Shown here: piece after piece, positions 1 through 40,438 of the stretch
Layout: each line of letters starts with the position of its first letter
Numbering within the stretch: position 1 is the stretch's first letter
From: Anaerococcus senegalensis JC48
GTDB taxonomy: Bacteria; Bacillota; Clostridia; Tissierellales; Peptoniphilaceae
Direction: 5' to 3'
Length of the DNA: 40,438 nt
NCBI RefSeq assembly: GCF_000321005.1
Contig: NZ_HE578908.1
Location: 173,243 to 213,680, forward strand
The notes under the pieces: model-generated
Database searches by the model: none
Seen by the model: only the letters and a program-made list of their open reading frames with translations
Told to the model about the DNA's origin: nothing
Translations under genes and position numbers: made by a program

Positions 1-3
1 ACT

Positions 4-33
4 AAAAAAATCTCAAGCCTAAGCTTGAGATTT
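4..33 (-). terminator. Rho-independent terminator of the glp operon
   Basis: An 11-bp perfect stem (8-18 with 23-33) and a 4-base loop are followed on the minus strand by seven T residues. It lies just past the stop codon of the last gene of the glycerol-3-phosphate operon. Confidence 0.9.
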
Positions 34-47
34 CAATCTTTTTTATT

Positions 48-407
48 TTATTTTCTATTTGCTGTAGCTATTAGAGAAATTCCTGTATCTGCTATATTTT
101 CTATAACTACATCTCCAACATGAACTGGAGCTTTTATTTTTGCCTTATTTATTTCATCCATGGCTTCGTTCATTTTATTTTTTGGAATTGCATCGGCAGT
201 TTTTACTGAAACTGAGTATTCTTTTCCGCCATCAACTTTTACTGTAGAAGTTACTACTCTGACTGGATTTTTTACTTCGTTTCTTGCGTAAACTTCTCCT
301 CTTTTACAAGTATTTCCTGTTACATTTTCTACATTTCCATTTTCATCCATTGTTACTGTTACAAGGCAACCTAGAGGACAATTTATGCAGGTTAATTCTT
401 TTTTCAT
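48..407 (-). CDS. DUF1667 domain protein of the glycerol-3-phosphate oxidation operon
   Basis: This 119-residue protein opens with a cysteine cluster (CINCPLGC, residues 7-14), and a further Cys sits in GNTCKRG near residue 34. Four N-terminal cysteines suggest an iron-sulfur or other metal site; that is inference. The layout matches DUF1667 proteins, which in anaerobic Firmicutes are encoded after two FAD oxidoreductases. Its start overlaps the stop of the upstream oxidoreductase by 4 bases (ATGA), implying translational coupling. It is probably the small electron-transfer or structural subunit of an anaerobic glycerol-3-phosphate dehydrogenase, in the place where enterobacteria encode GlpC. 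No signal peptide or membrane segment is seen. The biochemical role of this family is poorly defined. Confidence 0.85.
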   Translation of the reverse strand: MKKELTCINCPLGCLVTVTMDENGNVENVTGNTCKRGEVYARNEVKNPVRVVTSTVKVDGGKEYSVSVKTADAIPKNKMNEAMDEINKAKIKAPVHVGDVVIENIADTGISLIATANRK

Positions 408-1663
408 ATTTCCTCCAATTTTATTTCTATTTCTTTTGCATTTTCATCTATGTCTTTTTTCTTTAGTATTAAGTTTTCCATTTCACCTGGAGCATATACT
501 AATTTTCTTTTCTTTGTAACTTCTTTTCCATCTACATACATTTTTAAAACTCTATTTTGGTAAACATTATTTACCCTAAATCTTATTATTGCTTCATCTT
601 GCATTGTATCTGGATTTATATATTGTGGGAGGGTATAAGATATTCCATCTCCTGCTTTTAAGTATATTGGATTAGTTTGAGATTTTTGGAATTTATCTTT
701 TATATAATCTGCTGCATTTTTTGCTGCAAGTTCACTTTCTTCTGTTACATAATCTACCAAGTCGTGAACGTGAAGAACATTTCCTGCTGCAAATACTCCA
801 TCAACATTTGTCATTAGTCTATCAGAAACGATAGCTCCTTTTGTTTTTGGATCCATTTCTATGTGAGCTTGTTTGGTAAGTTCGTTTTCTGGTAAAAGTC
901 CTACAGAAAGTAAAATTGTATCACAGTCAAAGTGTTTTTCTGTTCCTGGTATTACTTTCATATTTTCATCAACTTTTGAAAGGGTACATCCTGTTACTCT
1001 TTCATCTCCTTCTATTGATGAGATTGTTGTATTAAAATATAGTGGAATATCAAAATCATCCAAACATTGAACTATATTTCTTTTTAGTCCTCCAGAAAAT
1101 GGCATAATTTCAGCAACACATTGAACGTCTGCACCTTCTAGGGTCATTCTTCTTGCCATTATTAATCCTATATCACCAGATCCCAAAATTACTACTTTTT
1201 TACCTGGCATATAGCCTTCAAGGTTTATCATTCTTTGGGCTGTTCCTGCTGAATATACTCCTGCAGGTCTGCTTCCTGGAATATTTAGGGCTCCTCTTGG
1301 TCTTTCCCTACAACCCATAGCAAGAATTACTGCTTTTGGTTTTATTGTAAACATTCCATTTTCTTCATTCATCAATGTGATTGTTTTATCGTTTGCAAAA
1401 TCTACTACTATTGTATTTAATAAAACATCTATATCTCTTTTTTCAACTTCATCTATAAATCTTTGAGCATATTCAGGACCTGTAAGTTCTTCTTTGAATC
1501 TATGAAGACCAAATCCGTTATGGATACATTGGTTTAAAATTCCACCAAGCATTTCATCTCTTTCAACTACTAATATATTTTTAATTCCTTCATCATAGGC
1601 ACGAGCAGCAGCTCCAAGTCCTGCAGGACCTCCACCTATTACTACTAAATCATAATTTTTCAT
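404..1663 (-). CDS. FAD/NAD-dependent oxidoreductase, GlpB-like subunit position
   Basis: A 419-residue pyridine-nucleotide-disulfide-type flavoprotein. The FAD-binding Rossmann motif GGGPAGLGAAA is at residues 10-20, a second nucleotide-binding motif GSGDIG is near residue 170, and the C-terminal FAD contact resembles GVFAAGN near 320. No redox CxxC pair typical of thioredoxin reductases is visible. It lies between a GlpA-like oxidase with a [2Fe-2S] domain and a DUF1667 protein, 12 bases after the former and overlapping the latter. That trio is the usual anaerobic glycerol-3-phosphate dehydrogenase arrangement in Clostridia-like bacteria. Its likely job is to pass electrons from glycerol-3-phosphate oxidation to NAD or another acceptor; which acceptor is unknown. 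Confidence 0.88.
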   Translation of the reverse strand: MKNYDLVVIGGGPAGLGAAARAYDEGIKNILVVERDEMLGGILNQCIHNGFGLHRFKEELTGPEYAQRFIDEVEKRDIDVLLNTIVVDFANDKTITLMNEENGMFTIKPKAVILAMGCRERPRGALNIPGSRPAGVYSAGTAQRMINLEGYMPGKKVVILGSGDIGLIMARRMTLEGADVQCVAEIMPFSGGLKRNIVQCLDDFDIPLYFNTTISSIEGDERVTGCTLSKVDENMKVIPGTEKHFDCDTILLSVGLLPENELTKQAHIEMDPKTKGAIVSDRLMTNVDGVFAAGNVLHVHDLVDYVTEESELAAKNAADYIKDKFQKSQTNPIYLKAGDGISYTLPQYINPDTMQDEAIIRFRVNNVYQNRVLKMYVDGKEVTKKRKLVYAPGEMENLILKKKDIDENAKEIEIKLEEI

Positions 1664-1675
1664 CTCAAATGCTCC

Positions 1676-3097
1676 TTACTTTACATGTCCTTTTATGTAG
1701 TAAGAATCTTTTCCATTTTTTACTACATCGTCATAATTTACACCAGTTTCTCTTGCAATAATTTCCATAACTCTTGGTAGGCAGAAACCTCCTTGGCATC
1801 TTCCTGCTGTTGCTCTTACTCTTCTTTTTACACCATCAACAGTTCTTGCTCCAAGTGGACGATTTATCGCATCAACAATTTCACCTTCTGTTATAGATTC
1901 ACACCTACAAATAATTTTTCCGTATCTCTTATCTTTTTTGATTAATTTGTCATGTTCTTCTAAACTTAATTCACTTGTTTTAGGTGTTGGTTTCCTATCA
2001 TAGGTAAAATCTTTATTTTCTTCTAAATTTAATTTTTCATTTACAAGATTTGCCATGTATTCGCCAATAGCTGGTGCTGATGTTAGACCAGGAGACTCAA
2101 TTCCTACACAGTCAAAAAATCCATCAAGGCTTTCTTTTAAAATAAAGTCTCCACTAACTTCGTGGGCTCTATTTCCTGAAAATGATGTTATTACCATTCT
2201 TACAGGAACATTTTTAACTGTATTATTTGATTTTTCAACAACTTCTTCTATGTGTTCTCTTGTTGAACGTCTGTCGTGTTTATCATCTATAAAGTCTGAT
2301 GTTGGGCCTACAAGGGTGTTTTCATCAATTGTTGGTGTTACAAGAATTCCCTTACCTTTTTCTGTAGGAAGGTTAAACATTACATGATTTACAAAACCCT
2401 TTGTATCCTTATCTAATAGTAAATATTCTCCACGTCTTGCCTTAATTTCAAATTTTTCATCTGAAACTTGGTTGTGAATTTCATCTGCATAAACTCCTGC
2501 AGCATTTACTATTGCTTTTGTCTTATATGTATTATTTTCAGTAGTAACTTCCCAATAACCATCTTTTTTTTCTGTTTTTACTACTTTTTCATTAAATTTA
2601 TAATCAATCCCGTTTATGTTAGAAACTTCTGCAAATGCTATATTCATTAAAAATGGATCTACAATTCCTGCCTCTTTTGAATAAAGGGCTGCAACTACAT
2701 CATCTGTTATATTTGGTTCCATTTCTAAGATTTTATCTCTATTTATAATTTCCATTCCTGAAACGCCATTTTCAATTCCTTGGTCATAAAGGGCTTGTAG
2801 TTTTGGCATATCTTCTTCGCTGTGGCAAAGAACAAAGGTTCCAATTTTTTTGTAAGGGAAAGATAATTTTTTTGCTTCCTCTTCCATCATGTGGTTTCCT
2901 CTTACATTCATTTTTGCTTTCATTGTGCCTGGTTTTGCATCATAACCACCGTGGCAGATTGCTGAATTTGCTTTTGATGTTTCTGTACATACATCTTCAT
3001 TTTTTTCTAAAACTAAGAAATTTCCTTTTTTCTTTGATAGTTGGTAGGCTACAGATGTTCCTGTTACTCCTGCTCCTATAATTATTGCATCAAACAT
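1676..3097 (-). CDS. Glycerol-3-phosphate dehydrogenase-type FAD oxidoreductase with C-terminal BFD-like [2Fe-2S] domain
   Basis: A 473-residue protein with an N-terminal FAD motif (IIIGAGVTGTSVAYQL) and a GlpA/GlpO-like substrate domain. The C-terminal BFD-like domain has two Cys pairs, CRC near residue 412 and RCQGGFC near residue 446, expected to bind a [2Fe-2S] cluster. It probably oxidises glycerol-3-phosphate to dihydroxyacetone phosphate. The reading frame stays open 25 codons further upstream, but that stretch is the leader hairpin. The ATG at 3097 is preceded by GAAAGGA at a good distance and starts directly at the FAD fold. The gene has its own promoter (3196-3224) and an attenuator hairpin (3125-3167), as expected for GlpP control. 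Confidence 0.88.
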   Translation of the reverse strand: MFDAIIIGAGVTGTSVAYQLSKKKGNFLVLEKNEDVCTETSKANSAICHGGYDAKPGTMKAKMNVRGNHMMEEEAKKLSFPYKKIGTFVLCHSEEDMPKLQALYDQGIENGVSGMEIINRDKILEMEPNITDDVVAALYSKEAGIVDPFLMNIAFAEVSNINGIDYKFNEKVVKTEKKDGYWEVTTENNTYKTKAIVNAAGVYADEIHNQVSDEKFEIKARRGEYLLLDKDTKGFVNHVMFNLPTEKGKGILVTPTIDENTLVGPTSDFIDDKHDRRSTREHIEEVVEKSNNTVKNVPVRMVITSFSGNRAHEVSGDFILKESLDGFFDCVGIESPGLTSAPAIGEYMANLVNEKLNLEENKDFTYDRKPTPKTSELSLEEHDKLIKKDKRYGKIICRCESITEGEIVDAINRPLGARTVDGVKRRVRATAGRCQGGFCLPRVMEIIARETGVNYDDVVKNGKDSYYIKGHVK

Positions 3098-3124
3098 ATT
3101 TTTTCCTTTCATTATAAATTTAAA

Positions 3125-3167
3125 TGAAAAAAAGCAAGCTAAAGTAGGGCTTACTTCAACTCGCTTT
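3125..3167 (-). promoter_or_regulatory. Leader terminator/antiterminator of the G3P dehydrogenase operon (GlpP target)
   Basis: Between promoter and start codon lies a 16-bp stem (3152-3167 with 3131-3146, a few G-U pairs) with a 5-base loop, followed on the minus strand by a run of seven T residues. It is a complete intrinsic terminator inside a leader of about 90 bases. In Bacillus, GlpP with glycerol-3-phosphate antiterminates a comparable leader terminator before glpD. With a glpP gene 1.6 kb away, the same control is inferred. The 5' side of the stem begins GAGAAAGCGAGT, nearly repeated in the glpP leader. Confidence 0.82.
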
Positions 3168-3195
3168 CTCATCGCTTTATTTACTTGTTAACTAT

Positions 3196-3224
3196 ATTAT
3201 AGTACAATTTTTATAATTTGTAAA
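3196..3224 (-). promoter_or_regulatory. Sigma-A promoter of the G3P dehydrogenase operon
   Basis: On the minus strand TTTACA (3219-3224) is separated by 17 bases from a consensus TATAAT (3196-3201). It sits immediately after the glpK stop codon and drives the leader that carries the attenuator hairpin. Confidence 0.85.
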
Positions 3225-3225
3225 A

Positions 3226-5315
<2,090 letters not shown>

Positions 5316-5332
5316 TTCTCCTCCAAATACAC

Positions 5333-5367
5333 AAAGCGAGACCTATTTTTTTAATAAGTACTCGCTT
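5333..5367 (-). promoter_or_regulatory. glpP leader hairpin, possible GlpP autoregulatory site
   Basis: On the minus strand AAGCGAG (5361-5367) pairs with CTCGCTT (5333-5339). The pairing extends through TACTTATT/AATAGGT with one bulge and wobble pairs. The 5' arm GAGAAGCGAGTACTT closely matches the 5' arm of the downstream attenuator (GAGAAAGCGAGTTGAAG). Only a weak T-rich tract follows before the ribosome site, so it may act as an attenuator or sequester translation. A regulatory role is inference. Confidence 0.6.
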
Positions 5368-5391
5368 CTCCAATATATTTATTACATTTTC

Positions 5392-5420
5392 ATTTTAACA
5401 TATAACTTTTTTAAATGCAA
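5392..5420 (-). promoter_or_regulatory. Promoter of glpP-glpK
   Basis: Minus strand TTGCAT (5415-5420), a 17-base spacer and TAAAAT (5392-5397), the latter preceded by TG in extended -10 style. It lies upstream of the hairpin leader. Confidence 0.7.
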
Positions 5421-5458
5421 ACAATTTCACAGAATCTTCTTAAACAATTTTTCAAAAT

Positions 5459-5483
5459 AAAAAGATGGAAAATCCATCTTTTT
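5459..5483 (-). terminator. Intrinsic terminator behind the partial sugar-transferase copy
   Basis: A perfect stem of 11 bp (5459-5469 with 5473-5483) and a 3-base loop, with A and T runs inside the stem ends. Its distal arm overlaps the stop codon of the gene remnant, so it was probably the original terminator of the sugar transferase gene. Confidence 0.75.
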
Positions 5484-5560
5484 ATTTAAAATCTTCTTCG
5501 CTTCTTTTTCCTTCTCTTATTCCACCTCCAAATATTACGGCAAGGATTGTTTTTAAAAAT
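5479..5560. repeat. 82-bp direct repeat, copy 1 (partial sugar transferase 3' end)
   Basis: This stretch matches 6275-6356 at 78 of 82 positions by eye, and the first 45 bases are identical. It is the 3' end plus a few downstream bases of the sugar transferase gene. The two copies lie 796 bp apart and flank the SdpI-like gene. Confidence 0.9.
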
Positions 5561-5562
5561 CT
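5482..5562 (-). pseudogene. 3' fragment of an undecaprenyl-phosphate sugar transferase
   Basis: Only the last 26 codons of a sugar transferase remain, ending REGKRSEEDFK exactly like the complete gene at 6278-6886. Three residues differ in the preserved part (Leu for Pro, Gly for Glu, Arg for Leu). No start codon or ribosome site precedes it. It is best read as the original 3' end, left behind when an insertion supplied a second 3' end, or as a partial duplication. Confidence 0.8.
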
Positions 5563-5575
5563 TTTTATTAACTTA

Positions 5576-6106
5576 CTATTTGTTATATCTTTCTAGATTT
5601 AAATAGTTATATATAGAATAAATAACTGGAATTACTAACCATATTATAAATGTAACTATAATAGTATTTTCTATATCATAGTAATTTTGTAAAATAATTA
5701 ATAGACATGCCATTGGAATGCTTAAATAAAATAGTAACCTGTGGGTATTAATCCAATTTTTTTCGCTTGACCTAGTAGAAAATATTCTTATTCCAAAAAA
5801 AGCATTATATGGTATAAGTGTGCTTAAAAAACCAATAGTGACCATAATTAAAGCTATAATTATAGGATAAGTGCTTTGCTTAATATTTACTTTTTCTATA
5901 AATATACTATAAAATACTAACACTAAAATTGGAATTAACATTATTAATTTATTAAATTTACTGTAGTTTTTATTATCAAATATTATACCTGTAGCAATTA
6001 TTATTAGATAAATAAGATCTACTATATTAGATGAATTTGTGCTACATACATGATAAATTAATAAAAGAATTGTTAAAAGCGTAAAAATTAATATTCTTTT
6101 TTTCAT
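5576..6106 (-). CDS. SdpI family membrane protein (immunity-like)
   Basis: A 176-residue protein with about five or six hydrophobic segments. The segment FFGIRIFSTRSSEKNWINTH near residues 105-124 matches the conserved FGIRTPWTLSSE-W--TH block of SdpI proteins. In Bacillus subtilis SdpI protects against the SdpC toxin and also acts as a signal receptor; many relatives are uncharacterised. The start is an ATG preceded by AGGGAGAG. The gene is alone between two copies of the sugar-transferase 3' end and so looks like a recent insertion. No SdpC-like toxin gene was found nearby. The immunity role is an inference from the family. Confidence 0.78.
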   Translation of the reverse strand: MKKRILIFTLLTILLLIYHVCSTNSSNIVDLIYLIIIATGIIFDNKNYSKFNKLIMLIPILVLVFYSIFIEKVNIKQSTYPIIIALIMVTIGFLSTLIPYNAFFGIRIFSTRSSEKNWINTHRLLFYLSIPMACLLIILQNYYDIENTIIVTFIIWLVIPVIYSIYNYLNLERYNK

Positions 6107-6218
6107 ACTATCTCTCCCTTACTTATTATAGTTCAAATACTTATATTTTAATATTAATACTAATACATATATATATGCAAATTTTTTTAGAGTTTTCTAA
6201 CTTTATAATTATATGAAC

Positions 6219-6256
6219 TAAAAAAAGCTAAATCTTAAATTAATAGATTTAGCTTT
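6219..6256 (-). terminator. Terminator of the sugar transferase gene
   Basis: A 12-bp perfect stem (6224-6235 with 6245-6256) and a 9-base loop are followed on the minus strand by a T run. It is the second terminator associated with this gene's 3' end; the other is at 5459-5483. Confidence 0.88.
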
Positions 6257-6274
6257 CAATATGGAATTATTTTG

Positions 6275-6356
6275 TTTTTATTTAAAATCTTCTTCGCTTC
6301 TTTTTCCTTCTCTTATTCCTTCTCCAAATATTACGGCAGGTATTGTTTTTAAAAAT
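6275..6356. repeat. 82-bp direct repeat, copy 2 (within the intact sugar transferase)
   Basis: Partner of 5479-5560. It comprises the last codons, the stop and the adjacent T-rich bases of the intact sugar transferase gene. Confidence 0.9.
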
Positions 6357-6886
6357 AATTTTATATCATCTACAAAGTTTATATTTTTTGCGTAAAGTCC
6401 ATCCATTTTAGCCTTTTGTCTTGGGGGTAAGTCATCTCTTCCTGAAATTTGAGCAAGGCCTGTTATGCCCGGTTTTACCCCGCAAGCACCGTATTCTTCT
6501 CTTAAATTTAAAAGTTTTTCTTCTTTTAATATTACAGGTCTTGGACCCACAAAGGACATATCACCTTTTAAGATATTATATATTTGTGGGATTTCATCTA
6601 TTGATGTTTTTCTTATAAATTTTCCAAAAGGAGTTATATAATTTTCTGGATTTTCAAGTTCCCATGTTGATGCGTTTTGGGGAGCTGTTGTTCTCATGGA
6701 CCTAAATTTATAACACTTAAATGGTTTTCTATTTCTTCCTGATCTTTCTTGGATAAATAGGACAGGAGCCTTTGGCTCCTTTATTTTTATTATTATCGCT
6801 GTGATAAGAATTATTGGACTTAAAAATACTAAGGCAAATACAGCTAGTATTTTGTCCAGTATAAATTTTATATGATTTTCGTACAT
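6278..6886 (-). CDS. Undecaprenyl-phosphate sugar phosphotransferase (bacterial sugar transferase family)
   Basis: A 202-residue member of the PglC/WbaP/EpsL-type family (PF02397), which starts assembly of surface polysaccharide or glycoprotein glycans by moving a sugar-1-phosphate to undecaprenyl phosphate. It has one N-terminal membrane helix (residues 10-33) and the motifs KCYKFRSMR, IRKTSIDEIPQ, GDMSFVGPRP and KPGITGLAQISGR. The start ATG follows AAGGAGA. No other glycan gene adjoins it, so it is a lone initiating enzyme in this window. Its sugar substrate cannot be read from sequence. The 3' end is duplicated downstream. Confidence 0.93.
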   Translation of the reverse strand: MYENHIKFILDKILAVFALVFLSPIILITAIIIKIKEPKAPVLFIQERSGRNRKPFKCYKFRSMRTTAPQNASTWELENPENYITPFGKFIRKTSIDEIPQIYNILKGDMSFVGPRPVILKEEKLLNLREEYGACGVKPGITGLAQISGRDDLPPRQKAKMDGLYAKNINFVDDIKLFLKTIPAVIFGEGIREGKRSEEDFK

Positions 6887-6917
6887 ATTTTCTCCTTAAC
6901 ACAAATTATTTTCTGTG

Positions 6918-7625
6918 TTAATCTTTTATAAATAAATTTTTTTCTTCTTCGCTAAGTTCCCTGTATTGACCTGGGTTTAGGCTTTGATCTAATTCTAGAT
7001 CTCCTATAGCGAGTCTTTTTAATTTTATAACTTCATTGTCATTGTTTGAAAATAATCTTTTTACTAAATGAAATTTACCTTCTGTTACATATACATAGGC
7101 TTTTTTCTCTCCTATTATATCAAGTTTTGCACTTCTTGCATAATAGTCATCTTCTTTAATATATACTCCATCATTAAAAATTTCAACTAAGGATGGATCT
7201 ATTTTTTTGGATGTTTCAACTTGGTATTTTTTCCAAATATTTGAGTTTGGACTTATGACCTTGTGGATAAATTTTCCATCTGTTGATAATAATAAAAGTC
7301 CTGTGGTATCTTTATCAAGTCGTCCTGCTATGGCAAGGTCCAAATTTAAATAAAATTCATCTAAATCGCTCATTACTGTCCCATCTAGTTCGTTTGATTG
7401 ACAAATAAGCCCTTCTCTTTTGTTCATCATTATATAAATATTATCAAAATAATCTACAAGCTCACCCATATAAATGACCTCGTCCAAGTTTGGGTCAACT
7501 TTTACTGATGAATCTTTTACAATTTGACCATTTATTACCAGTTCACCTTTTTTTGCATTTCTTTTTATATTTTTTCTTGTATCTAAATTGGCATTTCCAA
7601 TCATCTTATCTACTCTCATTATCAT
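6918..7625 (-). CDS. RsuA/RluB-family pseudouridine synthase
   Basis: A 235-residue RNA pseudouridine synthase. An S4 RNA-binding domain occupies about residues 1-55 (MRVDKMIGN to LVINGQIVKDSS). The catalytic block AGRLDKDTTGLLLL near residues 98-111 contains the expected active-site Asp. The C-terminal KFHLVKRLF and LKRLAIGDLEL motifs fit the family. The target is likely a single rRNA uridine, but which one is not readable. The ATG at 7625 has AGGAG 6 bases upstream and is preferred over the ATG at 7619. Its start lies 20 bases inside the end of the PadR gene, so the two are co-transcribed. Confidence 0.9.
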   Translation of the reverse strand: MIMRVDKMIGNANLDTRKNIKRNAKKGELVINGQIVKDSSVKVDPNLDEVIYMGELVDYFDNIYIMMNKREGLICQSNELDGTVMSDLDEFYLNLDLAIAGRLDKDTTGLLLLSTDGKFIHKVISPNSNIWKKYQVETSKKIDPSLVEIFNDGVYIKEDDYYARSAKLDIIGEKKAYVYVTEGKFHLVKRLFSNNDNEVIKLKRLAIGDLELDQSLNPGQYRELSEEEKNLFIKD

Positions 7626-7941
7626 TTTTTACTCCTAAAATATTTCTTACATTTTCTTCAAGTTCCAAAAAGTCTTTTGAAAAATCTATCAAATATTCCT
7701 CCCCTTTTGGAGTTATATAATAATATTTTCTTTTTGGTCCAACTTTAGATTTTTCTTTTGATGAAAATATAAGTCCTTTTTTTGATAGTCTTTGCAAAAT
7801 AGGATAAACTGTTGATTCTGTCATATTGTAAAAACCATTTAACCTTAAAGTTTCTACTATTTCATATCCGTATGTTTCTTTATCTTTTATAATTTTTAGA
7901 ATTACCCCTTCGATAACTCCCTTTAGCATTTGAGATTTCAT
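7606..7941 (-). CDS. PadR-family transcriptional regulator
   Basis: A 111-residue winged-helix protein with the PadR signature: ILKIIKDKETYGYEI in the first helices, TESTVYPILQRLSKKGLI as recognition helix and wing, and KRKYYYITPKGEEYL. It is short, without the long C-terminal dimerisation helix of larger PadR proteins, as in PadR-s2 types. The frame opens six codons earlier, but the ATG at 7941 has AGGTGA 5 bases upstream and starts at the usual MKSQMLKG. Neighbours give no clear target; PadR genes often control adjacent transporters or themselves. It overlaps the pseudouridine synthase gene by 20 bases. Confidence 0.9.
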   Translation of the reverse strand: MKSQMLKGVIEGVILKIIKDKETYGYEIVETLRLNGFYNMTESTVYPILQRLSKKGLIFSSKEKSKVGPKRKYYYITPKGEEYLIDFSKDFLELEENVRNILGVKNDNESR

Positions 7942-7981
7942 TTTATCACCTAAGAACATTGTATTACATAGTAGATCATAT

Positions 7982-10570
7982 TCAAGTTCCTTTACAAAAA
8001 TACATCATCGGACAATATCTGCACTTATTTTTGTCGTCTGTCCTAATTTCTATATTTTTTTCTACTATATTTTTTCCTATCCTATCAATATATTCTATAT
8101 CGAAGTTAGATTTTTCAACTTCTATTAGTTCATCTTCTTCTACAAAATATAAAAACAATTTATTAACTTTTTTCTTATTATATAACAACAAATTGTAGTA
8201 AGTAAGGAGCTGATTTTTATATGAGTTTAAATTGTTTTTGTTTACTCGCCCTGTTTTTATGTCTATAATCGTTCCATTATCAAGAACTATATCAATATTA
8301 CCTTGAAGGATATAATATTTTCTATCTAGTTTTATATTCATTTCTGAATCTTTTACTGGAAAATTTCTATTTACAAAATTTTCTATCGGCTTTTGAAATT
8401 CTTTATTTTCTTTTATAAAGTTATTTATTTTTTCAAAAGAAAGATTTTCTTTTTTTAGATTTGTAAGATATTCTGAAAGACCATGTACTTTTGATCCAAA
8501 ATCTAAAGCTTTGGTTTTTTCTTTTCTATAATTTAAAAGCCTAATAAATTTATATTTTAATGGACAAGTATCATAGATAGAAATATCTGTTGTATAGGCA
8601 AGAATTTCTTTTTTAATATGATCTTTTTTAAATTTAAAATCTATAGAGTTTAAATTTGATGATGAATTTAAGCCATAGGAAAAATTTGTCATATATGAAT
8701 TTTTTGAATTATCTAATATGACCAATAAATTTTTTGCCCTGGTAAAGGCTGTATAGTATTTTCTATAATAATTTTTCAAAAAATCACTTTTGTTTTCTTG
8801 GTCAATTTGGGGACTAAAAGCATCTCTATCTTTTCTTGGATTATCATATAAGCTTGAAACGAATACCACATCGTATTCTAACCCTTTAGCTTGATGTATT
8901 GTAGAAAAAATTACAGAATCTTTTGGAGCATCGAAATTCTCAAATTCACTTATAGCTGAATTTTTGAAAAGATAAAAAATATATCCATAAATTAAATCAA
9001 CTGATTTTTTGTAAAAGTTAATATCGCTATTTTGTAAATTTATAAAATCTGCCAAAATCGATGTGAATTTTCCAATATTTGAAAGTTCTCTTATATGGTT
9101 TAAGTTATCGACTTTTTGATCTAAAATTTCCCTAAATATGTTAAGACCAAAAACTCTATACAAAATGTCAGTGTAGGATTTATTTTGGGCTAAAGATAAT
9201 TTTTCTTCCTTTATAAAGGCATTCAATTTTTCACCTTTTACGAATTCTTTATCATCAAAAATTCCAGCAATATATTTTTTAAAATTCGTTTCTTGAACCC
9301 ATTTGTATTTATCTGGGCTTGATCCTGTAAGTTTTCTTGGTTTTTTTGAATAAATTGAAAGCAGGACATAAAGACAAAGCCTTATTTCTCTTCTTTTAAA
9401 AAATAATTTTGATGACTTATTTAAAACATTTATACCATTTTTTTCAAAATAAGTTTGCAAGGCTTTTGGATAATCGCTATTTAAAGAAGGAAATAAAAAG
9501 GCTATTTGATTTAAATTGATTTTTTGATTTAAAAATTTTACAATTTTTTCAATATTTTCATAATTATTGGCCCTTGCTCTTACCACAGAATTTTCATTTT
9601 TATTATTGACATTTGCTTTTAAACTTTTAATTTTTTCCTCATCAAATGCATCTGATTTTAAAAGAAACTCTCTTGATTTATCAATTATTTCTTGATTTGA
9701 CCTATAATTTATATCAAGCTCATAAAATTTAGCATCTGTTTTCATTTTTTTCTTGCAAGATCTATCAAATTCCCTTAAATTTCTGGGACTTGCCCCCCTA
9801 AAAGAATAAAGAGCCTGGTCATCATCTCCAAAAACCATAAGATTTTTTCCCTTACAAAGGTTAAAGGCAATTTCTTCTTGGATTTTGTTGGTATCTTGGT
9901 ATTCATCAATAATTACAAAATCAATCCTATCTCTAATTTTTTTGCCAAAAACAGGATCTTCCAAAAGGTCGTAGAAATTTTTAAGTATCATTTGATAATT
10001 TATAAAATTATTCCTATCAAGAAAATCTGCCCATTTGAGATAAATTTCTAAGGCTAAAATATCTTTTGGATTAGAAGAGTTTCTAAGCTTATTTAAATCT
10101 ACTAAATTATTGGTAATATTTGAAAAAATCCCCATTATTTGACCCACTTCATTATAAGAAATAAGGTCATTAAAATTAGAAATTTCTCTAAATATATTCA
10201 TATTTTTTTCAAGCAAATACCCTTCAATATTTGAATCTATAACAAAGGGATCAAAAATTTTATTAGAAAATGATCTATAATCTTTTAAGAAAGAAAGGGC
10301 AAGGGAATGAAAATTTCCTATTAGCATATTTGAAGTATCAGCCTCTATATTTTCTTTTTTTAGTCCTGACTCAACCCTTTCTATAAGCTCGTTTGCAGCC
10401 TTTTTTGTAAAAGTTGTAACAAGAATTTTATTGGGACTAAACCCTTCGTTTTTTATTAAAGAAATAATTTTTTGAACAAGAGTAAAAGTTTTTCCAGTTC
10501 CAGGACCTGCAATAACTGCAGCTGGATATTTTGAATCATTTATAATCAAATTTTGTTTTTTATTTATCAT
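7982..10570 (-). CDS. UvrD/Rep-family helicase with C-terminal iron-sulfur PD-(D/E)XK nuclease
   Basis: An 862-residue superfamily 1 DNA helicase. Walker A AGPGTGKT is at residues 21-28, motif II IDEYQDT near 222, motif III GDDDQALYSFRGA near 250, motif V STIHQAKGLEYD near 560 and motif VI YTAFTRAK near 610. The C-terminal third carries a RecB-type nuclease core (IDIVLDNGTIIDIKTG near 755-770). Cysteines at about 668 (DTCPL) and in CRYCPMMYFC near the end form the Cas4/AddB-style 4Fe-4S ligand set. It probably unwinds and trims DNA in repair. It is shorter than AddA or AddB and stands alone. The start ATG overlaps the acetyltransferase stop by 4 bases. Confidence 0.92.
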   Translation of the reverse strand: MINKKQNLIINDSKYPAAVIAGPGTGKTFTLVQKIISLIKNEGFSPNKILVTTFTKKAANELIERVESGLKKENIEADTSNMLIGNFHSLALSFLKDYRSFSNKIFDPFVIDSNIEGYLLEKNMNIFREISNFNDLISYNEVGQIMGIFSNITNNLVDLNKLRNSSNPKDILALEIYLKWADFLDRNNFINYQMILKNFYDLLEDPVFGKKIRDRIDFVIIDEYQDTNKIQEEIAFNLCKGKNLMVFGDDDQALYSFRGASPRNLREFDRSCKKKMKTDAKFYELDINYRSNQEIIDKSREFLLKSDAFDEEKIKSLKANVNNKNENSVVRARANNYENIEKIVKFLNQKINLNQIAFLFPSLNSDYPKALQTYFEKNGINVLNKSSKLFFKRREIRLCLYVLLSIYSKKPRKLTGSSPDKYKWVQETNFKKYIAGIFDDKEFVKGEKLNAFIKEEKLSLAQNKSYTDILYRVFGLNIFREILDQKVDNLNHIRELSNIGKFTSILADFINLQNSDINFYKKSVDLIYGYIFYLFKNSAISEFENFDAPKDSVIFSTIHQAKGLEYDVVFVSSLYDNPRKDRDAFSPQIDQENKSDFLKNYYRKYYTAFTRAKNLLVILDNSKNSYMTNFSYGLNSSSNLNSIDFKFKKDHIKKEILAYTTDISIYDTCPLKYKFIRLLNYRKEKTKALDFGSKVHGLSEYLTNLKKENLSFEKINNFIKENKEFQKPIENFVNRNFPVKDSEMNIKLDRKYYILQGNIDIVLDNGTIIDIKTGRVNKNNLNSYKNQLLTYYNLLLYNKKKVNKLFLYFVEEDELIEVEKSNFDIEYIDRIGKNIVEKNIEIRTDDKNKCRYCPMMYFCKGT

Positions 10571-11070
10571 AAAACTAGCTCATAAACATATCTTTTTGAT
10601 CTTTTAATTTTATCGTCAACCGTACAAATTCCAACTTTTTCAAAAGAAAATTTCTTAATCAAATTTTGCATCTTAAAATTATCGGGATGGGTGTCAATTC
10701 TTATGGCATCCACTTTTAAGTCTTTGCCGTAAGAGATAATTTGGTCAAAAAATTTCTTGGCTACTCCCCTTTTTTTGGCACTTTCTTTCACACTAAGTCT
10801 ATGAATTGTAAGATAAGGACCATGTTTTTTAAAATTTTTTTCAATTTCCCTATAATCTTCCTCGTAGGATTTTTTCAAATAAGCAAAAGATAAAATTTCT
10901 CCATCCTCCTCATAAACAAAACTTTCTCCTGCCAAAATATTTTCACAAATCCCCTCCCTATCAGGAAGTCCGTTTTGCCACTGGTCGATTCCATCTTTTT
11001 TCAAAGCTTTTTTTCCATCATCTATTATAGTCATAATTTCATCTAAATCTTTAATTTCTGCTATTCTCAT
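10567..11070 (-). CDS. GNAT-family N-acetyltransferase
   Basis: A GNAT protein of 167 residues from the ATG at 11070 (172 if the ATG at 11085 is used). The acetyl-CoA binding region is IHRLSVKESAKKRGVAKKFFDQI near residues 90-112, with the R-x-x-G-x-A variant of motif A. The later AIRIDTHPDN and F-E-K-V-G segments match beta 5 and beta 6. The substrate is unknown. Neither ATG has a ribosome site. A perfect TATAAT (11077-11082, minus strand) ends 6 bases before the ATG at 11070, so the message may be leaderless. It overlaps the helicase start by 4 bases. Confidence 0.85.
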   Translation of the reverse strand: MRIAEIKDLDEIMTIIDDGKKALKKDGIDQWQNGLPDREGICENILAGESFVYEEDGEILSFAYLKKSYEEDYREIEKNFKKHGPYLTIHRLSVKESAKKRGVAKKFFDQIISYGKDLKVDAIRIDTHPDNFKMQNLIKKFSFEKVGICTVDDKIKRSKRYVYELVL

Positions 11071-11130
11071 ACTATTATTATACATTAAAAATGTTTTTTA
11101 TTTAAATTTGAAATTAGTTTGATTTCAAAT

Positions 11131-11160
11131 AAAAAAGCTATGAATAAAATTCATAGCCTT
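11131..11160 (-). terminator. Terminator of the methionine transport operon
   Basis: An 8-bp core stem GCTATGAA/TTCATAGC (11137-11144 with 11150-11157) is extended by A-T pairs and followed by six T residues on the minus strand. It lies 29 bases past the last metQ stop. Confidence 0.88.
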
Positions 11161-11188
11161 TATATAATTAAGGGGATTATTTTATTTT

Positions 11189-12037
11189 TTACCAAGCTGG
11201 AACCCAAGCTCCACCTGTAAATTTTTCATAGTCTTTTTTTGTATTTTCTGTTTGGTAATATTTTTTTACAAAATCATTTAAAATTTTATCATCTTTTCTT
11301 TCTTTTTTAGCTGCAAATACATTTACATATGGATTTGAATCGTCCGCTTTTGATTCTTCAAATTTTAATGCTGGATATTCTGTTGCAATTTTGGAATCAA
11401 GGGCAAAGGTATCATTTACAACTGCAAGAGCTGCTGAGTCTAAATTTCTTGCAGTTTGTGCTGCGTCAACTTCTGTAATTTTTAGATTTTTAGGATTTTC
11501 TTTTATATCTGTTATAGTAACAGAATCACCTTTTTTTCCGTTTACTTTTATAAGTCCTGCATCTTGTAATAAGAATAGGGCTCTTGCACCATTTGATGCA
11601 TCGTTTGGAATTACAATTTCATCTTTTTCTTTTACATCATCTAGAGATTTATATTTTTTTGAATATATTCCAAGTGGTGCAAGCATTGTATTTCCTATTG
11701 ATACAAGGTCTGTATTATGGTCTTTATTAAATTCTTCTAGGAATTTTTTGTGTTGATAGGCATTTAAGTCAATATCTCCTGATTCTAAAGCTTCGTTTGG
11801 TTGGTTATAATCTGAGAATACTACAAGTTCAACTTTATTTCCTGTTTTTTCTTCGTATCTTTTAGATACTTCATTTAATACGTCATTATATTCTCCAACA
11901 ACTCCAATTTTTATAGTTTGTTTATCTTTTGGATTTTCATTTGAATTTGATGTGGCTTTATTAGCTTCCTTGTTTGCACATGAGCTAAGTCCTACAAGTA
12001 GGGCAAGACCTAGGGCTATTTTTCCTAATTTTTTCAT
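11189..12037 (-). CDS. metQ: MetQ/NlpA-family methionine-binding lipoprotein (second copy)
   Basis: A 282-residue secreted substrate-binding lipoprotein. The signal peptide ends in a lipobox LSSC with the lipidated Cys at residue 20. The mature part has family motifs: IKIGVVGEYND, VVFSDYNQPNEAL, LNAYQHKKFLEEFN, APLGIYSKK, IPNDASNGARALFLLQ and a C-terminal GGAWVPAW. It should deliver methionine (possibly D-methionine or peptides) to MetNI. It is the last gene of the T-box-controlled operon, 15 bases after a closely similar paralogue at 12053-12925. Two binding proteins for one permease suggest different ligand preferences, which is inference. Confidence 0.94.
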   Translation of the reverse strand: MKKLGKIALGLALLVGLSSCANKEANKATSNSNENPKDKQTIKIGVVGEYNDVLNEVSKRYEEKTGNKVELVVFSDYNQPNEALESGDIDLNAYQHKKFLEEFNKDHNTDLVSIGNTMLAPLGIYSKKYKSLDDVKEKDEIVIPNDASNGARALFLLQDAGLIKVNGKKGDSVTITDIKENPKNLKITEVDAAQTARNLDSAALAVVNDTFALDSKIATEYPALKFEESKADDSNPYVNVFAAKKERKDDKILNDFVKKYYQTENTKKDYEKFTGGAWVPAW

Positions 12038-12052
12038 TTTTTATCTCCTTTT

Positions 12053-12925
12053 TTATTTCCAAGCTGGAATTTCTGAACCTTTTGTTTCTTTTTCTACTAA
12101 TTTTTTAGTTTCGTCTGTTTGGTAATAATTTTTTATAAAATTTTCTACAGTTTTTGAGTCTTTGTCTTCTTTTCTTGCTGCAATTATGTTTACATAGATT
12201 GCTTTTGCTGGATCGTCCTTATCTTCTAGATAAATTGCATCCTCTGTTGGAACAAATCCTGCATCTACTGCTACTCCAGAATTTATAACTGATGCTGCAA
12301 CTTCTGTAAGATTTCTTGCTGTTTGACTTGCATCAAGTTCAATTATTTCTAGATCTTTTGGATTTTCCTTTATATTATCAAGGGTAATTGCATCTCCTTC
12401 TTTTCCTTCAAGCTCAAGTAAGCCTGCTGATTGAAGTAGGAAAAGTGCTCTTGCTCCGTTTGTTGGATCGTTTGGAATTGCAATTTTATCTCCGTCTTTT
12501 ATTTCTTTTACATCTTTAATTTTGTCAGAATATATTCCCATTGGGGCAAGCAAGGTATCACCAACTGCAACTATATCTGTTTTGTGAGATTCGTTATAAT
12601 CTTCCAAGAATTTTTTGTGTTGGAAGGCATTTAAGTCAATATCTCCAGATTTTAAAGCTTCGTTTGGTTGGTTGTAATCTGAAAATGAAACTATTTTTAT
12701 TTTCTTTCCTGTATCTTTTTCAAATCTTTTTGCAATATCTTCTAAAACTTCATTTTTTTCTCCACAAACACCAATTTTTATTTCTTTGGCATCAGCAAAT
12801 CTGTCTTCTGTTTTTGCTTGGTTTGATGGGGAAGAATTTGAATTTGTATCATCCTTCTTATTTCCGCATCCTACTAAAGTTAGTACAAGTGACAATCCTA
12901 GGGCAATTTTCTTTAAGTTTTTCAT
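12053..12925 (-). CDS. metQ: MetQ/NlpA-family methionine-binding lipoprotein (first copy)
   Basis: A 290-residue lipoprotein with lipobox LVGC (lipidated Cys at residue 20) and a Ser/Asn/Thr-rich linker after it. The mature domain has IKIGVCGEKNE, SFSDYNQPNEAL, LNAFQHKKFLEDYN, APMGIYSDK and IPNDPTNGARALFLLQ. Two ATGs are adjacent; the second (12925) is 6 bases from AGGAGG and is preferred over the one at 12928, which is only 3 away. It lies 19 bases downstream of metI. Compared with its paralogue it has a longer acidic region (LEDKDDPAKAI near the C-terminus) and ends SEIPAWK. Confidence 0.94.
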   Translation of the reverse strand: MKNLKKIALGLSLVLTLVGCGNKKDDTNSNSSPSNQAKTEDRFADAKEIKIGVCGEKNEVLEDIAKRFEKDTGKKIKIVSFSDYNQPNEALKSGDIDLNAFQHKKFLEDYNESHKTDIVAVGDTLLAPMGIYSDKIKDVKEIKDGDKIAIPNDPTNGARALFLLQSAGLLELEGKEGDAITLDNIKENPKDLEIIELDASQTARNLTEVAASVINSGVAVDAGFVPTEDAIYLEDKDDPAKAIYVNIIAARKEDKDSKTVENFIKNYYQTDETKKLVEKETKGSEIPAWK

Positions 12926-12944
12926 CATTTTCCTCCTAATATTT

Positions 12945-13610
12945 TTAATGTGATGTTTTTTTTATGATTAAATTGGCTATGCCTTGGATGGCATAGACAA
13001 TGATCAAAATAACTATTACCGATATAATAACTACATCGTTTTTGTATCTGTTGTATCCGACTGCTATTGCAAGATTTCCTATTCCTCCTGCTCCGATTGT
13101 TCCAGCCATTGCTGTTAGTCCCAAAAGTGAAATTAGAGTTATGGCTGAGGCTCTAACAAGTGATGGTAAGCCTTCTCTTAAATAAACTGCTGTTATAATT
13201 TCAAAGGGAGAATTTCCCATAGCTTCCGCCGCTTCTATTACTCCCGGATCAACCTCTGCAAGAGCTTGTTCAACTTGCTTTGCAAAAAATGGCACACAAG
13301 AAAAAACTAAAGGCACGATTGCAGCTGTTGGCCCAATTCTCGTTCCTACAATTAAATTTGTCAAAGGACTTATAACTGCAAGCAAAATTATGAAAGGAAC
13401 TGCACGGAAAAGATTTGTTATCTTATCCAAAATGCTATAAACTTTTTTATTTTCTAAAATTCCGCCTTCATTTGTTACAACTAATACAACTCCTATTATT
13501 AGTCCAAAAATTCCTGAAAATATAGCTGATAAAAATAGCATATAAAATGTAAGGCCTATATCTTCAAAAATTCTATCTTTTATTGAAAGTGCATAATTAA
13601 AGTATTCCAT
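12945..13610 (-). CDS. metI: Methionine ABC transporter permease
   Basis: A 221-residue integral membrane protein with five predicted helices. The EAA loop EAAEAMGNSPFEIITAVYLREGLPSL (split here across residues about 143-168) contacts the MetN ATPase. The family-typical FRAVPFIILL and GTIGAGGIGNLAI are present. The ATG at 13610 follows AGGAGATAGTA and lies 14 bases inside the end of metN, so translation is coupled. It forms the membrane channel of the D/L-methionine importer. Confidence 0.96.
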   Translation of the reverse strand: MEYFNYALSIKDRIFEDIGLTFYMLFLSAIFSGIFGLIIGVVLVVTNEGGILENKKVYSILDKITNLFRAVPFIILLAVISPLTNLIVGTRIGPTAAIVPLVFSCVPFFAKQVEQALAEVDPGVIEAAEAMGNSPFEIITAVYLREGLPSLVRASAITLISLLGLTAMAGTIGAGGIGNLAIAVGYNRYKNDVVIISVIVILIIVYAIQGIANLIIKKTSH

Positions 13611-14625
13611 TACTATCTCCTAAAATTTGTACATTAGTTCCACCAGCTATTAAATATTCAATAGCCTTGTCAATATTTTCTCCTTCGTCTTTGAAGGTTA
13701 CTATAAGATTTCCAACTGGAACATTTGTAATAAATTCAATATTTCCTGCTAAAACATTGGTCTTAACCTTAAATTTCTCATAAATTTCATTTATAACAGG
13801 TTCTGTTGTTGCTTCTCCAACATAGGAAAGTTTTACCAAAAATTCACCTTTTTTCAAAACTCCCAGATTGTTTTTAACTTCCTCAAGAGTTTGGTTTACA
13901 TTTGTTGAAGTTTCTACAAAATCTTTTGTAAGTTTGTGTCTTGGATTTGAAAAAATTTCAAGGGTTGTGCCTTCTTCTATAACTTTTCCATCTTGCATTA
14001 CAGCAACCTTATTGCAAAGATCTTTTACAACCTCCATTTGGTGGGTGATAATTACAATGGTAAGACCAATTTTTTCCTTAATTTCTCCAAGAAGTTTTAA
14101 AATTTGCTTGGTAGTTTTTGGATCAAGGGCACTTGTTGCCTCATCACAAAGTAAAATTTCTGGATCTGATGCAAGGGCTCTTGCAATTGCACATCTTTGT
14201 TTTTGTCCACCTGAAAGCTCTCTTGGGAAAGCATCAGACTTATCGCCTATTCCAACCAAGTCCAAAAGTTTTTTTGCCTTTTTAATTTTTTCTTCTTTTG
14301 AAATATTATCTTTTCTTATTGGAAAGATTACATTATCAATTACAGAAATATTATTTAAAAGGTTAAAGTGTTGGAAGATCATTCCTATTTTTTTACGTCT
14401 TTGTCTTAAATCTTTTTGAGATAAGGTCAAAAGATTTTCACCCTTTATCAAAACCTCACCATTTGTTGGTTTTTGCAAAAGATTTATACATCTTACTAAA
14501 GTTGACTTTCCAGCTCCGGAAAATCCTACAATACCAAAGGCATCAGCCTTTTCAATTTTAAGATTTACTCCATCAACTGCTTTAAAACCATCAAAGTCAA
14601 CGCTTATATTTTTAAGTTCAATCAT
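13597..14625 (-). CDS. metN: Methionine ABC transporter ATP-binding protein
   Basis: A 342-residue ATPase with Walker A GFSGAGKST (about 33-41), signature LSGGQKQR (about 136), Walker B ILLCDEATSALDP, and an ITHQ switch. The C-terminal 80 residues form a NIL domain (EFLVKLSYVG to FKDEGENIDKAIEYLIAGG), which in MetN binds methionine and shuts down uptake when the amino acid is abundant. It overlaps the upstream amidohydrolase by 8 bases and metI by 14. It powers import of substrate brought by the two MetQ lipoproteins. Confidence 0.97.
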   Translation of the reverse strand: MIELKNISVDFDGFKAVDGVNLKIEKADAFGIVGFSGAGKSTLVRCINLLQKPTNGEVLIKGENLLTLSQKDLRQRRKKIGMIFQHFNLLNNISVIDNVIFPIRKDNISKEEKIKKAKKLLDLVGIGDKSDAFPRELSGGQKQRCAIARALASDPEILLCDEATSALDPKTTKQILKLLGEIKEKIGLTIVIITHQMEVVKDLCNKVAVMQDGKVIEEGTTLEIFSNPRHKLTKDFVETSTNVNQTLEEVKNNLGVLKKGEFLVKLSYVGEATTEPVINEIYEKFKVKTNVLAGNIEFITNVPVGNLIVTFKDEGENIDKAIEYLIAGGTNVQILGDSNGIL

Positions 14626-15838
14626 TATTACTCTCTTTCCTACTAAAATTTATTAAAAAATTAAGTGCAGATGATAATCCATAATAAAGTCCATCATTAT
14701 CTACATCAAACTTTTCTGTATGAGCACCTGCTCCATAGCCTTCATTTTCATTTTTTATACCGATTTTTGCAAAAACTGTTGGGCAATTTTTTGCATATCC
14801 ATAAAATGACTCTCCCCCATAAGAAACTTCTTGGTCAACCAAGGCATCAGGAAGTATCTCATTTAAGGATTTTCTTGCAAATTCTGCAAGTTTTTCATCA
14901 TTTGTCACCGGATAGGCAACCACCCTTGTATAATCATTAAATTTAATCTTACAATCATAAAGATTTGCAGTTTTTTCTGCCACACTTTTTAATTTTTCCA
15001 AGGCATCTTCTCCAACCTCATCTTTAAAAAATCTTAATGTTGCCTTTAAATTTGCCCTGTCAGGAATAGCATTTGAAGCAAAACCTGCATTAATTGATCC
15101 TATTCCCAAAGTTACAATTTCATTTGGATCAAGATTTGTTGCCCAAGTTTGATTTAAATTATTTATAATTGCAACAAGAGCATTTATAGGAGAAGTCAAA
15201 AGATCTGGTCTTGATCCATGACCACCTTTTCCAATTACATCAAAATCAACTCCTGCGCAACCTGCATAAACTTTCCCTTTAGAAATAGCAATTTTTCCAG
15301 TTTCAATTTCTGTATCAACATGGTTTCCATAAATCGCATCAAATTTTACGTTTTTTAAATGATCAACCATAGCATCGATTCCTGAACCTGTTTCTTCGCC
15401 TTCTTCAAAAATAAAATAAAACTTTCCATCTAATCTTTCTTTAATCTTACTTAAAATTTTTGCACTCGTTAAGGCAAGAGCCATATGGAAATCATGACCG
15501 CAGGCATGCATTACGCCAGAATTTTTCGATACAACTTCTTTTTTTCTTTTTAAATTTTTATCATTTTCTAGGATTGGAAGAGCATCAATATCAGTTCTTA
15601 ATCCTAAAATTTTTCCATCTCTTTTTGTATCAATAATTGCCACAAATCCAGTTGAATTATTAACTTCTTGGGTTTCTAGGCCAAGTTTTTTACACTCATC
15701 TATAAGAAATTTACGAGTTTCAAATTCCTTGCTTGAAAGTTCTGGATTTTCATGTAAATAACTTTTTATATCTTTAGAAAAATCCAAATTTTCATTTATC
15801 AAAGATTTTAATTCATCAATACTTATATTTTTTCCCAT
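14618..15838 (-). CDS. M20-family amidohydrolase/peptidase in the methionine operon
   Basis: A 406-residue metal-dependent amidohydrolase. Motifs include LHENPELSSKEFET, LRTDIDALPI, MHACGHDFHMALALT (metal-binding His/Asp), FEEGEETGSGI (catalytic and metal Glu), GKGGHGSRPDL and a C-terminal GAGAHTEKFDVD. The family includes N-acyl-L-amino acid amidohydrolases and indole-acetyl-amino acid hydrolases. As first gene behind the T-box and overlapping metN, it may release methionine from an N-acyl or peptide form; this substrate is inference. The frame contains an upstream GTG, but the ATG at 15838 has GGTGGAG just upstream. Confidence 0.92.
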   Translation of the reverse strand: MGKNISIDELKSLINENLDFSKDIKSYLHENPELSSKEFETRKFLIDECKKLGLETQEVNNSTGFVAIIDTKRDGKILGLRTDIDALPILENDKNLKRKKEVVSKNSGVMHACGHDFHMALALTSAKILSKIKERLDGKFYFIFEEGEETGSGIDAMVDHLKNVKFDAIYGNHVDTEIETGKIAISKGKVYAGCAGVDFDVIGKGGHGSRPDLLTSPINALVAIINNLNQTWATNLDPNEIVTLGIGSINAGFASNAIPDRANLKATLRFFKDEVGEDALEKLKSVAEKTANLYDCKIKFNDYTRVVAYPVTNDEKLAEFARKSLNEILPDALVDQEVSYGGESFYGYAKNCPTVFAKIGIKNENEGYGAGAHTEKFDVDNDGLYYGLSSALNFLINFSRKESNND

Positions 15839-15869
15839 ATTCTCCACCTTTCTTTTCTAAAATTAAGTA

Positions 15870-16136
15870 AAATAAAAGTCCTTACTGTAGATAAACTACA
15901 ATAAGGACGAAATTTTCCGCGTTACCACCTTTTTTGCACTAAAAAATGCCACTTCAGATACTACTATATCCTAACTCTATAACGGGAGTTCCCGTATAAG
16001 TCTAAATATCGACCTATCCCATCTGAGACCATCTTCATCACATTTTTTATTCACCCTTCTCAGCAAAACAGGGCTCTCTGTACAATAATCCATATGATTA
16101 CTCTTCTCTTTATCTGGTTTTGTAAATCTCTTTGAT
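15870..16136 (-). ncRNA. T-box leader riboswitch (probably methionine-specific)
   Basis: On the minus strand the conserved T-box sequence AAGGTGGTAACGCGG lies at 15917-15931. It is followed by a terminator stem of 13 bp (15896-15908 with 15878-15890) and a TTTTATTTT tail. Upstream sequence of about 200 bases contains the long stem I region (GAGAAGAGTAATC to AGAAGGGTG to GGTCTCAGATGGG). Uncharged tRNA binding should stabilise the antiterminator and turn on the genes below. Several ATG triplets sit in the expected specifier region, in line with methionine, but the exact specifier was not folded. It controls the amidohydrolase-metN-metI-metQ-metQ operon. Confidence 0.93.
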
Positions 16137-16142
16137 AATTAG

Positions 16143-16171
16143 ATAATACTATCTTTTAAATTTTCTGTCAA
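16143..16171 (-). promoter_or_regulatory. Promoter of the T-box/met transport operon
   Basis: Minus strand TTGACA (16166-16171), a 17-base spacer and TATTAT (16143-16148). Transcription would begin near 16136 at the 5' edge of the T-box. Confidence 0.88.
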
Positions 16172-16292
16172 GACTTTTTTTAATTTTTATAAATTTATAA
16201 TGTAAATTATTAATAAAAAGCTTGATTTTTAAATCTTTCTACAATAAGTATTAAAATTAATTTATTTAAAAAGTTACCTATAAAAAATTAAA
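16172..16292. other. Intergenic region, no gene seen
   Basis: AT-rich DNA between the glmS terminator and the T-box promoter. Stops occur in all frames and no RNA structure was recognised. Confidence 0.6.
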
Positions 16293-16320
16293 TAAAAAAA
16301 AGAAGCCCTAAGGCTTCTTC
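16293..16320 (-). terminator. glmS terminator
   Basis: An 8-bp stem AAGAAGCC/GGCTTCTT (16300-16307 with 16312-16319) and a 4-base loop, followed by an eight-T run on the minus strand, past the glmS stop. Confidence 0.92.
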
Positions 16321-16377
16321 ATGGTTTTGGTAAAATAAATTCACTAATAATATACTGTATTTAATTTTTTGTGCAAG

Positions 16378-18198
16378 TTATTCTACTGTTACTGATTTAG
16401 CTAAATTTCTTGGTTTATCTACATCGATACCTTTTGCATTTGATGTGTAATAAGCTAATAATTGTTGAGGAACTACCGCTAATACCGGATAAAGAGCATC
16501 TATTGTTTCTGGTAATTTATATGTGTAGTGAGAAATATCTTCAAGATGATCATCACTTCTTGCTATTGAGAAAATATTAGCTCCTCTTGAAATTACTTCT
16601 TTTACATTTGAAATTGTCTTTTCCATAATATTTTCTTGAGTTGCAACTGTAACAACTGGTGTTCCCTCTTCAATTAGGGCAATTGTACCATGTTTTAATT
16701 CTCCAGCTGCAAAAGCTTCTGAGTGAATATATGAAACTTCTTTTAATTTCAAAGCTCCTTCTATTACAGATTTATAATCTAGGCCACGACCTAGGTAAAA
16801 TATTGATTCAGAGTTTTTAATCTCTTGGGCATATTTTTTGATATCTTCTATATCATCAAGAATTTCCTTAACTTTTTCTGGGATTTTCTTGATTTCTTCT
16901 AGGATATTTTTGTATTCTTCTTCACTTATTGTTTCTAGTTTTCTAGCAAAATCTAAGGCTAGCATATAAAATGAAATTATTTGTGTTGTATAAGCCTTAG
17001 TAGATGCTACTGCTATTTCTGGACCTGCATAACAATAAATTGTCTTATCAGCTTCCCTATCAAGTGATGATGCTACTACATTTGTCAAAACAAGAGTCTT
17101 TGCTCCCTTTTGTCTGGCAAGTCTTAATGCTGCAAGAGTATCAGCAGTTTCTCCTGATTGAGATGGTAAAATTATTAAAGTTTTATCATCAATAAATGGA
17201 TCATTATATCTAAACTCACTAGCTATATCACAAATTACTGGAATTTTTGCAAACTTTTCAAAGGCATATGAACCAACAATACCTGCATTGTAGGCTGTAC
17301 CACAAGCTACCATATAAATTTTATTAAATCCTTCAAGTTCTTCTTTGCTAAAGGCATTTTCTTTAAAATCTATAAGACCATCTGTCATCTTGTATTTGAT
17401 AGTATCAGCAATAGCCTTTGGTTGCTCATTAATTTCTTTAATCATGAAATGGTCATAGCCTTCTTTTGTAGCATCTTCAAATGAGAAAGTAACCTTAGAA
17501 ACTTCTCTTTCTACTTTCTTATTTTCCCTATCATAGATAGTATAATCATTTCCTTTTATATCAACAAGGTCTCCATTTTCAAGATAAACTACATCTTTTG
17601 TGTATTTAATAATTGATGGTAAATCACTTGCTGCAAGAATTCCATCATCAGTAAGTCCCAAAACAAGTGGACTTTCTTCTCTTAAAACAATAAGTCTATC
17701 ATCTTCGTCTTGGCAAATAATTCCAAGTGCATAAGATCCCCTAAGCATAGCCTTAGCTTTTCTTACTGCATCTAATAAGTCATTTTCATAGAATTTTTCA
17801 ATTAAAACTGCTATTACTTCTGTATCAGTTTCTGATTTAAAAGTATATCCTTCTTTTTTAAGATTTTCTTTTAACTCATTGTAATTTTCAATAATTCCAT
17901 TATGAACTACAGCAATTTTCCCATTATTTGAAAGGTGTGGGTGTGAATTTACATCTGAAGGACCACCGTGAGTTGCCCATCTAATATGGCCAATACCCAA
18001 ATGTCCCTTGATAGGATTTTTAGAAAGTTCATCTTTTAAAACTTTAACCTTACCACTTTTTTTAACTGTAGAAAGTACTCCCTCATCAATTAATGAAATT
18101 CCAGCAGAATCATATCCTCTGTATTCCAATCTTTCTAGACCTTCAACAATTACATCCCTAGCTTCTAAATTTCCTTTGTAACATACTATTCCGCACAT
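16378..18198 (-). CDS. glmS: Glutamine-fructose-6-phosphate aminotransferase (isomerizing)
   Basis: A 606-residue enzyme that makes glucosamine-6-phosphate from fructose-6-phosphate and glutamine, the first committed step to cell wall amino sugars. The N-terminal glutaminase domain starts MCGIVCY with catalytic Cys2 and continues through GIGHIRWATHGGPS and HNGIIENY. Two SIS sugar-binding domains follow (VACGTAYNAG, SQSGETADTLAAL, and FYLGRGLDY, SEAFAAGELKHG). The C-terminus ends KPRNLAKSVTVE, as in the family. Start ATG is 6 bases from GGAGG. The transcript begins with a self-cleaving ribozyme (18240-18360), so it should be repressed by its own product. Transcribed alone. Confidence 0.98.
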   Translation of the reverse strand: MCGIVCYKGNLEARDVIVEGLERLEYRGYDSAGISLIDEGVLSTVKKSGKVKVLKDELSKNPIKGHLGIGHIRWATHGGPSDVNSHPHLSNNGKIAVVHNGIIENYNELKENLKKEGYTFKSETDTEVIAVLIEKFYENDLLDAVRKAKAMLRGSYALGIICQDEDDRLIVLREESPLVLGLTDDGILAASDLPSIIKYTKDVVYLENGDLVDIKGNDYTIYDRENKKVEREVSKVTFSFEDATKEGYDHFMIKEINEQPKAIADTIKYKMTDGLIDFKENAFSKEELEGFNKIYMVACGTAYNAGIVGSYAFEKFAKIPVICDIASEFRYNDPFIDDKTLIILPSQSGETADTLAALRLARQKGAKTLVLTNVVASSLDREADKTIYCYAGPEIAVASTKAYTTQIISFYMLALDFARKLETISEEEYKNILEEIKKIPEKVKEILDDIEDIKKYAQEIKNSESIFYLGRGLDYKSVIEGALKLKEVSYIHSEAFAAGELKHGTIALIEEGTPVVTVATQENIMEKTISNVKEVISRGANIFSIARSDDHLEDISHYTYKLPETIDALYPVLAVVPQQLLAYYTSNAKGIDVDKPRNLAKSVTVE

Positions 18199-18239
18199 AG
18201 TATCCTCCTTATATATTTAATTTTAGAGGTATCACTTTA

Positions 18240-18360
18240 TTTTCTTTGTAATAAGAATTGCTTCTTATTTTTGTAAAATACTAAGCCTGTGAAAGCTATG
18301 GAGCATCCGCCGAATTTTCGATAACTCCATTCCTCGTCATCCCAAAGGGATCTGGCGCTA
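18240..18360 (-). ncRNA. glmS ribozyme-riboswitch
   Basis: The minus strand shows the conserved glmS catalytic core in order: AGCGCCAGA at the cleavage site, a P2-like stem ATCCC/GGGAT, TGACGAGG, GGAGTTATCGAA, then TTCGGCGGATGCTCC, and the downstream AGCTTTCACAGGCT region. Cleavage is expected between 18359 and 18358 (A|G). Glucosamine-6-phosphate acts as cofactor for self-cleavage, which destabilises the glmS message. The 3' edge of the element is approximate. Confidence 0.95.
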
Positions 18361-18383
18361 ATTAGTTTTTACCTCGTGATTCA

Positions 18384-18389
18384 TTATAT
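18384..18389 (-). promoter_or_regulatory. -10 box of the glmS promoter
   Basis: A consensus TATAAT on the minus strand, about 25 bases before the ribozyme cleavage site. The -35 region is poor (TTTATT at 17-base spacing). The transcript would carry a short stretch before the cleaved position, as is usual for glmS leaders. Confidence 0.6.
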
Positions 18390-18543
18390 AATAAAATTAT
18401 GATTAAATAAAGTTTTTGTAAAATAATTAACTAAGTCTACATAAAAAATTTACATATTTTTTCTTAATTTTTATATTTCTTTACATATATTTTACACTTG
18501 ATTGAGATAATAAAGTAAAGCTATGCTTTGGAGGTTTATAATT

Positions 18544-19254
18544 ATGAAAAATAACATTTTATCCATTGATTCATTGAAATCATGGTATGAAAAAGACAAG
18601 CTTATCTTAAAAGATGTAAGTTTTGAAATCAAGGAAAATGAAAATCTTGCCTTAGTTGGGGCAAATGGTTCTGGAAAGACTACTATGATTAAGACAATAA
18701 TGAACATCCACCCTGATTTTTCCCTGAAAAATATGATTTTTTCTGATAAAGAATCTTCCTTTTCTGATAAGAATTTTAAGGAAAATAGGATAGCAGTCTT
18801 TTCTGAAGATTCTTCTTTTAGGTATTGGACATTTGAGGAATACAAAAACTTTCTACATAAGTCTTATAATAAAAAAGAAGATAAGGATTTTATAGACTAT
18901 ATGGTAGAGGGATTTTCTTTCAAAGAACACTATGATAAGGCTTGTAAAGATTTATCCATGGGTAACAAGAAGAAGTTTTTTACTATAGCAGCCCTTTCTT
19001 TAAAGCTTCCTTTGGTTTTTTTAGATGAACCTGTAGATGGGCTTGATTTTGAATCTACTGCCTTTTTATACAAAATAATTAGAGGCTACAAAAAATACGG
19101 TTCAATCTTCATGTCAACTCACATACTAGAAAGTATTAATGAATCTTGCGACAGTCTTGTCTTAATTAAGGATGGAATACTTTCAGACAAAAAAATCTTA
19201 GAAGATGACCTTGATATGGAAGATATTATGAAAGTTTTCAGGAGCAAGTCATGA
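18544..19254 (+). CDS. ABC transporter ATP-binding protein (ABC-2 type exporter)
   Basis: A 236-residue ATPase with Walker A GANGSGKTT near residues 40-48, signature LSMGNKKK near 143, Walker B LPLVFLDEPVDGLD and the switch STHI. The signature deviates from LSGGQ (LSMGN), as is common in ABC-2 partner ATPases. Although an upstream ATG is in frame (18523), the ATG at 18544 follows TTGGAGG and starts the domain. It overlaps the permease gene by 4 bases. The cargo is unknown; drug, lipid or peptide export are all possible. It is divergent from glmS. Confidence 0.92.
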   Translation: MKNNILSIDSLKSWYEKDKLILKDVSFEIKENENLALVGANGSGKTTMIKTIMNIHPDFSLKNMIFSDKESSFSDKNFKENRIAVFSEDSSFRYWTFEEYKNFLHKSYNKKEDKDFIDYMVEGFSFKEHYDKACKDLSMGNKKKFFTIAALSLKLPLVFLDEPVDGLDFESTAFLYKIIRGYKKYGSIFMSTHILESINESCDSLVLIKDGILSDKKILEDDLDMEDIMKVFRSKS

Positions 19255-20378
19255 CTCGTGTATTTCTTAAAGATATGCTAGATAAGAAGACTATTGGTAC
19301 ATACATTATATTTTTAGTACTTTTTTATGTTGGAGGAGACTATCTTTTAGAAAGAAACATTGATATTTTTAAAATCGATCTTGGACTAAGTTTTTTATTT
19401 TTTATGTCCTTCGCCCTAATGACTTCAGTATATTTTTTCATAAAATCATATACTGGAAGTAATAAAATCCTACCCTATTATGCCCTAATATATGATAGAA
19501 AAAATGTAAATTTTAGTCTACTTATGGCTTTAATCATAGATTCTATCTTTAGAAAGCTATTATTTATTTTTATCTTTCTATACCTATCTGGGGCAGATTA
19601 TTTAACTTATATTTTCATATTTGTAAATGTAATAATAGTATGTAGTCTATCTTTGGTTATGAATGCTACAAATGTTGGAAAAATCAAGAAAGTATGCTTT
19701 ACTATTTTGGGTTTTGCCTTAATAGCTTTTTTATACCCACTTAATCAAATCTTAGAAAATCCTTTACAAATACTACTTATCTATTCAAGCTTAAGCCTTA
19801 TATATATGTTTTTAATTTATAAATTTTACTTTTCTTCATGCTTTATAAACAGTAAAAATGACAGTCTAATAAAGGGTTTTAATATAGGTAATTATTTTCT
19901 TAAATTTATACTCTCAGAAAGAGTTTACCTTATTAATACACTTTTTATCATAATCTTTATAGTAGTAGTTTCCCTACTTTTACCAAGTCCAATAAACATG
20001 GCACTTGCCTTTGCAGTAGCTACTATAAACTCACCTCTTTTATCAATATTTTCAACAGAAAAGGGACTAAGAGTATACGAAAAAACACTTCCAGATACAT
20101 ATATAAGTCTAAGAAGACAATATCTTACTATACTTATTATATATTTCTTATTTGTAAATGGCTTAGTGCTTGTATTAAATATTAATAATTTAAATATAAA
20201 ACTAATTTTAGTTTTTCTAATAGTAAATATCATTGATATAAGTATTTCATATATCTTAGAGAAAAGCTTTACTATAAGCGAGAAAAAAACTGATATGGCC
20301 GTATGGAAGTCACCTAGAAAATACATACTTTCAGTTATAGTTTTTATCATAAGTTTTTTAGTACTTGCAATAATTTAG
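19251..20378 (+). CDS. ABC-2 type multi-spanning permease
   Basis: A 375-residue very hydrophobic protein with about ten predicted membrane helices and a cytoplasmic segment around residues 275-290 (TEKGLRVYEKTLPDTYISLRR, split over the loop) that probably contacts the ATPase. No strong family motif was recognised beyond the ABC-2 permease layout. Start ATG overlaps the ATPase stop (ATGA). It is followed 14 bases later by a 53-residue membrane protein that seems part of the same operon. Confidence 0.85.
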   Translation: MTRVFLKDMLDKKTIGTYIIFLVLFYVGGDYLLERNIDIFKIDLGLSFLFFMSFALMTSVYFFIKSYTGSNKILPYYALIYDRKNVNFSLLMALIIDSIFRKLLFIFIFLYLSGADYLTYIFIFVNVIIVCSLSLVMNATNVGKIKKVCFTILGFALIAFLYPLNQILENPLQILLIYSSLSLIYMFLIYKFYFSSCFINSKNDSLIKGFNIGNYFLKFILSERVYLINTLFIIIFIVVVSLLLPSPINMALAFAVATINSPLLSIFSTEKGLRVYEKTLPDTYISLRRQYLTILIIYFLFVNGLVLVLNINNLNIKLILVFLIVNIIDISISYILEKSFTISEKKTDMAVWKSPRKYILSVIVFIISFLVLAII

Positions 20379-20392
20379 GAAAGGAGAAAATT

Positions 20393-20554
20393 ATGAAAAA
20401 TATTTTTAGAATTGGTATGATAATTTTGTGCGCAGTAATAGCTATTATCTGCTTTAGAAGAAATGATATGGTTTTTACAGTAATAAGTGCAATCTTTGGT
20501 ATCTTATTTGTATATAAGATTGTTAGTGATAACAACAAAGAAGTAAATAAATAA
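20393..20554 (+). CDS. Small membrane protein of 53 residues, third gene of the ABC-2 operon
   Basis: This short frame has a strong ribosome site (AAAGGAG, 6 bases before ATG) and ends just before the operon terminator. It encodes two hydrophobic helices (about residues 4-20 and 28-43), a basic turn with Arg-Arg between them, and a charged tail SDNNKEVNK. Its position directly behind the permease suggests an accessory subunit or regulator of that transporter. No homologue was recognised. Confidence 0.75.
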   Translation: MKNIFRIGMIILCAVIAIICFRRNDMVFTVISAIFGILFVYKIVSDNNKEVNK

Positions 20555-20559
20555 ATCGT

Positions 20560-20593
20560 AAGCTGTGTTTCTATTTTGAAACGCAGCTTTTTA
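20560..20593 (+). terminator. Terminator of the ABC-2 operon
   Basis: A 12-base stem AAGCTGTGTTTC with GAAACGCAGCTT (one G-U pair) and a 6-base loop, followed by five T residues. Confidence 0.9.
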
Positions 20594-20594
20594 A

Positions 20595-20967
20595 TTTAAA
20601 CTTTGATTTGAATTAAATTTATCTAAGATTTAAAAAATTATATAGTTTAGGTATATGCTGCTATAAAGTACTTCTATTTAATTTAAAGTCTGATATATTT
20701 ATCTGACCACTTTATTTATATCCCCTATAAACATCAAAGCTAAAACTCCAATAAAACAAGTCTAAAAATTTTAGAAACTTTATTTAATATTTTTTAACTT
20801 CTATTAAATTATATTTTCACTAGGCTTTATTAAATTTACTAATCAATAATCTTAGCTAAAAGCTTAATTCTCTAAATTATTCGTTACTAATTATAAAAGT
20901 TATACTAAATTACTTAAGCTTAAAAACTTGTATACAAAGATATAATTACGAGTTTTATATTGAAATG
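20595..20967. other. 373-bp AT-rich intergenic region, nothing recognised
   Basis: It lies between two convergent terminators. All six frames are broken by frequent stops, no ribosome site followed by a frame was found, and no RNA structure was recognised. It may be a decayed remnant, but no residual homology could be seen. Confidence 0.6.
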
Positions 20968-21001
20968 TAAAAAAAATAGACCAAGAGAAATCTTGGTCTA
21001 T
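20968..21001 (-). terminator. nifJ terminator
   Basis: An 11-bp stem ATAGACCAAGA/TCTTGGTCTAT (20976-20986 with 20991-21001) and loop of 4, with a run of eight T residues on the minus strand. Confidence 0.92.
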
Positions 21002-21046
21002 TATAAAACACTTAGTAATTCATATGCTATTTTTAGGATTTATATT

Positions 21047-24000
21047 CTATTTATTTTCCATTTTTTTATAAGATTCTAATCTTTCCTTAGCAGCTTCTTC
21101 AGCTTCTGCATATAACCTGTCTGCATCTTCTGGGAAGGCTTTTTTAAGGGATGCGTATCTTACTTCGCCTTGTAAGAATTCTTGGAAAGATTCTGTAGGA
21201 TCTTTTGAATCTAGGCTAAATGGATTCTTACCTTCTTCTTTAAGAAGTGGGTTAAATCTCCATAAGTGCCAATATCCACTTGCTACAGCTTCTTTTTCTC
21301 TTCTTTGTGTTTTACCCATTCCTGCTTTTAGTCCGTGGTTTATACATGGAGCATAGGCAATTATTAATGATGGTCCATGATAAGATTCTGCTTCTTTTAT
21401 TGCTTTTAGGGTTTGAGCTTGGTTTGCTCCCATTGCAACTTGTGCAACGTAAATATAACCATAAGTTGTCATCATTAAACCAAGGTCTTTCTTTCTAACT
21501 TTTTTACCACTTGCTGCAAATTTTGCTACAGCTGCAAGAGGAGTTGCCTTTGAGCTTTGTCCACCTGTATTTGAGTAAACTTCTGTATCAAATACGATTA
21601 TATTAATGTCATCGCCACTTGCAAGAACATGGTCTACTCCAGAAAAGCCTATATCATAAGCCCAACCGTCTCCACCGTAGATCCAAACTGATTTTTTAAC
21701 TAAATAATCTTTTAGATTTTTAATTCTTTCAATAATCTTATTAGCTTCCTCATTGTCAGTTTCATTTGCTAATAAAGATTCAATTTTTATTGCAGCTTTT
21801 TTGCTTTCTTCAAAATCATCATTATTTTCTAACCATTCATTAAAGGCATCGTTTAGTGGTGTAGAAACTTTTAATTCTAAGAATTTTTTCATTAATGTTT
21901 CTAGTAAGAATTTGTTTGATTTTGTTGCAAGAAGCATACCATAACCATATTCTGCTGCATCTTCAAACAAGGATGATGCCCAAGCTGGACCTTCTCCGTT
22001 TTTATTTGTACAATATGGCATTGATGGAACTGATGATCCCCAAATTGATGAACATCCTGTTGCATTTGAAATAATTTGATGATCACCATATAATTGAGTA
22101 ATCAATTTAGCATAAGGAGTTTCTCCACAACCTGCGCATGCGCCTGAAAATTCTAATAATGGTTGGCTAAATTGTGAATTTTTAACATTTGTTGGAGCTA
22201 TTTCATCATTTCTATATCCAACTTCGCCATGAGCATATTCCCAATTTTCTGCTTGTTTTTCGATTTGTTCATCTATCGGTTTCATAGCTAAAGCTTTTTT
22301 TGGAGCAGGACATACGTCAACACAGTTTCCACATCCCATACAATCATATGGTGAAACTTGAATTCTAAATTCGTATCCTTCAAGTCCCTTGCCTATAGCT
22401 TTTTTAGTTTCAAATCCTTCTGGTGCTTTTTTCTTTTGTTCTTCATCTAATAAGAATGGTCTAATTGTAGCGTGTGGGCAGATATATGAACATTGGTTAC
22501 ATTGGATACAATTATCTATATTCCATTCTGGAACAAATAAAGCTATACCACGTTTTTCATATCTAGAAGTTCCTGCCATATATTGGCCGTCATCGTATGG
22601 AAGATATGTTGAAACTGGTAGGTCGTCTTCTTTTAAGTTTATAATTGGTTTAACCATATTTTTGATAAAGTCAGGTTCGTTTTCATTTTCATCTTCTCTA
22701 TCATCTTTTAGGTTTTTCCATTCTTCTTTAACTTTTATTTCTTGTAATTCTTCACTTGCACGATCAACTGCCTTGTTGTTCATGTCAACTATATCTTGAC
22801 CTTTCATACCATAAGATTTTTCTATAGAATCTTTTAGATATTTTATAGCATCATCTATTGGTAATACTTCTGAAAGAATAAAGAAAGCTGTTTGGATAAC
22901 CATGTTTGTTCTATGTCCCAATCCAACTTCTTGAGCAATTTTTGAAGCATTTACTGTATAGAATTTAATATTTTTATCTGCAATTTCTTTTAATAAATAA
23001 TTAGGTATATGTTCTTCAAGTTCTTCTTCTGACCAAATTGTATTAAGTAAGAAAATTCCGCCTTCTTTTAAGTTTTTAACTAAATCATATTGTCTTACAT
23101 AAGCTTGTGGTGAGCATGACACAAAATCAGCTTCATCTATAAAGTATGCTGCGTGGATTGGATTTGGAGAAAATCTCAAGTGGGACATTGTTAGACCATT
23201 AGATTTTTTAGCATCATAGTCAAAATATCCTTGAGCAAACATATCTGTATTGTCGCCTATAATTTTTATAGCATTTTTATTTGCTCCTACTGTTCCGTCT
23301 CCACCATTTCCCCAGAATATACAACGTGTTGTTTGTCCATCAGAAATTACAAAACTATCGTCAACTTCAAGGGATGTATTAGTAACATCGTCATTAATTC
23401 CAACTGTAAAGTGATTTTTAGGATTATCTTTTGCTAGATTATCAAATACTGATTTAATATGTGCTGGTCTTGTATCTTTTTGTCCAAGTCCATATCTTCC
23501 TGCAATTATTTTTGGATTTCTATCAGAGTCTGAGAATGCTTCCAATACGTCTAAGTATAAAGGTTCTCCAGCAGATCCTTTTTCTTTTGTTCTATCTAAA
23601 ACTGCAATCCTTTCAACTGTTTCTGGAATTTTTTCTAGTAAGTGTTTTGTTGAAAATGGTCTATAAAGATGTACTTTTACAAGTCCTACTTTTCTTCCAT
23701 CTTTGTTTAACTCTTCTACTGTTTGTTGGATAGTATCAGTACCTGATCCCATAGCAACAATTATATCTGTAGCATCCTCAGCACCAACATAGTTAAATAA
23801 AGAATAATTTGTTCCTATTTTTTCGTTTACTTTTTCCATATAAGAAAGAACGATTTCAGGAATTGCATTATAAGCCTTATTTTGTGCTTCTGCCCTTTGG
23901 AAATATCCACTTTTTTCAAATACACCACGCATGGTTGGTCTGTGTGGATTTAATGAATCATTTTTGAAATCATCAATTGCTTTCCAATCAACCATATCTT

Positions 24001-24580
24001 CAAATTGATCATAATCCCAAACATCAATTTTTTGGATTTCATGGCTTGTTCTAAATCCATCAAAGAAGTTTACAAATGGAACTCTTCCCTTTATAGCTGC
24101 AAGGTGGGCTACTGGTGATAGGTCCATAATTTCTTGAACAGATCCTTCTGCAAGCATAGCAAAACCTGTTGCTCTTGATGCCATAACATCTTGATGATCA
24201 CCATACATATTAATTGCAGATGTTGACAAAGAACGAGCTGCTACATGAAAAACTGCTGGGAGTCTTTCTCCTGCTATTTTGTACATATCAGGAATCATAA
24301 GTAAAAGTCCTTGACTTGCTGTGTATGTAGATGTAAGTGCTCCTGCTGCAAGTGAACCGTGAACTGCTCCTGCTGCTCCTGCTTCATGTTGCATTTCTGT
24401 AACAGAAACTGGATTTCCAAAAAGATTTAATCTTTCATTAGCTGCCCATTTATCAATAAATTCTGGCATTGGTGAAGATGGTGTTATTGGATAAATAGCA
24501 GATACTTCACTAAAAGCATATGATACGTGAGCTGCTGCCGTATTACCATCCATGGTAACTTTTCTTCTGTTTATTGTCAT
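21047..24580 (-). CDS. nifJ: Pyruvate:ferredoxin (flavodoxin) oxidoreductase
   Basis: A 1177-residue single-chain enzyme that converts pyruvate and CoA to acetyl-CoA, CO2 and reduced ferredoxin in anaerobes. The N-terminal TPP-interacting domain has YPITPSSPMPE (about 30-40). Two ferredoxin clusters are at CIQCNQCSYICPHA (about 693-706) and CMGCGNCVDVCPAPKKA (about 747-763). CAGCGETPYAKL (about 814) gives further cluster ligands. The TPP-binding C-terminal domain has GDGWAYDIGFSG near 970 and a D-x-N segment later. Length matches the family. The start ATG follows AAAAAGGAGA. An upstream palindromic motif is shared with the symporter gene behind it. Confidence 0.98.
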   Translation of the reverse strand: MTINRRKVTMDGNTAAAHVSYAFSEVSAIYPITPSSPMPEFIDKWAANERLNLFGNPVSVTEMQHEAGAAGAVHGSLAAGALTSTYTASQGLLLMIPDMYKIAGERLPAVFHVAARSLSTSAINMYGDHQDVMASRATGFAMLAEGSVQEIMDLSPVAHLAAIKGRVPFVNFFDGFRTSHEIQKIDVWDYDQFEDMVDWKAIDDFKNDSLNPHRPTMRGVFEKSGYFQRAEAQNKAYNAIPEIVLSYMEKVNEKIGTNYSLFNYVGAEDATDIIVAMGSGTDTIQQTVEELNKDGRKVGLVKVHLYRPFSTKHLLEKIPETVERIAVLDRTKEKGSAGEPLYLDVLEAFSDSDRNPKIIAGRYGLGQKDTRPAHIKSVFDNLAKDNPKNHFTVGINDDVTNTSLEVDDSFVISDGQTTRCIFWGNGGDGTVGANKNAIKIIGDNTDMFAQGYFDYDAKKSNGLTMSHLRFSPNPIHAAYFIDEADFVSCSPQAYVRQYDLVKNLKEGGIFLLNTIWSEEELEEHIPNYLLKEIADKNIKFYTVNASKIAQEVGLGHRTNMVIQTAFFILSEVLPIDDAIKYLKDSIEKSYGMKGQDIVDMNNKAVDRASEELQEIKVKEEWKNLKDDREDENENEPDFIKNMVKPIINLKEDDLPVSTYLPYDDGQYMAGTSRYEKRGIALFVPEWNIDNCIQCNQCSYICPHATIRPFLLDEEQKKKAPEGFETKKAIGKGLEGYEFRIQVSPYDCMGCGNCVDVCPAPKKALAMKPIDEQIEKQAENWEYAHGEVGYRNDEIAPTNVKNSQFSQPLLEFSGACAGCGETPYAKLITQLYGDHQIISNATGCSSIWGSSVPSMPYCTNKNGEGPAWASSLFEDAAEYGYGMLLATKSNKFLLETLMKKFLELKVSTPLNDAFNEWLENNDDFEESKKAAIKIESLLANETDNEEANKIIERIKNLKDYLVKKSVWIYGGDGWAYDIGFSGVDHVLASGDDINIIVFDTEVYSNTGGQSSKATPLAAVAKFAASGKKVRKKDLGLMMTTYGYIYVAQVAMGANQAQTLKAIKEAESYHGPSLIIAYAPCINHGLKAGMGKTQRREKEAVASGYWHLWRFNPLLKEEGKNPFSLDSKDPTESFQEFLQGEVRYASLKKAFPEDADRLYAEAEEAAKERLESYKKMENK

Positions 24581-24627
24581 AAAAATTTCTCCTTTTTAAT
24601 AATTTTTTTAATGATTTTTCATAAATT

Positions 24628-24643
24628 TAATCTTAAGATCATA
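24628..24643. promoter_or_regulatory. Imperfect palindrome upstream of nifJ, like the symporter operator
   Basis: TAATCTTAAGATCATA matches the first 12 bases of the perfect palindrome found downstream of the symporter promoter (25941-25956). It lies about 50 bases before the nifJ start codon, next to a possible TATGAT -10 box. Common control is inference. Confidence 0.45.
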
Positions 24644-24645
24644 AG

Positions 24646-24678
24646 CTCAAAAATAGAACTCAAAAGAGTTCTATTTTT
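24646..24678 (-). terminator. Terminator of the DAACS symporter gene
   Basis: A perfect 13-bp stem AAAAATAGAACTC/GAGTTCTATTTTT (24649-24661 with 24666-24678), loop AAAA, just past the symporter stop and before nifJ. Confidence 0.9.
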
Positions 24679-24686
24679 ATTGCTTT

Positions 24687-25910
24687 TTATTGCTTAACTA
24701 GTTCATCAATGTACTCAGCGTTTGCATCTGGATCTAGTTTAAATCCTGAGATTTTATTAACTATACAAGCTATAGAAGCATCACCGGTGATGTTACATGC
24801 TGTACCAAATGAGTCTTGGGCAACATATAATGCGATGATTAAAGCTGTCATAGGTTCTGTAAATCCAAGCATAGATTGAAGAATACCAAGTGCTGCCATT
24901 ACTGCTCCTCCTGGAACCCCAGGTGCTGCTACCATTGTAACACCTAGCATGAGGATAAATGGAAACATGTGTTGGAATCCTATATCTGATCCATTAAGCA
25001 TAAGAATTGATAATGAACAAGATGTTAGTGTGATTGTTGAACCTGATAAGTGAATTGTTGCACAAAGAGGAATTACAAAGTCTGCTATACCTTTGTTTAC
25101 ACCTAATTTATAAGTTTGGTTAAGTGTAACTGGAATTGTTGCTGCAGATGATTGAGTTCCTACAGCTGTCATATAAGCTGGAATCATTTTCTTAATTTTT
25201 GAGAATGGGTTTCCGCCTGACATTGAACTTGCTAAAGTAAATTGTGCAGTTATTGTTAGCCAGTGAAGAATCAATACCATGATAAATACTCTAGCAAATA
25301 CTGATAATACTACTGCTACAGTTCCTTGGTAAGCCATGTTTGCAAAAATACCACAAATGTGGAATGGCAATAATGGAATTACTACTGCTGATATTAATTT
25401 TGTAATAATATCAGAAAATTCATGAACTGCTTTTTTAAGTACGTCAGCCTTTGCAGCTGCTATACCAACACCTAGTATAAATGAAATAATAAGTGCTGTT
25501 GTAACAGAGAAAACTGGATCCATTGGGGATTCAAATATTGGCTTTAATACATTTCCTGCATTTTTATCAGGGTCAAATGAAATTGCTCCCTTTTTAATAA
25601 AAGTAGGAAGAACTGCACTACCCACAAAGTATGTAATGCTTCCAAAGATAACGGTTGACAAATATGCAATACCTGCTGTAATTGCTAGTGTCTTTCCTGC
25701 TGAGTCTCCTAGATCTGCTATACCTGGAATTACAAATCCCATAATGATTAGTGGAATAACAAAACCTAAGAAGTTGCCAAATAGACCATTGAAAGTAATT
25801 AATATTCTAACTAAAATCTTTAAAACGTCAATTTTTTGACCTGCAAGTCCTATTAGAATACCTAGAATGATTGCAATAATTAGTCTTGGCAATAAACCTA
25901 GTTTCTTCAT
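24687..25910 (-). CDS. Dicarboxylate/amino acid:cation symporter (DAACS family)
   Basis: A 407-residue membrane transporter with the glutamate/dicarboxylate symporter fold. The first hairpin-loop motif reads QSSAATIP near residue 258 where most members have SSSAATLP. Later come LSGSTITLTSC, GVPGGAVMAALG, and DSFGTACNITGDASIA near residues 370-385, the substrate and sodium site. The usual Arg for acidic side chains (D-R-T in the DxxRT motif) is not present here (ITGD preceded by TACN), so a neutral or small substrate such as serine or threonine is possible. Strong AAGGAGG site. It has its own promoter with a palindromic operator. Confidence 0.92.
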   Translation of the reverse strand: MKKLGLLPRLIIAIILGILIGLAGQKIDVLKILVRILITFNGLFGNFLGFVIPLIIMGFVIPGIADLGDSAGKTLAITAGIAYLSTVIFGSITYFVGSAVLPTFIKKGAISFDPDKNAGNVLKPIFESPMDPVFSVTTALIISFILGVGIAAAKADVLKKAVHEFSDIITKLISAVVIPLLPFHICGIFANMAYQGTVAVVLSVFARVFIMVLILHWLTITAQFTLASSMSGGNPFSKIKKMIPAYMTAVGTQSSAATIPVTLNQTYKLGVNKGIADFVIPLCATIHLSGSTITLTSCSLSILMLNGSDIGFQHMFPFILMLGVTMVAAPGVPGGAVMAALGILQSMLGFTEPMTALIIALYVAQDSFGTACNITGDASIACIVNKISGFKLDPDANAEYIDELVKQ

Positions 25911-25940
25911 TTCTATTTTTCCTCCTTGAAATGAATTATA

Positions 25941-25956
25941 GTAATCTTAAGATTAC
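25941..25956. promoter_or_regulatory. Perfect 16-bp palindromic operator downstream of the symporter promoter
   Basis: GTAATCTTAAGATTAC is a perfect palindrome starting 4 bases downstream of the -10 box, that is over the start of transcription, where a bound repressor would block RNA polymerase. A partial copy lies upstream of nifJ (24628-24643). The regulator is not identified. Confidence 0.65.
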
Positions 25957-25960
25957 CTAA

Positions 25961-25989
25961 ATAATATCAGTTTTACGTTTTCATGTCAA
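25961..25989 (-). promoter_or_regulatory. Promoter of the DAACS symporter
   Basis: Minus strand TTGACA (25984-25989), 17-base spacer, TATTAT (25961-25966). Confidence 0.88.
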
Positions 25990-26151
25990 CATTTTCATAG
26001 TTTTTTTAGATTTTATTTTCAAATTATTTTAATCAGGTTAATATTTTGTTAAACCCCTTAAATTAAATATCCTAATTGATAATAAAAATCTATTATCTTA
26101 TGTTTTTTTCTTCCCTTTTTGATTTTTACTGGTATTGTTTTCTTAACTTAT

Positions 26152-26192
26152 AAAAAAAGCAGGATTTACTAAAATATTTTAGTAAATCCTGC
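26152..26192 (-). terminator. Terminator behind the eroded ABC exporter
   Basis: A 34-base perfect palindrome (26159-26192, GCAGGATTTACTAAAAT and its complement) with a seven-T run on the minus strand. It has survived although the gene before it is degraded. Between it and the symporter promoter (25990-26151) nothing was recognised. Confidence 0.88.
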
Positions 26193-26214
26193 TTGAAATG
26201 TTTTAAGTCTTTTC

Positions 26215-27250
26215 CTAAATTTCTATAATTTCATCAAATTTATTCAACATTTCCTCATCAATTTTATGAGTTATTATAATAACAGTTTGGTATAGTGATA
26301 GAAGTTTTTCTAAAACTTCTTTTGGGTTTTTGTCATCAAGTGATGCTGTCGGTTCATCGTAAATCATAATAGGTCTAGTTTTAACAAGAGATCTTAATAA
26401 GCTTATTCTCATCATCTCGCCTCCAGATAAGCCATCATTATCACTTACCTTATCACTTGATTTTTTATTTATATTAAACAAAGTTAAATCAATTTTTTTA
26501 CCCATTTCGTTTCTATAGAAATTTATATTATCTTTCAAATCCCCATCTATAATATTAGGTTTTTGGTCAACATATAAGATATAGTCCCTAAAATCAAAAT
26601 TTTTTATGTCTACATTATTCAATAAGATTTCTCCCTTATTAGGAGAAATTCTCCACATAAAATTTTTGCCAAGGTTAATTTTCCCTTCCCAGGTTCTCCT
26701 CTGATTAAATATTTATTTCCATAAGAAAAAACGAAATTAAAATCATCAACTATTTTTTTATCGGCATATAAAAAAGAAATATTTTTGGCAGAAAGATTTA
26801 TAGGAATTTTTAAATCTAAATTTTTCTTCCTATTTTATCTTTTGTTTAGGAGCTTTTTTATATTTTTATGGTCAAGGCTAGATTTATGGCATTTATTTTT
26901 ACCATAAAGCGATTGGCATATAAATTTTCGATATCTGTAGTGTAGTTTGCTATATTTATTTCCTTATTATTTTTCAAATCCTTTTTAAAAAGTTCATTTT
27001 TTAAACCAATAAATTTTTCCATCCCCATCCTATAGTTAAGCCTAAAGGCAAGATTTGATGAAATAAAATTTATCAAAATCAAAAATACTAATTTTATAAG
27101 GTTAGATTTAAATTCTACCATATTCAAATTTGAAATTGAAGTTACAACTTTTCCCATAAAAATTCCAATTAAAGAAAGACTTGATGATGTAAAAATTAAG
27201 AACAATATTATTAGTAAATAAGTTGTAAAAGATTTTGTTTTGCTTTTCAT
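26215..27250 (-). pseudogene. Eroded ABC exporter (membrane domain plus ATPase)
   Basis: Two incomplete parts of one ABC half-exporter. From 27250 to 26858 an N-terminal membrane domain of 130 residues with about two helices remains, starting MKSKTKSF behind AGAGGAAAG, and it stops early. From about 26825 the ATPase domain continues in other frames: residues SAKNISFLYAD, a damaged Walker A GEPGKGKLTL (Leu where Ser/Thr should be), then a frameshift near 26655. Next come SPNKGEILLNNVDI, signature LSGGEMMR, Walker B IMIYDEPTASLD and ITHK. The second half of the membrane domain is missing. No function is expected. Confidence 0.85.
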
Positions 27251-27344
27251 AACTTTCCTCTTATTTAAGATATAGAATATTTGCTATTATTTTACCCAAA
27301 ATTTTTGCCTTCATGATAGCTTCTTTTTATATAAATTTTTCCAG

Positions 27345-27371
27345 TAAAAAAGCCAGGATTAAATCCTGGCT
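27345..27371 (-). terminator. groESL terminator
   Basis: A 9-bp stem AGCCAGGAT/ATCCTGGCT (27351-27359 with 27363-27371), loop of 3, followed on the minus strand by five T residues. Confidence 0.9.
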
Positions 27372-27380
27372 CGTGTTTTT

Positions 27381-29006
<1,626 letters not shown>

Positions 29007-29288
29007 CTATTCTACTACTGCTAGTATATCTTTGTACGCTAATACTACGTAATTTTCGCCGTCAATTTTTACATCAGTTCCTGCATATTGGGAATAAATA
29101 ACCTTGTCTCCTTCTTTTAAAGAATCTTTTTTGTCGTTATCGTTTAAAATATCACTACTAATTGCAACAACTTCTGCATATTGTGGTTTTTCTTGGGCAG
29201 ATTCTGGTAAAACTATGCCAGATTGAGTTTTCTTTTCTGCTTCTAATTTTTTTATAACTACTCTTTCACCGATTGGTTTTAAATTCAT
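29007..29288 (-). CDS. groES: Co-chaperonin GroES (10 kDa)
   Basis: A 93-residue cap protein of the chaperonin, with NLKPIGERVVIKKLE at the N-terminus, the mobile loop around AEKKTQSGIVLPESAQEKP (about 17-35), and GDKVIYSQYAGTDVKIDGENY near the C-terminus. Two nearby ATGs are in frame. The one at 29288 is 8 bases from AGGAGG and gives the conserved N-terminus, while 29294 is only 2 bases away. First gene of the heat-shock operon. Confidence 0.96.
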   Translation of the reverse strand: MNLKPIGERVVIKKLEAEKKTQSGIVLPESAQEKPQYAEVVAISSDILNDNDKKDSLKEGDKVIYSQYAGTDVKIDGENYVVLAYKDILAVVE

Positions 29289-29303
29289 TTTCATTTCCTC
29301 CTT

Positions 29304-29330
29304 TTAGCACTCATCAACTTTGACTGCTAA
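29304..29330. promoter_or_regulatory. CIRCE operator (HrcA binding site)
   Basis: TTAGCACTC, a 9-base spacer and GACTGCTAA; the consensus second arm is GAGTGCTAA, so one base differs. It lies between the groESL promoter and the groES ribosome site. HrcA repression of the chaperonin operon, relieved by heat, is expected. Confidence 0.95.
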
Positions 29331-29341
29331 CATCTAATATA

Positions 29342-29369
29342 AATATACAAGCTATTTTTAATATTGCAA
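29342..29369 (-). promoter_or_regulatory. groESL promoter
   Basis: Minus strand TTGCAA (29364-29369), 16-base spacer, TATATT (29342-29347) preceded by TG. Directly upstream of CIRCE. Confidence 0.7.
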
Positions 29370-29372
29370 GTT

Positions 29373-30279
29373 TTATTTACCTATTGAGTTTTCTCTTCCA
29401 TAATAGAATAAATATTGTTGAACATATCCTGCATTTTCTCCAAAATATTTGTCAGCATAATCTGAAATTTCTTTTTTTGGAACTTCTTTTTTTATAAATA
29501 AAAATTCCATAACTCTTTTTATCCAAACATCAACCGGGAAGGTCTCTCTTTTATGAAAGGCAAAAAGCAAAATACAATCTGCAACTTTTGGCCCCACTCC
29601 AGGAAGCTCTTGGAGTTTTTTTCGCAAGTTTTCTGTTGGCATTTTTATATCTTTTTCAAAATCAAAAAATCCTTCATTGATTATTTTTGCAGTTTCAACA
29701 ATTCTTTTATCACGAAAACCAACTCTTGCTTTTTCTCTTAAATCTTCTGGTCTTGCCTTGGATAATTTTTCAGGACTTGGGAAGGAATAATATTTTCTTC
29801 CTTTATATTCTCCAATATAATCCCCATACATTTCAGATATTATTCTTACAGCTTTTTTTATTCTTGGGATTTGGTTGTTGGCTGAAATTATAAATGAAAT
29901 TAGGGTTTCAAAAAATTCTTGATTTAATATTCTGATTCCCTTCCCATACTCTGTTGCTTCTTTTAAAGTTTTATCTACAGAAATTTTTTCTTTTATATCT
30001 TCATAATTTACTCCAAGATCAAAATAATCGTAAAAAATTTCATAAAATTCTTCTTCTGTAATATTATCTATTATTATTTTTTCTCCTTCTTTTTTGAGAT
30101 TTATAATTTTTCCCAAAAAAAACTGCAGTAAATGAGCCATCTTCTTCCTCAAAAAAATTAAAACATTGACCGCAAGTAAAAATATCTTTTGGATCAAAAG
30201 ATTCATGATAAAAAATCAATTGACCTTTCTCATTTGTTAAATTTAATTTATTTTTATTTTCTTCTATATATCTATTCAT
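29373..30279 (-). pseudogene. 8-oxoguanine DNA glycosylase, frameshifted
   Basis: The gene starts at 30279 (MNRYIEENKNKLNL) and reads through FDPKDIFTCGQCFNFFEEEDG, the OGG N-terminal domain. It then loses frame at a run of eight T residues near 30110-30125. In the next frame it continues GKIINLKKEGEKIIIDN through FISANNQIPRIKK. The helix-hairpin-helix LPGVGPKVADCILLF follows, with the catalytic Lys in the GVGPKVADC block and the Asp in PVDVWIKRVMEF, to the end. Removing one T would restore a protein of about 300 residues, normal for the family, with all catalytic residues. It may be a real mutation, a phase-variable tract or a sequencing error. Confidence 0.85.
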
Positions 30280-30287
30280 TTTAATCC

Positions 30288-31055
30288 TTATCTCACTCTT
30301 AGGGCGTGTACTGCTAATCTTTCATCTTCATAATCATATTGGCAAGTTGATAGGGTTACTATTGTATCATCTTGTTTAAAATTACGATTTTCTAGACTTA
30401 CATCACTTTTTTCTTTTAATTTTTCCAAATAGGAAAGTTTTTGTCCCTTATCTTCAAAATTTAATGTTCTATAATCATAATTTGCAGGAGTTGCATAAAC
30501 GGAAAAAATCCTATATTCCCTTAGTCCATCTTCTGTTACAATATAAAAATTTCTATTTTTTTGTGCAAATTCTTGGTCTCTAAATTCTTTTAATGCTGTA
30601 AACATTGATGTCATTCCTTGAATATAGTGGCCATAAATTACAGAATTATCATCATTCATTTTTTTATCATTCATATAATCCATGAAAATAGACCCTGCTA
30701 TATCGTATTTTAAGTCCAAAGATCTTCTCAAATAATAATCATTATCCTTTGCTTGTAAAATAGGATAAGCTATATTTGTTTTTGGAATTTGAATAAAAGC
30801 TATTACATCAGGATTTTCTTTTTGAAATTTTTTCAAAATTTCCATGTATTTATTCTCTTTATCTTCAAAAGTTTCAACTTTTACGTCATTTGAATTGTCT
30901 TTTGTTTCCTGAACTTCTTGCATTACTGATTCTATATGTTTATTATTTTTGTAATTTTGGTAATAGTCATATCCTCTTTTACCCAAAATACCCAAGCAAA
31001 CTATTATTATGATTACAAGAATAATTCTAATTATTTTTAATAATTTATCTTTCAT
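30288..31055 (-). CDS. srtB: Class B sortase
   Basis: A 255-residue membrane-anchored transpeptidase. One N-terminal helix (about 7-25) is followed by the sortase barrel: VIAFIQIPKTNIAYPILQ, YYLRRSLDLKYDIAGSIFMD, catalytic His143 in YGHYIQGM, catalytic Cys238 in TLSTCQY and Arg246 in DERLAVHALRVR. The long helix insertion between strands (residues about 201-220) is typical of class B. It attaches secreted proteins to the wall or builds pili or heme uptake structures, but no sorting-signal substrate is encoded in this window. Position 8 bases after the glycosylase gene. Confidence 0.94.
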   Translation of the reverse strand: MKDKLLKIIRIILVIIIIVCLGILGKRGYDYYQNYKNNKHIESVMQEVQETKDNSNDVKVETFEDKENKYMEILKKFQKENPDVIAFIQIPKTNIAYPILQAKDNDYYLRRSLDLKYDIAGSIFMDYMNDKKMNDDNSVIYGHYIQGMTSMFTALKEFRDQEFAQKNRNFYIVTEDGLREYRIFSVYATPANYDYRTLNFEDKGQKLSYLEKLKEKSDVSLENRNFKQDDTIVTLSTCQYDYEDERLAVHALRVR

Positions 31056-31136
31056 AGTATCACCTTTAAATCTTCCTTTCTATTAGTATAATAATATAAA
31101 ATGAAAAATTTATGAAATTTAATTTAAGGAGAATAT

Positions 31137-31364
31137 ATGTCAGATTACAAATTATTTGTAGGAACTGCTTGTCCTCACTGTAGGAAAGTAGAAAATTTTT
31201 TAGAAGAAAATGATATAAAAATTGATATTGTAAATATAAATGAAGATAGAGATGCTATGATGGAATTAATTCAAAAAGGTGGTAAAAGACAAGTGCCTTG
31301 CCTTTTCCATGATGGAAAGTATTTGTATGAATCAAATGATATAATTGATTTTTTAGGAAAATAA
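31137..31364 (+). CDS. Glutaredoxin-like thiol protein
   Basis: A 75-residue thioredoxin-fold protein. The redox motif is CPHC at residues 12-15 (GTACPHCRKVENFL), the cis-proline stretch is RQVPCLF near 51-57, and the C-terminal helix is ESNDIIDFL. It resembles NrdH-like and glutaredoxin-like proteins but has Cys-Pro-His-Cys, an active site more typical of DsbA-type oxidants or of some clostridial glutaredoxins. Start ATG follows AAGGAG. A possible promoter lies in the divergent region (TATAAT at 31087-31092). It is transcribed alone, ending at its own terminator. Confidence 0.9.
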   Translation: MSDYKLFVGTACPHCRKVENFLEENDIKIDIVNINEDRDAMMELIQKGGKRQVPCLFHDGKYLYESNDIIDFLGK

Positions 31365-31375
31365 TTATTATTTTT

Positions 31376-31410
31376 AAGCGTGTATTTTTAATGCACGCTT
31401 TTATTTTTAA
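31376..31410 (+). terminator. Terminator of the glutaredoxin-like gene
   Basis: Stem AAGCGTG/CACGCTT (31376-31382 with 31394-31400) extended by three A-T or G-T pairs, followed by TTATTTTT. Confidence 0.82.
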
Positions 31411-31499
31411 TAAAAATATTACATTATTTTATTTATAAGAAAATTTTTTTATGAAAAAATTATAAGACACTTTGGGTATAAATTAAAAAAGGAGAGTTT

Positions 31500-32315
31500 A
31501 TGATTAAATTAATTGCAACAGATTGTGATGAGACACTTTTATCAACTGATAAAACTATTCATCCAAGAAATTTAGCCGCTATTAAAAAAGCCCAGGATAT
31601 GGGAATAATAATTACCACAGCAACCGGACGTGGACCTTACCAACTTTTTGATATTTTAGAACAAATAGGAAATGTAAAAGAAGATAGATTTTCAATTCTT
31701 TGTAACGGTGGAATTATAATAGACAATCTTACAAAAGAGGTTGTAGATTCTTCTCCAATTCATTATAAAAAAGCAATAGAAGTTTCAAATTATTGTAAAG
31801 AAATAGGCGTTCATTTTGAAATTTATACCGATAAACATTGCTATGTATTTGCAAATGGTAATGAGGTTAATGGAAATTATGACCAAAATATATATAAATT
31901 TGTCCAAAATGCAGAAGATATCAAAAATCTTGATAAAGAAATTATTATAAAAGTCATAATAAAAAATTCTAATCTAAATTATCTAATGAGCTTAGAAGAG
32001 GATATAGCAAGAATTTGCGACTGGGATGTTGCTATTTCTTATTCATCTGATACATTTATGGAAATAAATAAAAAAAATGTAAACAAGGCAAAAGCTCTTG
32101 AAAAGTTGTGTGATCATTACGGAATTGGAATGAAAAATGTCCTAACTATTGGCGATAATTATAATGACAAAGAAATGTTAGAAGAAGCAGGATTTTCTGC
32201 TGCAGTTCAAAACGCCCACCTTCTATTAAAAGATGTATCAAAATATACAACAAAAGCCACTAATGACCAAGGAGCTGTTGGTGAAGCTATAGAAAAATTT
32301 GTTTTAAACCAATAG
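31500..32315 (+). CDS. Cof-type HAD-IIB hydrolase
   Basis: A 271-residue phosphatase of the haloacid dehalogenase superfamily. The catalytic nucleophile and acid are Asp8 and Asp10 in DCDETLL (most relatives have D-x-D-G-T). Motif II is TTATGRGPYQ, motif III is the Lys region near NKAKALEKL, and the Mg-binding motif IV is TIGDNYNDKEML near residue 218. The C2B cap lies between residues about 85 and 190. Family members dephosphorylate sugar phosphates or flavin intermediates; the substrate cannot be told. A strong AAAGGAG site precedes the ATG. Confidence 0.93.
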   Translation: MIKLIATDCDETLLSTDKTIHPRNLAAIKKAQDMGIIITTATGRGPYQLFDILEQIGNVKEDRFSILCNGGIIIDNLTKEVVDSSPIHYKKAIEVSNYCKEIGVHFEIYTDKHCYVFANGNEVNGNYDQNIYKFVQNAEDIKNLDKEIIIKVIIKNSNLNYLMSLEEDIARICDWDVAISYSSDTFMEINKKNVNKAKALEKLCDHYGIGMKNVLTIGDNYNDKEMLEEAGFSAAVQNAHLLLKDVSKYTTKATNDQGAVGEAIEKFVLNQ

Positions 32316-32317
32316 AA

Positions 32318-32354
32318 AATACCCCAAAATCTATAAAGACTTTGGGGTATATTT
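32318..32354. terminator. Bidirectional terminator between convergent genes
   Basis: A 10-bp stem ATACCCCAAA/TTTGGGGTAT (32319-32328 with 32341-32350), with A residues on one side and six T residues on the other. It serves the HAD gene (plus strand) and possibly the membrane protein operon (minus strand). Confidence 0.88.
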
Positions 32355-32355
32355 T

Positions 32356-32589
32356 TTACCATACTGATTTTTCTTTTACAAAAAATTTATATATTGAATA
32401 TATAATAGCTCCAAGTATAGCCATTGGAACTAACAAAAATAGGATAGGAATAATTATAAGGCCACCACCTATTAAAATCGGAATTAAAAGTGCAAAAGCC
32501 ATTGAAAAAATAAACTTTAATACTTTCAAAGATATAATCACTCCTAAAACTGTTAGTATTATTTTAATAATTTTATTTTTATTATCCAT
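32356..32589 (-). CDS. Small membrane protein (77 residues), unknown
   Basis: Two or three hydrophobic stretches (about residues 8-24, 27-45 and 47-66), a short lysine-rich N-terminus (MDNKNKIIK) and a basic tail FFVKEKSVW. The ATG at 32589 has AAAGGTGAT upstream; the earlier GTG in frame is part of that site. It follows a 57-residue membrane protein by 12 bases, and both have similar composition. No family was recognised. The pair might be a small membrane complex. Confidence 0.75.
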   Translation of the reverse strand: MDNKNKIIKIILTVLGVIISLKVLKFIFSMAFALLIPILIGGGLIIIPILFLLVPMAILGAIIYSIYKFFVKEKSVW

Positions 32590-32601
32590 TTCTATCACCT
32601 T

Positions 32602-32775
32602 TTATTTAAAAATATCTTCCTTCTTAATTAAAACTTTGTATAGGAAATATATAAGAAGTACAGGTATAACTATTGATACTATAATATTAATTGCAAGACC
32701 TAAAAGTTTTAATACAATCACAGCAACAAGTGCCAACAACAAAACTCTTAGAACATTTCTACTTTGATCATTCAT
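32602..32775 (-). CDS. Small membrane protein (57 residues), unknown
   Basis: A short frame with a strong AGGAGG ribosome site 5 bases before the ATG and a possible promoter upstream (TATAAT at 32798-32803). It encodes MNDQSRNVLRV, a hydrophobic segment (residues about 11-48, possibly two helices) and a charged tail IKKEDIFK. It is first in a two-gene operon with the 77-residue membrane protein. No homologue recognised. Confidence 0.75.
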   Translation of the reverse strand: MNDQSRNVLRVLLLALVAVIVLKLLGLAINIIVSIVIPVLLIYFLYKVLIKKEDIFK

Positions 32776-32797
32776 AATTTCCTCCTGCTTTAATATT

Positions 32798-32803
32798 ATT
32801 ATA
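32798..32803 (-). promoter_or_regulatory. -10 box for the small membrane protein operon
   Basis: Consensus TATAAT on the minus strand, 22 bases before the start codon of the 57-residue gene. The -35 is weak (TTGAAA at 15 bases or ACTTGA at 17). Confidence 0.5.
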
Positions 32804-32892
32804 CTACATTTTTAAATATTTCAAGTTTTATTTTAATATATTCAATATTTTCGTATTTTATTTTCCATATATTAATTTAAGTTTCTATTAAA

Positions 32893-32913
32893 TAAAAACT
32901 AGCTAAAGCTAGT
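32893..32913 (-). terminator. Terminator overlapping the end of the epimerase-like gene
   Basis: A 7-bp stem ACTAGCT/AGCTAGT (32898-32904 with 32907-32913) with five T residues on the minus strand. The upper arm includes the stop codon of the gene, an unusually tight arrangement. Confidence 0.7.
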
Positions 32914-33607
32914 CTTCTATAGATATTTTTATTTTTTCTTTAAATTTTTCACCACTTTTTAAAATATAAGGATCATTGATTTTTTTAGTAAAACTTGGAC
33001 CATTTAAACATGGTTCTAGACATAAATATTCCCCATGAAAATCGGTCCATATAGCAAATTCATTAAATTTTTCATTTTCTACTAAAATATCAAAATATTT
33101 CCCCTTAATATTTGCCTTCTTTTCTTTTAGAAAATATGTGTCTTCTAATTTTATATTTTCAAGATTTACATCTTCAATCTTAAAATTTTTGTCTATATAA
33201 AAATAAGGGTGAAAACCAGGTGCAATTTCTAAATCTTTATTCGATTTATTTATTATTTCAAGGTAAACAAAAAGATTAGAATCTTTTAATTCATATCTTA
33301 TTTTATAAAAAGAATTTTTATATTCTTCTTTTCCTTCGAGTTTTAGATTAATGAAATTATCACCTTTTTCTTCTATATCCCAAAAAGAGACTCTTCCAAA
33401 ACCATGTTGATCAAGATTTTTTATCTCACTTTTTCCAAAATTTGGAAGACAAGGGTGCATTCCTCCCCTTGTTTTTAAATCATCTTTTATTTTTAACATT
33501 AGTTTCGGAAAAAAAATAGCCTTATTATTTTTAGTAAATTTTTCTATGTAGGCTCCATAGGAATTTACTGTCATTTCTAGATTTTTTTCTTTTAATTTTA
33601 TTTTCAT
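32909..33607 (-). CDS. Aldose 1-epimerase-like protein (galactose mutarotase superfamily)
   Basis: A 232-residue beta-sandwich sugar-binding protein. Recognisable parts are GGMHPCLPNFG near residue 48, LDQHGFGRVSFW near 66, the PGFHPYFY motif near 130, and FAIWTDFHGEYLCLEPC near 185. The His residues in QHGF and FHPYF match mutarotase catalytic positions, and Glu in LEPC fits the general base. It is short and resembles glucose-6-phosphate 1-epimerase-like (YeaD) proteins more than GalM. The ribosome site is weak (AAAGAT). It may be read by readthrough from the ferritin gene 52 bases upstream. Confidence 0.82.
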   Translation of the reverse strand: MKIKLKEKNLEMTVNSYGAYIEKFTKNNKAIFFPKLMLKIKDDLKTRGGMHPCLPNFGKSEIKNLDQHGFGRVSFWDIEEKGDNFINLKLEGKEEYKNSFYKIRYELKDSNLFVYLEIINKSNKDLEIAPGFHPYFYIDKNFKIEDVNLENIKLEDTYFLKEKKANIKGKYFDILVENEKFNEFAIWTDFHGEYLCLEPCLNGPSFTKKINDPYILKSGEKFKEKIKISIED

Positions 33608-33624
33608 ATCTTTAATTTATCTAA

Positions 33625-33652
33625 CAAAAAAAGACCAAGTAAAACTTGGCCT
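33625..33652 (-). terminator. Ferritin gene terminator
   Basis: A 9-bp stem (33632-33640 with 33644-33652, one G-U pair) and a run of seven T residues on the minus strand, directly after the ferritin stop. Confidence 0.82.
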
Positions 33653-33659
33653 CAATTTA

Positions 33660-34145
33660 TTATCCTCTGTGTGCAAGTTGGCCATCAAGAATGTAAAGGC
33701 CACCGTAATTTCCATTAATTCTTTCAAGTCTTGTAACAAGTTTTCCGAAAGTATCTTCTTCTTCAACTTGTTCATCAACAAACAATTGGATAAATGAAAT
33801 TACTCTTTCATCTCCTTCTTCTCTTGCAGCTTTTGCTATTTCATGAATTCTTCTTGTAACTTCTTTTTCATGATCTAAAGCTTTTTTTGTTACATCTAAT
33901 AGGTCTTCAAATTCTTCATTTGGAGCTTCCATTGCTTTATATACTGGTTTATATCCAACTTCTTGTAAGAATTTAGTCATTTTTTCAGCATGTTCAATTT
34001 CTTCTCTAACTTGGTGTCCAAACCAGTGAGCAAATCCTTCAAATTCTTCATCATCAGCATAAATTTGCATAGCCTTGTATTCATATGCTGATTGTAATTC
34101 AAAGTTCATTTGGTCATTGATCATTTCTAGTAATTTTTCACTCAT
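33660..34145 (-). CDS. ftnA: Ferritin
   Basis: A 161-residue non-heme ferritin that oxidises and stores iron in a 24-subunit shell. Ferroxidase residues are visible: Glu in MNFELQSAYEY near 16, Glu-x-x-His in EEIEHAEKM near 49-52, a Glu in LDHEKEVTRRI near 93, and Gln/Glu in FVDEQVEEE near 128. Length and the C-terminal RLERINGNYGGLYILD fit FtnA. The start lies 8 bases inside the end of a 98-residue gene of unknown function, implying coupled translation. It may protect the anaerobe against iron-driven oxidative damage. Confidence 0.96.
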   Translation of the reverse strand: MSEKLLEMINDQMNFELQSAYEYKAMQIYADDEEFEGFAHWFGHQVREEIEHAEKMTKFLQEVGYKPVYKAMEAPNEEFEDLLDVTKKALDHEKEVTRRIHEIAKAAREEGDERVISFIQLFVDEQVEEEDTFGKLVTRLERINGNYGGLYILDGQLAHRG

Positions 34146-34434
34146 TATATTTTCCTCCTAAATAATCATCATACAATACATATACACCATATATCATACA
34201 CTTATTTTTTATTAACTCTTTTATCACTTCTGTAATATTAGAAGAGATTAAATCTATGGTAATAGAAGATTTTTTAATTGCTAATCTATTAGTTTCAACT
34301 AAATTTTTTTCAACTAAACAATTAAAAATTCCCACAAGTTTATCTCTATCACTTATGTTAGTCTTTATTGTAACTGGTATTATATTATTTAATTGATCTT
34401 CATTTAAATTTTTTATTAGTAATACGTCAGCCAT
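34138..34434 (-). CDS. Unknown 98-residue protein coupled to ferritin
   Basis: The frame has a good ribosome site (GGGAGAG, 6-7 bases before ATG) and overlaps the ferritin start by 8 bases. The predicted pattern is beta-alpha-beta-beta-alpha-beta: PVTIKTNISDRDKLVGIFNC, NRLAIKKSSITIDLIS, NITEVIKELIKN and MIYGVYVLYDDYL. That order is like an ACT-type ligand domain, which is only a guess from pattern. No metal-binding or catalytic motif stands out. Its tight link to ferritin suggests an iron- or redox-related function or a regulator of it. Confidence 0.75.
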   Translation of the reverse strand: MADVLLIKNLNEDQLNNIIPVTIKTNISDRDKLVGIFNCLVEKNLVETNRLAIKKSSITIDLISSNITEVIKELIKNKCMIYGVYVLYDDYLGGKYNE

Positions 34435-34483
34435 ATTTATCTCTCCCTATATAAAATTACCCAAAGAAAGATAAAAATAACAT

Positions 34484-35110
34484 TTATTTTGATTTTTTCT
34501 TCTCTTCCATCTCCCTATAAGAAAAAATACAACCACAATAATCTTGCCTATACAAATTATATTTTTTAGATAGGTCAATCGAATCCTTGTATCCATTTTT
34601 CTTTTTAAAATCAGAATACAAATATTTTATTCCATATTTTTCTTCCAAATTTTCCCCTATCTCATTTAGCCAAGCAGAATTTTTGTAGGGAGAAATTGAA
34701 AGGGTTGTCGTAAAATAATCATAAAAATTTTCTTTTGCATAAATAGCAGACTTTTCAAGCCTTAATTCATAACACCTATAACAAGACTCTCCTCCCTCAT
34801 GGTCATTTTTTCTATTATTTACATAATCATAAAAATCATTTGGATTATTTTCAGGAAAAATCACTCTAGAACCAAGATTCATATCAGAAACTAACTCTCT
34901 TACAGTCTCCACTCTTTTTTCAAGCTCATTTGCAGGATATATATTTGGATTATAATAAAAAATATCTATATCAAAATATTCTCTCAAACGACTTAAAACA
35001 CTAGAAGAACAAGGCGCACAACAAACTTGAAGTAAAAGCTTTGGTTTTTTATCTTCCTTTTCAATATTTTTTATGATCTCTTCCATTTTCAAATTATAAT
35101 TAATTTTCAC
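34484..35110 (-). CDS. queH: Epoxyqueuosine reductase QueH
   Basis: A 208-residue QueH (DUF208) enzyme, the non-cobalamin reductase that converts epoxyqueuosine to queuosine in tRNA wobble positions. Cys pairs are visible: VCCAPCSS near residues 29-34, ESCYRCYELR near 108-115, and YRQDYCGCIFS near 188-198. These provide the iron-sulfur and metal ligands. The start is a GTG at 35110 with GAGGTGA at a 7-base distance; the alternative ATG is eight codons later. It is 11 bases after the chromate transporter subunit, so these genes are co-transcribed. No other queuosine genes are in the window. Confidence 0.93.
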   Translation of the reverse strand: MKINYNLKMEEIIKNIEKEDKKPKLLLQVCCAPCSSSVLSRLREYFDIDIFYYNPNIYPANELEKRVETVRELVSDMNLGSRVIFPENNPNDFYDYVNNRKNDHEGGESCYRCYELRLEKSAIYAKENFYDYFTTTLSISPYKNSAWLNEIGENLEEKYGIKYLYSDFKKKNGYKDSIDLSKKYNLYRQDYCGCIFSYREMEEKKKSK

Positions 35111-35121
35111 TATGAATCACC

Positions 35122-35676
35122 TCAAATAAATAAATGTATAAACAAATAAATAAAACCAGAACCTATCATTAAAATTATAGGATCAATTTTACTTTTCCTA
35201 ATAGCAATAAGCATAAGAATAAATAAAACCACCATAGAAAAATCTATATTTTCCATAGAAATTTTATTTATATCAAAAAAAGCAGTCTTCAAAATATCAA
35301 TTCCTGCAGCCAAAATCATAGACACAACAGCAGGCCTTAAAAATCCCAAAACACTTTGCATGGTGTCAAGATTTTTATATTTACTATAAAAATAAGATAT
35401 TGTACCAACTATAATAAAAGAAGGCGTAATACAACCAAGGCTTGCAACAATAGCTCCCCAAATCCCAAAAACTCTCATCCCAACAAATGATGCAGAATTA
35501 ATAGCAATTGGTCCTGGAGTCATTTGACTAATAGTAATTAGATTATTAAACTCAGAAATTCCAAGCCAAGAATTTGCATTTACAACTTCTTCTTGAATCA
35601 AAGGAAGGGCAGCGTAGCCTCCTCCAAAAGAAAATAGTCCCACCTTAAAAAAACTTATAAATAAATCAAGAAGCAT
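35122..35676 (-). CDS. chrA: Chromate transporter, second half-size subunit
   Basis: A 184-residue membrane protein with about six helices, one CHR domain. It has FFKVGLFSFGGGYAALPL at the start, the QMTPGPIAINSASFVG motif near residue 52, and LGFLRPAVVSMILAAG later. Half-size proteins act as pairs; together with the upstream gene it should form one transporter that moves chromate or another anion. The ATG at 35676 follows GGAGGTAATT and overlaps the upstream gene by 11 bases. A longer frame upstream lacks a better site. Confidence 0.88.
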   Translation of the reverse strand: MLLDLFISFFKVGLFSFGGGYAALPLIQEEVVNANSWLGISEFNNLITISQMTPGPIAINSASFVGMRVFGIWGAIVASLGCITPSFIIVGTISYFYSKYKNLDTMQSVLGFLRPAVVSMILAAGIDILKTAFFDINKISMENIDFSMVVLFILMLIAIRKSKIDPIILMIGSGFIYLFIHLFI

Positions 35677-36223
35677 AATTACCTCCAACAAAAGAACTAA
35701 TAATTCCAAAAACAATTAAGGCTAAAATTATATATATAATATTTACATGCAAAAAAACATTTAGAATAAATGATATGATAAAAATTCCATAAATCAAATA
35801 TCCCTTGTGAAAAATAACTTCCTTAGCCATATCTATAACAACATTTATAATTAAAGCTCCAACGCCAGCCTGCATTCCTTTTAGAATTAATCCAATATAC
35901 TTATTAGAAATAAAAGCATCATAAAAATAAGAAATTACAGAAATAATTATAAGTGGAGGAATGACAGTCCCCAAAGTAGCAACTAAAGCTCCCAAAAATC
36001 CAAATATTTTATAACCTACAGAAATAGATGCATTTATAGCAACAGCCCCAGGAGATGATTGGGCAATAGCGGTCATATCAAGCATCTCTTCCTTATTAAT
36101 CCATCCCAATTTTTTTACAAAAGTCGATTCCATCAAAGATAAGATTACATATCCCCCACCAAAAGTAAAGGCAGACAAATATAGGGTATGTAAAAATAAT
36201 TTAAATAATTTTTTAAAATCCAT
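35666..36223 (-). CDS. chrA: Chromate transporter, first half-size subunit
   Basis: A 185-residue single CHR-domain membrane protein. It has FTLHTLYLSAFTFGGGYVI-like N-terminus, AQSSPGAVAINASISVG near residue 52, and GMQAGVGALIINVVIDMAKEVIF. It pairs with the gene below (overlap 11 bases), which is the normal arrangement for heterodimeric CHR transporters. The ATG follows AAAGGATT. First gene of a group that continues into queH. In bacteria these transporters relate to chromate efflux, but real substrates in anaerobic gut or skin cocci are unknown. Confidence 0.88.
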   Translation of the reverse strand: MDFKKLFKLFLHTLYLSAFTFGGGYVILSLMESTFVKKLGWINKEEMLDMTAIAQSSPGAVAINASISVGYKIFGFLGALVATLGTVIPPLIIISVISYFYDAFISNKYIGLILKGMQAGVGALIINVVIDMAKEVIFHKGYLIYGIFIISFILNVFLHVNIIYIILALIVFGIISSFVGGNYAS

Positions 36224-36289
36224 AATAAATCCTTTCTTCTTATATTTTACTATTTTTTTCTTAAATAGTTATGAGAAGCTACTTTATAT

Positions 36290-36314
36290 AAAAAAAACAA
36301 GGAAAAATCCTTGC
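36290..36314 (-). terminator. Terminator of the bacteriocin-like operon
   Basis: Stem CAAGGA/TCCTTG (36298-36303 with 36308-36313), loop AAAA, followed by seven T residues on the minus strand. It follows the remains of the peptide exporter gene. Confidence 0.82.
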
Positions 36315-36318
36315 TTTT

Positions 36319-37287
36319 TTATATTGGTGAAATCGCTAAGTTATTTACCATTTCTCTATAAAATTCATTCTCCCTTAATAAGTCTTTATGACTTCCTTTT
36401 GAAATAATCTTTCCCCCATCCATAAAATATATTAAGTCACTATCAACAATAGAGCTAAGTCTGTGAGCTATAGTTATTGTGGTAATTTTATCTGAAATCT
36501 CCTTAAATAAATCACTAATCTTTTTTTCAGTTATACTATCTAGATGGCTTGTAGCTTCATCCAATATTAATATTTCTGGTTTTTTTAATAAAGCTCTACA
36601 AATTGCAAATCTTTGATTCTGACCTTCTGATAAATTCGAGGCATCTTCTTCTATGATTGTATCAAGACCAATGGGTAGTTTTTCTAAAAAATCTTCTAAA
36701 CCTACAATTTTAAGATAATCTTTAATTTTTTTATCATCAATATATATTTCCAAGTAATAGATTCTCTCTAATTGTCGCTTTAAAAAAGAATATAGATTGA
36801 GAAATATAAACTATTTTAGATCTTAACCAACTTTTACTTATTTTTTCAATAGGATATCTGTTTATATTTATTATCCCTTCATCTACTTTGTAATAATCCA
36901 TCAATAACTTAACTAAAGTAGTTTTACCACAACCACTAGGTCCAACTATAGCTATTTTATCACCTTTACTTATGTTTAATGAAATATCTTCTAAAACTCT
37001 ATCCCTATAACCATATGAAAAGTTCAAGTCTTTTACTTCTATAGTTTTTATTTCATCAGATGGCACAATTCCATCAAGATTTTCTTTCGGACTTATATCT
37101 ATTTCATAAAGCCTAGCTTTTGTGCTGCCTTTACTAATCCCACTCCATTAGTTCCCTTGCTATCGGTTTTCGCATATTGACGAATTCTAACTATATCTTT
37201 ATTTCTACCATAAAATTTACATACTGTAGCCAAGCATGCAGCAGCACAATCAGTAGAATCTTTTTGTCTAACAGATGGATATTTCAT
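36319..37287 (-). pseudogene. Peptidase-containing ABC exporter (PCAT, C39 family), inactivated
   Basis: The start (37287) encodes a C39 peptidase beginning MKYPSVRQKDSTDC, with the catalytic Cys14 and oxyanion-hole Gln8, up to LVKAAQKLGF. At about 37110-37120 the sequence jumps to the linker of the ATPase (RLYEIDISPKENLDG) in another frame. The rest of the peptidase, including its His, and the whole membrane domain (roughly 370 residues in relatives) are gone. The junction GCTAGGCTTT reads plausibly in both parents (KLGF and ARLY), so recombination between short repeats is likely. The ATPase has Walker A GPSGCGKTT, then a second frameshift in an AT repeat near 36740-36753, then LSEGQNQR, ILILDEATSHLD and IAHRL. 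It cannot cleave or export peptides. Confidence 0.9.
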
Positions 37288-38270
37288 TATATGTCCCTTT
37301 TGTTTAAATGTGTACTTGAAATTATATACATCAAAATACCTAGTATAAATATAATAATTATTCCTTTAGTAAAGGTAAAATAATCATTTATCGGAGTATT
37401 TAAAAAATTAGATATATTTGCATAAGGTAGGAAAGTATATGATATTATTTTTGAATCCACTTTTAAATCTATAAGTTTATTTGATAATGAAAATCCTAAA
37501 AGAAAATACAAGATAGATATAATCCTTGAAATTAAAGAATTTTTAGAAATTTCTGTCAAAGCAAAAGTAATTATAGATAAAAATATCGCAGTTATTAACC
37601 ACAAGGAAATATTTATTAGGCTATGAACTAAATAAGTATGTTCGTAGACATTGTGGCTAAAATAAAATACAGTCTTTTTAAATCCACCTTCAAATCCATA
37701 AAACAAGCCACCAGCAATGAAGGTGATAAGACTAGATACTGCTATTATAGCTACAACACTAATAAGTAAAGCGATTATTTTAGTATTAAAGCTATAAAAT
37801 CTTGAAAATTTTTGACTATATATATAATCCTCCATCTTATTTTCTATCTCTAGACCATATAATTTTGATGATAAATATATAATAAAAATAAGTACGGCTA
37901 TATTAATATAGTTAGATGTATAATTTAGGTATTCATAGCTACTATGACCCTTTACTGGAGCAATGTCATTATCTATTCTATACTTTAATATATCATTATT
38001 CATTTTGACCTTGTCTTTACCAACAACATCTTCTAAAGTTTTGTTAGCTTCTATCTGAACTTTAGCCTTATCTTTCCAAGTAGAAGCTGAGTTCATTTTT
38101 TCTTCAATTTTTATATCTTCTTCGTTATCTGTACTATCAGTATTAAAAATCCATAAAACAAGAGCATTTGAAACTAAAATAATTAAAAAAAGCGAAATAA
38201 TATTTTTAAAGTTAAATAGCTTTGATATTTCAACTGAAACTAGCCTTGAAAAATTCTTTATATCTCTCAT
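37287..38270 (-). CDS. ABC-2 type permease of the bacteriocin-like locus
   Basis: A 327-residue membrane protein with about six helices and a soluble loop at residues about 45-115 (DSTDNEEDIKIEEKM to HSSYEYLNYT). The layout (one helix, large extracellular loop, five helices, NKRDI end) is like ABC-2 permeases that work with BcrA- or LanF-type ATPases to expel bacteriocins or peptide antibiotics. Its start overlaps the ATPase stop by 4 bases, and its stop codon is TAATG, shared with the start of the exporter remnant, so it is part of one translationally coupled operon. The exact peptide handled is unknown. Confidence 0.85.
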   Translation of the reverse strand: MRDIKNFSRLVSVEISKLFNFKNIISLFLIILVSNALVLWIFNTDSTDNEEDIKIEEKMNSASTWKDKAKVQIEANKTLEDVVGKDKVKMNNDILKYRIDNDIAPVKGHSSYEYLNYTSNYINIAVLIFIIYLSSKLYGLEIENKMEDYIYSQKFSRFYSFNTKIIALLISVVAIIAVSSLITFIAGGLFYGFEGGFKKTVFYFSHNVYEHTYLVHSLINISLWLITAIFLSIITFALTEISKNSLISRIISILYFLLGFSLSNKLIDLKVDSKIISYTFLPYANISNFLNTPINDYFTFTKGIIIIFILGILMYIISSTHLNKRDI

Positions 38271-38983
38271 AACTTCTCCTTAAAATTAGCCTTATCTTCA
38301 TTTATCAACTTCATATATTGATCTTCTAAATCTTTTACATTATCGCTTTTTCCTAAATATTTACCCTTGTTCATAAATATCGCCTTATCACATACCAAGC
38401 TCATCTCAGATAGTATGTGACTAGAAAGTAAAACAGTCTTACCTTCTTTGTGACATATAACTTTTAAAAAATTTCGTAAATCTCTAATACCTTCTGGATC
38501 TAGACCATTTGTTGGCTCGTCTAAAAGGATTAAATCTGATTTTTTTATTAAAGTCATGGCTATTGCAACTCTTTGTCTCATTCCAAGAGAACACTTTTTT
38601 ATCTTTTTATCTAAATAATATTCAATATCTAATCTTTTTATTAGATTAATCACTTCTTCTTTACTAGTATCTGCATAGGCCATAGCTATTTTCAGATTAT
38701 CTTTAACAGTGAAATTTTCATAAAATGAAGGCTCACCTACCATGCCTGCCACATGAGTTTTATCTAACAATTTGCTGCCACTCGCTTCATGGATACTTAT
38801 TTGTCCTGTATAATTATATAGTCCTAAAAGACACTTAAAAAGTGTAGTCTTCCCAGCTCCATTAGGGCCTAAAAGTCCAACAATATTTCCTTTTGGAATC
38901 TTGGCTTTAAAATTTTTAAGAACTTTTTGTTTTGAAAATTCTTTTGATACATTATCAATAAAATAATAATTTTCAGTTTTCAT
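38267..38983 (-). CDS. ABC transporter ATP-binding protein of the bacteriocin-like locus
   Basis: A 238-residue ATPase with Walker A GPNGAGKTT near residues 39-47, signature CSLGMRQR near 131 (in place of LSGGQQR), Walker B LILLDEPTNGLDP near 155, and switch SSHIL. The S-L-G-M-R-Q-R signature is typical of BcrA/LanF-like ATPases involved in peptide antibiotic self-protection. It overlaps the permease (4 bases) and the CPBP gene (4 bases). With the permease it forms a likely immunity pump. Confidence 0.93.
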   Translation of the reverse strand: MKTENYYFIDNVSKEFSKQKVLKNFKAKIPKGNIVGLLGPNGAGKTTLFKCLLGLYNYTGQISIHEASGSKLLDKTHVAGMVGEPSFYENFTVKDNLKIAMAYADTSKEEVINLIKRLDIEYYLDKKIKKCSLGMRQRVAIAMTLIKKSDLILLDEPTNGLDPEGIRDLRNFLKVICHKEGKTVLLSSHILSEMSLVCDKAIFMNKGKYLGKSDNVKDLEDQYMKLINEDKANFKEKL

Positions 38984-39840
38984 ATTAACAACTCCTTTTT
39001 TGTATATGTTTTGAAAAATAATATAACTGCAAAAGCTCCAATTCCAACTAAAGTTATACTAATTGAAATAGGTAGTTCAAACACCATAGCCATTAATTCA
39101 TTTCCTTTAATAAATAATTCTATAATAGGAAATTTAACAGATATAAGCAAAAATAATGTTACAATTACATTTGAAAAAATATGATAAATAATAGAATATA
39201 AAATATTTTTACTATAAAAAAATATTAAGCATGATACCATGCCATCGATTAAAGTAACCCAAAATATTGGTCTTCCTGGACCATGAGAAAATGCAAATAG
39301 TATTGATGATATAATTAAAGCATATAGTTTACCAATCTTACTTGTAAAAGGTAAGTTCATAAAATACCTATAAACTAATTCCTCTAATATTGAACTTAAA
39401 AGAATTGTATTAATGAAATTATCTCCATTCGTATATGAGTATATCTTTTTAATATCTACTTTTTCTCCAATTGTATCTCCCATAGTTCTAAAAACACCAC
39501 TGCCGTATTTAAGTGTATACATGTATCCCAAAACCCTTTGAGCTACTATATAAACTAAAAATGAAATTAAAAATAGTAATAAAACTTCTTTTAAATTAAT
39601 TTTTCTAATCCCGTAGCCATTTTTTATAGAAGATGGTAACCTCATATATATTAACAACATAAGAACAATTTCCAAGCTCATAAAAATTGTGTCTATATTA
39701 GGTCCAAGACTATTATCGGAAAATGACCTAATAATATAAGCTTTTATATCCTGGTAAATAAACCCCTTATATCCTAAAAATAATACTATAAATATTAATG
39801 GATATAAGATTTTCAAAGATCCGAGTAATATTTTTTTCAT
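38980..39840 (-). CDS. CPBP family intramembrane metalloprotease-like protein
   Basis: A 286-residue membrane protein with about eight helices and the CPBP/Abi motifs: EELVYRYF (Glu153, Glu154, Arg158), FAFSH (Phe182 to His186), and HIFSN (His220, Asn224). All catalytic residues of active CAAX-type proteases are present. In bacteriocin loci such proteins confer immunity (PlnI, SkkI), and some process or mature peptides. Here it is the first gene after the peptide genes, with AAGGAG before ATG and 62 bases after the first peptide's stop. A role in self-protection or in cleaving the double-glycine peptides is inferred. Confidence 0.9.
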   Translation of the reverse strand: MKKILLGSLKILYPLIFIVLFLGYKGFIYQDIKAYIIRSFSDNSLGPNIDTIFMSLEIVLMLLIYMRLPSSIKNGYGIRKINLKEVLLLFLISFLVYIVAQRVLGYMYTLKYGSGVFRTMGDTIGEKVDIKKIYSYTNGDNFINTILLSSILEELVYRYFMNLPFTSKIGKLYALIISSILFAFSHGPGRPIFWVTLIDGMVSCLIFFYSKNILYSIIYHIFSNVIVTLFLLISVKFPIIELFIKGNELMAMVFELPISISITLVGIGAFAVILFFKTYTKKELLI

Positions 39841-39866
39841 AAATTCTCCTTCAATTAAATATATGG

Positions 39867-39880
39867 TAAGCGAGAAATAA
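39867..39880. repeat. 14-bp inverted repeat, arm 2 (before the CPBP gene)
   Basis: TAAGCGAGAAATAA on the plus strand; the exact complement lies at 40277-40290. In the minus-strand transcript the two arms are complementary and bracket both peptide genes. Confidence 0.85.
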
Positions 39881-39902
39881 ATTTGTTTTTACTTATATAA
39901 AA

Positions 39903-40046
39903 TTAATTATTTTTCCAGACGTCTTTAAATCCTCTTATTAAATTGCCTGCTCTATTATTTACAAAATCTTTAGCTTCTTCATAAATTTGAAATGGGTCGA
40001 AACCACCTTCAACTTTTTTTAGTTCTTTTTCTGTTAGTTCTTTCAT
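39903..40046 (-). CDS. Double-glycine-leader peptide, 47 residues (bacteriocin-like precursor)
   Basis: A small gene with AGGAAA 4 bases before the ATG. The first 15 residues MKELTEKELKKVEGG are a textbook double-glycine leader: Leu4, Glu8, Leu9, Val12, Gly14, Gly15. The predicted mature peptide has 32 residues (from FDPFQIYEEAKDF to KDVWKNN), with alternating hydrophobic and charged residues that could form an amphipathic helix. No Cys, so no disulfide or lanthionine. Class II bacteriocin or signalling peptide are the likely roles. It precedes CPBP, ABC and a ruined C39 exporter in the same direction, which is strong context. Confidence 0.86.
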   Translation of the reverse strand: MKELTEKELKKVEGGFDPFQIYEEAKDFVNNRAGNLIRGFKDVWKNN

Positions 40047-40105
40047 AATTTTCCTTTAAAATTTATAAATTAATAAAACTATAATACTATATTTAATTTA
40101 GTGAT
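40047..40105 (-). other. Spacer between the two peptide genes
   Basis: 59 AT-rich bases with only the first peptide's ribosome site recognised; no terminator hairpin was seen, so the two peptide genes may be co-transcribed. Confidence 0.5.
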
Positions 40106-40258
40106 TTAACCTCTAAAGTAATCTATTGCTCCCTTAACCTTAGATGATGTCCAATTCCAAGCTTTTTTTAGCAGCATAACCAATTTTGTAACCAAAATCA
40201 TAGTCTTCTTTATCTCCACCATTAACCAAATAAAGATCTTTTTTTCTAATAATTTCAT
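40106..40258 (-). pseudogene. Second double-glycine peptide, apparently shifted in two A-runs (50 codons)
   Basis: The ATG frame starts MKLLEKK and stays open for 50 codons, but its middle is meaningless. If one A is added to the first seven-A run and one removed from the second, the same DNA encodes MKLLEKKDLYLVNGG as leader (also 15 residues, with Leu4, Asp8, Leu9, Val12, Gly-Gly). The mature part then starts DKEDYDFGYKIGYAAKK and ends AWNWTSSKVKGAIDYFRG. That contains a GxxxG motif (GYKIG), as in class IIb two-peptide bacteriocins. The two changes compensate, so the C-terminal frame and stop are kept. Sequencing error, phase-variable tracts and true decay are all possible. Confidence 0.72.
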
Positions 40259-40276
40259 TCTTTCTACTTTATTTTC

Positions 40277-40290
40277 TTATTTCTCGCTTA
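40277..40290. repeat. 14-bp inverted repeat, arm 1 (before the second peptide gene)
   Basis: TTATTTCTCGCTTA on the plus strand, the exact complement of 39867-39880, located 18 bases upstream of the start codon of the shifted peptide gene. Confidence 0.85.
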
Positions 40291-40438
40291 ATATGAGCTT
40301 AATATCATTAGAATTAATAAACAATTTGACACTAAGTTTTTTTCAGTATCTTAAGTAATTTAAAAATTATTTATAATCTTATTTGTAATATTTATTTTGT
40401 ATGTCTATATTTAACAATCATTTTATAAATTATCATTT
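40291..40438. other. Upstream region of the bacteriocin-like operon
   Basis: Very AT-rich. It should hold the operon promoter on the minus strand, but no good -35/-10 pair was found there. A TTGACA on the plus strand (40325-40330) has no convincing -10 partner. No complete gene is seen before the window ends. Confidence 0.5.

Follow-up and report, generated by a model that had tools for sequence, protein, structure and literature searches.

We analyzed a 40,438-nucleotide stretch of an Anaerococcus senegalensis JC48 contig (hereafter, the window), which carries an island of small genes between rpsI and chrA. On the minus strand, the island consists of genes for two double-glycine peptides (peptide 2, then peptide 1), a CPBP membrane protein, an ABC ATPase, and an ABC-2-like permease, followed by exporter remnants (Table 1). 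The CPBP and ATPase genes overlap by 4 nt, as do the ATPase and permease genes. The elements described in an initial annotation of this DNA, namely the peptides, the CPBP protein, the ATPase, the permease, and a C39 exporter lacking its membrane domain, all lie where it placed them. We found the same island at the same position in A. hydrogenalis DSM 7454, where both peptide genes are open, both GG leaders are kept, and the exporter is cut down. The initial annotation had staked its reading on conservation of the small frames in relatives, and these frames are kept in the one relative in which we found the locus. The rpsI-chrA site was seen in eight genomes of the genus, including the two island carriers, and the island is absent in six of these eight.

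Table 1. Features of the island and its flanks, with positions in the window.
Feature	Position	Strand	Details
Terminator-like hairpin	36298..36313	+	in the gap from island to chrA; identified by consensus match alone
Exporter remnant, second half of ATPase domain	36319..36753	-	other frame; TIGR01193 positions 577-708
Exporter remnant, first half of ATPase domain	36737..37066	-	TIGR01193 positions 473-572
Exporter remnant, C39 start	37099..37287	-	first 62 codons; PF03412 positions 1-59 of 133; cysteine present
ABC-2-like permease gene	37287..38270	-	327 aa
ABC ATPase gene	38267..38983	-	238 aa; closest to ATPases of lantibiotic protection
CPBP (Rce1-like) membrane protein gene	38980..39840	-	286 aa; PF02517 at 52.4 bits, cut-off 22.4
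Second 14-nt arm, opposite orientation	39867..39880	+	27-40 nt before CPBP start
Peptide 1 gene	39903..40046	-	47 aa; leader ends GG; mature part predicted at 32 residues
Peptide 2 gene, frame-disrupted	40106..40258	-	A. hydrogenalis homologue intact, 50 aa
14-nt arm of perfect inverted pair	40277..40290	-	19-32 nt before peptide 2 start

Peptide 1 has a leader that scores 21.3 bits against the NCBIfam bacteriocin leader model TIGR01847 (cut-off 15.7), and the peptide also has matches below cut-off to ComC and EntF models. Peptide 1 is 98% identical to its A. hydrogenalis counterpart, with 143 of 144 bases the same. The net charge of the mature part is 0 in the window and +2 in A. hydrogenalis; a neutral net charge is unusual for a killing peptide. 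In the window, the 5' and 3' ends of peptide 2 share one frame, and the internal stretch with the leader GG lies in a different one. In A. hydrogenalis, the intact peptide 2 carries LINGG in its leader and has no NCBIfam or Pfam match; it matches two overlapping window frames (E 1.7e-14 and 2.6e-9). Compared with this intact gene, the window copy has two gap columns as well as substitutions, four of five of which change residues. The peptides had been described as not recognizable as any known bacteriocin, which holds for the mature parts and fails for the leader of peptide 1.

Of 177 small open reading frames in the window, 2 match the GG pattern, and one of these, at 32356-32598, looks spurious. 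At least one match occurred in 11 of 40 shuffled windows (14 matches in all); the GG pattern by itself is not beyond chance. In a 20-kb stretch of A. hydrogenalis, 2 of 106 small open reading frames match, exactly the two adjacent peptides. It is the gene neighborhood, the score of the leader, and the finding in a second genome that place the peptide call above chance. Relatives of peptide 1 were found in 2 of 249 genomes of the order, both of them the already known island carriers. Between these, the only two genomes found with them, the peptide genes are 95 to 99% identical, and because just two near-identical genomes carry these genes, coding constraint on the peptides is not demonstrable. 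Measured against the features of class II bacteriocins, the locus has a leader ending in GG (peptide 1, above the TIGR01847 cut-off), and the C39 exporter is encoded nearby only as remnants in both genomes; because of this, we call the system bacteriocin-like and do not class it among functional class II systems. Bacteriocins of class IIb (two-peptide) carry a GxxxG-like motif in each mature peptide. By eye, A. hydrogenalis peptide 2 has GYKIG and peptide 1 only GNLIRG, so that by this motif the pair falls outside the class.

The window exporter is missing TIGR01193 positions 54 to 472, comprising the remainder of C39 together with the membrane domain; the cysteine left in the C39 remnant is presumably the catalytic one. 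The A. hydrogenalis remnant retains approximately 10 more C39 residues, its C39 match extending, uninterrupted by a stop, to profile position 71. The ATPase domain is mostly kept in the window, but only its tail is kept in A. hydrogenalis. The two deletions thus differ and, as far as the remnants are readable, are not nested, the non-nesting resting on those approximately 10 residues. With different, non-nested deletions, export was probably lost twice, once per species. The initial annotation had offered an exporter elsewhere in the genome as a possible partner, and this found no support: a PF03412 search of the window's genome (99.76% complete) found no other C39 exporter. The single further C39 match, which we rejected as an alternative exporter, is a 297-amino-acid protein with PF13529 (C39-like) as its best match and no match to a transporter domain. 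We also rejected as partners the C39 exporters of six other genomes of the genus, which are intact there. Five of these six stretches with exporter-sized C39 frames hold an adjoining DUF4135 and LANC_like protein, which we take to be LanM, and the six stretches (14 to 19 kb) contain no relatives of the peptides, the CPBP protein, or the permease at E values up to 0.01.

The CPBP protein has the motifs EExxxR, FxxxH, and HxxxN (EELVYR at 153, FAFSH at 182, and HIFSN at 220), and the combination of PF02517, EExxxR, and FxxxH assigns it to the CPBP/Rce1-like protease family. Searched by sequence against solved structures, it gave no match at E values up to 0.1. The window and A. hydrogenalis alleles share 62% protein identity (dS 1.2, dN/dS 0.22), with the motifs kept in both. 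The rest of the island is 94.5 to 99.5% identical; the CPBP gene alone is deeply diverged. Divergence confined to the CPBP block of an otherwise near-identical island points to an allele swap, and such strong divergence without divergence of the neighboring peptides does not fit strict one-to-one immunity. From its setting, we infer that the CPBP protein acts as a bacteriocin immunity protein. CPBP proteins have further known roles besides immunity, according to the accessible text of PMC9298176, and the role of CPBP-type proteins is called "not clearly understood" there and "unclear" in that of PMC4860687.

The best NCBIfam match of the ATPase is TIGR03740, the model of LanF-type lantibiotic protection ATPases, with an E value of 1.1e-55 (next 1.1e-40); however, its 188.8 bits are below the cut-off of 309.75, so it is not counted as a LanF ATPase. 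Unlike in LanF-type systems, there is no lanthipeptide enzyme among the frames read beside the ATPase, and there is one permease; LanF-type systems usually have two. The permease itself matches Pfam PF12730 weakly (14.1 bits, cut-off 27), and seven of seven tested relatives in the phylum exceed the PF12679 cut-off, each adjoining an ATPase. By sequence, the permease had one match to a solved structure, at E 0.75, which we took as chance, and a structure prediction from two near-identical rows was uninformative (mean pLDDT 42.1). The resemblance of the pump to known protection pumps is distant, and its cargo could be something different. Synonymous changes between the two genomes make up 16 of 23 in the ATPase (P 3e-7) and 6 of 11 in the permease (P 0.013), and 2 of 9 in the TPR half of the regulator (P 0.52); the test is rough, as its null ignores transition bias. 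Some of the ATPase changes may be older than the loss of the exporter.

Upstream lies an HTH/TPR regulator gene that is broken into two frames, with the same break in both genomes. Its HTH_3 match is over the cut-off, its TPR matches are weak (E 0.04 to 0.68), and it may be Rgg/PlcR-like (RRNPP). The perfect inverted pair of 14-nt arms is a candidate operator, or chance. Such a pair appeared in 36 of 2,000 shuffles of a 598-nt stretch; in shuffles of a 4.2-kb region, some 14-nt pair appeared in 207 of 500, and one with at least four G or C in 12 of 500. The pair is mildly unusual at most. The arm has two perfect copies in each island genome and none in five other genomes searched, so it belongs to no repeat family, and we rejected the arms as terminal repeats of a mobile element. 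Pairing of the arms in RNA was rejected too, since it is present in the best fold, yet that fold is ordinary (z -1.23; 9 of 100 shuffles were as good).

A phage or plasmid origin of the island was rejected on database searches. The permease had no match in plasmids, and the CPBP protein had none in phages. In plasmids, the CPBP protein matched 10 Enterococcus plasmids at 28 to 36% identity, annotated as CAAX or CPBP proteases, and PHROGs gave it one weak match without an assigned function there (E 0.008). PADLOC returned nothing for peptide 1, the CPBP protein, or the permease; for the HTH part of the regulator it returned 17 models, most of which contain an HTH.

Two pneumococcal loci offer the closest comparisons, drawn here from the accessible text of the papers cited. 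The rtg locus of S. pneumoniae (Rgg-regulated PCAT) likewise combines an HTH-type regulator with several double-glycine peptides, and the locus persists even though 59.1% of 318 genomes have a disrupted C39 exporter, rtgA (PMC7018657). Immunity-like genes follow most of its peptide genes, and the regulator's site is probably an inverted repeat present in both promoters (PMC7018657). Its peptides are different, however, and a CPBP or CAAX protein is mentioned zero times in that text (PMC7018657). In the Anaerococcus island, by comparison, an exporter appears to have been lost twice in two species, the regulator is broken, and an ABC pump is present. The blp locus of S. pneumoniae also has bacteriocins alongside genes of CAAX type that are classed as immunity genes; its exporter gene is inactivated in many strains, and its diversity is put down to recombination (PMC12150690, PMC4860687). 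Export of blp peptides by ComAB indicates that double-glycine peptides can use a second exporter (PMC12150690). The blp locus differs in having a quorum-sensing receptor and, in ComAB, a second exporter, whereas the search of the window's genome turned up no second C39 exporter. We take the blp receptor to be a histidine kinase; reading of the frames beside the island recognized neither a histidine kinase nor a response regulator.

We consider it probable that the island is an acquired bacteriocin-like cassette in which export has been lost and probable immunity kept. Two Anaerococcus species would have acquired, at the rpsI-chrA site, a recombining island encoding an unmodified two-peptide bacteriocin-like system with an intact C39 exporter to cut the double-glycine leaders and export both peptides and with the CPBP protein and the ATPase/permease pump protecting the cell. 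Later, the exporter suffered a different internal deletion in each species, and frames were broken in the regulator in both and in peptide 2 in the window's strain. Such cells would neither process nor export the peptides, and would probably still be protected when producers of these or similar peptides are near. That production is lost and probable protection genes are kept was also the proposal of the initial annotation, in agreement with the two exporter deletions, the intact CPBP motifs, and the synonymous excess in ATPase and permease. We infer that the peptides served in killing, that the CPBP protein and the pump confer immunity, and that immunity is the reason for persistence. More tentatively, and as a less likely extension, the weapon may have become a shield, an exchangeable immunity module whose specificity against neighbors' peptides is changed by CPBP swapping.

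Alternatively, the whole locus may be dead and decaying, with the CPBP and pump genes open only through the recency of decay. The exporter, the regulator, and peptide 2 are all broken, and with just 11 of 984 permease bases different between the two genomes, frames would be expected to stay open for a while. We regard this as unlikely, given the excess of synonymous change in the ATPase and permease and the replacement of the CPBP gene by a motif-complete allele, which a dead locus need not acquire. It is likewise improbable that the peptides serve in signaling and not in killing, as a pair of double-glycine pheromones working with the HTH/TPR regulator while the CPBP protein acts in processing or signaling. 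The upstream regulator with its weak TPR matches, the neutral peptide 1 of the window, and the ComC and EntF matches would suit such a role, and the accessible text of PMC9298176 proposes for SilX of Streptococcus anginosus a role in signal-peptide processing; however, a protection-like pump adjoins the peptides, no histidine kinase or response regulator was recognized by eye beside the island, and PMC7018657 attributes export of the SHP pheromones of Rgg regulators to PptAB, not to a C39 exporter. It is very improbable that the set is complete, with peptides exported by another transporter, as by ComAB, or with sequencing errors behind the breaks in the regulator and in peptide 2 (just two gap columns from intact, besides substitutions), since the genome has no other C39 exporter match, the large exporter deletion is no length error, and the regulator break is identical in two different genomes.

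Bacteriocin loci that lose export yet stay in the genome are already known from pneumococci, and the acquired cassette that we favor makes Anaerococcus, a genus common in human skin, vaginal, and gut communities, a further case. The two islands amount to a natural experiment, with nearly the same peptides, the same pump, and two very different CPBP alleles; a comparison of how each allele fares against those peptides would tell whether specificity lies with the CPBP protein.

The window covers positions 173243-213680 of its contig. Its bacteriocin-like genes between rpsI and chrA, here called the island, are all encoded on the minus strand, running right to left (see the table). Past the window's right end, the contig continues with a two-frame regulator followed by rpsI and rplM; the ribosomal-protein and chrA labels were assigned by eye, without a profile scan. 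The initial annotation proposed that this locus is degenerating, with peptide production lost and protection kept. That proposal is supported: the locus is real and beyond chance. Decay of a bacteriocin-like island that lost production and retained probable immunity, with two different exporter deletions, explains it well. This kind of locus is already known; the initial annotation could not have seen that the exporter was lost in two different ways, nor the probable swap of CPBP. Among the publications listed for Anaerococcus or A. hydrogenalis with bacteriocins, or for Anaerococcus with double-glycine peptides, including PMC3132745 on sactibiotic-like clusters, the locus is absent from titles and abstract openings.

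Coordinates in the window and dS against A. hydrogenalis
Feature	Position	Strand	dS
14-nt arm before peptide 2	40277-40290	minus	
Peptide 2	40258-40106	minus	
Peptide 1	40046-39903	minus	
14-nt arm before CPBP	39867-39880	plus	
CPBP	39840-38980	minus	1.2
ATPase	38983-38267	minus	0.13
Permease	38270-37287	minus	0.03
Exporter remnant	37287-36319	minus	
chrA pair			0.27-0.31
Gene at 34484			0.51
High-identity block	33597-34196		
161-aa gene at 33660			0.03
Sortase gene	30288-31055	minus	
Two fragments	26215-27250	minus	
rpsI and rplM			0.13-0.17
Regulator, HTH part			0

We found rpsI in all 31 genus genomes, 30 of which were returned as loci, and two of these loci carry the island: the window and A. 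hydrogenalis DSM 7454 (NZ_ABXA01000034.1). Five genomes (G003, G007, G008, G023, and G030) have the chrA pair approximately 136 to 482 nt after rpsI, without the island. In G001, a related species, an IS110-type transposase (locus L118, 2410-3645, minus strand) occupies the rpsI-chrA site. The remaining 22 loci do not show chrA within 1.5 kb and are uninformative about the site; those genomes lack the locus by permease search (2/31 positive).

Peptide 1 has an intact frame of 47 codons, and its leader exceeds the TIGR01847 cutoff (21.3 versus 15.7 bits); its matches to Bacteriocin_IIc and ComC fall below theirs. Peptide 2 is frame-disrupted in the window, with both ends in one frame and an internal stretch in another, whereas A. 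hydrogenalis has a single continuous 50-aa frame whose leader ends in LINGG and whose predicted mature part contains GYKIG. The two copies differ by five substitutions (one synonymous) and two gap columns. Taken alone, the double-glycine pattern is weak evidence for peptide genes, because it matches 2 of the 177 small ORFs of the window and gave 14 matches across 40 shuffles. Peptide 1 is present in 2 of 61 genomes, its own counted; across the order, the figure is 2 of 249. Searching 130 family genomes with the A. hydrogenalis peptide 2 gave matches in 32 at E values up to 0.5, and below 0.01 in just the two known genomes. A perfect 14-nt inverted pair flanks both peptide genes; each island genome has just two perfect copies of the arm, which are candidate regulator sites or a product of chance.

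The C39 part of the window's exporter breaks off after approximately 59 of the 133 positions of the profile. An ATPase domain split over two frames comes next, and approximately 420 of the 708 TIGR01193 positions are absent. The A. hydrogenalis C39 part is about ten residues longer, reaching position 71, and of its ATPase domain only the tail survives. Each remnant keeps stretches missing from its counterpart; as read, therefore, neither deletion is nested in the other, and they should have arisen separately, with the non-nesting on the left side depending on those approximately ten residues. The sequence around the C39 cysteine is STDC in the window and STGC in A. hydrogenalis. In the present cell, the peptides are most likely unprocessed and hence without an active product. 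The alternative offered by the initial annotation, that an exporter elsewhere in the genome serves the peptide, has a counterpart in pneumococcal blpA: according to PMC12150690, many strains carry an inactivated copy, for which ComAB substitutes. It found no support here: PF03412 matches two places in this genome, the remnant and a 297-aa protein whose best match is PF13529. Some C39 match occurs in 31/31 genus genomes, and six have 709- to 725-aa frames with a nearly full C39 domain, five of which adjoin a DUF4135/LANC_like protein. Elsewhere in the window, a pair of fragments looks like another broken ABC exporter; ABC_tran matches the first, and Pfam gives no match to the second.

Both CPBP alleles retain EExxxR, FxxxH, and HxxxN, with a dN/dS of 0.22. 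By a rough test whose neutral null takes no account of transition bias, synonymous changes exceed the neutral draw in the ATPase (16/23, P = 3e-7) and the permease (6/11, P = 0.013), and the TPR half of the regulator shows no excess (2/9, P = 0.52); some of the ATPase change may predate exporter loss. CPBP occurs in 2 of 61 genomes; across the family the count is 4 of 130, of which two are partial (34 to 37%). The permease has three further weak matches in the 130 family genomes (24 to 25% identity) and matches in six further of 398 phylum genomes (20 to 24%); all seven phylum relatives exceed an ABC-2 Pfam cutoff and adjoin an ATPase. The persistence and altered allele of CPBP are hints, short of proof, that protection remains useful. 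CPBP proteins do not always confer immunity: according to PMC9298176, deletion of SilX in Streptococcus anginosus abolished anti-Listeria activity without sensitizing the strain to its own bacteriocin. An intact ancestor would have had a regulator, two double-glycine peptides, a CPBP protein and pump for protection, and a C39 exporter for cleavage and export; today, processing and active product would be gone, with the CPBP protein and pump remaining.

DNA identity to A. hydrogenalis, computed in 200-nt windows, is mostly 80 to 95% across 29.3-36.2 kb, with dips at approximately 30.2-31.0 and 32.4-32.6 kb and a rise at approximately 33.5-34.2 kb. Leaving out CPBP and the exporter deletions, the island is 94.5 to 99.5% identical; in the CPBP gene, identity falls to 64 to 80%, with mismatches clustered at 39013-39826, within the gene. 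On the simplest reading of these alignments, the species recently shared the island, and one of them had its CPBP allele replaced; this is a reading rather than proof because identity varies elsewhere too. PMC4860687 includes CAAX proteases among blp immunity genes and names recombination as the likely source of diversity. The sortase gene (PF04203) has 66 to 74% identity between flanks of approximately 88 to 91%, so such divergence is not limited to CPBP. The block covering the 161-aa gene has 97 to 99% identity between flanks of approximately 85 to 92%, reflecting either strong constraint at silent sites or recent exchange.

The regulator is alike in both genomes: an 82-codon HTH frame ends in a stop and is directly followed by a second frame of weak TPR character. 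Across 848 nt, the copies show 13 differences, all of them outside the HTH codons. An unusual reading of the gene would be a less simple account than a break that predates the split of the two copies.
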